A stretch of DNA of 64,000 nucleotides, taken from contig NZ_CP028941.1 of NCBI RefSeq assembly GCF_013307245.1, forward strand, positions 434,001-498,000, written 5' to 3'. Positions 1 through 64,000 of the stretch are shown here, piece after piece (position 1 is the first letter of the stretch; every line of letters starts with the position of its first letter). The notes beneath the pieces are model-generated. The model was given only the letters and a program-made list of their open reading frames with translations, was not told the DNA's origin and did no database searches. The DNA comes from Polynucleobacter antarcticus (GTDB lineage Bacteria; Pseudomonadota; Gammaproteobacteria; Burkholderiales; Burkholderiaceae). The translations under genes and the position numbers were made by a program.

Positions 1-2
1 TT

Positions 3-389
3 CAGCATCTGATAGGTCACAGCACCGTGTTCTGGTTTGGGGTATTGGGAGCTTGTGTTGCTACCTGGTTTACTTTTTTACCTTCTTTTTTCTTAGTATT
101 AGTTGGAGGGCCGCTGATTGAGTCCACTCATGGCAAGCTAGGCTTTACCGCGCCTCTCACGGCCATCTCTGCTGCAGTCGTTGGAGTGATAGCCAACTTG
201 GGCCTATTTTTTGCTTATCACGTCTTTATTCCGAGTGGCTTAGGCGGCTCCATTTCTTGGATTTCTATTGTAATCTGCCTATTTGCAGGTCTCGCCCTGT
301 TTAAATTTAATAAAGGCACTATTACGGTCCTAATGGGCTCCGCTGTGGCAGGCCTTCTCAGCTATCTCTTGAGCAGTTTATTAATCTAA
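3..389 (+). CDS. Chromate transporter ChrA, C-terminal part (cut by window edge)
   Basis: This is the C-terminal ~128 residues of an inner-membrane CHR-family (chromate ion) transporter. The frame is open back to base 3 without a stop, so the gene starts before the window; an internal GTG at 27 is not needed as a start. The visible part has about four to five hydrophobic segments. It carries the family-like stretch VATWFTFLPSFFLVLVGGP followed by an AAVVGVIANLG helix, typical of the end of a CHR domain. Members exchange chromate or sulfate-like oxyanions, but substrate cannot be read from this piece. The next gene starts 52 bp downstream on the same strand. Confidence 0.75.
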   Translation, partial: QHLIGHSTVFWFGVLGACVATWFTFLPSFFLVLVGGPLIESTHGKLGFTAPLTAISAAVVGVIANLGLFFAYHVFIPSGLGGSISWISIVICLFAGLALFKFNKGTITVLMGSAVAGLLSYLLSSLLI

Positions 390-428
390 GCATTGCTATA
401 ACAACGCCTTATTACACATTGACATTGG

Positions 429-444
429 CATAATAGAATTTATG
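429..444 (+). promoter_or_regulatory. Putative -10 of a leaderless or very short-leader promoter
   Basis: CATAAT at 429-434 ends 7 nt before the ATG at 442, and no purine-rich ribosome binding site precedes the ATG. Transcription from this hexamer would begin at or next to the start codon. A TTGACA at 419-424 lies too close to act as its -35, so the promoter call is weak. Confidence 0.3.
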
Positions 445-1329
445 CGAATCGAAACTCACACCATCACTCACCTCCAAGAATGGCTCGGCAAAACCGAGAC
501 TCTTCAAGATACCGTTACTGCTGCGCCAGTACGCGCCCTATCAGCTACCCTAGATCGAAATGATGCTGCGCCCAGATCGGGAAGCCTTTTACCTGAGCTG
601 TGGCATTGGCTCTATTTTTTACCGCATGCCCGTCAATCCGAAATTGGACCCGATGGCCACCCCAAGCGTGGTGGTTTTTTGCCACCGGTGCCCTTGCCCC
701 GTCGTATGTGGGCAGGCAGTCGTGTGCAGTGGCTTGCACCACTAACAGTTGGTGATGAGATCGAGCGCGTTTCGACTATTGAATCCGTAAGCCATAAAGC
801 AGGACGTACGGGTGACCTCATTTTTGTTTTAGTGAAACATGAAATTTCTAACTCAAGGGGTTTGGCAATCATTGAAGAGCATGACATTGTCTATCGTGAT
901 GCGCCTGGGCCAGACGATAAACCAGTAGCACCTAGTGTGGCAGCTACTGCGGCGCCAACAGATGCACAGTGGTCCAAAGTCATTACACCGGATGATGTTT
1001 TGCTATTTCGTTACTCCGCCTTAACTTTTAATGGTCATCGCATTCATTACGATCGTCAATATGTCACTAAAGTAGAAGGCTACCCAGGTTTAATTGTTCA
1101 TGGGCCTTTGATCGCAACGCTTTTAGTGGATCTAGTACGTCAAAGCATTCCAGACTGCACTCTGAAGTATTTTGAGTTCAGAGCAATTCGCCCGACTTTT
1201 GATATTCATCCGTTTAAAGTCAATGCGAAGCCAGATCTTGAAAAAGATCCTTCTGGAAAAACCATTTCTATTTGGGCGCAAGATCACGAAGGCTTGCTCA
1301 CTATGCAAGCTACTGCAGTATTAAACTGA
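442..1329 (+). CDS. MaoC/HTD2-type acyl-CoA hydratase (itaconyl-/mesaconyl-C4-CoA hydratase-like)
   Basis: A 295-residue double-hotdog hydratase, the usual length for mesaconyl-C4-CoA and itaconyl-CoA hydratases. The hydratase motif lies in the second hotdog, at about residues 191-221: FNGHRIHYD followed by EGYPGLIVHGPL. These enzymes add water to the double bond of a C5-dicarboxylyl-CoA to give citramalyl-CoA (3-methylmalyl-CoA). The gene leads a same-strand run with an MmgE/PrpD protein, a CitE-like lyase and a Bug binding protein, which supports a C5-dicarboxylate route. No CoA-transferase is visible, so the exact substrate is inferred. Other members of the family act on other acyl-CoAs. 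Confidence 0.8.
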   Translation: MRIETHTITHLQEWLGKTETLQDTVTAAPVRALSATLDRNDAAPRSGSLLPELWHWLYFLPHARQSEIGPDGHPKRGGFLPPVPLPRRMWAGSRVQWLAPLTVGDEIERVSTIESVSHKAGRTGDLIFVLVKHEISNSRGLAIIEEHDIVYRDAPGPDDKPVAPSVAATAAPTDAQWSKVITPDDVLLFRYSALTFNGHRIHYDRQYVTKVEGYPGLIVHGPLIATLLVDLVRQSIPDCTLKYFEFRAIRPTFDIHPFKVNAKPDLEKDPSGKTISIWAQDHEGLLTMQATAVLN

Positions 1330-1364
1330 CTTTATTAATCACCGCTTCACAAGATTGAATTAAT

Positions 1365-2741
1365 ATGCCTACCTCCCATTTATCTAAAGAACTTGCTACC
1401 TTCGCATCTCAATTAACAATTGAAGATATTCCAAAGGCGGTAATTGATCGCGCAGAAGACTTATTGGTGGATTGGTTTGGTTCTGCAATTGCAGGCAAAG
1501 GTGCGCGCCCTGTAGAAATCATGACGCAATTTGCCCAGCAGATGGGTGGCTTTAGCACTGATCACCTTGGCTCTGCTGAGATTCTGATTCATCGCACTAG
1601 CTCTAGCCCTTTTTTAGCAGCACTAGCAAATGCAGCCGCTTCACACGTTGCTGAGCAAGATGATGTGCACAATGGCTCGGTCTTTCATCCAGCGACAGTA
1701 GTGTTCCCAGCCGCACTTGCAACAGCGCAGACGATCGGCGCTTCAGGAGAAGATTTTTTAGTGGCCGCCATCGCTGGCTATGAAGTCGGTATTCGGGTAG
1801 GAGAATTTTTAGGTCGCTCTCATTACAAAACCTTTCATACCACTGGTACTGCAGGCACCCTTGCTGCTGCTGCGGCTGTTGGTCATCTACTCAAACTCAA
1901 TCCCGATCAAATGCTCCATGCTTTTGGTTCAGCAGGAACACAGTCTGCTGGTCTTTGGGAATTCTTACGCGATGCGGCAGACTCTAAGCAGTTACATACT
2001 GCACATGCTTCAGCAACTGGACTGATGTCCGCCTATTTGGCGCAAGCTGGCTTTACGGGTGCACAGCATATTTTGGAAGGTAAGCAAGGTTTAGCCGCAG
2101 GCATGTCTAGTGATGCCGATCCTAGTAAGCTGGTTGATCGATTAGGTAGTCGTTGGGCACTTGCTGAAACCAGCTTTAAGTACCATGCGTCCTGTCGTCA
2201 TACTCACCCTGCTGCAGATGCTTTGCTGCAGGTGATGCTCAAACATGATCTCAAACCAAGCGACATCGCTAAAGTAGAAACATTAGTACATCAAGGTGCT
2301 CTCGATGTGCTGGGGCCAGTAGTTGACCCCACAACCGTTCATCAATCGAAGTTCTCCATGGGTACTGTGCTCGCACTCGTTGCACATTATAAATTTGCTG
2401 GTCTTCAGGAGTTTGATCAACACTTTCGTGATGTAGAAGTCTGCGCTTTCCGTGATCAGGTCACGATGACTCTAGATCCGGAGGTAGATAGTGCTTATCC
2501 TCAACGCTGGATTGGCAAGGTAAAGGTACATCTAAAAGATGGCAGCGTATTGGAGGGTCGAGTAGATGAACCCAAAGGCGATCCTGGCAACACACTGAGC
2601 CGAACTGAGATTACGGACAAGGCTATGCGACTTGCCGCCTTTAGTGGTGGTGCGACCCCTGCTGAAATGACACTCGCTATCAATACCTTGTGGAATATCC
2701 GCAAGCAAGTCAAGATACAATTTTTGCTTTCTTCACACTAA
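1365..2741 (+). CDS. MmgE/PrpD family protein
   Basis: A 458-residue cytosolic protein of the MmgE/PrpD fold, which includes 2-methylcitrate dehydratase and cis-aconitate decarboxylase (IRG1/CadA). The N-terminal helical domain contains AEQDDVHNGSVFHPATVVFP, and the lid region contains KYHASCRHTHPAADALL, both characteristic. It lies 35 bp after the hydratase gene and directly before the CitE-like gene. Given these neighbours it may act on a C5/C6 di- or tricarboxylate, for instance by making or dehydrating itaconate or citramalate, but the family is functionally broad and specificity cannot be assigned from sequence. Confidence 0.85.
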   Translation: MPTSHLSKELATFASQLTIEDIPKAVIDRAEDLLVDWFGSAIAGKGARPVEIMTQFAQQMGGFSTDHLGSAEILIHRTSSSPFLAALANAAASHVAEQDDVHNGSVFHPATVVFPAALATAQTIGASGEDFLVAAIAGYEVGIRVGEFLGRSHYKTFHTTGTAGTLAAAAAVGHLLKLNPDQMLHAFGSAGTQSAGLWEFLRDAADSKQLHTAHASATGLMSAYLAQAGFTGAQHILEGKQGLAAGMSSDADPSKLVDRLGSRWALAETSFKYHASCRHTHPAADALLQVMLKHDLKPSDIAKVETLVHQGALDVLGPVVDPTTVHQSKFSMGTVLALVAHYKFAGLQEFDQHFRDVEVCAFRDQVTMTLDPEVDSAYPQRWIGKVKVHLKDGSVLEGRVDEPKGDPGNTLSRTEITDKAMRLAAFSGGATPAEMTLAINTLWNIRKQVKIQFLLSSH

Positions 2742-2761
2742 GACATCAGAACCCTTTGCAT

Positions 2762-3607
2762 ATGAACCCACTCGATACTCCCATTGGTTTTAGTAGTACC
2801 TTTTTATTTGTTCCAGGCGCGCGGCCAGAGCGTTTTGCCAAAGCCCTTGATAGCGACGCCGATGCGGTCATCATTGATCTAGAGGATGCTGTTGCACAAG
2901 AGGATAAAGAGATGGCACGCGGAGCAATTCGTAGTGCATGGCCCAGCTTTAGTGCTGAGCAAAAGCAACGCTTAATCATCCGCTCCAACTCACCGGGTAG
3001 TGCGTTTTATGCGGCAGATCTCATCTTGCTTCAAGAAATCGCAGCAGCTTGTGTTCTGATACCCAAAAGTGAATCACTAGACCAAATTAATGGTGTCGCA
3101 CAAATTTTGCCGAACACCGCCATCATTCCCATGATTGAAACAGCGCTGGGATTAGATCGCATTCATGAGATTGCGAATTCAGAGCAGGTGCTCCGCCTGG
3201 CTTTAGGTAACCTCGATTTGCAGGCCGACTTGGGTATGGCATGCGATCCCCAAGAAACAGAATTGCAAACAGCGTGTTTTCAGCTTGTACTTGCCTCCCG
3301 ATTGGCGCAAATTGCCCCTCCAATTACTGGAGTTACTACTTCAACTGATGATCTTGAGCGAATTTCTGGAGATGCACAGCGTGCAAAAAGAATGGGGTTC
3401 GGTGGCAAGCTCTGCATTCATCCAAAACAGATCGTGCCAGTGAAGACAGCGTTTCAGCCATCGGAGCTTGATATCTCTTGGGCACACCAAGTGATTGAGG
3501 CGGATGAGGTATCAAAAGGGGGCATAGCAAAACTGAATGGTCGAATGGTTGACCGGCCAGTTGTTTTATTGGCTCAACGCATTTTGGCGAGTGCTGGTAA
3601 ACCCTAG
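2762..3607 (+). CDS. CitE-like HpcH/HpaI-family CoA ester lyase (citramalyl-CoA lyase candidate)
   Basis: A TIM-barrel lyase of the citrate-lyase-beta family, 281 residues from the ATG at 2762. A longer frame opens at 2690 inside the preceding gene, but homology begins only at the SSTFLFVPGARPERF stretch, so 2762 is preferred. Family motifs are IDLEDAV, the metal-ligand regions IPMIETALG and LGNLDLQADLG, and the late GGKLCIHPKQI. Relatives cleave malyl-, citramalyl- or beta-methylmalyl-CoA to acetyl-CoA plus pyruvate or glyoxylate with Mg2+. Beside a C5-CoA hydratase, citramalyl-CoA is the best-fitting substrate (inference). Confidence 0.82.
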   Translation: MNPLDTPIGFSSTFLFVPGARPERFAKALDSDADAVIIDLEDAVAQEDKEMARGAIRSAWPSFSAEQKQRLIIRSNSPGSAFYAADLILLQEIAAACVLIPKSESLDQINGVAQILPNTAIIPMIETALGLDRIHEIANSEQVLRLALGNLDLQADLGMACDPQETELQTACFQLVLASRLAQIAPPITGVTTSTDDLERISGDAQRAKRMGFGGKLCIHPKQIVPVKTAFQPSELDISWAHQVIEADEVSKGGIAKLNGRMVDRPVVLLAQRILASAGKP

Positions 3608-3665
3608 GCGTTTCTCTATTGATTCATGGCAAAATCTTTACAGTATTAAATCAACGGAGATATGA

Positions 3666-4658
3666 ATGAAATTCAAAAAAACTTTATTCGCTGGAATTGC
3701 CGCTATTGTTGGCGCCAGCACATTATTAGGTAGCAATATTGCGTCCGCCCAAAAGGACTGGCCAACTAAGCCTATCGCATTGGTCGTACCATTTGCAGCT
3801 GGTGGCCCTACAGATACGATTGCACGTCTGATTGCTGTACCAATGGGTCAAGCATTAGGTCAAACCGTTGTAGTTGAAAACACGGCTGGCGCTGGTGGCA
3901 CGATTGCTTCTACCAAAGTAGCTCGCGCAGCACCCGATGGATATACGATTTATATTCACCACATGGGTATGGCAACTGCTCAGGCCTTGTACGATAAATT
4001 ACCGTACGACCCTATGAACAGCTTTGAATATATTGGCCAGGTTGCAGATGTACCAATGGTATTGCTCGGTAAAAAAGATCTGCCTGCTAATAACTTTAAA
4101 GAGTTAGAGGCTTACATCAAAGCAAACGGCTCTAAGGTCACCATGGCTAATGCAGGTCCTGGTGCAGTATCCCAACTTTGCGGTTTATTGTTTCAGAGTC
4201 GTATGGGCGTCAGACTCACCAATATTCCTTACAAGGGAACTGGTCCAGCGTTAACTGACCTCCTTGGTGGTCAAGTGGATCTCTTATGCGACCAAACAAC
4301 CCAAACCATTCCTTACATTAAAGATGGCCGTGTAAAAGCATTTGGTACAACTACTATGAAGCGCTTACCAGCGATTCCGAATGTACCGACATTAAACGAG
4401 CAAGGTCTTAAAGGCTTTGAAGTGAAGGTCTGGCATGGTGTATACGCACCAAAAGGTACGCCTCAACCTATCCTTGATAAGATCAATGCTGCTCTGAAAA
4501 AAGCCTTGAGCTCACCTGATGTTGTTAAGCGCTTACAAGATGCAAACATCGATATTGCACCGATGGCTAAGGTTTCCGCTAAAGGTCTTAAGGATCACCT
4601 AGAAAGTGAAATCAACGTTTGGGGTCCAGTAATTCGTAAAGCAAATATTCCAGATTAA
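3666..4658 (+). CDS. Bug/TctC-family tripartite tricarboxylate transporter substrate-binding protein
   Basis: A 330-residue periplasmic binding protein with a Sec signal peptide (MKFKKTLFAG... cut near ASAQ, about residue 29). The mature part starts with the family signature WPTKPIALVVPFAAGGPTD. ACGGAGA sits just upstream of ATG 3666 as a ribosome binding site; an overlapping ATG at 3662 is out of frame. It ends the hydratase/MmgE/CitE operon and probably captures the carboxylate those enzymes degrade. No TctA/TctB permease gene is next to it, so it is an orphan binding protein, as is common in Burkholderiales; it may share the TctBA encoded at 50.9-53 kb. Confidence 0.9.
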   Translation: MKFKKTLFAGIAAIVGASTLLGSNIASAQKDWPTKPIALVVPFAAGGPTDTIARLIAVPMGQALGQTVVVENTAGAGGTIASTKVARAAPDGYTIYIHHMGMATAQALYDKLPYDPMNSFEYIGQVADVPMVLLGKKDLPANNFKELEAYIKANGSKVTMANAGPGAVSQLCGLLFQSRMGVRLTNIPYKGTGPALTDLLGGQVDLLCDQTTQTIPYIKDGRVKAFGTTTMKRLPAIPNVPTLNEQGLKGFEVKVWHGVYAPKGTPQPILDKINAALKKALSSPDVVKRLQDANIDIAPMAKVSAKGLKDHLESEINVWGPVIRKANIPD

Positions 4659-4677
4659 TTTTGGAGTAGCACCCAAC

Positions 4678-4710
4678 AAAAAAGCCAGCGCTCTGCTGGC
4701 TTTTTTTGTT
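4678..4710. terminator. Rho-independent terminator, probably bidirectional
   Basis: A perfect 9-bp stem (4681-4689 with 4695-4703, arms AAAGCCAGC and GCTGGCTTT) with a 5-nt loop is followed by a T run and preceded by an A run. It lies 20 bp after the Bug gene and faces the convergent minus-strand operon. Confidence 0.9.
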
Positions 4711-4740
4711 TCCACAATGTAGTGATAGATTCTTGCTCCC

Positions 4741-4768
4741 TGCTCACCGCTCACTGCTCACTGCTCAC
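4741..4768. repeat. Four tandem copies of a 7-bp unit
   Basis: Four adjacent heptamers read TGCTCAC, CGCTCAC, TGCTCAC, TGCTCAC. They sit in the intergenic region between the terminator and the end of the minus-strand operon. It may be a slippage-prone microsatellite; no function is evident. Confidence 0.8.
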
Positions 4769-4789
4769 TATTTCTTTACACACCCATTA

Positions 4790-5410
4790 CTACCCCGCTC
4801 TAAAAAGATATCCTGATTGCGCCTTCTCGCGACGTTTTTGATAAATTCCTTGAGCGATTGCATACAGCGCCCAAATTGCTAAGAATGGATCTAGGAGGTA
4901 ATCCCATAAATTGGCAGACTCATGCCAATGCAAAGACCACGCAACAATCGCCAAAGAGATCATCCAAACCCCCTGTGTCCAGCCAGCCAGTCCACAGACT
5001 ATCGCAAATACAATCACTGAGGCATAGAAAGGCAGTGATCCATAACCCCAAACATAGGGATCAAACATCCCAAATCCTAATACCAAGGGATAGAACATCA
5101 CCGCAATCAAAGCGATAGCTACCTTAAATCCAAAAGGGCTTTTTCGATCGGGTGAAAGTAAAGTTACCCAAAGTAAAAGCATGGTGACAATACTGAGCTC
5201 ACCAGTAACCCCTCGTACATAAGCAGCCAAAGGTAATTCAATCGGCAGACCCAGCGGCCAGAAAAATACATTACCCAGGATCAGCAATAAGCCAATACGG
5301 ACTGGCGTAGGTAACTCAGCGTGGAATAACTTCTGTAAAAGGTAAATAATTAACACAGCGCAGGTTATAGACATCTCTACTACAGCAATGATCTGTAAAT
5401 AGGCATTCAT
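4790..5410 (-). CDS. Unknown multi-spanning membrane protein of a glycan operon
   Basis: A 206-residue hydrophobic protein with roughly six to seven predicted membrane helices and a short basic C-terminus. I do not recognise a family. Its start overlaps the stop of the preceding sialidase-fold gene by one base (TAATG), so it is probably translationally coupled and belongs to the same operon as the GT-C glycosyltransferase. The context suggests a role in making, exporting or modifying a surface sugar, but nothing in the sequence proves it. Confidence 0.7.
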   Translation of the reverse strand: MNAYLQIIAVVEMSITCAVLIIYLLQKLFHAELPTPVRIGLLLILGNVFFWPLGLPIELPLAAYVRGVTGELSIVTMLLLWVTLLSPDRKSPFGFKVAIALIAVMFYPLVLGFGMFDPYVWGYGSLPFYASVIVFAIVCGLAGWTQGVWMISLAIVAWSLHWHESANLWDYLLDPFLAIWALYAIAQGIYQKRREKAQSGYLFRAG

Positions 5411-6639
5411 TATTGCGCCTCCTGCAATCCACGTTGGGCCTGTTTAAACCATTCAGGAGAGAAATAGATATGACGAATTTTTTTTCTATCCCAGGTGTAA
5501 ACCAAGTGGGCATCTTTACCGTTTCCACTAGCCAGATAAGGATAAGAAAACTCCCGGTGCAGGCCATTTGTTAAAGATTGATCATCCTCGATAACTTGAA
5601 TAACTTTCCATCCAGATGCATCACCATTATTTATCATCATCACCAAACGATATCGGGCGGCTTCAATGTCATTCAATACCATTAAACGTTCGCCACTCTC
5701 CAAAGTTAAAGCAGCAACTGCTGCATTTGGATTGGGAATATCGAGATCTTGAGTAACGCTCCATGATTGACCGGCATTCTGCGTTTCACTCACAGGGATT
5801 TTCTTGGGCTGGCCACCTGGTCGTGTTTGGCGAAAGAAAGCACTCGCATCTTGAGCATTGCTGGGAAATACCACCGGCTGAATCGCATTTCTACCAGAGT
5901 TCATACGGCGCTTATCAATGACCTGATGTGCTTCTACCCTCAAGAATTCACCAAAGCGACCGATCCACTCATGATAGGCAGGTAAGCCTAAGCGACCATC
6001 TGCAAACTGTAAGGCAGGTGACTTCACTAAAGTACTCAGATTGATCAGCGGCGAGGTAATCAAGCGTGCAGGCTGACCCCAAGTTAAACCATCATCATCT
6101 GAAATCATGCTGGAGATTGAACTACCCGCCCAACCGCCAATCGAGACTGTGACAAAAAATAACTGCATACGACCATCTGCCATTCTGGCAGGAACAGGGT
6201 TACCTAATTTTTTAATATAGCGAGATAAGCCCTTCTGGGCAGCCACGCGATCTAGCACCACAGTAGGTGCACTCCACCTAGCAGACTGAGGGTCATAAAC
6301 AGAGGTATTAATCACAACATCTTGCGCACCCTCTCGGCTACCAGCAAACCAGAATGCTCGCATTGCCCCATCATTCAAAGCTATTAACGAAGCAGCATGG
6401 ACTGAAGCAGCGCCGGTGTCAGGCAGCCAATCCGATAGAAAAGTCAGTGGAATGGCTTTAGCTGTAGTCCTATTTTTTAAAGTGCTCTCAGAGAGTTTTT
6501 CTTGGGAGTCAGAATCAGTGGATGAGGGGGTTACTGTTATTGCAAATGGGGCCCAAACCGGGCGGCTATCAATATGTAAATAACCGAATACTGTTGCTAG
6601 CAATAAAACACAAAAAGCGATCACACGACTCATCGACAA
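5410..6639 (-). CDS. Sialidase-fold (BNR/Asp-box) exported protein
   Basis: A 409-residue protein with an N-terminal signal or anchor helix (about residues 4-21). A beta-propeller-like region follows. An Asp box, SDDDGLTW, lies at residues 180-187, and a degenerate second one near SETQNAGQSW. The sequence resembles the BNR-repeat exo-alpha-sialidase-like family, whose members hydrolyse or bind glycans in the periplasm or at the surface. Full sialidase activity should not be assumed, because arginine-triad residues cannot be confirmed here. It overlaps the upstream glycosyltransferase gene by 10 bp and the downstream membrane-protein gene by 1 bp, so the three form a tight operon. Confidence 0.75.
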   Translation of the reverse strand: MSMSRVIAFCVLLLATVFGYLHIDSRPVWAPFAITVTPSSTDSDSQEKLSESTLKNRTTAKAIPLTFLSDWLPDTGAASVHAASLIALNDGAMRAFWFAGSREGAQDVVINTSVYDPQSARWSAPTVVLDRVAAQKGLSRYIKKLGNPVPARMADGRMQLFFVTVSIGGWAGSSISSMISDDDGLTWGQPARLITSPLINLSTLVKSPALQFADGRLGLPAYHEWIGRFGEFLRVEAHQVIDKRRMNSGRNAIQPVVFPSNAQDASAFFRQTRPGGQPKKIPVSETQNAGQSWSVTQDLDIPNPNAAVAALTLESGERLMVLNDIEAARYRLVMMINNGDASGWKVIQVIEDDQSLTNGLHREFSYPYLASGNGKDAHLVYTWDRKKIRHIYFSPEWFKQAQRGLQEAQ

Positions 6640-8351
6640 GCATCCTTGGTAGCTAAGGGCAATGAAACTGTTGCCGGGGTAGTAATTAAATATTCATTCA
6701 CAAAAAGATGCTCACCAATGTTCCCCATGAGCATCGATTGAATTTGTGCATCTGTATGCCGAGCACTCATTTCCATCCGCTTGCCGAGTATCTTACAAGA
6801 GTCACACAGAATGGGCTCAACCCCTATAGGGACCTGAACAGCGACTAAGGGGTATGTGCTACTAAGGGGTCCAATATCTTGTGCCTCTTTAGAATCGTAG
6901 CCATGTAATATCGCCCCAGGCAATAACAGTCGGTACTCCTCATCTTTGGCACGATAGTCACACGGGACCCACATATCTTGAGCCCTGACCTGGTCAATTG
7001 TTGCTTGGTCATATCGACCCAAAGCACCCTCAAGAGGACTAAGACTGCTTGTCAGAGCGCAGTACGACAGAAAGCAGCCTGTGAGAGCTAGAGTCTTACA
7101 GTAATCTCGCTTGATGAGGCCCAGCAATATCAACAAGAGAGAACCTCCCATTAGGATCCAATGCCAGTAAGCGTATTCCCAGATACCAGGACGCCCTAAG
7201 AACTCGGACATTTGCAAGTTTGTACCAACCCAAGTGAGGGCACCGACCAATATCAACTGTAAAACTAAAGCAATGCGAAATCCCCATAAAGGCAAGCGAT
7301 CCCAATAGATTGCAATTAAGGCAGCAAAGGCGGGCATCACTGGCAATAGATAGCGGCCAGAACGCTGACTTGGCAAACTAAAGACCATAAAAAAGGCCAA
7401 AGCAAAAAGTAATAGCAAGCTCTCTTCTAGAGAAAGGAAGCGACGTTGACGCCAACATACCAACAATGCAGAAATCAATACGAAAAAGAATAGGCCGGCA
7501 TTAGCTAGACTCGTCAGCACCAGCATCCAAATACTGTCACCGCCTCGCACTAAATCTAATAAATAATTGGAGCTACGCGCCTCAAATTTTCCGACATTCT
7601 CACCTAATACAAATTCTTTCCAAACAGCCTCGGGAAATGGATCTAATAGGAACCACAGCCCAAAAATACCCAAAGCCATTACGGTAACGAGGATGACCTT
7701 ATACAAATCTTGGATGACAACTTTAGGAATACTCCACTCACGCCAGCGCCAATAGAACAAACCCAAGGCAAATGCTGCAGGGGCAATATAAGCAAATGAC
7801 TTAGCGAGTAAAGCCATTCCAAAACAAGCGCCTGCCAATAAGGGAAATAAGATCTTCGAATGAAAAGCAGCCTTCCCCCAATATAAAAGCGCAAAAAATG
7901 GCAAGCTTATCCAAAAGACTGCGGGCGGATCGGTCAGAAAAGGTCGGCCGTAACGATATGTTGCAAAAAAAGAGAGCCAGACTAAAGCTGCTAACAAACC
8001 CGTCTGCTTTCTTCCACTAAAACGACTAACCGCCAAAAATAAGAAAAAAGCTGTTAGCCCTGTGTACAGCACGCTGGGCCAACGTAAAGCGCTGAGCGTC
8101 CAATCACTACCCCAAGTGGTACTGGTAATGCCCTGCCAAAAAACTAAAGGAGGTTTGGTATTTTTAATACCGTCCATCTCCGATTGCAGTGGCAACCATT
8201 GACCTGCATCTGCAGTCATACGGACAATATGCATATAGGGATATTCATCTCCGTTCTTTGGAGCAAAACGGCTATCTAAACCATAAAGATAGGTAAATAC
8301 CCCTAGAAGTAGGATCAAAATTGCACTACGGTAGATAAAAGAGCCTCGCAT
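6630..8351 (-). CDS. GT-C (ArnT/PMT-like) membrane glycosyltransferase
   Basis: A 573-residue integral membrane protein with about ten or more hydrophobic segments. The first periplasmic loop carries the GT-C acidic motif GDEYPY (D35, E36), and NTKPPLVFW (KPPL at 66-69) is a hallmark of ArnT-like transferases. Such enzymes move a sugar from a polyprenyl-phosphate donor to lipid A, a protein or a glycan on the periplasmic side. It is first in the operon with the sialidase-fold protein. A TATAAA lies 8 nt before its ATG (8360-8365), with no ribosome binding site. Acceptor and donor are unknown. Confidence 0.82.
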   Translation of the reverse strand: MRGSFIYRSAILILLLGVFTYLYGLDSRFAPKNGDEYPYMHIVRMTADAGQWLPLQSEMDGIKNTKPPLVFWQGITSTTWGSDWTLSALRWPSVLYTGLTAFFLFLAVSRFSGRKQTGLLAALVWLSFFATYRYGRPFLTDPPAVFWISLPFFALLYWGKAAFHSKILFPLLAGACFGMALLAKSFAYIAPAAFALGLFYWRWREWSIPKVVIQDLYKVILVTVMALGIFGLWFLLDPFPEAVWKEFVLGENVGKFEARSSNYLLDLVRGGDSIWMLVLTSLANAGLFFFVLISALLVCWRQRRFLSLEESLLLLFALAFFMVFSLPSQRSGRYLLPVMPAFAALIAIYWDRLPLWGFRIALVLQLILVGALTWVGTNLQMSEFLGRPGIWEYAYWHWILMGGSLLLILLGLIKRDYCKTLALTGCFLSYCALTSSLSPLEGALGRYDQATIDQVRAQDMWVPCDYRAKDEEYRLLLPGAILHGYDSKEAQDIGPLSSTYPLVAVQVPIGVEPILCDSCKILGKRMEMSARHTDAQIQSMLMGNIGEHLFVNEYLITTPATVSLPLATKDACR

Positions 8352-8517
8352 GTCGATAGTTTATAGGTCTTAAGGGAAATCACTCAAATTGAGAATGGGG
8401 CTGCCTACTTTTTGTTCTGAGCTTATACAGAATCAATCTAGGTAAAACTACCATTTTGAATCACACCTGATTAAGATAGACTTAAGAAGTATTTCCCTTA
8501 CAACAGTCGTATGCAAG

Positions 8518-8868
8518 ATGGAGACCATTCCTATGCCAATGCAGTATTTAAAACCTATTTTTATGGCCAGTGCCCTCATCGGCCTAAGCCAATGGAGCAT
8601 CACAGCGTCTGCTCAAAATGCGGATGCGACCAAGCTGTATAACCGCAGCCTTGCAGCAACTTGCGCAAACTGCCATGGAACCAATGGTATAGGCGTTCCT
8701 GAGGCTGGCATGCCGCTCATCAACGGCTATAACAGCGAACAACTCTTGGCAAGCTTAAGAGCTTATAAATCTGGCGCACGTGAAGGCACCATCATGCCGC
8801 AATTAGCTAAAGGCTATACGGATGAGCAACTACAAACTATTGCCAATCAACTTGGCAAAAAACAATAA
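8518..8868 (+). CDS. Monohaem c-type cytochrome, FccA-like subunit
   Basis: A 116-residue exported class I cytochrome c. A Sec signal (about residues 1-32, cut near SAQ) precedes a single haem site, CANCH at 49-53; the likely axial Met lies in the IMPQLAKGY stretch. An in-frame ATG at 8533 is an alternative start. It lies 9 bp before an FccB-like flavoprotein, so it probably takes electrons from that subunit and passes them to the respiratory chain. With one haem and about 9 kDa mature mass it resembles the small cytochrome of green sulfur bacterial flavocytochrome c more than the dihaem Allochromatium form. Confidence 0.85.
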   Translation: METIPMPMQYLKPIFMASALIGLSQWSITASAQNADATKLYNRSLAATCANCHGTNGIGVPEAGMPLINGYNSEQLLASLRAYKSGAREGTIMPQLAKGYTDEQLQTIANQLGKKQ

Positions 8869-8877
8869 GGGGGCAGC

Positions 8878-10152
8878 ATGGATCGTCGACATTTTTTAGG
8901 TCAAAGTGCAGCCGGACTCGGCTTACTAGCTGGCTTCTCCACTCAAGCTAGGGCAAGCCTACAAAAAGCAGAGATTGTAGTGGTGGGTGGTGGCTATGGT
9001 GGTGCTACTGCTGCAAAGTACCTACGGTTGTTATCTAACAATACTGCGCGTGTCACTTTAATAGAGCCGAATGCATCTTTTATATCTTGCCCTATGTCTA
9101 ACCTCGTTGTTGGTGGCTCGCGTACGCTTTCTGAACTGACCTCCCCTTATGACAATCTCAGTAAACGTCATGGGATTAAGATTATTCAAGATAGTGTCGC
9201 CAGCATTGAAGCCGATCAAAAAACCGTCAAGCTTGCCTCTGGGAAAACCTTGCGCTACGATAAATTAGTCGTTTCTCCTGGGATCTCCATGCTCATGAAT
9301 AGCGTTGAAGGTCTGGTACAAGCGAATAAAGATGGGATTACTTTGCAGGCTTGGAAAGCTGGAGCGGAAACTGTTGCTTTACACAAGCAAGTGGCGTCAA
9401 TGCCTGATGGTGGCACCTTTGTTCTCAGTATTCCTGAGGCGCCCTATCGCTGCCCTCCTGGTCCTTATGAACGTGCCTGCCAAGTGGCTAACTATTTAAA
9501 GCAACATAAATCTAAATCTAAAGTCATCATCTTGGATGCGAATCAAGACGTCACATCTAAAGGTGGTTTATTTAAAAAAGTTTGGGCAGAACAGTACCCA
9601 GGCATGATTGATTATCGCCCGAAACATAATGTCGTTGGAGTGGATGCGAAAACGAAAACGGTAAAGCTTGAAGTTCAAGACGATGTCAAAGGTGATGTAC
9701 TCAATATTTTGCCAGCGATGAGTGCTGGAGAGATTGCCGTGAAAACAGGGCTCGCGAACTCTAATGGGCGTTGGGTCAACGTAAACTATCTGAACTTTGA
9801 GTCTACTGCTCGCAAAGATATTCACGTGTTAGGTGACTCTATTCAGGTTGCACCCCTGATGCCAAAATCAGGTCATATGGCCAATCAGCATGCTAAGGTA
9901 GCGGCAGCGGCAATTGTGGCAGAGTTAAGCGGCTGGGAAATCAATCCAGCACCAGTTTTGACTAATACCTGCTACAGCTTTGTCAACACAAGAGATGTGG
10001 TTCACGTCGCCAGTGTGCATCAATACAATGCGGCCGAGAAAACCTTTAAAACTGTTCCTGGTTCCGGTGGACTATCTCCAGAGGCATCAGCACTTGAAGG
10101 CGTGTATGCATGGGGTTGGGCACGTAACATTTGGGCAGATAGTTTGGGTTAA
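8878..10152 (+). CDS. fccB: Flavocytochrome c sulfide dehydrogenase flavoprotein subunit (FccB/SoxF-like)
   Basis: A 424-residue periplasmic FAD protein that oxidises sulfide. It starts with a twin-arginine signal (DRRHFLGQSAAG, R3-R4), followed by an FAD-binding VVVGGGYGG at 35-42. Three cysteines fit the family: C71 in FISCPMSN (position of the covalent FAD link), and C192 (YRCPPGPYERAC) and C365 (TNTCYSF) as the redox disulfide. The C-terminal flavocytochrome-specific domain is present (VYAWGWARNIWADSLG). A GGGGGCAGC-like purine stretch precedes the ATG. Its partner is the cytochrome immediately upstream; the pair suggests sulfide detoxification or use as an accessory electron source. Confidence 0.88.
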   Translation: MDRRHFLGQSAAGLGLLAGFSTQARASLQKAEIVVVGGGYGGATAAKYLRLLSNNTARVTLIEPNASFISCPMSNLVVGGSRTLSELTSPYDNLSKRHGIKIIQDSVASIEADQKTVKLASGKTLRYDKLVVSPGISMLMNSVEGLVQANKDGITLQAWKAGAETVALHKQVASMPDGGTFVLSIPEAPYRCPPGPYERACQVANYLKQHKSKSKVIILDANQDVTSKGGLFKKVWAEQYPGMIDYRPKHNVVGVDAKTKTVKLEVQDDVKGDVLNILPAMSAGEIAVKTGLANSNGRWVNVNYLNFESTARKDIHVLGDSIQVAPLMPKSGHMANQHAKVAAAAIVAELSGWEINPAPVLTNTCYSFVNTRDVVHVASVHQYNAAEKTFKTVPGSGGLSPEASALEGVYAWGWARNIWADSLG

Positions 10153-10171
10153 TGTAAAGCAAGAAATGTCA

Positions 10172-10207
10172 GTATTAAAAAAGAGGCCTCGGCCTCTTTT
10201 TTAATAC
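10172..10207. terminator. Perfect bidirectional terminator hairpin
   Basis: Two 17-nt arms (10172-10188 and 10191-10207) are exact reverse complements around a 2-nt centre. Each GC core (GAGGCC) is flanked by A and T runs. It ends fccB on the plus strand and the DUF3422 gene, whose stop is at 10208, on the minus strand. Confidence 0.93.
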
Positions 10208-11563
10208 CTAAGAATTCTTCACTATCTTATGGATTTTATTGCGCCTATACCGACTAATGAGGAAGAAGAAAATGGCAACTACTGGAGCGGCAATAGCAGC
10301 AACGATTTCAGGATGAATATTCCAGCCCGCCTCTTTACCCCCCTTAGCCATGTAAGCCAATAAGCTGACGGCGTAATAGGTCAGCACTAAAACAGAGAGA
10401 CTTTCTACTGTCTGCTGTAAGCGTAATTGCAAACGTGCACGCTGATCCATACTGGCCAGCAATTTCTGGGTCTGCTCTTCATTCACAAACTCAATACGAG
10501 TTCGCAACGTTTGCGTTGTTCTCGAAATACGATCCGACAATTCTTTCAACCTGCGTTGCGTCCAAATACAAGTACCCATCGCTGGTTGAAAACGTCTTTC
10601 CATAAACTCAGAAAGAGACTGCACGCCGGGAATAGGTGACTCAGCTAACTCTAGTAAATTTTTGAGTAAAAGCTGACTGTAGGCTTCCGCGGCAGTAAAA
10701 CGCAAGCCATAACCTGAAATCCATTGCTCTGCTTTGGATGCTAACTGTGAAAGCTCCCCCAAAAATTTTCCATCTTTTTCTGTTTGGACACCTGGCTCTG
10801 TTTGCAATTGTGCAATTTGTTGAGAGAGCTCTGCTAATTCAGATTCAGCAGTTCTCAGAGGTAATGAGAGACTCTTCGCAACGGGAAAGGCCAGCATAGC
10901 AGCCATTCGATAAGTTTCTGCTTCAGCAATGGCGCGGGCAATACGGCCAGCCTGTCTTGAGCCAAGAACATCATGCGGAATAAAGCAAGAAGTAAAGCCA
11001 TCGTCGTCTAAGCGTAAATCTGTCCACAACTGCGCTTTCTTGCTGGATAAGATGTAACTCCCTAAAACGGTATTTCCACTAAAAATAGCTGACACCTCTT
11101 GGGCTTCATTAAACAGAGGGCGCTGTTCGAATACCAAATCAAGAGCGGAGATACGCTCACCACCCGCCTCTACAATTTTTGGACAGCCCAACTTTTCAAA
11201 TAAGGCGTCTAGACTCTTCTCAAGAATAAGCCGTGATTCTATTAAGGGCCCAGAAACTTTGACTGCATTATGAGTAATCGCAGCAATCGTTGCAAACTCG
11301 CCGTGTAACTCCCATTTAATAACTACTCTACGAGGCTCAGGCGTCAAAGTAAGAAATTTAAAGGAGTGATCCTGAGCAAGATCATTCGCAACTCCTAAAG
11401 CTTTACTTAATCCCTGAATCCACTCTATATGTTTTTGACGAGAAACTCCATCGAGCAAGAATGACTGCGACAACACACGTTCATTTGGCCAGAGGGCAAT
11501 CGGGGGCCTTGCATGCAGCTCCTCATGGAGCAGCTTTCGGGCAGGATGATCATAAGATCTCAT
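10208..11563 (-). CDS. DUF3422 family membrane protein
   Basis: A 451-residue protein starting with the family hallmark (HPARKLLHEELHARPP). It has a long soluble region with coiled-coil-like helices at about 220-380 and two membrane helices near the C-terminus (LVLTYYAVSLLAYMA and IVAAIAAPVVAIFFFLIS). Function is unknown; the family is widespread in proteobacteria. It follows the anchored TAXI protein gene by 40 bp on the same strand, so the two are probably co-transcribed. Its stop abuts the terminator hairpin. Confidence 0.85.
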   Translation of the reverse strand: MRSYDHPARKLLHEELHARPPIALWPNERVLSQSFLLDGVSRQKHIEWIQGLSKALGVANDLAQDHSFKFLTLTPEPRRVVIKWELHGEFATIAAITHNAVKVSGPLIESRLILEKSLDALFEKLGCPKIVEAGGERISALDLVFEQRPLFNEAQEVSAIFSGNTVLGSYILSSKKAQLWTDLRLDDDGFTSCFIPHDVLGSRQAGRIARAIAEAETYRMAAMLAFPVAKSLSLPLRTAESELAELSQQIAQLQTEPGVQTEKDGKFLGELSQLASKAEQWISGYGLRFTAAEAYSQLLLKNLLELAESPIPGVQSLSEFMERRFQPAMGTCIWTQRRLKELSDRISRTTQTLRTRIEFVNEEQTQKLLASMDQRARLQLRLQQTVESLSVLVLTYYAVSLLAYMAKGGKEAGWNIHPEIVAAIAAPVVAIFFFLISRYRRNKIHKIVKNS

Positions 11564-11603
11564 AAATAGCGTTCTTTAGGGATACTCAGTCATTGATGAT
11601 TAA

Positions 11604-13010
11604 TCATATGTCACCAGCATCCTCTTGAAGACGATACGGCTGAACTCCACGACCCAAACAATTACGCACATAGTCGATACTCGAACGCAAGGAGTAATAG
11701 TCACTAGATAAACCTTTTGGTACCTTTAATTGAAGTGTCTGATATTCCAATAAGTCTAATTTTTTAAGGTATTCACTTAGCATCTCTGGTTGAAAATTTT
11801 CTGTCAACTCTTGCTCATACAGTCTTAATATTCCATAAAGTCTATTTATTTTTCGCCGTATTCGCTTCTCTCGAAAGCTAGGCAGTGTAAGTAATACTGG
11901 ATAAGCTATGACACAAAAAGGAAGGAATACAAAAATGAGACGATTAACCAATTCTGCTAGCCAAAATGGGAGATAAGCCATTAATAATGGCGAGCCATTT
12001 TTTTGATAATGCACAGCTACTGGACTTTCTGGCAACCCTGAACTGCCAAACAGCGGGAACTCACCCCGCTTGGCAAAAAAACTTGCTTTGCCATTAATTT
12101 CGCGCGCTGCCTCTAAAAATAAAAACTGGAGCGCTGGGTGCATGTGATCATCAATTAATAAGTTCGTGGTGGTCCCTAAAAGCTGTATATCCTTATCCGG
12201 GAAATTACGAATCAAATTAAAGCCCCCCATAGGAACTTCCAAAATATGTAAAAAAGGCAAAATACGCGATAACGCTTGGGCTCGCTCAAAAGCAGCGATA
12301 TGAATATTAGGATCTTTCAAGAGTGTCTGTACGTTTTGGGACTGGTAACCGTCTACTAAAAAAGCAGCATCAATTCGACCTTGCTGCAAAGCCTCAACAG
12401 CCTCATGATTAGATAGGTTAAGAAAGTTGACTCTATTAGCTTGACCTGTAATCTCTAGCAAATGCATGGCCTGAACATGGGTTCCACTTCCTATAGCTCC
12501 CACTGAGACTTTTTTTTCTATGAAGTGCTCAACCTGATTACTCACTCCTCTAAAATTGCTAGCCTTCAGTTGAGAGCCGCGATAAAAAAACCAGATTGGC
12601 TCGTAATCTACCGCGCCCAAAGTGGCAACTCCCTTAATACCTTCATGATTAAAGATTCCCGCTTGGACAAAGGCGGCCTGCAAAGGATCCTTACGATCCA
12701 CTAAACGCTGCAAGTTTTCTTGGGCACCCTTGGTATTAATAAGCTCCAGAGTGATGCCTTTTTTCTCAAAGTAATCCACATACTTTTTTGCCATTACTTC
12801 ATAAGAACCACCGACTGAACCAGTGGCCATCTGAACGTTTCTCGGGGGAGGTGGATCGGCATACCACCAGATGCCTATTAATACTAGTAAGAGAAATAGC
12901 AACAGCGGCCAAGCCTCCTTCAAGAACAAAGTAAAGTCCGCCCATTTGTCTTGAGCGGTTTCATACAGACCTAGGCAGGTTTCATGAATGTCTTGTTTGA
13001 TACTTCCCAT
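11604..13010 (-). CDS. Membrane-anchored TAXI-type TRAP solute-binding protein
   Basis: A 468-residue protein with an N-terminal membrane helix (about 32-50), then a periplasmic TAXI-type TRAP binding domain (MATGSVGGSYEVMAKKY, VGAIGSGTHVQA). A second membrane region lies near 350-385, followed by a basic, helical, probably cytoplasmic tail of about 80 residues. Ordinary TAXI proteins are free periplasmic receptors of about 320 residues, and no TRAP permease gene is nearby. The extra anchors and tail suggest a sensor or scaffold role rather than simple uptake (inference). A paralog with the same layout is at 33070-34410. DUF3422 follows in the same operon. Confidence 0.82.
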   Translation of the reverse strand: MGSIKQDIHETCLGLYETAQDKWADFTLFLKEAWPLLLFLLLVLIGIWWYADPPPPRNVQMATGSVGGSYEVMAKKYVDYFEKKGITLELINTKGAQENLQRLVDRKDPLQAAFVQAGIFNHEGIKGVATLGAVDYEPIWFFYRGSQLKASNFRGVSNQVEHFIEKKVSVGAIGSGTHVQAMHLLEITGQANRVNFLNLSNHEAVEALQQGRIDAAFLVDGYQSQNVQTLLKDPNIHIAAFERAQALSRILPFLHILEVPMGGFNLIRNFPDKDIQLLGTTTNLLIDDHMHPALQFLFLEAAREINGKASFFAKRGEFPLFGSSGLPESPVAVHYQKNGSPLLMAYLPFWLAELVNRLIFVFLPFCVIAYPVLLTLPSFREKRIRRKINRLYGILRLYEQELTENFQPEMLSEYLKKLDLLEYQTLQLKVPKGLSSDYYSLRSSIDYVRNCLGRGVQPYRLQEDAGDI

Positions 13011-13114
13011 TTAGGGCCACTTAGCATTTGTCTTAAAAGCTAATGATAATAGGCTTATCTACCTTTTGAAAAGTACTCAAATTATGATAACCCTCAGAGT
13101 ATCCCAAGATCATG

Positions 13115-13131
13115 GCTATGCTGGGCATAGC
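13115..13131. promoter_or_regulatory. Inverted repeat upstream of the dehydrogenase gene, possible operator
   Basis: GCTATGC and GCATAGC are separated by TGG. The repeat lies about 108 bp before the start of the gene at 13239, in a 228-bp gap that otherwise shows nothing. It could be a regulator site; no regulator gene is adjacent. Confidence 0.3.
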
Positions 13132-13238
13132 TGGCTATCACGACCCTCAATTTATGGGCTGGGGCAATCTGAGAGTCTTTAATAAAGATTGAATAGCAGC
13201 ATCACAATAAACCAAAAAATACATTAAGTGAGGTACAT

Positions 13239-14174
13239 ATGAGCTATGTTGCTGTCATCGGAACCGGAATCATGGCCGCAGGAATTGCTGCGGGATTTAT
13301 CGCCCAGAATATCCCTGTTGTTATTCTTGGTAGAAGCAAAGAGAAAGCAGATGCCTGCCTTAATAAGGCAATAGCACTGGCTGTCAAGATTGGAATGGCC
13401 GGGGATAATGCTACGAAAGACGTAGCCTTAGTTAAAGCTGACCAGACTTCTGAGGTATTAGAGGGATGGTTTGACTGGAATGATTGCGAATGGGTAATCG
13501 AAACTGTCGCTGAGGACCTAGGACTCAAACAAAGTATCTTTAAGTATCTAGATGAAAAAGTGCCTTCACATATTCCCATCGGTAGTAATAGCTCTGGCTT
13601 TCCAATCTCTAAAATTGCTATTGGTTTAAAAACGGCGCATCGTATGATAGGTGCTCACTACTTTATGCCCGCTGAGGTGGTCCCTTTAGTAGAAATAGTT
13701 ATGGGTGAAAAAACAGAACTACCGTTTGCGGAAAGCGCTTGTACTCTGTATAAAAAAATTGACAAGAAGCCGGTTCTCGTGAAAAAAGATATTCCTGGAT
13801 TTTTGGCCAATCGCATTCAGCATGCTCTGATGCGTGAAGCTCTATCACTTGTAGAACAAGGTATTGCCAGCCCCGCTGATATTGATGACGCAGTGAGATA
13901 CAGCTTCGGCTTTCGTTATGCTGCAGTTGGGCCAATGACCCAAAAAGAAATATCAGGATGGGATGGGATGGCTAATGCGGCAAAAGAAATCTACCCCTCT
14001 TTATCGAATATCACTACCTTACCCCCGAAGCTAGCCAAGCTGATGCAGGATGGAAAAACGGGTATGAAGGCAGGTGAAGGCTTTAGGAAATGGTCTAAGG
14101 AAGAAATTCAGGAGACCTCCGATGCTTACTCAAGGAGGCTAAAGGCTGCTTTTGACGTACTGAATATAAAATAA
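13239..14174 (+). CDS. 3-hydroxyacyl-CoA dehydrogenase family NAD-dependent oxidoreductase
   Basis: A 311-residue cytosolic dehydrogenase. The Rossmann start is VAVIGTGIMAAGIAAGF. The catalytic-domain signature is SNSSGFPISKIA followed by RMIGAHYFMPAEVVPLVEIV, with the family His in GAHYF, and a C-terminal helical domain begins at DIPGFLANRIQHALMREA. A GAGGT ribosome binding site precedes the ATG. The subfamily includes 3-hydroxybutyryl-CoA, L-gulonate and L-carnitine dehydrogenases. Pairing with a UxaA-like sugar-acid dehydratase 26 bp downstream favours a hydroxy-acid substrate over a fatty acyl-CoA (inference). Confidence 0.8.
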   Translation: MSYVAVIGTGIMAAGIAAGFIAQNIPVVILGRSKEKADACLNKAIALAVKIGMAGDNATKDVALVKADQTSEVLEGWFDWNDCEWVIETVAEDLGLKQSIFKYLDEKVPSHIPIGSNSSGFPISKIAIGLKTAHRMIGAHYFMPAEVVPLVEIVMGEKTELPFAESACTLYKKIDKKPVLVKKDIPGFLANRIQHALMREALSLVEQGIASPADIDDAVRYSFGFRYAAVGPMTQKEISGWDGMANAAKEIYPSLSNITTLPPKLAKLMQDGKTGMKAGEGFRKWSKEEIQETSDAYSRRLKAAFDVLNIK

Positions 14175-14200
14175 AAGCATGACTGAACTGAAAGATATCC

Positions 14201-15748
14201 ATGATTGAAGCTTCTGAAAAAAAATTAGCGGGCTCAGTAATTCGCTTGCACCCTAATGACAATATTGTTGTTGCTCGTGTAGATATTGGGATTGGAGAAA
14301 CAGTAGCTAGCGAACAACTTACAAGTCGAAGCCAAGTACCTGCGGGCTACAAAATTGCGGCTAAGAAAATCCTAGCTGGTCAGCCCATCTTGAAATATAA
14401 CGTAACCGTCGGGTTTGCAAATGCAGATATCGAACCAGGCATGATGGTGCATAGTCACAATACTGAGTTTCGTGAATTCGATCGTGACTATGCCTATGCA
14501 AGCGAATACAAACCCACCACACTCCTACCAGAGTCTGAGCGGGCCACTTTTCAAGGCTATGTAAGAGCCAATGGCAAAGTCGGCACTCGAAATTTCATTG
14601 GCATATTGTCTACGGTGAATTGCTCAGCAACGGTTGTCAATAAGATTGCTGCCTGGTTTACACCTGAGAAGCTAAAAGACTATCCGAATATCGATGGTGT
14701 GGTGGCATTTAGTCACGACATTGGCTGCGGTATGGAAATGAGTGGTGAGCCTATGCAATTACTCCGCAGAACTATGGCGGGATATGCTCAGCACCCCAAC
14801 TTAGCAGCAGCCCTTATTATTGGCCTTGGTTGTGAGCGTAATCAGCTCAAAGGTTTAATGGAGCAAGAAGCGCTAAAAGAAACCTCCACCTTACATACCT
14901 TCATCATGCAAGAAACCGGTGGCACACGAAAAACGATTGAGGCTGGTATTGAGGCAGTCAAAGCCTTATTGCCAGAAGCCAATAAAGCGAAACGAGAAAC
15001 CGTATCTGCTAGCCACCTTACCGTAGGCTTGCAATGTGGCGGCTCAGATGGGTTCTCTTCGATCACCGCCAATCCCGCACTCGGTGCAGCAGTAGATATT
15101 CTTGCGCGCCATGGTGGCACTGGCATTCTCTCGGAGACCCCGGAGATTTACGGTGTGGAGCATACCCTCACCCGTCGTGCGGCAAGTAAAGCTATTGGTG
15201 AAAAGCTAATTCAACGTATTCGCTGGTGGAAAGATGAATACTCTGTCGGCCGTGACGTGCAAATTAATGGGCAAGTGAGTCCTGGTAATCAAATTGGCGG
15301 TCTGGCAAATATCTTTGAAAAATCGTTAGGCTCTTCTATGAAAGGTGGAACGGGGCCTTTGATGGAAGTGTATCGATATGCAGAGCCGGTTACTACTAAG
15401 GGTTTTGTATTTATGGATACCCCTGGCTTTGATCCAGTATCAGCCACCGGTCAGATTGCTGGTGGCGCGAATTTAATTGCCTTCACCACGGGACGGGGCT
15501 CAATGTTTGGCTCTAAGCCAGCACCCTGCATCAAACTAGCAACCAATACCCCGATGTATCAACGACTCACTGAAGATATGGACATTAATTGCGGAGAAAT
15601 CCTGGAAGGGACGGTCTCAGTGCAAGAGATGGGGCAGCGCATCTTTGAGCTTTTCTTAAAAACGGCTTCAGGCCAAGCCTCTAAGAGTGAATTATTAGGT
15701 CTTGGGGATTACGAGTTTGTACCGTGGCAAATTGGGGTGATGAGCTAA
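14201..15748 (+). CDS. UxaA (altronate/galactarate dehydratase) family hydro-lyase
   Basis: A 515-residue protein with an N-terminal SAF domain (about 15-95, VIRLHPNDNIVVARVDI) and a C-terminal altronate/galactarate dehydratase domain starting at GYVRANGKVGTRN. Conserved motifs are SHDIGCGMEMSG, GLGCERNQLKG and GLQCGGSDGFS, the last two carrying likely metal-ligand cysteines. Family members dehydrate sugar acids to 2-keto-3-deoxy acids. Length lies between UxaA and GarD, and the SAF sequence looks more UxaA-like. The upstream dehydrogenase is probably its pathway partner. The actual sugar acid cannot be told from sequence. Confidence 0.85.
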   Translation: MIEASEKKLAGSVIRLHPNDNIVVARVDIGIGETVASEQLTSRSQVPAGYKIAAKKILAGQPILKYNVTVGFANADIEPGMMVHSHNTEFREFDRDYAYASEYKPTTLLPESERATFQGYVRANGKVGTRNFIGILSTVNCSATVVNKIAAWFTPEKLKDYPNIDGVVAFSHDIGCGMEMSGEPMQLLRRTMAGYAQHPNLAAALIIGLGCERNQLKGLMEQEALKETSTLHTFIMQETGGTRKTIEAGIEAVKALLPEANKAKRETVSASHLTVGLQCGGSDGFSSITANPALGAAVDILARHGGTGILSETPEIYGVEHTLTRRAASKAIGEKLIQRIRWWKDEYSVGRDVQINGQVSPGNQIGGLANIFEKSLGSSMKGGTGPLMEVYRYAEPVTTKGFVFMDTPGFDPVSATGQIAGGANLIAFTTGRGSMFGSKPAPCIKLATNTPMYQRLTEDMDINCGEILEGTVSVQEMGQRIFELFLKTASGQASKSELLGLGDYEFVPWQIGVMS

Positions 15749-15777
15749 GGCTTCTTGGCAACCCCAATTTAGAACTC

Positions 15778-15802
15778 AGCGGGCTTCATGCCCGCTTTTT
15801 CT
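15778..15802 (+). terminator. Rho-independent terminator after the UxaA-family gene
   Basis: A perfect 7-bp stem AGCGGGC/GCCCGCT with a 5-nt loop is followed by TTTTTC. It lies 30 bp downstream of the stop. Confidence 0.88.
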
Positions 15803-15858
15803 TTATCCTAATGAACTGTAGAATGAGTTCTATGAATTTAATTGAGATTTAAACAGGG

Positions 15859-15874
15859 TATATTCTGAATTATG
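15859..15874 (+). promoter_or_regulatory. Putative leaderless -10 of cbpA
   Basis: TATATT at 15859-15864 ends 7 nt before the ATG at 15872. No Shine-Dalgarno sequence lies between them, so transcription would start at about the start codon. No good -35 was found. Confidence 0.35.
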
Positions 15875-16852
15875 AAATTTAGAGATTATTACGAAACGCT
15901 TGGAGTAGCGCGTGGCGCTAGCGAAGCAGAAATCAAAACAGCCTACCGAAAGTTAGCGCGCAAATACCATCCAGATGTGAATAAAGAAGCGGGTGCAGAA
16001 GATCAGTTTAAAGAGCTTGGTGAGGCCTATGCCGTCTTAAAAGATACTGAAAAGCGAGCCGCCTACGATCGCATGGGCGCTAATTGGAAAAATGGTCAAG
16101 ACTTTACGCCACCCCCAAATTGGAATGAAGGGTTTGAATATTCAGATAGTGGCTTTGGTGGCGGTCAGAGTGGTTACGGCGGCGGCTATGAAGGTAATCA
16201 AAGTGAGTTCTTCGAATCCCTTTTTGGGAGAGGTAGAGCGCAGCAAGGAAGTCAGCGCGGAAATGCTCGCCAAGGTATGCACTTTAAAGGCCAAGATCAT
16301 CGCGCTAAGATATTGATTGATTTAAGTGATGCTTATAACGGTGCGAAACGGACTATTTCATTACAAATGCCAGTGCAGGATCCTAGCGGCCATGTCACTA
16401 GCCAAGAACGTAAGCTAGATGTGAGTATTCCAAAAGGTATTAAAGCAGGGCAAAATTTACGTCTTGCAGGTCAAGGCGGTCCAGGTGTAGGCGAAGGGGG
16501 TGCGGGGGATTTGTATTTAGAAATTGATTTTCACCCTAACCCTATTTATCGCGTTGATGGAAAAGATGTCTATCTTGATTTACCGTTAGCACCTTGGGAA
16601 GCAGCGCTAGGCAAAACAGTGAACATTCCTACCCCTGCTGGATCTACTCTAGAGTTAACAATCCCCGCAGGCACTGCAGCGGGTAAAAAAATGCGTCTCA
16701 AAGGTAAAGGTATTCCAAGTAAAGAGGCGGGAGATCTTTATGTTGTCCCCAGCATTGCATTACCTAGTACAGATACAGATGCGCATAAAGAGGCGTATCA
16801 AGCATTTGAAAAAGCATTTGATTTCAACCCCAGAACACACTTGAAGGGATGA
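15872..16852 (+). CDS. cbpA: Curved-DNA-binding / DnaJ-class co-chaperone CbpA
   Basis: A 326-residue J-domain protein. The J domain (about 5-70) has the essential HPD at 33-35, and a Gly-rich linker follows (about 88-112). Two beta-sandwich substrate-binding domains come next, including GQNLRLAGQGGPG and GKKMRLKGKGIP. No DnaJ zinc finger is present, which separates it from DnaJ. It stimulates DnaK and in E. coli also binds the nucleoid. The next gene, a CbpM-like modulator, overlaps its stop by 4 bp, the usual cbpAM arrangement. Confidence 0.9.
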   Translation: MKFRDYYETLGVARGASEAEIKTAYRKLARKYHPDVNKEAGAEDQFKELGEAYAVLKDTEKRAAYDRMGANWKNGQDFTPPPNWNEGFEYSDSGFGGGQSGYGGGYEGNQSEFFESLFGRGRAQQGSQRGNARQGMHFKGQDHRAKILIDLSDAYNGAKRTISLQMPVQDPSGHVTSQERKLDVSIPKGIKAGQNLRLAGQGGPGVGEGGAGDLYLEIDFHPNPIYRVDGKDVYLDLPLAPWEAALGKTVNIPTPAGSTLELTIPAGTAAGKKMRLKGKGIPSKEAGDLYVVPSIALPSTDTDAHKEAYQAFEKAFDFNPRTHLKG

Positions 16853-17175
16853 TGAATATGACACAGACCCAAATTACCTGGATAGAAGGCACTGTGATTG
16901 AAGATGAGGTGCATATGAGCATTATCGAAATTTCACAAGCTACACGGGCACCTCAAGATCTGATTATGGCCTGGGTATCCGAGGGTGTTCTAAGCCCTGC
17001 GGGCTGCTCACCTGAAGACTGGCGTTTTAGCGGAGATGCACTCAAGCGAGCAAGAACTGCAGCTCATCTAACACACGATCTTGAGCTCAATGTTTCCGGA
17101 GTCGCTTTAGCACTGGATCTGCTAGATGAAATTACCCGTTTACGAAATCAATTGCATCGCGAAAATCGGGACTAA
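16849..17175 (+). CDS. cbpM: CbpM-like chaperone modulator
   Basis: A 108-residue small protein overlapping the cbpA stop by ATGA. It matches the MerR-like CbpM family in length and layout: a short beta N-terminus, a helix-turn-helix-like middle (SIIEISQATRAPQDLIMAWVSEGVLSP), and a C-terminal helix ending in LLDEITRLRNQLHRE. CbpM binds the J domain of CbpA and limits its action. ATGs at 16852 and 16858 are alternative starts; only the one at 16858 is in the same frame. The assignment rests mainly on context and the fold-like pattern. Confidence 0.75.
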   Translation: MMNMTQTQITWIEGTVIEDEVHMSIIEISQATRAPQDLIMAWVSEGVLSPAGCSPEDWRFSGDALKRARTAAHLTHDLELNVSGVALALDLLDEITRLRNQLHRENRD

Positions 17176-17190
17176 AAGATCTCCAAGGCT

Positions 17191-19107
17191 TTAAGATTCA
17201 GAGCGACTTAATAGCAATTCCCAACGCTGCAATTTGAGCTCTAGATCAGCGGTCAGCTCTGATAAACGGGCCTGCATGCCAGCTGCGCACTCTGGCTCAT
17301 TTTTATAAAGATCTGGATTGCTCATAGCAAGTCCAATATTAGCCTGCTCAGTCTCCAAAGCTTCAATTTGCAAAGGTAAAGTTTCCAGCTCTTGACGCTC
17401 TTTCCCATTGAGCTTTTGGGCTTGGCTCTTAGGTGCAACCGCCTTCACTTCCTTAGCCCCTGGTTTTGGCTCTGTCTTTTCTATGGGTTTGGATCCGCCA
17501 TTGGCTGCACGAATTTTGTCTGAGCGTGCTTTTTGAATCTTCCAGTCCTCGTAACCACCTTCATACTCACGCCAGAATCCTTCGCCCTCATTCGCAATAA
17601 TACTGGTCACTACGTTATCTAAGAAATAGCGATCATGACTCACCAAGAATACGGTACCTTTATATTCTTGTAGCAATTGCTCTAGCAAGTCCAATGTATC
17701 GATATCTAAGTCATTAGTTGGCTCATCCAAAACCAACACATTGGCTGGCCTTGCAAATAGGCGGGCAAGCAGCAATCGATTACGTTCACCACCAGATAAA
17801 GTACTAACAGGTGAATTAGTACGCTCGGGTGCGAATAAGAAATCACTTAAATAACTCTTCACATGCTTTTTGTTGCCATTAATCTCAATCCACTCACTCC
17901 CAGGACTAATGTAATCCTCAAGGGATGCATTGAGATCTAGGCCCTCGCGCATCTGATCAAAATAAGCCACTTCAATTCTTGTGCCCATGGTTGCAGTGCC
18001 AGAATCCGGAGCAATAGTTCCTAAAATTAACTTGAGTAGCGTTGTCTTCCCAGCACCATTTGGGCCTAATAAGCCGACTTTGTCGCCACGCAGAATCGTT
18101 GCTGTGAAATCTTGAACAATCGGGCGGCCATAAGACTTAGAAACATTTTGTAAGTCCGCCACAATCTTGCCGCTTCGGTCGCCAGCAGATACTGCTAGCT
18201 TCACCTGGCCCATCGTATCCCGTCTTTGCGCACGGCTGTTGCGGAGGTTTTCAAGGCGCGCAATACGGGCAACACTTCGTGTCCGCCTCGCCTCCACCCC
18301 TTTCCGAATCCAAACCTCTTCTTGAGCCAATAATTTATCCGCTCGTGCATTCGCTAAGGACTCAGAGTTGAGTTCTTGATCTTTAAGAAGCTCATAGGCA
18401 GAAAAGTTTCCAGGATAGCTTCGTAAAATTCCACGGTCGAGCTCTACAATTTGTGTGCAGACATTATCTAAAAAAGCACGGTCATGGGTTACCAATATGA
18501 CAGAGCCTTGATATTCTTTAAGAAGCTCTTCCAACCAAGCAATCGAATCTAAGTCCAAATGGTTAGTCGGCTCATCCAATATCAGTACGTCTGGCATTTC
18601 CACTAAAGCGCGTGCGAGTGCTACGCGCTTTTTAGTACCGCCGGATAAGGTGCTAATTTTGAGGTCATCCTGGAGATGTAATCGATCCAAGGTCTCATGC
18701 ACACGCTGCTCCCAATTCCAACCACTCAAGGCTTCTAATTGAGACTGCACTTCATCCATACGATGTTGAGAAACATCATCCCATTCCCCTACGCTCAGCG
18801 CCTCGTATTCTTCTCTGAGAGACTTCGCTAAAGCAACACCTTTAGATACAGCCTCAAAGATAGTCTCTTCAGCCTCAAATAAAGGCTCCTGAGGAACGTA
18901 AGCAATACGAAGCCCTTGTTGATATTGCAAGAGTCCGTCATCCAGTTTTTCTAGGCCGGCCAAAATCTTTAATAAAGAAGATTTACCAGTGCCGTTTCGG
19001 CCAATTAAGCCAACCCGCTCCCCGGATTCCAGGGAAAAAGCCGTGTTTGCGAGGAGGTCAACGTGGCCAAAAGCCAGTTTTGCATCAGTGAGTACGATTA
19101 AAGCCAT
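17191..19107 (-). CDS. uup: ABC-F family ATPase Uup
   Basis: A 638-residue soluble protein with two ABC ATPase domains and no membrane segments. The first has Walker A GRNGTGKS (36-43), signature LSGGTKKR and Walker B LILDEPTNHLD; the second has GPNGAGKT, LSGGERNR and VLDEPTNDLD. A linker rich in Arg/Leu joins them. A Lys/Pro-rich stretch and a C-terminal coiled coil follow, the feature that marks Uup among ABC-F proteins. Uup binds ribosomes and branched DNA and influences transposon precise excision. A GATAAT lies 6 nt before the ATG, with no ribosome binding site. Confidence 0.9.
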   Translation of the reverse strand: MALIVLTDAKLAFGHVDLLANTAFSLESGERVGLIGRNGTGKSSLLKILAGLEKLDDGLLQYQQGLRIAYVPQEPLFEAEETIFEAVSKGVALAKSLREEYEALSVGEWDDVSQHRMDEVQSQLEALSGWNWEQRVHETLDRLHLQDDLKISTLSGGTKKRVALARALVEMPDVLILDEPTNHLDLDSIAWLEELLKEYQGSVILVTHDRAFLDNVCTQIVELDRGILRSYPGNFSAYELLKDQELNSESLANARADKLLAQEEVWIRKGVEARRTRSVARIARLENLRNSRAQRRDTMGQVKLAVSAGDRSGKIVADLQNVSKSYGRPIVQDFTATILRGDKVGLLGPNGAGKTTLLKLILGTIAPDSGTATMGTRIEVAYFDQMREGLDLNASLEDYISPGSEWIEINGNKKHVKSYLSDFLFAPERTNSPVSTLSGGERNRLLLARLFARPANVLVLDEPTNDLDIDTLDLLEQLLQEYKGTVFLVSHDRYFLDNVVTSIIANEGEGFWREYEGGYEDWKIQKARSDKIRAANGGSKPIEKTEPKPGAKEVKAVAPKSQAQKLNGKERQELETLPLQIEALETEQANIGLAMSNPDLYKNEPECAAGMQARLSELTADLELKLQRWELLLSRSES

Positions 19108-19119
19108 GGCGACATTATC
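19105..19119 (-). promoter_or_regulatory. Putative leaderless -10 of uup
   Basis: On the minus strand, GATAAT (plus positions 19114-19119) is followed by 6 nt and then the ATG. The spacing puts the expected transcription start at the A of ATG. Confidence 0.4.
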
Positions 19120-19216
19120 GCTACTTCGGACAAAGCGGGATGATTTTCAATCAATATGGGCTTGAGAGGTAGAATTTATTGGTAGGCTATAGGCAATCAC
19201 ACTCAATAAAAAATCC

Positions 19217-19813
19217 ATGACCTGTCAATTAAACCCCGCCTCACCGCGCCTTATTCTCTTTGCCGGCCATGCCGGCACAGGTAAGTCAACCTTAGCTAAA
19301 AAAGCTTTGCCCTTAATCATTGAAAAAACAGGGGAGACTTTTTTCTTTCTTGATAAGGATACAGCTTACGGTGCCTATAGCTCGCACGTGATGGAGCTCA
19401 CAACCAACAATCCAAACGATCGTGACAGTCCCTTCTATCTCAAAAATATAAGGGACTGGGAATACGCTGGCCTGATTGCTATTGCAAAAGAAAATCTCCA
19501 GCTTGGGGTCAATGTAATTCTGGTGGGTCCTTTTTCCACTGAAATTCAAAGTGGGAGAATGTTTAACCCGGCCTTATTGGGAGTACCCCCAGAAACCAGC
19601 ATTAAAGTTGCTTGGATTGATTTAGACGAGGAGGAAGCTAAGCGACGCATAGAAAAGCGCGCAGACCCTCGCGATGAGTGGAAGTTACAGCAATGGGATC
19701 AATATATTCAACGAAGAATTAATCCACCGAGTCATCCATATATCAAGCGCTTTGATAACCTTCAGTTTGACCAAAATCATTTTAATCAATTAATAGATTA
19801 TCTTATTCAATAA
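19217..19813 (+). CDS. P-loop nucleotide kinase-like AAA ATPase of unknown role
   Basis: A 198-residue soluble protein with an N-terminal Walker A, GHAGTGKST (17-25). The likely lid region is EEEAKRRIEKRADPRDEWKLQQW. Overall it resembles the AAA_33/zeta-toxin-like small-molecule kinases (gluconate, shikimate or adenylate kinase fold). The DxD-like segment FLDKDTAYGAY may bind substrate. No partner gene is adjacent: uup is divergent and the OmpW gene is convergent. Substrate is unknown. Confidence 0.7.
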   Translation: MTCQLNPASPRLILFAGHAGTGKSTLAKKALPLIIEKTGETFFFLDKDTAYGAYSSHVMELTTNNPNDRDSPFYLKNIRDWEYAGLIAIAKENLQLGVNVILVGPFSTEIQSGRMFNPALLGVPPETSIKVAWIDLDEEEAKRRIEKRADPRDEWKLQQWDQYIQRRINPPSHPYIKRFDNLQFDQNHFNQLIDYLIQ

Positions 19814-19834
19814 AAAACCCCTGCGTGCAGGGCC
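19812..19834 (-). terminator. Terminator of the OmpW-family gene
   Basis: A 6-bp stem CCCTGC/GCAGGG with a 2-nt loop (19819-19832) is followed on the minus strand by a run of six T. It lies about 30 bp past the OmpW stop. It overlaps the last codon region of the convergent gene. Confidence 0.65.
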
Positions 19835-19863
19835 TTACTTTAATACTCTTAGCTGTTGCACCA

Positions 19864-20502
19864 TTAAAACTTATAGGTCACTCCAACCGCCGGCATCCAT
19901 GGGTTTAAAGTTAACTTACCAATATTAGCGCCATCAGATACTGTAGTGATATTAGTGCTCATGGTTGCATACTTGAGATCAAGGTTAACGCCCCAGTTTT
20001 TGTCCAACATATAGTCCATTCCAAGCTGAGCAACAAAGCCAAGGCTAGACTGGTCGATTTGTATACTATTGCCATAAGCTGGAAAATTAGATCGATTACC
20101 AAAAATCGTATAGTTCACTCCTGCGCCAACGTAGGGCTTAAATGCGCCTAAATCAGTAAAGTGGTACTGAAGTAATAGCGATGGTGGCAGCGCAGTAATT
20201 TTTCCTGCATTACTGCTTCCAGGGCCTGAAGTAATATTTACTTGCTGTGGATATGTCAACACTAATTCAGCTGCAATATTTTTAGTAAAAAAGTAAGAAA
20301 TATCTAACTCAGGAATCACTTGATTTTTAGCTTTAACATTTTCAGTCGATGCTACCCCTGATTGACCGTTCTGAAATAGTAGGTCTACGGCACGAACTCT
20401 GATCATCCATGGATTATCAGTAGTAGATTGGGCATGAGAGACGCATGGAATAAATGATGCAAAGGCTACCAAGGTTACGACTAAAGTTTTAAAACGCATC
20501 AT
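19864..20502 (-). CDS. ompW: OmpW-family outer membrane protein
   Basis: A 212-residue outer-membrane beta-barrel with a Sec signal (cut near SHAQ, about residue 25). The mature part has alternating hydrophobic strands and ends in GVTYKF, an outer-membrane terminal Phe signature. FTDLGAFKPYVGAGVNYTIF is typical of OmpW. A longer frame opens at 20553, but the signal peptide begins at the tandem ATGs at 20502/20499, which are preferred. OmpW forms a narrow hydrophobic channel and is often induced on loss of oxygen. Here two FNR-type boxes lie upstream, which fits. Confidence 0.85.
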   Translation of the reverse strand: MMRFKTLVVTLVAFASFIPCVSHAQSTTDNPWMIRVRAVDLLFQNGQSGVASTENVKAKNQVIPELDISYFFTKNIAAELVLTYPQQVNITSGPGSSNAGKITALPPSLLLQYHFTDLGAFKPYVGAGVNYTIFGNRSNFPAYGNSIQIDQSSLGFVAQLGMDYMLDKNWGVNLDLKYATMSTNITTVSDGANIGKLTLNPWMPAVGVTYKF

Positions 20503-20534
20503 ATATTTCTTTTCTATTATCAATTTGCTCAAGC

Positions 20535-20540
20535 TATTTT
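20535..20540 (-). promoter_or_regulatory. Putative -10 of the FNR-dependent ompW promoter
   Basis: AAAATA on the minus strand is centred 33 bp downstream of the proximal FNR-type box. That is the distance expected when the activator sits at about -41.5. The implied 5' leader is about 25-30 nt. Confidence 0.4.
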
Positions 20541-20562
20541 CAAATCGAATCAAGAATCGTTA

Positions 20563-20578
20563 GTTGATATATATCAAC
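20563..20578 (-). promoter_or_regulatory. FNR/Anr-type binding site, proximal
   Basis: The perfect palindrome GTTGATATATATCAAC contains the exact FNR consensus TTGAT-N4-ATCAA. Its centre is 68 bp before the ompW ATG, and a -10-like AAAATA lies at the right distance for class II activation. Confidence 0.8.
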
Positions 20579-20634
20579 TGTGACGACTGTGTAGATTTTT
20601 TATGGGTTTAAAAACTACAGTGTTTTAATGTGTT

Positions 20635-20650
20635 TTTGATTTAGATCAAA
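20635..20650 (-). promoter_or_regulatory. FNR/Anr-type binding site, distal
   Basis: TTTGAT-TTAG-ATCAAA is a second exact TTGAT-N4-ATCAA match. It is centred 72 bp upstream of the first, just past the stop of the preceding gene. Tandem sites can mean stronger activation, or repression by the distal copy. Confidence 0.75.
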
Positions 20651-20660
20651 TGAGTATTGA

Positions 20661-22283
20661 TTATTTAGATAGGTAGTCCAGTGCGAGCGCTTCGGCTACC
20701 TTAATTCCATCTACGCCTGCAGAGAGTATTCCGCCAGCGTATCCAGCACCTTCACCCGCAGGATATAAACCCTGAATATTTAAGCTCTGAAAATTAGGGC
20801 CTCTCGTAATACGCAAAGGAGATGAGGTTCTCGTTTCAATGCCTGTCAGTACTGCATCTTTCATTGAAAAACCTTTAATCTGTTTTTCAAAAGCAGGTAT
20901 TGCCTCTCGAATGGCATCAATCGCATAAGACGGTAAGCTATCTGCTAAGTCTGTAAGGTGAACACCTGGCTTATAGGACGGGATAACAGTACCAAATTCC
21001 GTAGAGGGCTTACCCACTAAAAAATCCCCAACCAATTGACCTGGTGCTTCATAGGTCGACCCACCCATTTCATAGGCCTTAGACTCCAGCTCACGCTGAA
21101 ATGCAATACCTGCCAGTGGGCCACCGGGATAATCCTCGGGGGTGATACCCACTACGATTCCAGCATTGGCATTGCGCTCGTTACGGGAGTATTGACTCAT
21201 ACCATTGGTGACTACGCGATGCGGCTCAGAAGTAGCCGCAACGACTGTGCCGCCAGGACACATACAAAAACTATAAACGGAGCGGCCATTTTTAGCGTGA
21301 TATACCAACTTGTAATCTGCTGCTCCGGTGTATTCATTACCCGCATGCGGTCCTAAGCGTGCCTTATCAATTAAAGACTGTGGATGCTCAATTCGGAAGC
21401 CTACTGAAAAAGGTTTAGATTCCATATAGACGCCCGCCTCATGCAGCGCCTCAAAAGTATCACGCGCACTATGCCCTAAGGCAAGAATGACATGATTGGC
21501 TCGTAGATCTTCATGACCTTCAATTTTGACTCCCTTAATCTGGTCATTTTGAATGTCAAAGCCAATCACTTTTTGGGTAAACCGAATCTCGCCACCGAGT
21601 GCAATAATTTCTTGGCGCATGCGTTCAACCACTCCAACGAGACGGAAGGTGCCAATATGGGGCTTGGCGACATAGCGAATTTCTTCTGGAGCACCCGCTT
21701 TAATAAATTCATGAATCACTTTGCGACCATAAAACTTAGTGTCTTTAATTTGACTATAAAGCTTGCCATCTGAAAACGTACCTGCTCCACCCTCGCCAAA
21801 CTGGACATTCGATTCAGGATTTAGGACATTTTTACGCCAGAGACCCCAAGTATCTTGAGTACGTTCACGCACAGGTTTACCGCGCTCCAGCACAATGGGC
21901 TTAAAGCCCATTTGAGCCAATATGAGGGCTGCAAAAATACCGCAAGGGCCAAAGCCAATCACTACAGGACGCTGAAAATTGGCTGTCTGAACTTGAGTCT
22001 GAACCTGTAAGGCACCAGCCACCAAGTGATAGCTGGTGTCAGGAGAAGGTCTGACATGAATATCATTTGAAAACTTCTTGAGTACTTGATCTTCATCCTT
22101 AACTGATATATCCACCGTATAGATAAAAGCAAGCGCCACATTCTTCCTGGCATCGTAACTTCGCTTGAATATCTCGGTCTTTATAAGATCTTTGGCATGT
22201 AAATTTAAACGCTTGAGGATTGCCTCCTCCAATACCTCAGGGGCATGGTCAATGGGCAGGCGAAGTTCGGTAATGCGGATCAT
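20661..22283 (-). CDS. FAD-dependent dehydrogenase of the COG2509 type
   Basis: A 540-residue cytosolic flavoprotein. A ferredoxin-like N-terminal domain (about 1-95, starting MIRITELRLPIDH) precedes the FAD-binding motif VIGFGPCGIFAALIL. Later motifs are GEGGAGTFSDGKL, CMCPGGTVVAATSEP and the C-terminal GLYPAGEGAGYAGGILSAGVDG. These match a conserved family of uncharacterised FAD-dependent dehydrogenases. Its substrate is unknown. It precedes ompW on the same strand, but the FNR-boxed gap suggests separate transcription. Confidence 0.82.
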   Translation of the reverse strand: MIRITELRLPIDHAPEVLEEAILKRLNLHAKDLIKTEIFKRSYDARKNVALAFIYTVDISVKDEDQVLKKFSNDIHVRPSPDTSYHLVAGALQVQTQVQTANFQRPVVIGFGPCGIFAALILAQMGFKPIVLERGKPVRERTQDTWGLWRKNVLNPESNVQFGEGGAGTFSDGKLYSQIKDTKFYGRKVIHEFIKAGAPEEIRYVAKPHIGTFRLVGVVERMRQEIIALGGEIRFTQKVIGFDIQNDQIKGVKIEGHEDLRANHVILALGHSARDTFEALHEAGVYMESKPFSVGFRIEHPQSLIDKARLGPHAGNEYTGAADYKLVYHAKNGRSVYSFCMCPGGTVVAATSEPHRVVTNGMSQYSRNERNANAGIVVGITPEDYPGGPLAGIAFQRELESKAYEMGGSTYEAPGQLVGDFLVGKPSTEFGTVIPSYKPGVHLTDLADSLPSYAIDAIREAIPAFEKQIKGFSMKDAVLTGIETRTSSPLRITRGPNFQSLNIQGLYPAGEGAGYAGGILSAGVDGIKVAEALALDYLSK

Positions 22284-22372
22284 GGGACTCTACGATACAC
22301 AGTAAATGAAGACAATTAACGAAATAATACGGAGATAGACATAGAGGACCATTTTAAAGGCGATAATGCGCC

Positions 22373-22918
22373 ATGGCTCTTCGCGCAACTATCCACAAAG
22401 TCGACCTTCACGTCGCAGATTCTGACCGTCATTACTATGGCAGCCACTCCCTCACTATCGCCAAACACCCTTCGGAAACTGAAGAGCGCATGATGGTTCG
22501 AATCATCGCATTTGCGCTGCAAGCACAAGAGGAGTTAGCCTTTACCAAAGGTCTTAGCGATACCGATGAGCCTGATCTCTGGATAAAAGACCTCACCGAT
22601 GCCATCCAACTCTGGATTGAAATTGGGCAACCAGATGAGCGCCGAATTCTGAAAGCATGTGGCCGATCTGAACAAGTCATCGTCTATTGCTATGGGGGCC
22701 ACACCAGCAAAATTTGGTGGGATGGTACTGCCAATAAACTAACTCGGGCTCGCAATCTTCAGGTGATTTCGATACCAGCAGAGCAGGCTAAAGAACTTAA
22801 TACACTTGTTGAGCGGAGCATGGTGCTGCACATCAATGTTCAAGATGGCGAAGCATACGTTTCTTCGGATCAAGGTCAAGTAACCATCACCCCAGAAATA
22901 TGGCGCACTAATCCATAG
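22373..22918 (+). CDS. yaeQ: YaeQ family protein
   Basis: A 181-residue soluble protein with the family opening (ALRATIHKVDLHVADSDRHYYGSHSLTIA). YaeQ has a PD-(D/E)XK nuclease-like fold; E. coli yaeQ was found as a suppressor linked to RfaH-type defects, but its molecular function is unclear. A GATAAT hexamer lies 5 nt before the ATG and no ribosome binding site is seen. The PIN-domain gene follows after 8 bp, so the two are probably co-transcribed. Confidence 0.85.
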   Translation: MALRATIHKVDLHVADSDRHYYGSHSLTIAKHPSETEERMMVRIIAFALQAQEELAFTKGLSDTDEPDLWIKDLTDAIQLWIEIGQPDERRILKACGRSEQVIVYCYGGHTSKIWWDGTANKLTRARNLQVISIPAEQAKELNTLVERSMVLHINVQDGEAYVSSDQGQVTITPEIWRTNP

Positions 22919-22926
22919 CAATATTT

Positions 22927-23358
22927 ATGGTGATGCCAGTATTCATGCCTATCGTTTTAGATACCAATATCTTGCTAGATATTTTTGTCTTCAATGATGC
23001 TAGTACTGTAGATTTAAAAGTAGCTGTCCTTAATCAAGCTATTCGAGCAATAGCTAGCCCTAAGACTCTTGACGAGTTCACAGAGGTGATCGCCCGCCCC
23101 CTCTTTCAGCTCAACGGCGAGTCACAAGCAGCAATCTTGGCGCAATGGCGATCGATGGCAGAGTTATATAATGACGCACAGTTAGATATGGCACCATGGA
23201 TATGTGAAGATGCCGATGATCAAATCTTTTTGGATATTGCCTTTCAACTCAGGCCAAGCATCCTCATTAGCAAAGATAAAGCGATATTGAAGTTAGCGAG
23301 CATTGCTGCCAAAAACGAGGTTGTGATTACCTCACGCTACGAGGCATTTAAGCGCTAG
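22927..23358 (+). CDS. PIN-domain protein, putative toxin component without a visible antitoxin
   Basis: A 143-residue PIN-fold ribonuclease-like protein. Catalytic-type acidic residues are seen in [13 protein letters not shown] (the first Asp), the TLDEF region, and [14 protein letters not shown]. It belongs to the type usually named putative toxin-antitoxin system toxin component, PIN family. No small DNA-binding antitoxin gene is next to it. The upstream neighbour is yaeQ (8 bp), so it may be a housekeeping PIN nuclease rather than an addiction toxin. It overlaps the 3' end of the convergent oxidoreductase gene by 11 bp. Confidence 0.8.
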
Positions 23359-24364
23359 AGCTAGGGTGTAGGCCTTTCGCAGCCTCAGCTGCAATCTCAA
23401 AAGATCGTAAGCGCGATTGGTGGTCGAATATTTGACCAGTAAAAACAATTTCATCAGCGCCAGTCTGATCGAGCCAATATTGCATCTGCTTTCTGACGGT
23501 CTCTAAAGACCCGACGGCTGAACACTGTAAGGTATTGCTAGCGCTGGCTTTTTCATGTGGCTCGCAAAAATCATCTAAATCGGCGATTGGAGGCGGCAAC
23601 TGCCCCCGAGTATTGCGGCGCATACGAACGACGTGTTGCTGAAGAGTAGTAAATAGATGCTCGGCCTCTTCATCTGTATCTGCTGCTACGACATTCATCA
23701 AAAAAGCACAGTAGGGCTTCGCAAGCTTCTCAGATGACTTAAATGTTCTGCGATAGCTTTGCATGGCATCTAGTAACTGCTCTGGAGCAAAGTGTGAAGC
23801 AAATGCATAAGGTAAGCCAAAGTGCGCAGCTAATTGGGCGCCATACAAACTAGAGCCTAAAATCCAGATTGGCACCTCGGTATTCGCCCCAGGAATAGCT
23901 TTTACGGCTTGATTCTCTTGAATAGGGCCAAAGTAATCTTGTAGCTCCATCACATCCTGCGGAAAGCGATCATCACTGCCCTGCAAGTCTCGACGTAAGG
24001 CCCTTGCTGTTAGCTGATCAGTGCCTGGCGCCCGCCCTAAGCCCAACTCAATTCGACCAGGATAGAGGGAAGCTAAAGTACCGAATTGTTCTGCAATGAC
24101 TAAAGGAGCATGGTTAGGCAACATGACTCCGCCAGACCCCACACGAATACGCGAGGTTCCTGAGGCAATATATCCAATTAAGACGGCTGGAGCCGAGCTC
24201 GCATTGCCGGTCATATTGTGATGTTCTGCCACCCAGTAACGGGTATAGCCCCACTGCTCAGCATGCTGAGCAAGGTCTAATGAGTTTCGCAAGGCATCCC
24301 CAGCAGTATGCCCCTGCGGAATCGGAGATATATCTAAAATAGAGTATGGGACTACATTGGTCAT
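23348..24364 (-). CDS. LLM-class (luciferase-like) flavin-dependent oxidoreductase
   Basis: A 338-residue TIM-barrel monooxygenase-like protein with the family motifs [48 protein letters not shown], and a C-terminal [11 protein letters not shown] segment. It resembles the YhbW-like group of LLM oxidoreductases, which use FMNH2 from a partner reductase. Substrate is unknown. TATGAT lies 6 nt upstream of its ATG without a ribosome binding site. The next gene upstream is divergent. Confidence 0.87.
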
Positions 24365-24376
24365 ACCTAGATCATA
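24362..24376 (-). promoter_or_regulatory. Putative leaderless -10 of the LLM oxidoreductase gene
   Basis: On the minus strand, TATGAT (plus 24371-24376) is followed by 6 nt and then the ATG. No Shine-Dalgarno sequence fits between them. Confidence 0.4.
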
Positions 24377-24397
24377 CTAAGAAAGCATTCAACCAAG

Positions 24398-24637
24398 ATG
24401 AATAAACCAAAAATGGCAGATGCTGATCAAGGCCTGTTTAAACCTGGGAATACTCTCAGGCATAAGAAGACTGGTGGTTTTTATAAACTTGTTGTATTGG
24501 CTAATGTCGAGGCGAATTTAGAGCCCGCTTATGTTTATGAGTCAATGCAATCACACGACTTTTGGATACGTCCGCAAGCAGAAATGGAAGATGGTCGATT
24601 TGAGCTAGTCGATACATCAGAAAAGGAATCGAAATGA
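24398..24637 (+). CDS. DUF1653-like small protein
   Basis: A 79-residue soluble protein. The pattern (GNTLRHKKTGGFYKLV, a LEPAYVYES segment, DFWIRPQAEMEDGRFELV) resembles DUF1653, a small beta-rich family of unknown function. Its stop overlaps the start of slyX by 4 bp (ATGA), so the two are coupled. Confidence 0.65.
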   Translation: MNKPKMADADQGLFKPGNTLRHKKTGGFYKLVVLANVEANLEPAYVYESMQSHDFWIRPQAEMEDGRFELVDTSEKESK

Positions 24638-24837
24638 CCGAAGATCGAATCACTAACCTCGAAATTAAACTGAGTTTTACCGAAGACCTGGTTGAGCAAG
24701 TCAATCAAACGGTCTACAAGCAACAGCAGCAAATTGAATTTTTGTACCGTGAACTGAAATCCATCAAGGAACAGGCTGGAAGTAGTGATGCTTCGATTGG
24801 AAACTCTCCAAAAGATAATATTCCCCCGCACTATTAA
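24634..24837 (+). CDS. slyX: SlyX family protein
   Basis: A 67-residue coiled-coil protein with the typical SlyX pattern: ITNLEIKLSFTEDLVEQVNQTVYKQQ, then a variable linker and the conserved terminal PPHY. It is cytosolic and of unknown function; in enterobacteria it lies near slyD. It overlaps the DUF1653-like gene by 4 bp. Confidence 0.88.
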   Translation: MTEDRITNLEIKLSFTEDLVEQVNQTVYKQQQQIEFLYRELKSIKEQAGSSDASIGNSPKDNIPPHY

Positions 24838-24894
24838 TCACCTGATACGATTGAATAAAATTTCAACAATACCAACTAATACAGAAAGCTCATT

Positions 24895-25242
24895 ATGGGT
24901 AACTTAACGCTTTTTCTAGTCCAGTGGGGATTAACCTCTCTATCACTCTGGGCAGCCAGTTATATTTTTAGCGGCTTGCGCTTTGCGGATGGGGGATCGC
25001 TACTGATTGCAGCCCTATTGCTAGGATTTGCTAATGCCGTTGTCAAGCCACTCCTCATTCTTCTAACATTGCCACTGACCGTCCTTACTATGGGCTTATT
25101 TTTATTGGTAGTGAATGCATTGGTGCTGATGCTAGTATCCGCGCTTGTCAGCGGCTTTACGATTTCTAGTTTCTGGACTGCTTTTTTTGCCAGTATCTTT
25201 ATTTCTTTATTCAGTCTTTTTATTGGCAACTTACTCACTTAA
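24895..25242 (+). CDS. PF04020-type phage-holin-family membrane protein
   Basis: A 115-residue protein with four hydrophobic segments. The family-typical stretch is LLGFANAVVKPLLILLTLPLTVLTMGLFLLVVNALVL. Despite the holin name, these are chromosomal membrane proteins of unknown role; no phage genes are nearby. It is convergent with the AsmA gene. Confidence 0.82.
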   Translation: MGNLTLFLVQWGLTSLSLWAASYIFSGLRFADGGSLLIAALLLGFANAVVKPLLILLTLPLTVLTMGLFLLVVNALVLMLVSALVSGFTISSFWTAFFASIFISLFSLFIGNLLT

Positions 25243-25254
25243 ATCACTCTGCCC

Positions 25255-27084
25255 TTACTGCATCCCTGGATAAATATCAGCCCAGGGATGGAGCGCCTCT
25301 CTACAAGGCTGACTTTTCGAGCTGAGCGATTTAGCATTCTCAGCAAGTATGCTTGCACCCCCTGTCAAGAAACCAAGGCCGATAGAGACTGCACTACTCA
25401 CTACTCCAGCTTGGTTAACCATTGCCTTAGGATTGGATAGTGTTCCACCCACCTTGACCAGACCAGCCAAATCTAGACCTGAAGTGAGACCAGATTTTTC
25501 CCGTGGTTCAATGGTGAGGTTAACCCCCTCAGTCTTCAGATTAATAGAACCTGCTAAAACCACATTTAAGCGATCTGTTTCAATGCCGATGGTATTGGCA
25601 ATATTTATTTGACCGCTGTTGATCGGCAAATAGGCAACAGCGCATTCAAGCATATTTTCAGCTGTTTTCTTACGTAAGGGATTGATGGCATCCAGCAGAG
25701 TAATGACGAGTTCACCACCATCATTCAAAAAATTAGAGCCTATTTTGGCCTGACTAATATCTAATTGAATTTTTCCATTGGCATTTGATGCCATTTGGTG
25801 CAGACTTTTACCCGTCATCTTGAGATCAAAAGCCAGCTTCATATTGCCGCCACTCACTTTAGAGCTTGGGTCAATACGGGCCAATAGATCCTCTAATGTG
25901 AAATCCTTTGTAAATCCCTTTGATGTGATTACTGGAGAAGCGCTACCCAGGGCAGAAAACCCTAGCTGAATATCAGCCTGACCCTTACCCATCTGAAACA
26001 TGAGCTGCGGAATATCGATCGAAGAGTCATTCATTTGAACGATGGCACTGAGGTTCTGTAGCGGCTTTCGCTTTGGCAAGCCTAACTCAGTAATCTTGAT
26101 CACAATCTTGCCTTTTGCCTTTGGCAATACATCAAACGGCAATATTTCATCGCTCAATAAATAGGGTGATGATGGCTTTTTATTGGCTAATTGAACCTTA
26201 CTTGATTGGCTTGATTTATTTAATAGATTGGTTGATCCCTGTATTGGAATATTGGGCGTACCACCTACTGAAGGCCAATCAAAAGCATCGGAGGTAAGTC
26301 GTAGATCAACTATCGGCAAGGATTTAGGGCTCTTGATCACCTCCCCTTGAATCATCATAGATTTTCCGCTCACTCCTAGCTTGAGGTCGAACGCAAACTG
26401 ACTGGGAGAGACATCCCAGTGCTTTATCAACCCTGAAATAGAGTCTGTTTTACCTGCAAGACTAAGTACTAGACCTTGATAGTCCATGTCAAGGAGGATG
26501 GAGGTCTTTTTGCTGCTTTCGATCGAAGATAATCGTTTGATTTGGTAGAGGGAGTCTTGCCCTGAGGCATTCCGATAATGAATTGTGGCATTGGTGACTG
26601 AGATATTCCCCATAGTAATACCGCTCTCATCATGAGTTGAGGTAGCTTGACTACTTACGAGAGGCAGAGAGGAGCTAGGGGGGTCAATATTCATGTCCCA
26701 ATTTACTTTGCCAGCAGCATTTTTTTGCAAAAATACCTCTAGGCCACTTAATTCAACCTGATGAATTTCAATACGCTTACTCAATAGCGGGAATATTTTT
26801 ATATTTATGTCCATGCGTTTGAGAGTAAGCATATCGGCGGATGTGGCCCATGAATCATTACTCAAGCTCAGCTGCTCTGCCGATATAGTAATTTTAGGAA
26901 ACAGGTTCAAACTAATAGGGCCAGAGATTTTTAAATCTCGCCCTGTAGCATTCTTCACCGATGAAGCAAGGACCTTAATTAGCTGCTCGGGCTTGATCAT
27001 AGATGCTACATACCAAGCCCCCAAGCCCCCAAGAATAAGTAAGCAGACTAAAGAAATGCCAAAAATTTTGGCTTGTATCTTCAT
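25255..27084 (-). CDS. AsmA family protein
   Basis: A 609-residue protein with an N-terminal membrane anchor (about 7-28), followed by the AsmA N-domain (ATGRDLKISGPISLNLFPKIT...). A large periplasmic beta-rich region follows, then the C-terminal AsmA domain (SQAKIGSNFLNDGGELVITLLDAINPL). AsmA-like proteins belong to the bridge-like lipid-transport group and affect outer-membrane composition. The C-terminus ends in a hydrophobic Gly/Ala segment. The gene stands alone, 44 bp beyond the DUF465 gene. Confidence 0.87.
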   Translation of the reverse strand: MKIQAKIFGISLVCLLILGGLGAWYVASMIKPEQLIKVLASSVKNATGRDLKISGPISLNLFPKITISAEQLSLSNDSWATSADMLTLKRMDINIKIFPLLSKRIEIHQVELSGLEVFLQKNAAGKVNWDMNIDPPSSSLPLVSSQATSTHDESGITMGNISVTNATIHYRNASGQDSLYQIKRLSSIESSKKTSILLDMDYQGLVLSLAGKTDSISGLIKHWDVSPSQFAFDLKLGVSGKSMMIQGEVIKSPKSLPIVDLRLTSDAFDWPSVGGTPNIPIQGSTNLLNKSSQSSKVQLANKKPSSPYLLSDEILPFDVLPKAKGKIVIKITELGLPKRKPLQNLSAIVQMNDSSIDIPQLMFQMGKGQADIQLGFSALGSASPVITSKGFTKDFTLEDLLARIDPSSKVSGGNMKLAFDLKMTGKSLHQMASNANGKIQLDISQAKIGSNFLNDGGELVITLLDAINPLRKKTAENMLECAVAYLPINSGQINIANTIGIETDRLNVVLAGSINLKTEGVNLTIEPREKSGLTSGLDLAGLVKVGGTLSNPKAMVNQAGVVSSAVSIGLGFLTGGASILAENAKSLSSKSQPCREALHPWADIYPGMQ

Positions 27085-27128
27085 TAAAAGTGACGCTGTA
27101 AATGGAGCCGATTAAGCCAGAGCCAGAT

Positions 27129-27344
27129 TTAGGCACTCGCCTTTTTTAAGACCGCATAGATTTGGTCTTTGAGCAGCAACTTCTCTTTCTTTAAGGTCTC
27201 AATTTCGTCTGGAGTACTAGGTTCGGCATGGGCCTCGAGTCTTTGAATATGCTGATCGAGCTTATTGTGCTTATCAAATAAGTGTGAAAAATGACGATCT
27301 GATGTTTTTAATTTACTAATAAGCTCGCGATATTCTGGGAACAT
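27129..27344 (-). CDS. DUF465 (YdcH-like) small protein
   Basis: A 71-residue helical protein with the family pattern FPEYRELISKLKTSDRHFSHLFDKHNKLD and a C-terminal LKKEKLLLKDQIYAVLKK. It is probably a coiled-coil hairpin. GAAGAGAG upstream of the ATG could act as ribosome binding site. Function is unknown. Confidence 0.82.
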   Translation of the reverse strand: MFPEYRELISKLKTSDRHFSHLFDKHNKLDQHIQRLEAHAEPSTPDEIETLKKEKLLLKDQIYAVLKKASA

Positions 27345-27462
27345 GGTCTCTCTTCAGGTGGGGTTAGAGGTAATGCTGTCAGTTCAGTGTATCAACATGC
27401 AGCCTGAATTCAAGTCCCAGAGACCCTTTAAGATAAATATAGTTGGCGAGGAGAAAATACCC

Positions 27463-27498
27463 CTGATATTCCAAGGTAAATCCCCATATCAATATCAG
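27463..27498. promoter_or_regulatory. Spaced inverted repeat upstream of the lysine-rich fusion gene
   Basis: CTGATATT (27463-27470) and AATATCAG (27491-27498) are exact reverse complements 20 nt apart. They lie in a 231-bp gap, about 78 bp before the ATG at 27576. This could be an operator or a weak hairpin; nothing else stands out in the gap. Confidence 0.25.
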
Positions 27499-27575
27499 TA
27501 AAAGCATGTTGAAATTGAAGTAATATTCATTTATGCAATTAGCATATTCACTAGCAAAAAGAAGGGTAATAAACC

Positions 27576-28442
27576 ATGGCTACAAAGAAGTCACCAGCAA
27601 AAAAGAAAGTAGCTACTAAGGTGGTAAAAAAAGCCCCTGCAAAAAAAGCTGTCAAGAAGGCTACTTCTAAAAAAGCAGTGGCTAAAAAGACAGTAGCAAA
27701 AAAAGTAGTCAAGAAAGCTACCGTAAAGAAAGTTGCCCCAAAGAAACCGGCTGTCAAAAAACCAGCCGCCAAAAAGATTGCGGTCAAGAAGCCCGCAGCA
27801 AAAAAAGTTGCTAAAAAATCCCCTAAGGTCGCAAAACCTAAACCGCTCAAGGTAGACCAATATGGGCTAGAAGAAGATGATGAGTTTTACGGTCTGTACT
27901 TTGCTAAATCAACCAAAAAAGGGTTAGTTGAAGTAAAACCTTGCACCTTCTCCTTAATGTACTGGTGGAAGGGCTTGCTGGGCTACCCCGACATGATTGA
28001 GATTTCAAAAGATAGCAATACTGCCATGTTGCAATTTGAATCCACTTTTGGCGGTGGCGATTCTGGAGAAACTGAATTGACAGAAAAAGATGTATTTGAT
28101 GTGGATCACATCATTGAAGTAGATGAAGATGAGCAACTGCTTTCTCTTTACTCTTACATCCCTATCCCAGTTCCAGAGAGCCTAATCGGTGCCCTAGGCC
28201 TCGCTATTTTGAACATCAACCCAGAAACCCGTTATGGCAATCTAGAAATCTGCTCTACGGATAATGAAGATGGCAAGAATGAGCACTTTTTGCGCTACCG
28301 TGCTGCCACGTATTTACGAGGCATTAAATCGGGCAAGGTAGAGGCTATTGAAAGCATGATCACCAATGGATCAGAATTCTTTGGCCTTGCTTTAGATGCC
28401 ATGTGTGTCAATAAGTCTATTAAGAAATGGTTGCTAAGCTAA
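27576..28442 (+). CDS. Histone H1-like Lys/Ala-rich tail fused to an acidic domain of unknown function
   Basis: A 288-residue protein in two very different parts. Residues 1-92 are almost only Lys, Ala, Val and Pro in KKA/KKP repeats, like the C-terminal tail of histone H1 and the small histone-like proteins of betaproteobacteria. Residues 93-288 form an acidic, folded-looking domain (YWWKGLLGYPDMIEISKDSNTAMLQFE, VFDVDHIIEVDEDEQLLSLYSY, FLRYRAATYLRGIKSG) that I do not recognise. GAAGGG precedes the ATG as ribosome binding site. The basic part probably binds nucleic acid; the acidic part might mask it or bind a partner. The DNA of the tail is A-rich and repetitive, so its length may vary between strains. 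Confidence 0.75.
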   Translation: MATKKSPAKKKVATKVVKKAPAKKAVKKATSKKAVAKKTVAKKVVKKATVKKVAPKKPAVKKPAAKKIAVKKPAAKKVAKKSPKVAKPKPLKVDQYGLEEDDEFYGLYFAKSTKKGLVEVKPCTFSLMYWWKGLLGYPDMIEISKDSNTAMLQFESTFGGGDSGETELTEKDVFDVDHIIEVDEDEQLLSLYSYIPIPVPESLIGALGLAILNINPETRYGNLEICSTDNEDGKNEHFLRYRAATYLRGIKSGKVEAIESMITNGSEFFGLALDAMCVNKSIKKWLLS

Positions 28443-28708
28443 AAGCTAGTACACCTAAATATGTAAGTCATAGGAAAGCGGTCGTTAACAGTTGTTCGGG
28501 TTTCGACAATACTGGCGCCCTGCTTTCCTAGTTTTTTACATTCCAAAACTGCCGCAGCCTGCGCCTCAGTATCTTTTGCAGATTTAGGGGCATGCACCCC
28601 AACCGTGCCATCAGATTGACGATAGACTCCAAACTCACTTTGTGGGGTGCCACAACTGAGCATAGTCATACCTAGACTCAATATCAAAATACTACGAATG
28701 TTTTTCAT
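28439..28708 (-). CDS. Small predicted lipoprotein
   Basis: An 89-residue protein from the ATG at 28708, with a short lipoprotein signal ending in the lipobox MLSCG (Cys at about 19). The rest (QSDGTVGVHAPKSAKDTEAQAAAVLECKKLG) resembles small bacterial lipoproteins of unknown role. The frame extends to 28765, but the signal peptide fits the internal ATG better. Its stop overlaps the stop of the convergent fusion gene. Confidence 0.65.
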   Translation of the reverse strand: MKNIRSILILSLGMTMLSCGTPQSEFGVYRQSDGTVGVHAPKSAKDTEAQAAAVLECKKLGKQGASIVETRTTVNDRFPMTYIFRCTSF

Positions 28709-28813
28709 GGGCAAAAGTCTGTGCGTGATGTAAGAATATTTCATTTTAACGACCTTCCAATGCAATGCCTCTGACTTTCAATTACGATTACTACTTAGGT
28801 AATTTCATTATCA

Positions 28814-29143
28814 ATGAGAAAGATGCAAATGATCCAGGTACTTTTAATCAATCCCAATACCAAAACAGTCAGCTACGTAGATATTGCCGATACTAAGGAG
28901 GCGCTTCAAGAGCTGATTGGCTTTACCAGTATTGACTCAGACGAAATTGACGATAACGGAGATAGATTATTTTTTGATGAAGATTGCTTTATTAGACAGC
29001 AAGCTAATATAGGCAGATTTAAAATCGATAGCCTAGCGCCTGTTGCTGGCATTGGTGTGATCGTGAATAATAAGGATGGGAAAACATATCAATCTGCTGC
29101 CGTTGATCTCGAGGCATTAGTAAAGCGAGTAAGTTTTTTATAG
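28814..29143 (+). CDS. Hypothetical protein, weakly DUF3846-like
   Basis: A 109-residue acidic soluble protein. The middle (DIADTKEALQELIGFTSIDSDEIDDNGDRLFFDEDCFI) and the end (IGRFKIDSLAPVAGIGVIVNNKDGKTY) resemble DUF3846, a family common in phages and plasmids; this is a weak pattern match only. ATGs at 28823 and 28829 are alternative starts. It stands alone, 10 bp from the end of the convergent fbpA-like gene. Confidence 0.55.
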   Translation: MRKMQMIQVLLINPNTKTVSYVDIADTKEALQELIGFTSIDSDEIDDNGDRLFFDEDCFIRQQANIGRFKIDSLAPVAGIGVIVNNKDGKTYQSAAVDLEALVKRVSFL

Positions 29144-29153
29144 TCCTTCTTGC

Positions 29154-30221
29154 TTACTTGTAGCCTACTCGATCCAAAATTCGCTGGGCTGCAATTTGAT
29201 TTCTACCAATAGCGGCAATAGAAATATTTTCAGCCTTAAATGGTCCCAACAATTTGAGACCTTCATTCTCAATTTTCACAGACTTGACTACAGGCCACTC
29301 ATTATTACCGTTGGCAAAGTACTCTTGCGCTGAATCGCTAGCCAGATATTCTAAGAACTGAATGGCTGCCTGCGAATGCGGTGCATTTTTGGCGACTCCA
29401 CCACCCGCAATATTGATATGCGCGCCACTAGTTTGTTGATTAGGCCAAATAAATCCAATCTTTGACACTATCGCTTGATCTTCAGGCTTAGTAGATCGCA
29501 ATAACCGCACCAAGTAATAAGAATTCGTGAGTGCTACCCCACATTCACCTGAGGCAACCGATTTAATTTGATCCGTATCACCGCCTCTTGGAGGGCGAGC
29601 CATATTGTTCACCATGCCTTTAGCCCATGCTTCTGTAGCAGCCTCGCCGCGGCGTTCAATCATTGCACCAATCAGGGACAGCATATAAGGATGAGCGCCA
29701 GAGCGAGTGCATACCTTGCCTTTGTTTATGGGCTCTGCAAGCTTCTCGTAGGTATCAACGTCTTGTGGGTTTACTTTCGCTTTGTTGTAAACCACTAAAC
29801 GTGCTCTCGTTGAGAATCCAAACCAAGTAGAACCTTCGGGATCTGGTTTGGCGCGCAAATTTTCCGGAATCCGACTCTCCAGGTACTTAGACTCAATAGG
29901 CTTAAAGAAGCCATCTATTTGGGCACGCCACAGCCTCGCAGCGTCTACCATCAAAATCACGTCGGCCGGACTGTTAGCACCCTCGCTTTTTAATCTCTCT
30001 CCCAGAGCATTGTCATCCGCCTCAATACGATTAATTTTGATACCTGTCTTATTGGTGAAGTTCTTGTATAGCGCTTCATCCGTTTGATAGTGGCGAGCCG
30101 AATAGAGATTGAGCTCTTTGTTGCCACCACCCTCTTTGATGGACTGCGCATTTACAGAAGCCAACGCGGAAACCATGAGTCCGCACATAGTGACAATTTT
30201 GAGAGCTTGTTGAGTAGTCAT
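29154..30221 (-). CDS. Ferric iron ABC transporter substrate-binding protein (FbpA/FutA type)
   Basis: A 355-residue periplasmic protein with a signal peptide (cut near VNAQ, about residue 26). The mature start, ELNLYSARHYQTDEALYKNF, and the dityrosine SYY at 235-236, the usual ferric-ion ligands, identify the FbpA/FutA/IdiA group. It binds Fe3+ and hands it to the permease encoded upstream on the same strand. Two Fur-like sequences lie in the 88-bp gap before it. The ATPase gene is divergent, beyond the permease gene. Confidence 0.87.
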   Translation of the reverse strand: MTTQQALKIVTMCGLMVSALASVNAQSIKEGGGNKELNLYSARHYQTDEALYKNFTNKTGIKINRIEADDNALGERLKSEGANSPADVILMVDAARLWRAQIDGFFKPIESKYLESRIPENLRAKPDPEGSTWFGFSTRARLVVYNKAKVNPQDVDTYEKLAEPINKGKVCTRSGAHPYMLSLIGAMIERRGEAATEAWAKGMVNNMARPPRGGDTDQIKSVASGECGVALTNSYYLVRLLRSTKPEDQAIVSKIGFIWPNQQTSGAHINIAGGGVAKNAPHSQAAIQFLEYLASDSAQEYFANGNNEWPVVKSVKIENEGLKLLGPFKAENISIAAIGRNQIAAQRILDRVGYK

Positions 30222-30229
30222 GATCGCAT

Positions 30230-30244
30230 TGAGAATGAATATTA
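30230..30244 (-). promoter_or_regulatory. Fur-like box near the fbpA-like start
   Basis: TGAGAATGAATATTA agrees with the 7-1-7 Fur pattern TGATAAT-N-ATTATCA at 11 of 14 positions. It lies 9 bp upstream of the ATG, where bound Fur would block expression. Confidence 0.5.
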
Positions 30245-30267
30245 GATGAGACCCAATATATCACAAA

Positions 30268-30282
30268 TACGAATGATTATCA
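30268..30282 (-). promoter_or_regulatory. Second Fur-like box
   Basis: TACGAATGATTATCA matches the 7-1-7 Fur pattern at 11 of 14 positions, with one half-site (ATTATCA) perfect. It lies between the permease and binding-protein genes, probably in the promoter of the latter. Confidence 0.5.
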
Positions 30283-30309
30283 GTTATAAAACAGGGTGAT
30301 TACAGATTT

Positions 30310-31878
30310 TTAGGACTTGGAGATCACTCTAGAAAGTATCAATACCGGAAAAAGCCCAACTAAAACAATGGTTAAGGAAGGTAAGGCGAGCTCCGCTAAG
30401 CGTTCATCCGCAGCCAATTGATAGGTGGCCACGGCCAAAGTATCAAAATTAAATGGCCGTAATAACAAGGTTGCCGGCAACTCTTTCATCACATCCACAA
30501 ACACAAATAAGCCTGCAGTAATAAGGCTGCGCTTTAGGAGTGGTACGTGCACCCTACGCAATATTTGTATTTTAGAAAGCCCCAATAGAGCAGCAGAACC
30601 ATCCATAGAGGGCGTGATACGAGTCAGCCCAGCCTCTACGCTTTGCAGGCTGGATGATAAGAATCGGACTAAATAAGCGTATACCAGGACCAACATACTG
30701 GCAGACATCCACCAAGCCAATTGGAAGATCTCTAAAAAAGAAAGGATACCAATAGCCAGTACTGCTCCAGGAAGCGCATAACCAAATCCTAGCAATCGAT
30801 TTACCCATGCCAACTGGGCATTGAGCCTCACTGCGTAAGCAAAAAATAGAGCGAGCACTACAGAGATGATTGCGGTCACCATCGAGACAGATAAAGAGTT
30901 TCTTAACCAATCAAAATATCGAGCATCCACACTAAAACCTTGCTGATACAGTAATTGCAATAATGCAAACGCAGGTAATAAGAACCCAAACAACAAGGTC
31001 AATCCGCAAAAAGCAAATGCAATATATGCGGCTTTACCTCTCAATACTTTAGGAAGAGGCTTACTCTGTGAAGTAGCTGCATAGCGTAATTTTGAGCGAC
31101 TGCTTTGCTCCATAAAAAATATCAGCAATACAAAGCTCAGTAATCCAAGTGCTAATTGAACTGCTGCCAAGCGGTCTCCAAAGGATAGCCATGCCTTAAA
31201 AATACCCGTGGCGAAGGTTTGTACACCAAAGTAAGAGACTGCTCCAAAGTCAGCTAACACTTCCATCAGTGCCAAAGCCATACCAGCAAAGATTGCTGGC
31301 CTCGCCATGGGTAATACTAATTTAATGAACCCTTGTAGTGGACTATAGCCAAGGGTTTCTGATACTTCGATCAGACGACCACTACGCTCCAGAAAAGCTG
31401 TGCGTGTAATGAGATAGACGTATGGAAATAAACAGAATGAGAATGACCAGATGGCACCACTCATAGATCTAGGATCAGGAAAGAACCAGAGAGTATCTGC
31501 TCCAAGCAATGTTCGCAGAGCACTTTGTAAGGGCCCAGAAAATTGCAGTACATCGACAAAGAGGTAGGCCATCACATAGGTAGGTACTGCTAAAGGCAGA
31601 ATCAAAGCCCATTCAAATACTTTTTTTCCTGGAAAATCATAACTGGCAATAATCCACGCATTACCTACACCTAGAATAAAAACGCCAAGCCCTACCCCGA
31701 AAATCAACACTAAAGTAGAGGCGATATAACCCCCAAGAACAAAGTTCCATAAATGGCTGAGCGTACCGGATGCCATGAGATCCGTATGGGTACTAAAATT
31801 GGGAAATAGGAAGGGCGCTGCCAGACCAAATAGGGGCAAAAATAACAACAAGGCAAGGGGCACCACAATACGATTCAT
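30310..31878 (-). CDS. Ferric iron ABC transporter permease (FbpB type)
   Basis: A 522-residue inner-membrane protein with about twelve helices in two fused binding-protein-dependent permease halves, the FbpB/SfuB layout. Each half has the cytoplasmic EAA-like loop (ETLGYSPLQGFIKLVLPMARPAI and ALLGLSKIQILRRVHVPLLKRSL). ATG at 31878 is preferred over a TTG just before it. It is followed on the same strand by the binding-protein gene. The ATPase gene starts divergently 68 bp away. Confidence 0.88.
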   Translation of the reverse strand: MNRIVVPLALLLFLPLFGLAAPFLFPNFSTHTDLMASGTLSHLWNFVLGGYIASTLVLIFGVGLGVFILGVGNAWIIASYDFPGKKVFEWALILPLAVPTYVMAYLFVDVLQFSGPLQSALRTLLGADTLWFFPDPRSMSGAIWSFSFCLFPYVYLITRTAFLERSGRLIEVSETLGYSPLQGFIKLVLPMARPAIFAGMALALMEVLADFGAVSYFGVQTFATGIFKAWLSFGDRLAAVQLALGLLSFVLLIFFMEQSSRSKLRYAATSQSKPLPKVLRGKAAYIAFAFCGLTLLFGFLLPAFALLQLLYQQGFSVDARYFDWLRNSLSVSMVTAIISVVLALFFAYAVRLNAQLAWVNRLLGFGYALPGAVLAIGILSFLEIFQLAWWMSASMLVLVYAYLVRFLSSSLQSVEAGLTRITPSMDGSAALLGLSKIQILRRVHVPLLKRSLITAGLFVFVDVMKELPATLLLRPFNFDTLAVATYQLAADERLAELALPSLTIVLVGLFPVLILSRVISKS

Positions 31879-31946
31879 CAAATCGGCATTCCGTTTAGAC
31901 TCTAGCTATGTATTAAACCATTAGCATTGATGAGAAAATTATAGGG

Positions 31947-33017
31947 ATGAACTTAGTAAACACACTGCTTTCTATTCAGGGACTTGAAATCGACTACCCC
32001 GGTCGAGACAACAACGACCGTGTTGTCGCGGTGAAAGACCTTAATTTAGATCTTGAAGAGGGTGAGATTGGCTGCCTCCTAGGCTCTTCTGGCTGCGGAA
32101 AATCGACTGTTCTGCGTGCAATTTGCGGTTTTGAGCCAGTCAAGGCCGGCCAAATACGTCTGCGCGATACGCTGGTTAGCTCTCCATCGATTCATCTGGC
32201 GACCAATCAAAGACGCATTGGTATGGTTTTTCAGGACTTTGCACTCTTTCCACATCTGAATGTCTTAGAGAATATTGCATTTGGCCTGCGTTCATTCCCC
32301 AATACACAAAGAGCCTCTGTAGCTAAAGAATGGCTCAAGCGCGTAGCACTCTCAAACAAAGCAGATGCCTACCCACATGAGTTAAGCGGTGGTCAGCAGC
32401 AGCGAGTTGCCCTGGCTAGAGCTATGGCTCCCGAGCCAGATTTAATTTTGCTAGATGAGCCCTTCTCCAGTCTGGATATTGATCTTCGCGAGCGTCTTGC
32501 TACGGAGATGCGCGATATTCTTAAAAGTAATAACATCACCGCTCTGCTGGTAACCCATGATCAATTTGAGGCATTTGCAATTGCAGACAAAATAGGTGTC
32601 ATGGCAGAAGGGAAAGTAGCTCAATGGGATGCGCCCTATGAGCTCTATCACCAACCTATTAATCGCTATGTTGCCGACTTTATTGGTCGCGGTGTTTTTG
32701 TTAAAGGCATTGTTCAGCCTGACAGAAAAGTAAAGATTGAACTTGGTGAGCTTGATCTAGATGAAGATCAGGTCTATACCATTGGTAAAGAAATTGATGT
32801 TTTGCTGCGCGCCGATGATATTGTCCATGATGATCACAGCGCAATGCAGGCAGAAGTAGTGAGAAAGACTTTTAGAGGAGCAGACTTTCTGTACACCCTC
32901 AAACTCAATTCAGGAATAGAGATTTTTGCTTTTGTTCCGAGCCATCATGACCACGCAATTGGCGAAAAGATTGGCATTCATTTAGTAGCAGACCACGTAG
33001 TAACTTTTAGCGGCTAA
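31947..33017 (+). CDS. Ferric iron ABC transporter ATP-binding protein (FbpC type)
   Basis: A 356-residue ABC ATPase with Walker A GSSGCGKST (46-54), signature LSGGQQQRVALARA, Walker B LILLDEPFSSLD and switch His in LLVTHDQ. A C-terminal TOBE-like regulatory domain follows from about 245. It energises the permease encoded divergently at 30310-31878. An AGGG lies directly before the ATG, too close to be an ideal ribosome binding site. Splitting the ATPase from the other two genes by divergent transcription is unusual compared with the fbpABC operon. Confidence 0.88.
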   Translation: MNLVNTLLSIQGLEIDYPGRDNNDRVVAVKDLNLDLEEGEIGCLLGSSGCGKSTVLRAICGFEPVKAGQIRLRDTLVSSPSIHLATNQRRIGMVFQDFALFPHLNVLENIAFGLRSFPNTQRASVAKEWLKRVALSNKADAYPHELSGGQQQRVALARAMAPEPDLILLDEPFSSLDIDLRERLATEMRDILKSNNITALLVTHDQFEAFAIADKIGVMAEGKVAQWDAPYELYHQPINRYVADFIGRGVFVKGIVQPDRKVKIELGELDLDEDQVYTIGKEIDVLLRADDIVHDDHSAMQAEVVRKTFRGADFLYTLKLNSGIEIFAFVPSHHDHAIGEKIGIHLVADHVVTFSG

Positions 33018-33069
33018 TTGATCCCGAATAGACTGTTCTAGAAATTAAATTAATAAGACGCGGTACGTG

Positions 33070-34410
33070 TTAATCAAATTTTAGTTTCATCTTCAATAGA
33101 TGAATCGCGTGAAGAAAACTAAAATATTCACTTTCGTCACCAATAGGAACGTGATGTTGAATCGCATTGATATTAATAATATTCAAACGCTCAAAAATTT
33201 TCTTTTTATCTTCATCACTCAGATTCTCATGGCATATCCTATTTTCAATCGCAAGCATTTCTTCATAATAAGGTCGCTTTCGAATGCTAAATCTAAATTT
33301 TCTAATGTGAAGATTTAATTTAGATAAAGGATAAAAAATTGCAAATATCGTCAATAATAAAAGCCAAGCACGATCGACAAAACCCGCCAACCAAAATGGC
33401 AAATATCGCATCGCTTGTGGCGGGCCATAGTCATAAAATCTTGCTGCTACTGGGCTTAATGGAATAGTTGGGTCCATGTAGGCGGGAAATTCGTTACGTT
33501 TGGAAAAGAATAGATCCGTAGAATTCCTCAGCATATCTTTTCCAGCAATCAAAAGCGCCAATTGTAGGTCTGGATGCATATCTTTTCGAACCACGAGGCT
33601 AGTAGTTGTCGCAAGCAGTCCTACATCTTGATGAGGTAGTTTTTTATAAACATCAATTGAGCTAGCTGGTAATTTCAAAGCCACAAAAGAGTTAAATACT
33701 TTCTGAAAGCCGGTAGCATACTTAAAATCAAAAAGCTCTACCCCTGGCTCGCGCATTAAGGTTTGTATGATTGGGTCAAGGTGAGAGGAAACACTAATTA
33801 GTACATCGAATTCACCTTTTAAAAACTTTTCCTCAGTGGCTAAAAAGGAATTAGATTTGATATTTTCCAATTGATCAATGTTGATATCGTAAGCTTGAAA
33901 TAATTTCTTAGCAATAATGTATGAGCCACTCTTAGTTGGACCAAGCCCAACCTTAAGCTTAGCTAAATCAGCGATGTTTGTGATAACACCAACCTTACTT
34001 TTTCTGTAAAATATCCAAATAGGCTGGTAATCTATACTCCCCAAGGAGTAAATTCCTTTTACTTGATCAGCATTTAATGCCGAGCCATAAGTAAAAGCCA
34101 CATTCACATTATCGACATCATTTTTTAATCTAAGAACATTTTCAACAGCGCCATCCGTATTTACAATCGAGACATCTAGCCCCTCTTGTTTTAAATACTC
34201 GCGGGCAGTCTCAGCATAGATCGACCAATCAGAGCCTGCATAAGATGTGGCAAATGCGAGCGTCTTATCTGGAAACGGTTTGAGATAAATTAATAATCCA
34301 ATAATTGCGACGATAAAGGCAATAAGAACTAATTTAGATTCCTTAAATTGTTCTTTAATTGCTAAATACTCATCAATGATGATAATTTTTAAGTAGCTAT
34401 GGGCATTCAT
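33070..34410 (-). CDS. Second membrane-anchored TAXI-type solute-binding protein
   Basis: A 446-residue paralog of the protein at 11604-13010 with the same layout. An N-terminal helix (about 25-45) precedes a periplasmic TAXI domain (ATSYAGSDWSIYAETAREYL, VGLGPTKSGSYIIAKKLF). A second helix follows (FVDRAWLLLLTIFAIFYPLS), then a basic cytoplasmic tail of about 85 residues. The typical TAXI GGSGGxYY-like start is changed to SYAGSDW, so ligand binding may differ. The DNA is visibly more AT-rich than that of its paralog, and the gene stands alone next to tRNA-Ser. ATG 34410 is preferred over a TTG at 34413. Confidence 0.78.
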   Translation of the reverse strand: MNAHSYLKIIIIDEYLAIKEQFKESKLVLIAFIVAIIGLLIYLKPFPDKTLAFATSYAGSDWSIYAETAREYLKQEGLDVSIVNTDGAVENVLRLKNDVDNVNVAFTYGSALNADQVKGIYSLGSIDYQPIWIFYRKSKVGVITNIADLAKLKVGLGPTKSGSYIIAKKLFQAYDINIDQLENIKSNSFLATEEKFLKGEFDVLISVSSHLDPIIQTLMREPGVELFDFKYATGFQKVFNSFVALKLPASSIDVYKKLPHQDVGLLATTTSLVVRKDMHPDLQLALLIAGKDMLRNSTDLFFSKRNEFPAYMDPTIPLSPVAARFYDYGPPQAMRYLPFWLAGFVDRAWLLLLTIFAIFYPLSKLNLHIRKFRFSIRKRPYYEEMLAIENRICHENLSDEDKKKIFERLNIININAIQHHVPIGDESEYFSFLHAIHLLKMKLKFD

Positions 34411-34680
34411 CAATAAACCTTAAGTTAAGCTTTATAAATTAAATTAATAATGTAATTTATACAATATTACTTGTTCAGAAATTATGGTGAAGATCTTATC
34501 AAACATTTATATATCGATTTAATTTCCAGCGCCCTGTTTTGATGCAATGAGCTGCTTTATTAAAACAATACTGAACTAGCAGAAGCTCAAGTTAATATGT
34601 TCTTTATGCACTCCAAATTCTATGGAGGGATGATAAAAGTGAGATAAAGTCAGCTAGAACACCCATCTATATTGACTCAT

Positions 34681-34770
<90 letters not shown>

Positions 34771-34808
34771 GAACCGAAACGCAATTATACCGGGAGCAAC
34801 CCTTGCGA

Positions 34809-35111
34809 CTAAGTATGAATTTCTGCCACACTTAATCTCAGGCCAACCGAATGCAAAATTCTATTCACAGTATCTAAAGTTGGATTACCACTTTCTGCTA
34901 GTGACTTAAAAAGCGTTTTTTCACCTAAGGAGGCGCTACGCGCTACCTCGGCCATTCCATTTGCTTTAGCTACCTGTCGCAATGCAATTAACATTGCGCC
35001 TTGATCCTCTAATTCCATTACCGCATCTAAATATGCTGCAGCCTCTTTAGGGTCTGTAAGTGCCTCAAGCAAGCTAGTTTCGTAACTTTTATCTCGTTTA
35101 CTTGTTCTCAT
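34809..35111 (-). CDS. XRE/HTH-type antitoxin of a type II toxin-antitoxin pair
   Basis: A 100-residue DNA-binding antitoxin of the putative addiction module antidote family. ALRQVAKANGMAEVARSASLGEKTLFKSLAESGNPTLDTVNRIL is a helix-turn-helix domain. ATG at 35111 overlaps the toxin stop by 4 bp (ATGA) and is preferred over an in-frame ATG at 35132 inside the toxin gene. The antitoxin neutralises the upstream-encoded RelE-fold toxin and probably represses the operon. The toxin-first order is that of HigBA-like systems. Confidence 0.87.
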   Translation of the reverse strand: MRTSKRDKSYETSLLEALTDPKEAAAYLDAVMELEDQGAMLIALRQVAKANGMAEVARSASLGEKTLFKSLAESGNPTLDTVNRILHSVGLRLSVAEIHT

Positions 35112-35476
35112 GGCTTTCCTCGCCTTTTCCAATCTTCCAAATATTTAATTGCTTCTTTAATGCTTCGCTCTTGATTACTCTTAAAACTACCGCATAAAAG
35201 CAGAATCCATTCGCTACCCTGTCTACTTAAATACACTCGAAAACCTTGAGCATAGTCCAGCCTAAGCTCTTGCACCCCCGAGTGCAGCGGCTTGCAATCA
35301 CCTAAATTTCCAGCCTGAAGCCTAGTAAGACGGGCTCTAATTTTGGCCTTTGCCAAGGGATCTTTTAATGCACGAAGCCAAATCTCGAATGGGGCACTTC
35401 CATTTACATCTGTATAAATCTTAAGGTTTATTATAGTATCTTTTAGAATACTATCAACTTTACTGCCATTTCCCAT
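35108..35476 (-). CDS. RelE/ParE-fold toxin (HigB-like addiction module killer protein)
   Basis: A 122-residue protein with the addiction-module-killer pattern: APFEIWLRALKDPLAKAKIRARLTRLQAGNLGDCKPLHSGVQELRLDYAQGFRVYL, then ILLLCGSFKSNQERSIKEAIKYLEDWK. Relatives cut mRNA on the ribosome or inhibit growth by related means. It is first in the operon, with its antitoxin overlapping by 4 bp. The pair sits between serS and tRNA-Ser(CGA). The N-terminal ~15 residues may be an extension. Confidence 0.87.
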   Translation of the reverse strand: MGNGSKVDSILKDTIINLKIYTDVNGSAPFEIWLRALKDPLAKAKIRARLTRLQAGNLGDCKPLHSGVQELRLDYAQGFRVYLSRQGSEWILLLCGSFKSNQERSIKEAIKYLEDWKRRGKP

Positions 35477-35628
35477 ATGACAAGGTCCTCTATAAATGCC
35501 CCTGTCAATTTCAGAGGCGGATAGGGATTGTCTTGGATTGGGAAAGGCATGAAGCTAAGATGGGATAGTCCGATTGCAAGACGAGGCTAGGAATGAACTT
35601 GGTACTACTCAGTTATTGCGATGCTTTA

Positions 35629-36978
<1,350 letters not shown>

Positions 36979-37009
36979 TTAATAAATAGCGCGATTAGGT
37001 TTATGGACT

Positions 37010-37714
37010 CTAGTTTAAGCGCAAGACTTCAGCACCAGCAGGCGGACTAAACGTAAAGCGGTTAGCAGGTAAAGAAATATTTAACTGTATCTTATCCAAG
37101 GTAACGAGCACGACGCTTCCCAAGCCATCTATCAACTCCAGGGCTTTAGGCAAATTGTTGGCCATGCCCACTGAAATTTTAGTGTACGGCAAATCATGGG
37201 CTTTTTCGTTACTGGTATTTTGTTTCCTCTTAGGGATGAGTGCAACCCACCTCATGCCTAAACGCTCTTCACCCTCTACGAGATCAAAGTGTTGGTCTAA
37301 AGAAGTTTCACCAAATAGAATGGCTGCTGGCGTGCTTGCCAAGGCCTGACCTGATGATCTAAAAGTAGCTTGATTTAAGTCTTTATCCCACAAGATGAGT
37401 TGCTTGCCATCCGCAATCAGTGTTTGCTCGTAAGGTTTTTGGGTGTCCCATATAAATCGTCCAGGACGCTGAAATACAAAACGACCCTGAGTTTGACGAA
37501 CCACTTTTAAACCCTTATCTTGCGGTTCATTGGCTTTGGGTGCCCGCAATTGTTGCTGCACAAACTCACCCTCTGCTGTTTTAGAGTTGCGCACAAACTG
37601 ACGTAATTGCTCTGCACCACTATCACCATCCGCAGCCATGACAGGCCGTATGATGCTGGCAGAAACCAGAATGGTTATTCCGAGAACTACTCTAGATAAA
37701 AATATATACGCCAC
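37010..37714 (-). CDS. lolA: Outer-membrane lipoprotein carrier protein LolA
   Basis: A periplasmic chaperone that ferries lipoproteins from LolCDE to LolB. With a GTG start at 37714 it has 234 residues: a Sec signal (cut near VMA-ADG), then the LolA domain including QGRFVFQRPGRFIWDTQKPYEQTLIADGKQLILWDKDLNQ. The frame opens at an ATG at 37762, but that start lies 41 bp inside ftsK and would give an overlong basic leader. The GTG at 37714 has an AAGG sequence at good distance and starts just after the ftsK stop. It is co-oriented with ftsK, as in many proteobacteria. Confidence 0.87.
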   Translation of the reverse strand: MAYIFLSRVVLGITILVSASIIRPVMAADGDSGAEQLRQFVRNSKTAEGEFVQQQLRAPKANEPQDKGLKVVRQTQGRFVFQRPGRFIWDTQKPYEQTLIADGKQLILWDKDLNQATFRSSGQALASTPAAILFGETSLDQHFDLVEGEERLGMRWVALIPKRKQNTSNEKAHDLPYTKISVGMANNLPKALELIDGLGSVVLVTLDKIQLNISLPANRFTFSPPAGAEVLRLN

Positions 37715-37721
37715 ACTTGCC

Positions 37722-41030
<3,309 letters not shown>

Positions 41031-41053
41031 GTAAGCCTTGCGTTTAATCCAAT

Positions 41054-41083
41054 AAAAAACGCCTAGCATTGCTAGGCGTTTTC
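41054..41083. terminator. Terminator after trxB, probably bidirectional
   Basis: A perfect 10-bp stem AACGCCTAGC/GCTAGGCGTT (41058-41067, 41071-41080) with a 3-nt loop is flanked by A and T runs. It lies between trxB and the convergent hppA. Confidence 0.9.
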
Positions 41084-41127
41084 ACTTTCTAATCCTGAAT
41101 ACGTGTTTTATTTTTCCATCTGATTAA

Positions 41128-43185
41128 TTAGCTCATTACTGGTAACAATGGCACGATCAGCAATGCGACGATATTGATAATCTTAATCAGGGGATTCACG
41201 GCAGGGCCAGCGGTATCTTTGTAAGGATCGCCTACGGTATCGCCAGTGACTGCCGCTTTATGTGCCTCAGAACCTTTGCCACCAAAGTTTCCTTCTTCGA
41301 TATATTTTTTGGCATTATCCCAAGCTCCGCCGCCAGTACACATCGAGATCGCTACAAATAAACCCGTTACGATGGTACCCATCAAAAGACCGCCCAAAGC
41401 AGCAGGACCAAGAATCAATCCAACCAAAATAGGGATGACCACTGGCAATAAGGATGGAACAATCATTTCCTTAATGGCAGCTGATGTCAACATGTCCACA
41501 GCCTTGCCATATTCAGGTTTAGCTGTACCTTCCATAATCCCTGGGATATCACGGAACTGACGGCGCACTTCTTCAACGACGGCTCCAGCGCAACGTCCAA
41601 CTGCTTCCATCGCCATCGCACCAAATAAATAAGGAATCATGCCGCCAATAAAGAGTCCGATAATCACCATATGATTAGAAAGATCAAAAGACACTTGCTG
41701 GCCAATAGCCTCCAAAGCATGGGTGTAATCAGCAAAAAGTACTAAAGCCGCTAGGCCAGCAGAACCAATGGCATAGCCTTTGGTCACTGCTTTAGTAGTA
41801 TTGCCAACTGCATCTAATGGATCGGTAATGTCTCTCACAGACTGTGGCAAACCTGCCATTTCAGCAATACCACCTGCGTTATCAGTAATCGGGCCATAGG
41901 CATCGAGTGCGACAACAATGCCTGCCATAGAAAGCATTGCAGTTGCGGCAATAGCGATGCCGTAAATTCCAGCTAACCAATATGCGGCATAAATTGCTGC
42001 GCACACAAAAAGTACTGGGTAAGCAGTCGACTTCATTGAGATGCCTAAGCCAGCAATGATGTTTGTACCATGGCCTTTAGTAGAAGCCTCTGCAATATGC
42101 TGTACAGGCTTAAATTGAGTACCTGTGTAGTACTCCGTAATCCATACTAATGCCGCCGTTAACACCAAACCAACTACTGTCGATCCAAACAAACGCCACT
42201 GGCTTCCCACGATCCCCAATGCATCATCAGGCATGATGAAATTGGTTACAAAATAAAAGGCTACAAGTGATAGGCCGCCAGCAACCATTAATCCCTTATA
42301 CAAAGCAGGCATGACATTTTTCATACCAGGGGTAGCTTTTACAAATGAGCAACCAATGATCGATGCAATGATGGAAACACCACCAAGGACCAGCGGATAA
42401 ATGACTGCCTCCACTGGTGCTCCTGTAATCATCAAGGAACCCAATACCATGGTTGCAATTAAGGTGACCGCATAAGTTTCAAATAAGTCCGCTGCCATAC
42501 CAGCGCAGTCGCCAACGTTATCACCCACATTGTCCGCAATCACTGCTGGATTGCGGGGATCATCTTCTGGAATGCCAGCTTCGACTTTACCGACTAAGTC
42601 GGCTCCAACGTCAGCACCCTTAGTAAAGATCCCACCCCCTAAACGGGCAAAGATGGAAATCAAGGAGGAGCCAAATGCCAAACCAATCAGTGGATGTAAA
42701 ACTGCAGTCAGGTCCTGTCCAGCACCGACTGAGACAAGGAACATAAAGAATAGTCCGACACCGAGAAGACCAAGGCCAACTACTAGCATGCCAGTAATAG
42801 CGCCTCCTTTAAATGCGACATTCAGGGCTTCATTCATTCCCTTGGTAGCTGCCTCTGCCGTTCGCACATTAGCTCGTACGGATACATTCATACCAATAAA
42901 ACCACAAGCACCAGAAAGTACTGAGCCAATAACAAATCCTATGGCGGTTGCGAAGTCCAAAAAGAAGGCAATCAAAATGGTGATCACCACCCCAACAACG
43001 GCAATCGTTTTGTATTGGCGGGATAAATACGCTGCCGCACCTTGCTGAATAGCCTCAGCAATTTCTTGCATCTTGGCATTACCCGTACTTTGTCTCAAAA
43101 TCCAGCTACGCATTACAAAGCCGTAAATTACAGCCAGAACGCCACAGGCTAGGGCAAAATACAGGCCTAAATTGACATTACTCAT
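41128..43185 (-). CDS. hppA: Membrane H+-translocating pyrophosphatase, K+-independent type
   Basis: A 685-residue integral membrane enzyme of about 16 helices that couples pyrophosphate hydrolysis to ion export. The substrate-site motif is [16 protein letters not shown] followed by [19 protein letters not shown], and there is a DNAGG near 435. At the potassium switch it has K465 and T468 ([10 protein letters not shown]), the pattern of K+-independent proton pumps rather than the Ala found in K+-dependent ones (family knowledge). AAGGGG precedes the ATG. It is divergent from the soluble pyrophosphatase gene ppa, so both ways of using PPi are encoded side by side. Confidence 0.93.
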
Positions 43186-43357
43186 GCTTGAACCCCTTAA
43201 AAAAATGGATCTACATTGCTGCTACTGGATAACTACTCAGTCCAACTCCCTGAAAGCGATAAAATAGAGAGAATTTGCTACATCAGTATGTAACAGAATA
43301 ACTGCCCTGAACCCTTCCTTGAGTCAGGGTATTTACTAATCATCACCCGGAGTATGT

Positions 43358-43897
43358 ATGAGTTTAGACAATGTAAAGCCAGGCAAAAAAATCCCAGAGA
43401 ATTTCAACGTCATTATTGAAATCCCTATGAATGCTGACCCTATTAAGTATGAAGTAGATAAGGAAAGTGGTGCCATTTTCGTTGATAGATTTATGGGTAC
43501 TGCTATGCACTACCCTTGCAACTATGGCTATATTCCTAAAACAATTGCTGGCGATGGTGATCCAGTTGATGTTCTTGTCGTTACGCCATTTCCATTAATT
43601 CCTGGTGTTGTCGTGAGTTGTCGTGCCATCGGTGTTTTACATATGGAAGATGAAGGTGGTCAAGATGCAAAATTGCTGGCAGTTCCAGAAGATAAAATTT
43701 TATCTATTTATACCCACTGGCAAAAACCAGAGGATGTAAATCCATTGCGCTTAAATCAGATCCAACACTTCTTCGAACACTACAAAGACCTTGAGCCAGG
43801 TAAATGGGTAAAAGTAAAAGGTTGGGGTGGCGTTGCGGAAGCTCATAAAGAAATTCTGGAGGGTATTGAAACCTATAACAAAGAACAACAGCAATGA
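43358..43897 (+). CDS. ppa: Soluble inorganic pyrophosphatase (family I)
   Basis: A 179-residue cytosolic enzyme that hydrolyses PPi with Mg2+. Conserved parts are IEIPMNADPIKYEVDKESGAIFVDRF, the metal-site signature DGDPVDVLV, and the late HFFEHYKDLEPGKWVKVKGW. CCGGAGT is a good ribosome binding site. It is followed by nadE 32 bp downstream, whose reaction releases PPi. Confidence 0.94.
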   Translation: MSLDNVKPGKKIPENFNVIIEIPMNADPIKYEVDKESGAIFVDRFMGTAMHYPCNYGYIPKTIAGDGDPVDVLVVTPFPLIPGVVVSCRAIGVLHMEDEGGQDAKLLAVPEDKILSIYTHWQKPEDVNPLRLNQIQHFFEHYKDLEPGKWVKVKGWGGVAEAHKEILEGIETYNKEQQQ

Positions 43898-43929
43898 ACG
43901 TTGTTATTAACCAAGGTCTGTGATTCGGA

Positions 43930-45549
43930 GTGAGCTCGCAAAAAATCGCCTTAGCGCAAATCAATCCTTTATTGGGTGATTTGCGTGGCAATGCTCAGCT
44001 CATTGTCCAAGCGGCAGCGCAAGCGTATGCGGAAGGCGCTTCGATAGTACTTACTCCAGAGCTTTCGCTTACCGGCTACCCCCCCGAAGATTTATTACTC
44101 CGCCCTGCTTTTATTGAGGCTGCAGAGTTAGAACTCAAGCAATTAACTCTAGAGCTCAAGCAATTCCCAGGCCTAACCGTGATTGTGGGTCACCCCAAAA
44201 AAACAGCGGATGGCTTACAAAACTTCGCCTCTGTATTGCGCGATGGAAAAATCATTGCGGCTTATGCCAAACAAAAATTGCCTAATCATGAAGTATTCGA
44301 TGAGGTGCGCTATTTTGTTCCCGGCAATACTCCCTGCGTTTTTGAATCACATGGCATTAAATTTGGGCTCATTCTCTGTGAGGATGCTTGGCATATCGAA
44401 CCTGCTCAGCAAGCGCATGCAGCTGGTGCAAATATTTTGTTAGTACTAAATGCTTCTCCTTATCACTTACAAAAAGAGGTATTGCGAATTGAAGTGCTAC
44501 GCAAACATATTGTGATCACTAAGATGCCACTTGTTTATGTTAACGCCGTAGGTGGGCAAGATGAATTAGTGTTTGATGGTGGTTCATTTGCATTAAACAG
44601 CACCGGTAAATTAGTGATGTCGATGCCTCAATTTGAGGCGGGCTTAGGATTTGTAAACGTGAATAGTACAAGTGACCTAGAACCGGGATCATGCACAGCG
44701 GCTCAAAGTGTTGAGGCTCAAGCCTATCAAGCCCTTGTCTTAGGCGTGCGCGACTATGTGCAGAAGAATCACTTTCCAGGTGTCATCATTGGTCTTTCTG
44801 GAGGGGTGGACTCAGCCCTAGTGCTGGCCGTTGCAGTAGATGCCTTGGGCGCCGACAAAGTCCGTGCGGTCATGATGGCCTCGCGCTATACCGCAGATAT
44901 ATCTTGGATTGATGCCAGAGAAATGGCTCAAAATCTACATGTTCAGTATGACGAAATTCCGATTAGCGTACCAGTAGATGCGCTAGAGCAATCCTTAGCA
45001 GAGCAATTTAAAGGCTTAAAGACCGATGCCACTGAAGAGAATCTCCAGGCCCGAGTACGTGGCACTCTACTCATGGCCCTTTCTAATAAGACTGGACGAT
45101 TAGTACTCACGACAGGCAATAAAAGTGAAATGGCTGTGGGCTACTGCACCTTATACGGTGATATGGCTGGTGGCTTTGCAGTCATCAAAGACATTGCCAA
45201 GACTTTGGTCTACCGCCTGTGTACCTACCGAAATAGTATTGCCCCAATCATTCCCGAGCGCATTTTGACGCGCGCCCCTTCCGCAGAGTTGCGCCCAGAT
45301 CAAACGGATCAAGACAGCTTGCCCTCCTATGAAGTATTGGATGGCATTGTGGAGCGTTACATGGAACAAAACCAATCTATTGCGCAAATTATTGCGGCTG
45401 GATTTGATGCTGAAAGCGTAGAAAAGGTTACTCGCTTGATTAAGCTTAATGAATATAAGCGCCGCCAAGCGCCGCCTGGAGTCCGGGTTACCACTAGGGC
45501 ATTTGGACGTGACTGGCGCTACCCGATCACCTCTCAATTTAGGGCCTAG
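43930..45549 (+). CDS. nadE: Glutamine-dependent NAD+ synthetase
   Basis: A 539-residue two-domain enzyme that makes NAD+ from deamido-NAD+. The N-terminal nitrilase-type glutaminase has the triad E44, K116 (KQKLPNHEVFDE) and C150 (LCEDAW). The C-terminal synthetase has the ATP loop SGGVDS at 290-295. The start is GTG: the frame has a stop three codons upstream at 43921, so no earlier start is possible. The GGAG just before it is too close to be a normal ribosome binding site. It is followed by glnB. Confidence 0.92.
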   Translation: MSSQKIALAQINPLLGDLRGNAQLIVQAAAQAYAEGASIVLTPELSLTGYPPEDLLLRPAFIEAAELELKQLTLELKQFPGLTVIVGHPKKTADGLQNFASVLRDGKIIAAYAKQKLPNHEVFDEVRYFVPGNTPCVFESHGIKFGLILCEDAWHIEPAQQAHAAGANILLVLNASPYHLQKEVLRIEVLRKHIVITKMPLVYVNAVGGQDELVFDGGSFALNSTGKLVMSMPQFEAGLGFVNVNSTSDLEPGSCTAAQSVEAQAYQALVLGVRDYVQKNHFPGVIIGLSGGVDSALVLAVAVDALGADKVRAVMMASRYTADISWIDAREMAQNLHVQYDEIPISVPVDALEQSLAEQFKGLKTDATEENLQARVRGTLLMALSNKTGRLVLTTGNKSEMAVGYCTLYGDMAGGFAVIKDIAKTLVYRLCTYRNSIAPIIPERILTRAPSAELRPDQTDQDSLPSYEVLDGIVERYMEQNQSIAQIIAAGFDAESVEKVTRLIKLNEYKRRQAPPGVRVTTRAFGRDWRYPITSQFRA

Positions 45550-45619
45550 AGTACTTTTTAAGCGCTCACTGAGCATTGGATTTGAGTTCTAGGTATGATT
45601 GATGTAATTACTATATTGA

Positions 45620-45976
<357 letters not shown>

Positions 45977-46014
45977 GACAACTACACGCCTAGGATGCTG
46001 CTAATCAAATTGGG

Positions 46015-47151
46015 TTAGCGCAAACGGGAATCCGTCGAATCAGCAGGTGGCAGTGTAACTACCTCGCTCGCTTCCAATACCAATGTCTTGCTGTTGGGAT
46101 TTTCTATTCGTGCCTTATACCCCTGGAAATAGACATCCACTTGGGCGAGACCCCCAGTGAGCACCTTAAATGGTGGTTTACCATAAAAGGATGTCCCCAT
46201 GCCGGATTCCAATACTTTATTTTGGGTCTTGCCGGAACCATCAACAACACATACCACTTGCTTGGATTTAACTTGCACGTAGACCATGTCACCAGATTTG
46301 CGAGCGACCTCCGGCTTATAGCTGACCAGTACATCTTCTGCAGGGCAGCTTAGCGCAATATCAGAGCCAGAAACTGGCATAACTGAAGATGGGGGGACAG
46401 CTGTAGTAGGTGCTGTGGCGGTAGTTGTAGTTACAGGCGCCACTATTCCAGCTGCTCCCACTGCCCCAACTGAATTAGCCTGGTCCGTGGGGAGATTGCT
46501 AGCCTGTGCCGGAACAGGCTCAACCAGCTCTTCCTTAATAAGGATGATGGCCTCTGGTTTATCTGCAAAAAATAAGGGGCGTAGATTAACGACGGCAAAC
46601 AACATTCCTACGATGATGAAAAAACCTAGAAACCATTTTTTACGCGGCGCTGATTTTGATTTGGATGCAATTGAGTCAAAAGGAATAGCTTGTAAATGCG
46701 TTTTTTTAGTAGCTTCTTTTTTCTCGCTCACCACTACTTTTGGCGGATCAATTACTTCAAGTGGCTCTTGTATCTGAGTGGGAGCTTCTTTTACAGGCGT
46801 TGATTTTTCAACTGGCTTTATCTTAATATCCGCGTCAACAGGCACTTCAATCGTTTTAGCTGCTGCTTCTGGTGCCGCAATATCTTCTGAGCTTGGTGTA
46901 ACTGCCTCTGCTGCTAGCCCATCAAAAGCCTCTGCATCAGTTAAATTCAATAACTTCGCTACTTTCCTAGCAGCAGTCAACTTGATCTGAGCACCGTAGA
47001 AAGATTTCATCTCCCCATTCTCAATCTGCTCAATTTGACTTTTAGATAGACAGGCAAGACCCCCAAGCTCTTTTGTGGTCAGACTAAGCTTTTCACGCGC
47101 CTTGGTAAAGGCCTCGCTACGAATCTCTGGAAGTTTGGAATTAGCGATCAA
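46015..47151 (-). CDS. RodZ-like helix-turn-helix membrane protein
   Basis: A 378-residue protein with a cytoplasmic N-terminal XRE-type helix-turn-helix (about 14-72), a charged Pro-rich linker, and one membrane helix (about 173-190). A Thr/Ala/Pro-rich periplasmic stretch is followed by a C-terminal beta domain of DUF4115 type (KPPFKVLTGGLAQVDVYFQGYKARI). This is the layout of the shape protein RodZ. The domain order supports it, but neighbours do not include mreB or ispG. The start is TTG with CAAGAG upstream. Confidence 0.75.
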   Translation of the reverse strand: MIANSKLPEIRSEAFTKAREKLSLTTKELGGLACLSKSQIEQIENGEMKSFYGAQIKLTAARKVAKLLNLTDAEAFDGLAAEAVTPSSEDIAAPEAAAKTIEVPVDADIKIKPVEKSTPVKEAPTQIQEPLEVIDPPKVVVSEKKEATKKTHLQAIPFDSIASKSKSAPRKKWFLGFFIIVGMLFAVVNLRPLFFADKPEAIILIKEELVEPVPAQASNLPTDQANSVGAVGAAGIVAPVTTTTATAPTTAVPPSSVMPVSGSDIALSCPAEDVLVSYKPEVARKSGDMVYVQVKSKQVVCVVDGSGKTQNKVLESGMGTSFYGKPPFKVLTGGLAQVDVYFQGYKARIENPNSKTLVLEASEVVTLPPADSTDSRLR

Positions 47152-47231
47152 AATTGCTCTTGAAATGTCTGTTTAAGGAAGTTGGCTATTAGCATAGTGA
47201 TAAGTTGATCGTAAGCAAATTAGCCTCAAAG

Positions 47232-47858
47232 CTAGCGATTTTGCAGGTTCCCGAGGCTTGACTCAAGGTATTTAACTACTAATACTTGGACTGATTCCAC
47301 ATGTATTTTGTCCATCACTCTGGCCTTATGAACTTTAATCGTGGCATCAGTGGTGCCAAGTTTTACAGCAATATCTTTATTCAGCAAGCCCTTGACTAGC
47401 CAAAAACAAACCTCTTTTTCACGAGGGGTCAGTGTTCCGTAATCTCTTTTGGTTTCTACTTCTTTAGAAATACGTTTTAACTGACGTAAATCAAATTCCA
47501 ACGCATCGGCAACTGCTTTCAGTAAATCTTCTAAATTAAAAGGCTTAAAGAGAAAATCCAGCGCGCCTTTTTTAAGACCAGTCACGATCTGATGAGGGTG
47601 ACTTTGCCCACTGACAAAAATAATGGGCGTCTTACGACCGAGTTGCAGTATTTTTTCTTGGAGATCAAGGCCAGTCATATCGGGCATTTGCATATCCAAC
47701 AGAATGACTGCTGGCGCTACCGGTGATGAATGGTCTAAAAATGTACGTGCAGAAGAAAAATCTTCGACGCCATAGCCAAGTTCCCGCAACATCCTACTTA
47801 ATGAGGTGCGCATCGACTCGTCGTCATCAATCAGGTAAATATGGCCAGCTTTAGTCAT
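47232..47858 (-). CDS. FixJ/NarL-type response regulator without a linked kinase
   Basis: A 208-residue two-domain regulator. The receiver domain (5-120) has the acidic pocket IDDDE, phospho-acceptor D55 in ILLDMQMPD and Lys in LFKPF. A LuxR-type helix-turn-helix follows (LTPREKEVCFWLVKGLLNKDIAVKLGTTDATIKVHKARVMDK). ATG 47858 is preferred over a TTG at 47891. No histidine kinase gene is near, so its signal is unknown. Relatives of FixJ/TodT type respond to oxygen or organic substrates. Confidence 0.87.
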   Translation of the reverse strand: MTKAGHIYLIDDDESMRTSLSRMLRELGYGVEDFSSARTFLDHSSPVAPAVILLDMQMPDMTGLDLQEKILQLGRKTPIIFVSGQSHPHQIVTGLKKGALDFLFKPFNLEDLLKAVADALEFDLRQLKRISKEVETKRDYGTLTPREKEVCFWLVKGLLNKDIAVKLGTTDATIKVHKARVMDKIHVESVQVLVVKYLESSLGNLQNR

Positions 47859-47917
47859 TGAATTTAAAGGGAAAAGTAACAGATATGACAATTTACTGCA
47901 GCTTGATTTATAAGGAT

Positions 47918-47935
47918 ATTAGCTTCAAAGCTAAT
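47918..47935. repeat. Perfect inverted repeat upstream of the response regulator
   Basis: ATTAGCTT and AAGCTAAT lie 2 nt apart in the divergent gap between the regulator gene and ilvD. A near copy (ATTAGCCTCAAAGCTAGC, 15 of 18 bases equal) is at 47219-47236, spanning the regulator's stop codon. It may be an operator or a small repeat. Confidence 0.35.
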
Positions 47936-48087
47936 AATAGGGATAAATAAATTGCTGTAACAAGTATTTAAACTTATTGCAGCGCATCAAATAACCATAG
48001 TTCAAAGATCAAAAACCCCTGCATCTCAGCTAGTCTCACGGCACAATAGAGCCTTTCGACAACTACCCATTTGGAGTCTATATCAGC

Positions 48088-49776
48088 ATGAAACGCCTTA
48101 ATGAACGCTCACGTAATGTCACTGAAGGGGTTGCCCGCGCACCCAATCGCTCAATGTATTACGCCATGGGCTATGAGGACAAAGATTTCGTTAAGCCGAT
48201 GGTTGGAGTGGCTAACGGTCATGCCACCATTACCCCTTGCAATAGCGGCCTGCAAAAATTAGCGGATGCGGCTGTTGCCGCGCTTGAGGCAGCGGGTGCT
48301 AAGTCCCAATTATTTGGTGTGCCAACCGTATCGGATGGCATCGGCATGGGCACTGAGGGCATGAAATACTCTCTCGTTTCACGGGAAGTGATTGCTGACA
48401 GTATTGAAACTTGTGTCAACGGCCTTTGGCAAGATGGTGTTTTAGTGATCGGCGGATGCGATAAAAATATGCCAGGTGGCATGATGGCAATGGCTCGCAC
48501 TAATGTACCGAGTATTTATGTCTATGGCGGTACCATTAAGCCAGGTCATTTCAAAGGCAAAGAACTGAACATTGTTTCTGCATTTGAAGCTGTCGGTGAG
48601 TTTACTTCTGGCCGCATGAGCGAGGAAGACCTTAAAGGTGTCGAGCAAAATGCATGTCCTGGGCCTGGTTCTTGCGGGGGTATGTACACCGCTAACACGA
48701 TGAGCTCATCCTTTGAAGCACTGGGCATGAGCTTACCCTTCTCCTCTACTATGTCGAACGTGGATGAAGAAAAAGTGGTTAGTGCCCATGACTCGGCACT
48801 GGTTCTAGTCGAAGCCATTAAAAACAATTTACGCCCCCGCGACATCATCACCAAAAAATCGATTGAGAATGCAGTCAGTGTCATCATGGCTGTTGGTGGC
48901 TCAACCAATGCAGTACTCCACTACTTAGCCATCACCAGCGCTGCAGAAATTGACTGGACAATTGATGACTTTGAACGTATTCGTAAACGTGTACCTGTCA
49001 TCGCGGATATGAAACCGTCTGGGACCTATTTAGCAACGGATCTGCATCAAGCAGGTGGTATTCCACAAATCATGAAAATTTTGCTGGATGGTGGACTGCT
49101 CCACGGCGATTGCATGACCATTACCGGAAAAACCATTGCTGAGACTTTGAAGGATATTCCATCAGTACCACGTGCCGACCAAAAAGTGATTCGTACCTTA
49201 GACAACCCTATGTATAAGCAAGGTCACTTAGCGATTCTTAAGGGTAATATTTCTCCTGAAGGTTGCGTTGCCAAAATTACTGGTCTGAAGAACCCCTCTA
49301 TCACCGGACCTGCTCGGGTCTTTGATTCTGAGGATGACGCAATGGCCGCCATCATGGCGCAAAAGATTAAAGATGGTGATGTCATGGTGATCCGCTACGA
49401 AGGCCCCAAAGGCGGTCCTGGCATGCGTGAAATGCTCGCCCCTACCTCTGCCCTTGTAGGTCAAGGTTTAGGTGAGACAGTGGGCCTGATAACTGATGGA
49501 CGCTTCTCTGGTGGTACTTGGGGAATGGTGGTGGGTCACGTTGCTCCTGAAGCATATGTGGGCGGAACCATTGCCCTCATCCACGAGGGTGATTCTGTCA
49601 CTATTGATGCACATCAGTTGCTGATTCAACTCAATGTTAGTGATGAAGAAATTGCTAAGCGTCGCGCTGCTTGGGTACAACCCAAGCCACGCTATACCCG
49701 TGGACTGCTAGCGAAATACGCCCGCCTTGCAAGCTCAGCCAGTAAAGGGGCCGTCACAGATCTGAACTTGGATTAA
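48088..49776 (+). CDS. ilvD: Dihydroxy-acid dehydratase
   Basis: A 562-residue Fe-S enzyme of valine, isoleucine and pantothenate synthesis. Likely cluster cysteines are C51 (ITPCNSG), C124 ([10 protein letters not shown], with K126) and C196 ([12 protein letters not shown]). The C-terminal swivelling domain has [21 protein letters not shown] lies about 14 nt before the ATG. Length is standard. It is monocistronic and ends at a strong terminator. Confidence 0.95.
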
Positions 49777-49801
49777 ACACAAGCAATAAATCCTCAGCAA
49801 T

Positions 49802-49838
49802 AAAAAAAGCCCCTAAGTAAAACTAGGGGCTTTTTTAA
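49802..49838. terminator. Terminator after ilvD, probably bidirectional
   Basis: The stem AGCCCCT/AGGGGCT (49808-49814, 49825-49831) is flanked by runs of A and T. It serves ilvD and faces the convergent copper-chaperone gene. Confidence 0.88.
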
Positions 49839-49869
49839 TACCTATGCTAATTGCAATAAAAGTAGCTAC

Positions 49870-50352
49870 TTAGTGTTTCATGGCTCCACCATGTCCACCA
49901 GTAGGTTTACCCATTGCATTGACCGGTACCTTTACTTCGACTTCACCTGCTTTGGCAAACTTGAGCTTGACCGGCACTGTCTCACCAGCAGTAAGGGGTG
50001 CTTTGATATTCATGAACATCAAATGTAAGCCGCCGGGTTTTAATTCAACAGAACCACCAGCAGGCACCGTAATGTCTTTCACTTGCCGCATTTTCATGAC
50101 ATTGCCTTCCATTGCCATTTCATGCAACTGCACCTCACCTGCTACAGGGGAACTCGCGGAGATCAATTGATCAGCAGCTCCTTTGTTTTCAATCTTCATA
50201 AAACCACCAGCAACTTGTTGGCCAGGAACAGTAGCACGGGTATAGGCATTTTCAATTTGTACACTACCAACTTTAGCGTTTTGAGCAAATGTCATATTGC
50301 TCATCATCAGCGTTAATGCCGCAATGAGTGATGTAGATAGATAGGATTTCAT
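49870..50352 (-). CDS. Periplasmic copper chaperone PCu(A)C
   Basis: A 160-residue exported protein with a Sec signal (cut near TFAQ, about residue 24). The copper-binding spacing is exact: H77-X10-M88-X21-H110-X-M112. A His/Gly-rich tail (GGHGGAMKH) may add a metal site. Such proteins deliver Cu(I) to cytochrome oxidase assembly or scavenge copper. AAAGGA precedes the ATG. A second copper-linked gene lies 116 bp upstream on the same strand. Confidence 0.9.
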   Translation of the reverse strand: MKSYLSTSLIAALTLMMSNMTFAQNAKVGSVQIENAYTRATVPGQQVAGGFMKIENKGAADQLISASSPVAGEVQLHEMAMEGNVMKMRQVKDITVPAGGSVELKPGGLHLMFMNIKAPLTAGETVPVKLKFAKAGEVEVKVPVNAMGKPTGGHGGAMKH

Positions 50353-50468
50353 AATTATTCCTTTAAAAAAAATAGGTCACAAGCAAAATGATTTCCCTCA
50401 ATAAGGGAGCAACTAATGCGTTGCAATGCTGCGAATAACATAGCTTTTGCTATGTACTCTTTAAAAAT

Positions 50469-50852
50469 TTAGGCTTTTGTGGGCGGTGCCGCTGCGGGCG
50501 GCGATAGCCACACAGACATTGGTTGAGGTGATTGATAAAACAGCTGGGGCAAGAATGCAAAACTTTGTGGCGCCTGAAATGTCAGGCTTGTATTAAAGAT
50601 TGGAGTAATAAGGCTTTGAGCCACACAATCGGGGCAAGACTGCATCCCACTATTCTGAGTGCCCTCTTGGGCTTGTTGATCGGCCCGAACCTCAATCGGT
50701 GTCTTATTGCTATCAGCAGAGCAAATCTCCATAGTAAAGCCTTGACCATGCTGTGCCAGTGACGCTGCTTGAGATATTACTGGAGCAAGCGCACTCATTG
50801 CAATTGCAAATGCAGCAATCCAGTGAATAAGGAAATTTTTATGGCGATTCAT
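50469..50852 (-). CDS. DUF2946-like exported protein
   Basis: A 127-residue protein with an N-terminal signal or membrane helix (about 8-30) and a CPDC motif at 73-76. The layout matches DUF2946, a small family often found beside copper or TonB-receptor genes. The C-terminus is Pro/Ala-rich. Co-orientation with the PCu(A)C gene suggests a role in copper handling; the 116-bp gap between them shows no clear promoter. Confidence 0.72.
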   Translation of the reverse strand: MNRHKNFLIHWIAAFAIAMSALAPVISQAASLAQHGQGFTMEICSADSNKTPIEVRADQQAQEGTQNSGMQSCPDCVAQSLITPIFNTSLTFQAPQSFAFLPQLFYQSPQPMSVWLSPPAAAPPTKA

Positions 50853-50894
50853 GATGGGGTGATTCTATCGGATTTTTGAAATCCATCGATGGAA

Positions 50895-50925
50895 TAAGAA
50901 AGGGGGCTTACGCCCCCTTCTTACT
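50895..50925 (-). terminator. Hairpin after tctA
   Basis: A GC-rich stem, with GGGGGC and GCCCCC as the core, is flanked by near-complementary TAAGAA/TTCTTA. It lies just past the tctA stop. The minus-strand T run is broken, so termination may be partial. Confidence 0.7.
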
Positions 50926-50947
50926 AAGTCTTGTTTGTTTTTAATCC

Positions 50948-52447
50948 TTAAGCAGCCGCTGCCTTCTTCTTACCAATAAACTTGCCAATTAAAGGCCAGA
51001 AGAGCAATAACAGAGCAAGGAAAGTGATGCCGCCTACTAAGTAGTTAGAGAAGAAAATCTCTAAGCTACCTTGGGACATCAACATGGACTGACGGAATGA
51101 GTCCTCAGCACGGTCACCCAATACCAAGGCCAAGACCATAGGTGCCATTGGATAGTCTAACTTCTTAAAAACATATCCAAGTATGCCAAAGCCCATCATT
51201 AACCATATGTCAAACGTAGCGTTATGAACGGTGTAAGCACCAACCGCACAAATCACAATAATGACAGGAGCAATAATCGAGAAAGGGATTCTCAAAATGG
51301 AGGCAAACAGCGGAACGCAAGTCAACACCACAATCAAGCCTGCAATGTTGCCCAAGTACATACTCGCAATCAAGCCCCAAACAAAGTCTGGCTTTTCAAC
51401 GAAGAGCAATGGACCTGGTTGTAAACCCCAAATCAACAAGCCGCCAAGTAAAACTGCTGCGGTTGGTGATCCTGGAATACCCAATGAGAGCATTGGCAAC
51501 AAGGCTGCAGTACCTGCAGCATGTGCGGCGGTTTCTGGAGCAATAATCCCTTCCATCTCACCCTTACCAAAGTTCTTACCGTCCTTAGATACGCGCTTTG
51601 CAACACCGTAAGCCATAAAGGAGGCTGGGGTCGCTCCACCTGGGGTGATACCCATCCAGCAACCAATTAAGCAGCTGCGCAATGAAGTTGCCCAATACTT
51701 TGGCAATTTCGCCCAGGTATCAAGAACAACCTGACGGCGAATCTTAGCAGCGGCACCTTTAAATGATAGGCCCTCTTCCATTGAAAGGAGGATTTCGCCA
51801 ATACCGAATAAGCCGATCACTGCGATCAAGAAATCAAAGCCGCGCATGAGCTCAGGCTGACCAAAAGTCAAGCGTAACTGTCCGGTAACAGTATCCATAC
51901 CTACTGTAGCCAGTGCAAAACCGAGCATCATTGCAGAGATAGTCTTAAATGGCGAACCTTTATTCATCCCCACAAAACTACAGAAGGTCAGAAGATACAC
52001 AGCGAAGAATTCAGGCGGACCGAACTGCAGGGCAAACTTCGCCACAAGCGGGGCCAAGAAGGTAATCATGACAATCGCAAAGAACGCACCTACAAAGGAA
52101 GATGTGAATGCTGCAGTTAAGGCTTCGCCAGGCTTACCATTGCGAGCCATTGGATAGCCGTCAAAAGTAGTTGCAACAGACCAAGGTTCACCCGGAATAT
52201 TGAACAAAATCGAAGTAATCGCACCGCCAAATAACGCACCCCAGTAAATACAGGAGAGCATGATGATGGCGGATGTTGGAGGCATCGTAAAGGTGAGTGG
52301 TAACAGAATAGCAATACCATTCGCACCGCCTAAGCCGGGCAATACGCCAATAATCACACCAAGTGTTACGCCTACAAACATTAACATTAAGTTAAAGGGG
52401 GTCATTGCGATGGCAAATCCACCGAATAGGGCATTAATTTCTTCCAA
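50948..52447 (-). CDS. Tripartite tricarboxylate transporter large permease TctA
   Basis: A 499-residue inner-membrane protein of about ten to twelve helices with the family motifs GVIIGVLPGLGGANGIAILLPLTF and GIPGSPTAAVLLGGLLIWGLQPGPLL. The start is TTG at 52447, preceded at ideal spacing by AAGGAG. It works with the small TctB and the periplasmic TctC encoded just upstream to import a carboxylate using an ion gradient. It may also serve orphan Bug proteins such as the one at 3666. Substrate is unknown. Confidence 0.92.
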   Translation of the reverse strand: MEEINALFGGFAIAMTPFNLMLMFVGVTLGVIIGVLPGLGGANGIAILLPLTFTMPPTSAIIMLSCIYWGALFGGAITSILFNIPGEPWSVATTFDGYPMARNGKPGEALTAAFTSSFVGAFFAIVMITFLAPLVAKFALQFGPPEFFAVYLLTFCSFVGMNKGSPFKTISAMMLGFALATVGMDTVTGQLRLTFGQPELMRGFDFLIAVIGLFGIGEILLSMEEGLSFKGAAAKIRRQVVLDTWAKLPKYWATSLRSCLIGCWMGITPGGATPASFMAYGVAKRVSKDGKNFGKGEMEGIIAPETAAHAAGTAALLPMLSLGIPGSPTAAVLLGGLLIWGLQPGPLLFVEKPDFVWGLIASMYLGNIAGLIVVLTCVPLFASILRIPFSIIAPVIIVICAVGAYTVHNATFDIWLMMGFGILGYVFKKLDYPMAPMVLALVLGDRAEDSFRQSMLMSQGSLEIFFSNYLVGGITFLALLLLFWPLIGKFIGKKKAAAA

Positions 52448-52505
52448 CTCGTACTCCTTCTTTTCTAATCTTTTTGTATCGTTATTTTGTATTCGTTATG
52501 TTGAA

Positions 52506-53033
52506 TTAATTCACGCCGATAAATTCAAGCGGATTAATCAATGAGCCATGAGGCAATGGGATCTGAAACCAGAACTCAAACATCATGTACAGGGCAACAC
52601 TCACTCCCAATGCAACAGCAAGCGCTTTCAAGAGTGGGTATTTACCCAACCACACCATAAAGATAAAGATATATAAGGTGGATGCAACGTAGATGCCAAT
52701 TAATTGCACACCCAGAACGAAGATAATAGCTGGCAATAGCACGGCCAATACCTGCTTGAGAGACTCTTTGCCGACGAAAGACTCTGTCTCTTTTTTCTTG
52801 TCTACTACCACCGCCTGATACAGGGTGATAGAACTGGAAATAATGAAAATTAAGCTAATGTAGAAGGGAAAATATCCAGCCTCCGGTCCATCGCTACCCC
52901 ACGAGGCTCCTAGCTTAATACTACCGATGACAACCACCAGGCCAAGCGCAATAAATAGCAGCGCAGTAATGATATCCATCGCGCGTACGCTGATGGCTGA
53001 TTCTTCTTGGGGGCTGTTTGTATTTTCAGACAT
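52506..53033 (-). CDS. Tripartite tricarboxylate transporter small permease TctB
   Basis: A 175-residue membrane protein with four helices, the standard TctB layout (ITALLFIALGLVVVIGSIKLG near the N-terminus). ATG 53033 is chosen; an in-frame GTG at 53045 is possible, and neither has a strong ribosome binding site. It lies between tctC and tctA on the same strand. Confidence 0.88.
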   Translation of the reverse strand: MSENTNSPQEESAISVRAMDIITALLFIALGLVVVIGSIKLGASWGSDGPEAGYFPFYISLIFIISSSITLYQAVVVDKKKETESFVGKESLKQVLAVLLPAIIFVLGVQLIGIYVASTLYIFIFMVWLGKYPLLKALAVALGVSVALYMMFEFWFQIPLPHGSLINPLEFIGVN

Positions 53034-53097
53034 AAATTGATTCACTAATAAATTGGGTTAAACAATGTCACTGCTGTTAAATCAAGTACTACCTTTT

Positions 53098-53127
53098 AAA
53101 AAGTGAGGCCTCCTTTTGGAGGCCTCC
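53098..53127 (-). terminator. Intercistronic hairpin between tctC and tctBA
   Basis: A perfect 9-bp stem GAGGCCTCC/GGAGGCCTC with a TTTT loop is followed on the minus strand by ACTTTTT. It lies directly after tctC. It could end part of the transcripts and protect the tctC message, giving more binding protein than permease. Confidence 0.82.
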
Positions 53128-53144
53128 TTTAATACTGTTACTAA

Positions 53145-54149
53145 TTACTTAGCCAAGAAACCTGCTTCAGTCATCAACTGCTTATGAAGGGCTTCATTCA
53201 GCGTTAGCCAGTTAGAAAACTCTTTTCCAGTCATGAATGTTTGATTAAATGCACCATCAGCCATGAACTTTTTCCACTCAGGTGTCTCGCGTACTTTTTT
53301 GAACAAATTGACGAAGAAATCAACCTGCTCTTGAGTCACTCCAGGCGCCATAAAGATGCCACGCAACATTACGTAGTCAGTGGGTACGCCAACCTCAGCA
53401 CAAGTTGGAACATCATTCCAAGATTGAGTTGGAGTAATCTTTTCTTTGTAAGGCATGCGCGTGTCATCAAATACGCATAAAGCACGTAACTTACCGGCGC
53501 GCCATTGTGCAACTGCCTCAATGGGGTTATTTACAGATGAATCAATATGATTACCCACTAACTGAACGGCTACATCACCACCCCCTTTAAATGGGATATA
53601 GGTGAATTTAGCGCCAGTTGCCTTTTCTAGAGCAACGGTAATAATTTGATCTTCTTGTTTAGATCCCGTACCACCCATCTTAAACTTACCTGGGCCTGCT
53701 GCCTTAGCAGCATCAATGTATTCCTTAGCAGTTTTTTGTGGCTTGTCAACGTTATTCCACAATACAAACTGATCCAGTGCCAACATCGCAACTGGCGTAA
53801 TGTCTTTCCAGTTAAAAGGAACGCCCGTTGCTAATGGCGTAGTAAACAAGTTTGACAAAGTAATCACAATTTTATGTGGGTCGCCCTTGGCTTCTTTCAT
53901 CGCTAAGAAACCTTCAGCACCGGCACCAGCGCCCTTATTCACAGGGATGATTGCCTGCTTCATCAAGTTATTTTTAGTAACAATTCCTTGAATCATGCGA
54001 GCCATTTGGTCAGCACCGCCACCAGGGCCAGCGGGGATAACAAACTCAACCGACTTGGTTGGCTCCCATGCAGCAAAAGCAGGTGAAACTCCAGCAACAC
54101 CGAGGGCTAATGCGGTGGAAATCAGTGCCCCTTTTAACTTCATTTTCAT
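53145..54149 (-). CDS. Tripartite tricarboxylate transporter substrate-binding protein TctC
   Basis: A 334-residue periplasmic protein with a Sec signal (cut near AFAA, about residue 27). The mature start is WEPTKSVEFVIPAGPGGGADQMARMIQ, of the TctC/Bug family. AAGGAGGAG is a very strong ribosome binding site. It is first in a tctC-tctB-tctA operon, separated from the permease genes by a hairpin. It differs clearly from the Bug protein at 3666, so the ligands probably differ. Confidence 0.9.
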   Translation of the reverse strand: MKMKLKGALISTALALGVAGVSPAFAAWEPTKSVEFVIPAGPGGGADQMARMIQGIVTKNNLMKQAIIPVNKGAGAGAEGFLAMKEAKGDPHKIVITLSNLFTTPLATGVPFNWKDITPVAMLALDQFVLWNNVDKPQKTAKEYIDAAKAAGPGKFKMGGTGSKQEDQIITVALEKATGAKFTYIPFKGGGDVAVQLVGNHIDSSVNNPIEAVAQWRAGKLRALCVFDDTRMPYKEKITPTQSWNDVPTCAEVGVPTDYVMLRGIFMAPGVTQEQVDFFVNLFKKVRETPEWKKFMADGAFNQTFMTGKEFSNWLTLNEALHKQLMTEAGFLAK

Positions 54150-54313
54150 GAATGCTCCTCCTTAGATTTGGAATACCAATATTACTTTGGCTTCTAATTG
54201 TTGTGTATTGATTTTTATCTAATTTGGGGCAGCAATACTTGATGATCATCAATAATCACCAAATACTTCGCTAAGAAGAATCCCTAATTAGTATTAACCC
54301 TAATAAGAACATT

Positions 54314-54389
54314 TGGTGCCGCTTGCCGGAATCGAACTGGCGACCTTTTCATTACGAATGAACTGCTCTACCAACTGAGCTAAAGCGGC
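54314..54389 (-). tRNA. tRNA-Thr (anticodon CGT)
   Basis: On the minus strand this 76-nt sequence has the acceptor stem GCCGCTT/AAGCGGC, discriminator A and an encoded CCA. The D-arm contains AGCTCAGTTGGTAGAGC. The anticodon loop TTCGTAA gives CGT. The T-arm contains GTTCGATTC. The G-A mismatch at 27-43 is also found in E. coli tRNA-Thr(CGU). Confidence 0.95.
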
Positions 54390-54417
54390 GATCTGTTTTG
54401 ACTTACTAGGGTAAATT

Positions 54418-54894
54418 TTAGCGGAACCGATCTAAAAACTTTTTACTTAACTTATCGAGCTGAGTCGAGTCCTTAATCAGAAATTGGAGGCCATTTGCAT
54501 CAGCGACTAATAAGGTATTGCCAGCAACCCGCCGAATATCCTCTTCCGCCTTAAGGCGAATTCTCGTAGGTCCGCGGTCTGTCTCAATATCCCAAATACT
54601 GGGAGTAGCAAAAGTGGAGACCTTCGTAATTCTTTCAATCACCGGCATGAACTCACGTGCAGCTAAATCCTGTTCAATCAACTCCATCTCAAGCACTGGA
54701 ATATCTTCAAGACGATCAAACCAACAAAGTTCTTTGCCTGCTGTATCCATCAAAGAAATCCCTGCACTTGGAGCGGTAATGGGGTAGGCTCTGACGGGAT
54801 AGACCCCTTCGTGGTGATTCCCAGCATCATCGATGAATACAAGACAACCTAGCGCATCTCGCTCAAGAGAATAAGGCTTGCGATGCGTACTCAT
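54418..54894 (-). CDS. DUF1854 protein linked to cyanophycin metabolism
   Basis: A 158-residue soluble protein matching DUF1854 (LERDALGCLVFIDDAGNHHEGVYPVRAYPITAPSAGISLMD, then a late DRGPTRIRLKAEEDIRRV). Its ATG overlaps the stop of the ABC exporter gene by 4 bp, so the two are translated together. This pair beside cphA genes is known from other betaproteobacteria, but its function has not been shown to my knowledge. It has no signal or membrane segment, so it is probably a cytosolic partner of the exporter, perhaps of its extra N-terminal domain. tRNA-Thr follows. Confidence 0.85.
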   Translation of the reverse strand: MSTHRKPYSLERDALGCLVFIDDAGNHHEGVYPVRAYPITAPSAGISLMDTAGKELCWFDRLEDIPVLEMELIEQDLAAREFMPVIERITKVSTFATPSIWDIETDRGPTRIRLKAEEDIRRVAGNTLLVADANGLQFLIKDSTQLDKLSKKFLDRFR

Positions 54895-57221
54895 ATTTTG
54901 CCCCCTACTTTGATCTCTGAAACGCCCTCTACTTTTACATCTTGGAGACTTTCACCAATAGCGCCGCCTTCCACCAAGTCTGCAGCTTGGCGAAGTTGCG
55001 CTTGATATAAAGCGTAGTAAGCGCCCTGCGCCTCCATCAATTGATCATGAGAGCCAATCTCTACAATTTCACCTTTATCTAAGACTACCAAGCGATCTGC
55101 TTTCCTGAGCGTAGATAGACGATGTGCAATTGCAATCGTAGTACGGCCTTTCACAAGATTGTCTAAGGCACGCTGAATTTCTTTTTCAGTTGTGGTGTCG
55201 ACAGAGGAGGTAGCCTCATCCAAAATCAGAATACTGGGATTAATCAGTAAAGCACGCGCAATGGAAATACGTTGACGCTCTCCACCTGAGAGAGATTGGC
55301 CGCGCTCACCTACTAGAGAGTCGTAACCTAAAGGTAATCGTAATATGAATTCGTGAGCATGGGCTGCACGCGCTGCTTCAATGATTTCTTCTCGAGTAGC
55401 CTCTGGTTTTCCATACGCAATATTCTCGGCAATCGTGCCAAAGAATAAAAACGGCTCTTGAAGCACTAAGCCAATACGCTTGCGATAGTCTGCGATCGCA
55501 ATACTACGAATATCGCGACCATCTAAAGAAATAGATCCCGCACTCACGTCGTAAAAGCGGCAGATCAAATTCACTAAAGTACTTTTGCCGGAGCCACTAT
55601 GGCCCACAAGCCCAATCATTTCTCCGGGCGCAATATCCAGATCAATACCTTTAGAAACCGCACGGTTACCATAGCGGAAACCGACACCTCTAAGAGCGAT
55701 ATGCCCTTTCACGTTGGTCAGGGGGGCTGGATTAATCGGTTCAGGAACGCTAGAGACATGATCCAAAATATCGAAAATCCGCTTTGCCCCTGCCGCTGCT
55801 TTTTGGGTATGAGAAACAATTCGACTCATTGAATCTAAGCGAAGATAGAAGCGTCCGATATAAGCTAGGAAAGCAATTAAAACACCCACCGAAACTTTTT
55901 GATGCGCAACCTGCCAAATTCCAAAACCCCAAACCACTAATAGACCTGTTTCCGTTAAGAAAGTGACTGTGGGGGAAAATAAACCCCAGATGCGATTAAC
56001 CCGATCATTAATCTGCAAGTTATGCTTATTCGAATCAACGAAGCGTTTAAGTTCGCGGTCTTCTTGAGCAAAGGCTTTCACTACCCGAATACCTGGGATG
56101 GTGTCTGCCAAAATGTTAGTCACTTCAGACCAGGTGCGATCAATCTTTTCAAAACCAAAACGCAACTTATCTCTGACTGTATGAATCATCCACACAATGA
56201 ATGGCAGTGGTGCCAATGTGACCAAAGCAAGCAAGGGATCAATCGAAATTAAGATCGCTGCTGTCATTGTGATCATAATCACGTCGGTAATAAAATCTAA
56301 AGCGTAGAGCGAGAGAAATACACAGATGCGATCAGTTTCAGCGCCAATGCGCGCCATTAAGTCGCCGGTTCTTTTTCCCCCAAAGTACTCCAAAGATAAC
56401 TTGAGCAAATGTTCAAAGGTTGTATTGCGTAAATCGGCACCGATCCGCTCACTGACTAATGCTAAGAGGTAGGTTTTCCACCAACCTAAACCCCAGGCAA
56501 CCACAGCAGCAGCAAACAAGGCCACCAGATATTGGCTAGCCAAAGCAAAATCAATCGGATTGCCTTTTTCGTAAGGGATCAACACATTGTCCATTAAGGG
56601 CATCGTCAGGTAAGGCGGTATTAAAGTAGCGCCCGTGGAAAGCAGAGTTAATACAAACCCCAGCAATAATTCTTTTTTATAGGGACGAGCAAAACGCCAT
56701 AATTTAAATAGAGTCCAGGTAGACGGTGGTATATCTCCTTCTGGATCACATGTTGGGCACACATCTGAATTAGCTGGCTTAGGACTCAAACAGGCATGAC
56801 AGATTTGCTGATCATATTCAGATATCTCAACAATCTCAGTAGGCTGATCCCCACGCGCAAGCTGCCTAAAGCTACTTTGCAAACGCAGGATTTGCGGATT
56901 TACCGCTAAAGTGAAATGCCAAACCCGCAATAGGCTGTCATCTGTTTGAAGTTTGAGATACCCGACCCCAGATTGATCGCCATGTAGAAGATGCGCTGCA
57001 GGGCTAATAGGCCAGAATTGGGAATGGTCACGATCCACCCAAAAAAGCCCTGCATCAGTGAGACACAGCAGACTTTTACCAAAATGCATGTCACTATCAA
57101 GATCTAGCTCAGCCCACGCTAATATGGAGTCAAGATCCTTGATAGGGAATAAAGCGGATCCCAAAATGCCCACCCAATTACTTGGTGGTCGTGTGTTGGA
57201 TAGGGAAATTTCTGGATTCAT
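54891..57221 (-). CDS. Type I ABC exporter with N-terminal zinc-ribbon domain, cyanophycin-associated
   Basis: A 776-residue half-transporter with an unusual front. Residues 1-135 form a soluble, mixed alpha/beta domain. A CxxC-x10-CxxC zinc ribbon follows at C141, C144, C155, C158. The six-helix exporter membrane domain spans about 175-470. The ATPase has Walker A GHSGSGKS (540-547), Q-loop VLQEP, signature LSGGERQ (644-650), Walker B ILILDEA and switch His in IAIAHRLS. Normal half-exporters are about 580-600 residues, so the extra ~170 are specific. A 4-bp overlap joins it to the DUF1854 gene, and the cphA genes are divergent. Whether it exports a peptide, cyanophycin dipeptides or a lipid, or acts as a regulator, is unknown. 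Confidence 0.88.
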   Translation of the reverse strand: MNPEISLSNTRPPSNWVGILGSALFPIKDLDSILAWAELDLDSDMHFGKSLLCLTDAGLFWVDRDHSQFWPISPAAHLLHGDQSGVGYLKLQTDDSLLRVWHFTLAVNPQILRLQSSFRQLARGDQPTEIVEISEYDQQICHACLSPKPANSDVCPTCDPEGDIPPSTWTLFKLWRFARPYKKELLLGFVLTLLSTGATLIPPYLTMPLMDNVLIPYEKGNPIDFALASQYLVALFAAAVVAWGLGWWKTYLLALVSERIGADLRNTTFEHLLKLSLEYFGGKRTGDLMARIGAETDRICVFLSLYALDFITDVIMITMTAAILISIDPLLALVTLAPLPFIVWMIHTVRDKLRFGFEKIDRTWSEVTNILADTIPGIRVVKAFAQEDRELKRFVDSNKHNLQINDRVNRIWGLFSPTVTFLTETGLLVVWGFGIWQVAHQKVSVGVLIAFLAYIGRFYLRLDSMSRIVSHTQKAAAGAKRIFDILDHVSSVPEPINPAPLTNVKGHIALRGVGFRYGNRAVSKGIDLDIAPGEMIGLVGHSGSGKSTLVNLICRFYDVSAGSISLDGRDIRSIAIADYRKRIGLVLQEPFLFFGTIAENIAYGKPEATREEIIEAARAAHAHEFILRLPLGYDSLVGERGQSLSGGERQRISIARALLINPSILILDEATSSVDTTTEKEIQRALDNLVKGRTTIAIAHRLSTLRKADRLVVLDKGEIVEIGSHDQLMEAQGAYYALYQAQLRQAADLVEGGAIGESLQDVKVEGVSEIKVGGKI

Positions 57222-57430
57222 GAATCCTAAAAGTATAGTGGAGCCTACTTTTTTCTATTTATATGTTTTGTCAACTTTAAAGGCCAGAAAGCCGTTAAAT
57301 TATCAAATTGAAGCTTTTTATGTAATTTTGCTAATTTTGTGGATTTTTAATAATTATTAGAAACAGAGAGACAGTTTGAAATATCCCTGCCCTTATCGCT
57401 TGCGGTAGCAGAGATCATCCTATTCCACAC

Positions 57431-59623
57431 ATGCCCCAATTACTCGATAAAACGATTGAGATTCTCAGTCATAGGCATCTTCGTGGCCCCAATATGTGGA
57501 GCTACAACCCAGCACTCGAAGTGTTGATTGATATTGGGGATTTAGAAGATCATCCGTCAGACTTAATCCCAGGTTTTTACGATCGTCTTAGCGCCTGCCT
57601 TCCTAGCCTGTTTGAACATCGTTGTAGCTATGGAGAACCTGGTGGGTTTTTAAAGCGCGTCGAGGAAGGTACCTGGCCCGGTCACATTCTTGAGCACCTC
57701 ACCATTGAATTACAAAACCTATCGGGAATTCCGGGCGGCTTTGGAAGAGCGCGTGATGGCGGTCGAAGAGGCGTCTACAAAGTAATCGTGAGCGCAAGTG
57801 AAGAGGCGGTCACACTGCAAGCCTTTACGTATGCACGCGATCTTTTACTGACTTTAATTAAAGATAATGGCGATGCTGTTGCTCAAAAAAACCAAATCAT
57901 TGAAGCTTTGAAAGAGTTGAGTGATGATCTGTGTTTAGGTCCCAGCACTGCTTGTATTGTGAATGCTGCAACTCTGCGCGAAATCCCGCACATTCGGCTT
58001 TCCAGCGGTAATCTCGTTCAACTGGGTTATGGCTCTAAGCAACGTCGTATATGGACGGCAGAGACAGATCAAACTAGTGCAATTGCAGAAACCATTTCTC
58101 GTGATAAAGATTTAACGAAGAGCCTATTGGCAAGTGCTGGTGTTCCAACCCCACAAGGTAGAACTGTCACTAGTCCTGATGACGCCTGGGAAGCGGCGCA
58201 AGATATTGGCTTACCAGTTGTTGTCAAGCCGATTGATGGCAATCACGGTCGTGGGGTCTTCATTAATTTGCATACCCAGCAAGAAATTGAAGCTGCGTAT
58301 GCAGTAGCAATTCACGAAGGTAGCGAAGTCTTAGTAGAGCGTCATATTCAAGGCGATGAACATCGACTATTAGTGGTTGGAAACAAAGTGGTTGCAGCGG
58401 CGAAAGGTGAAACGGTTTGGATCACTGGAGACGGCAAACATTCTGTACTAGAGCTCATTCAAATTCAGATTAATTCAGATCCACGTCGTGGTAATACCGA
58501 AGAGTGCCCTCTGAATCCCGTACGCATTGACTCAGCTGTTGAACTTGAGCTCGCCCGTCAGCAGCTTACTGGCTCTGGCATTCCCGTCAAAGATCAAAAA
58601 GTTCTTATTCAAAGTAATGGTAATGTTGCGTTTGATGTCACTGACTTAGTACACCCCGATGTAGCTAGTCAAGTTGCTTTAGCTGCCCGCGTAGTAGGGC
58701 TAGAGATTGCAGGGGTTGACTTAGTAGCACAAGATATTAGCCAACCCCTCGCAGATCAACACGCAGCCATAGTTGAGGTGAACGCAGGGCCAGGTCTGTT
58801 GATGCATCTGAAGCCTGCCAGCGGCAAGCCGCAACCAGTTGGCGAAGCGATTGCCGAACACCTATTTCCGCTCGATGTTGATTTCCGCCTACCGATTATT
58901 GGGGTCAGCGGAGCTAGTGGAAGATCTACAGTCGCTCAAATCGTAGCGCATTTTATTAGACTTACTAATTTACATGTTGGGCTTTCTTCAAGCAAAGGCC
59001 TCTACTTTGGAAATCGATCTATCCAAAGACAATCGCCTTCGTATTGGGAGAATGCGCGACGCACATTACAAAATAGAGCAATTGAAATTGCTGTACTCGA
59101 GAGCGATAACGCCTCCTTACTACTTGAGGGCTTAGCTTATGATCATTGTCAAGTCGGCATCGTTCTGAATGTAGACCCTCTCCAGCTATTCCCGGAATAC
59201 TACATTAGCGATGAAGATCAGCTATTTAATGTGGTTCGTACTCAGGTTGATGTTGTCGTGCCTACCGGCTTTGCAGTGCTGAATGCAGACGATCCTATCG
59301 TGACGAAAATGGCAGAACTGTGTAAGGGCACCGTGATTTACTTTACTCAAGATGCTGCATCTCCAGTAGCTCAGGCCCATCTGAACAATGGTGGCCGTGC
59401 AGTCCTTATAGGCCAACAACAAATTACACTGATGAGCACGGGGCAAGATTCAAAAAGTATTCCGATTCCACGCCATGCAGAAGCAAGTGCCAGCACACCG
59501 TGGAAAGTCATCAATTTAGGAGCGGCTATTGCCGCGGCGTGGGCGCTAGATATTCCATTTAACGTCATCGAAGCTGGTGCTGAAACTTTTGTTTTCGAGC
59601 CCAGTGTTCCAGTAGGAGCTTAA
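57431..59623 (+). CDS. Cyanophycin synthetase paralog CphA' with degenerate, shortened Mur-ligase half
   Basis: A 730-residue CphA-like protein. The N-terminal domain (1-165) and the ATP-grasp domain (about 215-480, including VVVKPIDGNHGRGV and VEVNAGPGLLMHLKP) look intact. The Mur-ligase half is altered: the P-loop reads GASGRST at 494-500, with Arg in place of the essential Lys; GEGDHLG of CphA is replaced by DPLQLFP; and the C-terminal domain with YGHNPDAM is absent. It should therefore be able to add aspartate or a dipeptide but not to use ATP at the arginine-adding site (inference). It resembles the second synthetase (cphA' or CphA2-like) of other bacteria. No ribosome binding site precedes the ATG. 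Confidence 0.87.
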   Translation: MPQLLDKTIEILSHRHLRGPNMWSYNPALEVLIDIGDLEDHPSDLIPGFYDRLSACLPSLFEHRCSYGEPGGFLKRVEEGTWPGHILEHLTIELQNLSGIPGGFGRARDGGRRGVYKVIVSASEEAVTLQAFTYARDLLLTLIKDNGDAVAQKNQIIEALKELSDDLCLGPSTACIVNAATLREIPHIRLSSGNLVQLGYGSKQRRIWTAETDQTSAIAETISRDKDLTKSLLASAGVPTPQGRTVTSPDDAWEAAQDIGLPVVVKPIDGNHGRGVFINLHTQQEIEAAYAVAIHEGSEVLVERHIQGDEHRLLVVGNKVVAAAKGETVWITGDGKHSVLELIQIQINSDPRRGNTEECPLNPVRIDSAVELELARQQLTGSGIPVKDQKVLIQSNGNVAFDVTDLVHPDVASQVALAARVVGLEIAGVDLVAQDISQPLADQHAAIVEVNAGPGLLMHLKPASGKPQPVGEAIAEHLFPLDVDFRLPIIGVSGASGRSTVAQIVAHFIRLTNLHVGLSSSKGLYFGNRSIQRQSPSYWENARRTLQNRAIEIAVLESDNASLLLEGLAYDHCQVGIVLNVDPLQLFPEYYISDEDQLFNVVRTQVDVVVPTGFAVLNADDPIVTKMAELCKGTVIYFTQDAASPVAQAHLNNGGRAVLIGQQQITLMSTGQDSKSIPIPRHAEASASTPWKVINLGAAIAAAWALDIPFNVIEAGAETFVFEPSVPVGA

Positions 59624-59626
59624 TTG
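59614..59626 (+). promoter_or_regulatory. Ribosome binding site deciding a TTG start for cphA
   Basis: AGGAG at 59614-59618 lies inside the last codons of cphA'. Five bases separate it from TTG at 59624, and those bases include the cphA' stop TAA. The spacing is ideal, so the complete synthetase starts at TTG and depends on ribosomes finishing cphA'. Confidence 0.75.
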
Positions 59627-62194
59627 GAAATTACCCGTATCCGCATGTTGCGTGGCCCTAATTTATGGAGCCGCCATACCGCCCTAGAGGCGATTGTTTC
59701 TTGCGATGAAACCGAACGCTCGATTGATTCCATTCCGAACTTTGAAAATAAGATTCGTGAGCGCTTTCCTCAATTAGGAAGCATGCGTCGGGGTGCTCAT
59801 AACGAGGTTCTGTCTTTAGCCCATGCTTTAGAGCACGCTGCCTTGGGTCTGCAGTCACAAGCGGGCTGCCCTGTTACCTTTAGTCGGACAGTGCAAACCA
59901 TTGAAGTCGGTGTATATCAAGTGATTGCAGAATATACCGAAGAAGTGGTTGGGCGTATGGCATTTGATTTTGCCTTTGCACTGATTCAAGCAACGCTAAG
60001 CGACGTGCCATTTGATCTTGCTGCGGCACTTGCTGAATTAGAAGCACTATATGAAGATGTTCGCCTCGGTCCCAGCACAGGCTCTATCGTCGATGCCGCC
60101 GTCCAAAGAAATATTCCCTATCGCCGTATGACTGAAGGGAGCATGGTTCAGTTTGGCTGGGGCAGTAAGCAAAAACGTATTCAGGCTGCAGAAACCAGTG
60201 ATACCAGTGCGATTGCCGAGGCAATTGCACAAGATAAAGAACTCACTAAAAATTTACTGACTGCTGCAGGGGTGTCCGTTCCTGTTGGCGAAGTAGTGAC
60301 TACAGCCGATGAGGCATGGCATGTGGCCCAAAAAATGGGGGGTCGTATTGTCCTCAAGCCGAAGGATGGTAATCAAGGTAAAGGGGTGGTAGCTAATATT
60401 CAGAGTGAAACTGAGGTACGTGCCGGTTTTATTGTCGCGCGAGCCCATGGTCGGAAAATTATTGTGGAGCGCTACTTACCAGGTGCTGACTATCGCTTAC
60501 TAGTAGTTGGCAATCGCCTCTCTGCAGCAGCCCGTCGTGAGCCTGCTCAGGTAGTAGGCGATGGCAAAAATAGTGTCGCCCAATTAGTGGAACTAGAGAA
60601 TCAGAATCCCTTACGTGGTGATGGTCATGCAACCGCCTTAACCAAAATTCGTTTTGATGACATTGCACTGGCACATTTAGCCGGCAATGGCTTAAACCCT
60701 CAATATGTGCCCAAAACGGGTGAACGGGTGTTATTGCGAAACAATGCCAATTTAAGTACAGGCGGTACCGCAACAGATGTAACGGATGACGTGCATCCCG
60801 ATGTTGCAGCTAGCGCTATTGCTGCAGCACAAATGATTGGCTTAGATGTTGCTGGCGTTGATATTCTTTGTGAAGCTATTTATAAGCCACTGGAAACTCA
60901 GGGTGGTGGGATTGTTGAAGTCAATGCAGCACCAGGTTTACGTATGCACCTCAAACCTTCGTATGGAAAAAGTCGCCCTGTTGGAGAAGACATCATGAAC
61001 ATGATGTACCCCCAAGGTGATGATGGCCGCATTCCGGTTGTGGCCGTTACTGGTACCAATGGCAAAACAACGACAGTACGATTGATTGCACACCTTATTA
61101 ATGAAACTGGCCAGCGTATCGGCATGACCACTACTGATGGGGTTTACATTAATCATCGCCGCATTGACTCTGGTGACTGCAGCGGTCCGAAAAGTGCGCG
61201 CAATGTCCTTATGCATCCTGACGTTGATGCCGCTGTTCTAGAAACTGCCCGTGGCGGCATGTTGCGCGAAGGCTTAGGCTTTGATCGCTGCGAAGTAGCG
61301 GTAGTGACCAATATTGGTGAAGGTGATCACTTAGGCTTAAATTACATTGCTAGTGTTGAAGACTTGGCGATTCTCAAAAGGGTGGTGGTGCAGAACGTAG
61401 CACCAACAGGCGCTGCAGTACTCAATGCAGCGGACCCGATTGTCGTCAAAATGGGTGATGTCTGTTCGGGACGTGTGATCTTCTTTGCCCAAAATCAACA
61501 TCACCCTGTGATTGCCGCTCACCGAGCTAAGAATAAAAAAGTCATTTACTTTGATGGTACTTATATTGTGGCATCTAAAGGCGCACGGGTGGTCTATCGC
61601 TTTCCAGTGAGCGAGATTCCTGTGACCCAAAATGGCGTTCTAGGATTTCAAATTGAAAATGTGATGGCCTCTATTGGTGCTGCCTGGGCTCTGAATTTGG
61701 ATGCAGACCATATTGCTCGCGGCCTTCTTTCCTTTGAAAGCACTACCAATGCAGTACCAGGTCGCTTTAATCAGTTTCAGCATAAAGGTGCAACGGTGAT
61801 TGCTGACTATGGTCATAACCCAGATGCGATGCGTGCCCTAGCGAATGCGATTGAAGCGATGAAGCCTAAAAAGAGTCATGTTGTGATTAGCGGTGCTGGT
61901 GATCGTCGAGATGAAGATATTCGAGATCTCACTCGCATTCTGGGCAATAGCTTTGATAACGTCATCCTGTATCAAGACCAATGCCAACGTGGCCGTGAAG
62001 ATGGTGAGGTATTAAAACTGTTGCAAGAAGGTTTGGTTGGCACGACCAAAGCTAAGCGTGTAAAAGAAATTACTGGTGAATTCTTGGCTATTGATACGGC
62101 TTTGGATGATCTATCTCCAGGTGATATCTGTTTGATCTTGATTGACCAGGTTGAAGAGTCTCTTGCCTATCTCAAAGAAAAAGTACAGCCCTAA
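59624..62194 (+). CDS. cphA: Cyanophycin synthetase CphA
   Basis: An 856-residue enzyme that builds multi-L-arginyl-poly-L-aspartate without ribosomes, adding Asp and then Arg with ATP. The N-domain (1-165) contains SLAHALEHAALGLQ. The ATP-grasp domain (about 205-465) has RIVLKPKDGNQGKGV and VEVNAAPGLRMHLKPS. The Mur-ligase half has an intact P-loop GTNGKTT (477-483, K481), ETARGGMLREGL, IGEGDHLG and the C-terminal ADYGHNPDAM. Length fits cyanobacterial and proteobacterial CphA. It starts with TTG directly at the end of cphA'. The polymer is a carbon, nitrogen and energy store; no cyanophycinase gene is in view. Confidence 0.95.
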   Translation: MEITRIRMLRGPNLWSRHTALEAIVSCDETERSIDSIPNFENKIRERFPQLGSMRRGAHNEVLSLAHALEHAALGLQSQAGCPVTFSRTVQTIEVGVYQVIAEYTEEVVGRMAFDFAFALIQATLSDVPFDLAAALAELEALYEDVRLGPSTGSIVDAAVQRNIPYRRMTEGSMVQFGWGSKQKRIQAAETSDTSAIAEAIAQDKELTKNLLTAAGVSVPVGEVVTTADEAWHVAQKMGGRIVLKPKDGNQGKGVVANIQSETEVRAGFIVARAHGRKIIVERYLPGADYRLLVVGNRLSAAARREPAQVVGDGKNSVAQLVELENQNPLRGDGHATALTKIRFDDIALAHLAGNGLNPQYVPKTGERVLLRNNANLSTGGTATDVTDDVHPDVAASAIAAAQMIGLDVAGVDILCEAIYKPLETQGGGIVEVNAAPGLRMHLKPSYGKSRPVGEDIMNMMYPQGDDGRIPVVAVTGTNGKTTTVRLIAHLINETGQRIGMTTTDGVYINHRRIDSGDCSGPKSARNVLMHPDVDAAVLETARGGMLREGLGFDRCEVAVVTNIGEGDHLGLNYIASVEDLAILKRVVVQNVAPTGAAVLNAADPIVVKMGDVCSGRVIFFAQNQHHPVIAAHRAKNKKVIYFDGTYIVASKGARVVYRFPVSEIPVTQNGVLGFQIENVMASIGAAWALNLDADHIARGLLSFESTTNAVPGRFNQFQHKGATVIADYGHNPDAMRALANAIEAMKPKKSHVVISGAGDRRDEDIRDLTRILGNSFDNVILYQDQCQRGREDGEVLKLLQEGLVGTTKAKRVKEITGEFLAIDTALDDLSPGDICLILIDQVEESLAYLKEKVQP

Positions 62195-62210
62195 GTACGA
62201 CCCCAAGTCC

Positions 62211-63236
62211 TTAAACTTGTGCATGGTAGTGCTGTAAACGCTCAATCTCTTCTTTAGAACCCAACATGACGGATACGCGCTCATGTAAGTCTGTAGGAAT
62301 TAAATCCATAATGAGTTGATCGCCGTTGGTGGAGGCGCCGCCCGCCTGCTCTACCAAAAAGCTCATAGGATTAGCCTCATACATTAAGCGCAACTTGCCT
62401 GGCTTGTGGGGCTCACGTTGATCCCATGGGTACATAAATATTCCGCCGCGGGAGAGTACACGATGTACATCTGCCACCATAGAAGCAATCCAGCGCATAT
62501 TAAAATCTTTGTCACGCTCGCCACTGACTCCAGCCAAACACTCCTCGACGTAACGACGAACAGGTTGTGCCCAATGTCGCATATTTGACATATTGATGGA
62601 GAATTCTTTCGTTGAATGGGCAATCTCTACCGCATGCTTAATGAGTACAAACTCACCAGTAGTCTTATTCAAGGTAAACATCACCACGCCATCACCTAGT
62701 GTCAAGGCCATCGTAGTCTGAGGTCCATAGACGACATAACCAGCAGCCACTTGATGACGCCCGGATAATAAAAAGTCTGCTGTTTGTAAGGGTGCCGTTG
62801 GATCTTGTTTCTTCAACACAGAAAAAATAGTGCCGATCGATACGTTCACATCAATATTAGATGAGCCATCAAGCGGATCAAATAAGAGCAAATAGTCGCC
62901 AGTACCTTGAACGGGTAATGGCAATTCCATCTCTTCAGAGGCTAAGCCAGCAAGGGATTGACAGCCTTGCACCCCCTCAATTAATAAATCGTTCGCAATT
63001 ACATCTAGCTTTTGCTGAACCTCGCCCTGCACATTGCCAGTCCCTGCTGAGCCCAATAAGCCAATCAAAGCACCTTGCGCTACTTCATGACTCAGAGTCG
63101 TACACGTATCAGCAACCGCAATCAATAGTTCTTGTAGGCCCACAGGAATAGCGACGCCCTTGACCTTGGTGGACTCTAGGTACTGCTGAAATGGGGTATT
63201 GAAGTTGGCTGGGGCGGTCAAATGGGTTTTCTCCAA
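62211..63236 (-). CDS. fbp: Fructose-1,6-bisphosphatase class I
   Basis: A 341-residue cytosolic gluconeogenic enzyme. Metal- and substrate-site motifs are [43 protein letters not shown], and the late [37 protein letters not shown]. The frame starts with TTG at 63236, with no strong ribosome binding site and no clear ATG in the first 30 codons; the exact start is uncertain. It is convergent with cphA, separated by only 16 bp, with no terminator seen. Confidence 0.93.
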
Positions 63237-63333
63237 AAATCTAATGAAGCAGGATATGAATGGGGTCTATTTTGCCTTGATATATTTAAAACCTCTGGCT
63301 CTATGCCTATTGATGCTGAATTTGATGTTAATA

Positions 63334-63354
63334 TACATCATTATTGATGATGTA
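63334..63354 (+). promoter_or_regulatory. Operator-like inverted repeat of the vapBC promoter
   Basis: TACATCAT and ATGATGTA are exact reverse complements around a 5-nt spacer, 42 bp before the vapB start. Such a palindrome is the usual target of the VapB or VapBC autorepressor. Confidence 0.6.
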
Positions 63355-63396
63355 ATCACAATAGTATCGTAAAGACAAAACCAGAAGGGTAGTCCT

Positions 63397-63603
63397 ATGA
63401 GAACGACTGTAACGATAGATGACGATCTTTACCAAAGAGGCTTAGAGCTTGCAGAGCCGGGGATGGATAAATCCGAGCTGTTTCGGGAGGCAATGACTGT
63501 TTTTGTCAGAGTGCAGATCGCAAAACGCTTAGCAGCTCTGGGTGGTGCAGCCCCTAATATGAAAAGCATCCCTCGCCGTAGATCTAAGCATGAGGGGCTT
63601 TAA
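63397..63603 (+). CDS. vapB: VapB-family antitoxin
   Basis: A 68-residue antitoxin with an N-terminal ribbon-helix-helix (MRTTVTIDDDLYQRGLELAEPGMDKSELFREAMTVFVR) and a toxin-binding, Arg-rich C-terminus. GAAGGG is the ribosome binding site. Its stop overlaps the toxin start (TAATG). It neutralises VapC and, through the palindrome upstream, probably represses the operon. Confidence 0.88.
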   Translation: MRTTVTIDDDLYQRGLELAEPGMDKSELFREAMTVFVRVQIAKRLAALGGAAPNMKSIPRRRSKHEGL

Positions 63604-63986
63604 TGACGATGGTGTTAGCCGATACCTCGGTATGGATTGCTCATTTCAGAAAAGCCAATCCATCACTGCAATCCCTCTTAATTAATGATCAAATTCTCTG
63701 CCATCCACTGGTCTTGGTAGAGCTCTCTTGTGGATCCCCGCCCTCCCCCAGAGTCAAAACTTTAGATCAGCTGAAATGCTTACGTCAGGCAACAGTAGCG
63801 ACTCCAGATGAAGTAATGGCATTTGTAGAAAAGCATCAGTTTTATGAATCAGGTTGTGGAGCCATAGATGTCTCTTTGCTCGCCTCAACGCTGCTATCAA
63901 AACATGCCCTCATTTGGACTTTTGATAAAAAGCTAGAGGCACTCGCTAGGCAACTGGATATTGCTTATGAAGAGAGCATTCACTAA
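63603..63986 (+). CDS. vapC: VapC-family PIN ribonuclease toxin
   Basis: A 127-residue PIN-domain toxin. Active-site acidic residues lie in VLADTSVWIAHFR (Asp 7), VLVELSCG (Glu), and the GCGAIDVSLLAS and IWTFDKKLEALA segments (Asp). VapC enzymes cut tRNA or rRNA. It is coupled to vapB by a 1-bp overlap and is complete, ending 14 bases before the window edge. Confidence 0.9.
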   Translation: MTMVLADTSVWIAHFRKANPSLQSLLINDQILCHPLVLVELSCGSPPSPRVKTLDQLKCLRQATVATPDEVMAFVEKHQFYESGCGAIDVSLLASTLLSKHALIWTFDKKLEALARQLDIAYEESIH

Positions 63987-64000
63987 TAGCTTGTGCTATT

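Follow-up and report, generated by a model that had tools for sequence, protein, structure and literature searches.

An ABC exporter and a DUF1854 protein accompany paired cyanophycin synthetase genes and track the absence of cyanophycinase in Polynucleobacter antarcticus and related bacteria

Four genes form a compact locus within the window, by which we mean the whole 64,000-nucleotide stretch of Polynucleobacter antarcticus DNA analyzed here (Table 1). The genes for an ABC half-exporter and a DUF1854 protein overlap by 4 bp (54891-54894) at the exporter stop, and a gap of 209 bp separates the exporter from the divergent cphA', with cphA placed directly after cphA'. A promoter-pattern scan found two sigma-70-like matches in the intergenic region, both weak and on the - strand, and nine over the scanned region compared with 5.7 (sd 2.5) in shuffles. 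An earlier, sequence-only reading of this DNA had described the exporter frame with its front part of ~170 residues, noting that the gene overlaps that for DUF1854 and diverges from cphA'/cphA; all of these features are present as described. It also held that the link of such a locus to cyanophycin was known in related bacteria, which agrees with the NCBI naming of families NF052233 and NF052234 as cyanophycin metabolism-associated; both window proteins are members, scoring above the curated cut-offs. The cyanophycin association of the exporter and DUF1854 is not new, and the family names record this association only. What our analysis adds is the predicted PH-like front domain, the exclusion of the pair from cyanophycinase loci and its tie to an apparently split synthetase. 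Neither DUF1854 nor the NCBI family names occurred in the openly licensed literature searched, where no paper on this exporter surfaced among the matches listed.

Table 1. Features of the exporter and cyanophycin synthetase locus, with positions in the window
Feature	Position	Strand	Evidence
ABC half-exporter, 776 aa	54891..57221	-	NF052233 1310.9 bits vs cut-off 880; Pfam ABC_membrane and ABC_tran
PH-like front domain (predicted), residues 33-122, seven strands and C-terminal helix	56856..57125	-	AlphaFold2, Foldseek
Zinc-ribbon motif CxxC-x10-CxxC, residues 141-158	56748..56801	-	sequence; weak Pfam DZR match
Transmembrane domain, residues 185-456	55854..56669	-	PF00664 (ABC_membrane) 145.6 bits
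Nucleotide-binding domain, residues 524-672	55206..55652	-	PF00005 (ABC_tran) 120.5 bits
DUF1854 protein, 158 aa, probable exporter partner	54418..54894	-	NF052234 211.7 vs cut-off 150; PF08909 152.1 vs 26.8
Divergent intergenic region, exporter / cphA'	57222..57430	.	promoter-pattern scan
cphA', 730 aa; retains residues of the primer and ATP-grasp sites, no match to a Mur-ligase C-terminal domain	57431..59623	+	profiles, site residues
cphA, 856 aa; retains the Mur-ligase (Arg-adding) residues, has lost the primer-site Cys	59624..62194	+	TIGR02068 997.1 bits vs 850

Residues 1-184 of the full exporter, which include the front part, gave no Pfam match at E <= 1. Structure prediction of the front part yielded an architecture of a helix, a PH-like domain and then the zinc ribbon (AlphaFold2, 71 sequences), with pLDDT of 92-97 over the block of residues 31-120 (strands in 33-104, helix in 105-122), and a mean pLDDT of 84.3 and pTM of 0.68 for the whole front fragment. 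When the front domain was searched with Foldseek, the best E was 1.0e-3 and none was < 0.001, with a probability of 0.96-1.00 in 49 of the 50 listed rows and 0.69 in the other; these rows were either proteins of the PH, PTB, FERM or a related PH-like type or larger proteins of which such a domain is one part, listed without aligned ranges. Against the bacterial PH protein 3dcx the TM score was 0.64 when normalized to the length of the target and 0.42 when normalized to that of the query, and matches to bPH_3 in the front parts were weak (3/47 members at E <= 1 and 17/71 at E <= 10). The fold of the front domain is predicted to be PH-like.

The sequence-only reading had characterized this region as a zinc-ribbon front domain. 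The motif is present (Cys 141, 144, 155 and 158), and its spacing, judged from sequence alone, suits a zinc ribbon; scanned by itself, the window front part gave a single weak zinc-ribbon match (DZR, 13.5-13.7 bits vs a cut-off of 27.3), and weak zinc-ribbon profile matches also occur in the front parts of many relatives. The cysteines are, however, absent in a minority of relatives, i.e., in 5/47 rows, in 4/71 rows of another set with five further loci left out, and in 4/4 loci chosen because the NCBI profile failed to match their front part. The zinc ribbon is dispensable and sometimes lost, and it is the predicted PH-like domain that makes up the constant part, so the earlier description holds for the motif and less well for the domain as a whole. 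Folds of the PH, PTB and FERM kind are usually docking domains, and a sensing or docking role of the front domain, one of the functions guessed earlier, would fit a PH-like fold.

The remainder of the protein has the architecture of a type IV ABC exporter, with transmembrane and ABC domains in one chain and four ATPase motifs (Pfam, motif check). Walker A, signature, Walker B and H-loop patterns were found in 75/75 relatives and a stricter D-loop pattern in 62/75. Four charged residues, D313 and E424 in the membrane part and R457 and D463 just beyond it, are at least 97% conserved in 75 rows, compared with only two outgroup sequences, and the conserved charges in the membrane part would fit a charged substrate. 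The nearest general profiles are MsbA-like, i.e., lipid and drug exporters, and not peptide exporters. Peptide exporters of the PCAT/C39 and HlyB types likewise bear an extra cytosolic domain, which docks the substrate, at the N-terminus ahead of the exporter core. The window protein differs from these in that its extra domain is predicted to be PH-like, Pfam gave no match to a C39 or C39-like N-terminal domain, which places it outside the PCAT/C39 group, and accessory secretion genes are not conserved nearby in the 80 related loci fetched (best of at least 488).

Outside the genus, the exporter core is 64-77% identical to that of the window (mostly 71-77%) and the front part 22-37% (46 relatives, two of them in the genus). 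These values bear on an account that we consider improbable, in which the exporter and DUF1854 would serve mainly as a membrane platform, with the PH-like domain binding CphA'/CphA or a granule, synthesis taking place at the membrane and transport being secondary. Such a platform would suit the docking role usual for PH-like folds, the strict co-occurrence with cphA' and a synthetase in two chains (both below), but sits poorly with ATPase motifs that are intact in every one of the 75 members, and with a core whose sequence is much better conserved than that of the front domain.

The predicted structure of the DUF1854 protein consists mainly of beta strands and includes two longer helices (mean pLDDT 89.4), and Foldseek returned no confident fold match (best E 3.4e-3, probability 0.54). 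The domain was also found in one of 14 control genomes, that of Sulfolobus acidocaldarius, which has no TIGR02068 match at 1e-100, and DUF1854 is for this reason wider in distribution than cyanophycin. Among 72,556 plasmid records there was no DUF1854 match at E <= 0.01. We considered DUF1854 as the missing depolymerase and found this unlikely, given invariant residues that include neither Cys nor His, the lack of a confident Foldseek match, and its occurrence in Sulfolobus without a strong cphA match. The idea that the front domain and DUF1854 are copies of one domain was unsupported (hhalign probability 6.3%), and a fusion of exporter and DUF1854 was not accepted as proof of contact, the sole fused frame (L100) having an altered exporter tail and possibly reflecting a sequencing frameshift.

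Co-occurrence of these genes was surveyed in 120 genomes of the order and 397 genomes of the phylum, with 59 exporter genomes in the union; the exporter was scored over its cut-off, and cphA' as a second TIGR02068 match (~610-930 bits). Within the order, the genomes with the exporter, those with DUF1854 and those with cphA' are the same ones (43/120), and cphA is over its cut-off in 41 of these 43, being split into two frames in one exception (G010) and cut by a contig end in the other (G029), both of which keep cphA'. Three order genomes carry cphA without the exporter (G040, G084, G110), and the association of exporter and cphA has a Fisher p of 5e-26 if G010 and G029 are counted as lacking cphA, and otherwise of 2e-29. 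In five genera (g7, g16, g30, g37 and g49) some species carry all of the genes and others none, a contrast that falls within the order draw for four genera and uses one phylum-draw genome for g49. DUF1854 was detected in 27/397 phylum genomes, 26 of which carry both the exporter and cphA over the cut-offs; the remaining one (G409), with a 27-bit DUF1854 match and neither exporter nor cphA over the cut-off, was dropped from later counts. No exporter over the cut-off was found in seven control genomes, namely G409 and six without DUF1854. The sequence-only reading had named frequent exporter/DUF1854 pairs in genomes without any cphA-type gene as the finding that would speak against its proposal, and such a pair was found in 0/59 genomes.

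Gene neighborhoods gave a similar picture. We fetched 80 neighborhoods of 3-20 kb each via DUF1854, representing the best 80 of at least 488 relatives, and the exporter was seen in 77 of these 80, with the contig starting too near the DUF1854 gene in the other three. A cph gene lies on the same stretch in 76 of the best 80 loci, divergent in 55 and on the same strand in 21; among the four loci without one, three (L080, L118, L132) are short or near contig ends and one (L131) has none within 10 kb on either side. No other neighbor is widely conserved in this set of the best 80 of at least 488, the largest further cluster occurring in 12/80 loci, and no periplasmic or outer-membrane export gene was found near the exporter in the same 80 loci. 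Transport could in principle run inward, as exporter-fold importers such as IrtAB and Rv1819c exist and the conserved membrane charges would fit a charged substrate. We hold such an uptake of arginine or Asp-Arg peptides as synthetase substrate to be very unlikely, since no conserved extra gene, e.g., for a binding protein, is seen in the 80 loci (best of at least 488), and CphA1 uses free Asp and Arg according to PMC10206079.

Active-site residues of the two synthetase homologues were read using the site numbering in PMC9262961 (primer site Cx19HxxEH, ATP-grasp H267, Mur-ligase D585/H586). In 71 CphA' sequences, the primer site Cx19HxxEH, H267 and the endo-cleavage site are each kept in 71/71, and the canonical P-loop pattern of the Mur-ligase site in 0/71. 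Its single columns are partly retained (P-loop Lys 45/71, D585 31/71, H586 41/71), and the CphA' of the window gave no Pfam match to the Mur-ligase C-terminal domain; as far as residues indicate, this site is degenerate and not cleanly deleted. In 67 CphA sequences, the primer Cys and the full Cx19HxxEH motif are each found in 0/67 and HxxEH in 1/67, H267 is found in 0/67 (Gln in 66, Arg in one), the P-loop pattern is kept in 66/67, and D585/H586 in 67/67. The primer site is partitioned between CphA' and CphA, and the synthetase as a whole looks split, with CphA' keeping the putative primer-making site and CphA the putative arginine-adding site, although the only partial, column-by-column loss of Mur-ligase residues in CphA' counts against this division.

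In a tree of 71 rows, made by a quick method, CphA', CphA and the single CphA1 each form one group (SH-aLRT 100, 100 and 97). The N, G and M residues examined are present in the single CphA1 of 14/14 cyanophycinase genomes, two of which have Ser for the P-loop Thr; at the window locus these residues do not lie in one chain, which sets it apart from a single three-site CphA1. CphA' resembles the cyanobacterial CphA2 in being a second synthetase homologue related to CphA1, and differs in that it retains Cx19HxxEH in 71/71 sequences, a primer site that CphA2 does not have according to PMC9262961. Gln at the H267 position is also seen in G055, in both copies at its second locus, and in G232, in its single CphA, for which reason we do not claim that the G site of CphA is dead. 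Separately, the CphA of G073 (L186) has His at this position, and L166 and G497, exporter genomes outside the sets of 71 and 67 sequences, have Ala at the H267 column of their CphA' row. In G232, a genome from another class, the exporter pair lies beside a single CphA with intact primer and Mur-ligase residues (at a locus cut by a contig end, in an assembly with 8% contamination), which suggests that the exporter may not need a split synthetase.

The cyanophycinase profile TIGR02069 is over its cut-off in 7/120 order genomes, comprising 4/43 exporter genomes (G020, G055, G067, G099) and 3/3 of the cphA genomes without exporter. In the phylum it is over its cut-off in 16/397 genomes, and among those with cphA in 2/26 with the pair (G055, G450) vs 11/11 without it, where absence of the pair is judged from the DUF1854 search and the fetched stretches. 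In the union, cyanophycinase occurs in 5/59 exporter genomes, compared with 14/14 genomes that have cphA but not the pair (Fisher p = 3e-11, a guide only, as the genomes are related). In none of the five exceptions does the cyanophycinase lie at the exporter locus; it is either on a different contig or separated from the exporter by at least 180 kb. One of the five (G055) provides a within-genome control, holding both locus types with its cyanophycinase at a second cphA locus that is 1.9 Mb distant. Of the 14 genomes without the pair, 13 have the cyanophycinase gene within 2 kb of cphA, and the other (G084) has it on a different contig. No cyanophycinase was found in the 80 exporter loci (3-20 kb; best 80 of at least 488) with a home-made profile, built from four seeds that came from genomes also searched, one row of which (L159) was read from the wrong strand; the profile finds 14/15 cyanophycinase-type stretches, including the second locus of G055, the miss being the cphA stretch of G084. 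The window's own genome (one contig, 99.95% complete) has no match at E <= 0.001 to cyanophycinase (TIGR02069), IaaA (PF01112) or IadA (TIGR01975), and the window does not hold a cyanophycinase-bearing storage locus.

These observations show that the exporter/DUF1854 pair tracks the absence of cyanophycinase and is excluded from cyanophycinase loci. The loci with a single cphA1 and cyanophycinase (e.g., G203, G328, G348) share with the window the same synthetase superfamily and polymer synthesis genes at their core, and differ in having a CphA1 with residues of all three sites, a cyanophycinase nearby, and no family exporter or DUF1854 in the fetched stretches. Two of the functions guessed from sequence fare poorly in this light. 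Export of breakdown dipeptides, in the usual sense, is weakened because cyanophycinase, the dipeptide-making enzyme, is absent where the pair is present, and the supply of a cofactor found no support.

The scarcity of cyanophycinase in these bacteria has been noted before. In a 27,349-genome survey (Sharon and Schmeing, PMC10206079), a recognizable cyanophycinase is reported for 2.8% of 903 beta-proteobacterial cphA1 genomes compared with 70-100% in other clades, a gap that the authors termed unanticipated and for which they proposed unknown cyanophycinase isozymes. Other papers report no cyanophycinase found in beta-proteobacteria, with an alternative pathway proposed (PMC5178258), the absence of cyanophycinase from Herminiimonas, which has two synthetase genes (PMC5670224), and a failure to observe cyanophycin in wild-type R. 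eutropha, although it carries two homologues of the synthetase (review PMC11362209, citing Adames 2013). No paper that ties the exporter to this gap surfaced among the matches listed from the openly licensed literature.

The module of exporter, DUF1854, cphA' and cphA, and its co-occurrence, are established in the genomes examined, and the loci suggest either export of the product from the cell or some other handling of it. As our main reading, to which we give a probability of roughly 45%, we propose that the four genes work as one module in which the exporter carries the Asp-Arg product out of the cytoplasm and replaces cyanophycinase. CphA' and CphA would jointly make the Asp-Arg polypeptide, the active sites lost from one being provided by the other, and the half-exporter would act as a homodimer, with DUF1854 as its probable cytosolic partner, to carry this product from the cytoplasm either as a chain or as an oligomer. 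The predicted PH-like domain, placed like the docking domain of peptide exporters, may recruit the product or the synthetase, and bacteria without cyanophycinase would have the exporter as the outlet of the pathway.

With an exporter present and cyanophycinase absent, departure of the product through the exporter is the simplest account. It is favored by the identical genome sets of exporter, DUF1854 and cphA', which in five genera occur either jointly or not at all, by the cph gene beside the pair in 76/80 loci (best 80 of at least 488), by the lack of cyanophycinase, IaaA and IadA matches in the window's own genome, by a wild-type R. eutropha without visible cyanophycin, as PMC11362209 states, and by a conserved exporter core with conserved membrane charges. 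Several observations argue against it, i.e., the 80 loci (best of at least 488) contain no periplasmic or outer-membrane export gene or other conserved neighbor, cyanophycin forms long, insoluble chains in those species where it has been studied, the nearest general profiles of the exporter are MsbA-like and not those of peptide exporters, DUF1854 is not specific to cyanophycin, as its presence in S. acidocaldarius indicates, and five exporter genomes hold a cyanophycinase elsewhere. Nor would export need to be the sole way out, as the endo-cleavage site of CphA' could act as a slow depolymerase.

The same site would also fit a different account, in which the polymer is stored inside the cell and mobilized by a depolymerase of a kind not yet recognized, and the exporter moves something else, e.g., a small by-product or a lipid, or sets the Arg/Asp balance. 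The cyanophycinase isozymes suggested by Sharon and Schmeing (PMC10206079) would fill this role, and the lipid and drug exporters among the nearest profiles are in keeping with it. We nevertheless judge internal storage to be unlikely, as it leaves the tracking of cyanophycinase absence by the exporter unexplained, the 80 loci (best of at least 488) offer no other widely conserved neighbor gene, and the window's own genome is also without IaaA and IadA matches.

Returning to export in place of cyanophycinase, a more specific form of it, which we put forward as a doubtful possibility, is that beta-proteobacterial cyanophycin is an exported surface or periplasmic polymer and not a storage granule, with a split synthetase, in which CphA' would prime and add Asp and CphA would add Arg, feeding an exporter with a PH-like docking domain and DUF1854. 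If true, such export would make clear why these bacteria can do without cyanophycinase.

Our analysis represents a confirmed observation in an already named family, together with a new testable regularity, from which we infer a function. For the beta-proteobacterial cyanophycinase gap, as described in PMC10206079, it names what the loci carry instead, namely the exporter and DUF1854, and the puzzle of the missing cyanophycinase becomes a testable regularity centered on two genes. Should the product indeed be exported, extracellular production of this polymer, which is of interest to biotechnology, would become feasible, and the view of cyanophycin as always an internal store would fail.

Two loci carrying the exporter/DUF1854 pair depart from the usual cph setting. 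At L167, from a genome of another class (G232, 8% contamination; the contig is cut), the pair adjoins a single CphA; at L131, from a MAG, exporter and DUF1854 genes are both present and no cph gene was found within 10 kb. A DUF1854 match of 27 bits lies within a 336-aa frame in genome G409 (loci L057 / L191), where neither the exporter nor cphA exceeded the cut-off.

Around the pair in the window, the three transporter-like genes (see table) had no match in an NCBIfam search.

Features of the window
Feature	Position	Strand	Remark
Three genes, TctCBA-type (tripartite tricarboxylate) transporter look-alike	50948-54149		by eye only
tRNA-Thr (cgt)	54314-54389	that of DUF1854 gene	directly 3' of DUF1854 gene
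cphA' and cphA	57431-62194

Among cphA loci with a cyanophycinase, the second cphA locus of genome G055 (L164) has two convergent cphA copies adjoining the cyanophycinase gene; in both, the position of the ATP-grasp His is occupied by Gln, and neither has an intact primer site. An extra Mur-ligase-like ORF adjoins cphA in some loci of this type (L168, L169, L172, L175, L180, L181).

Across about 70 loci, the primer site was found in CphA' only, not in CphA, and the Arg-adding site was intact in CphA only, not in CphA'. The active sites of the single three-site synthetase CphA1 appear to be shared out between cphA' and cphA.
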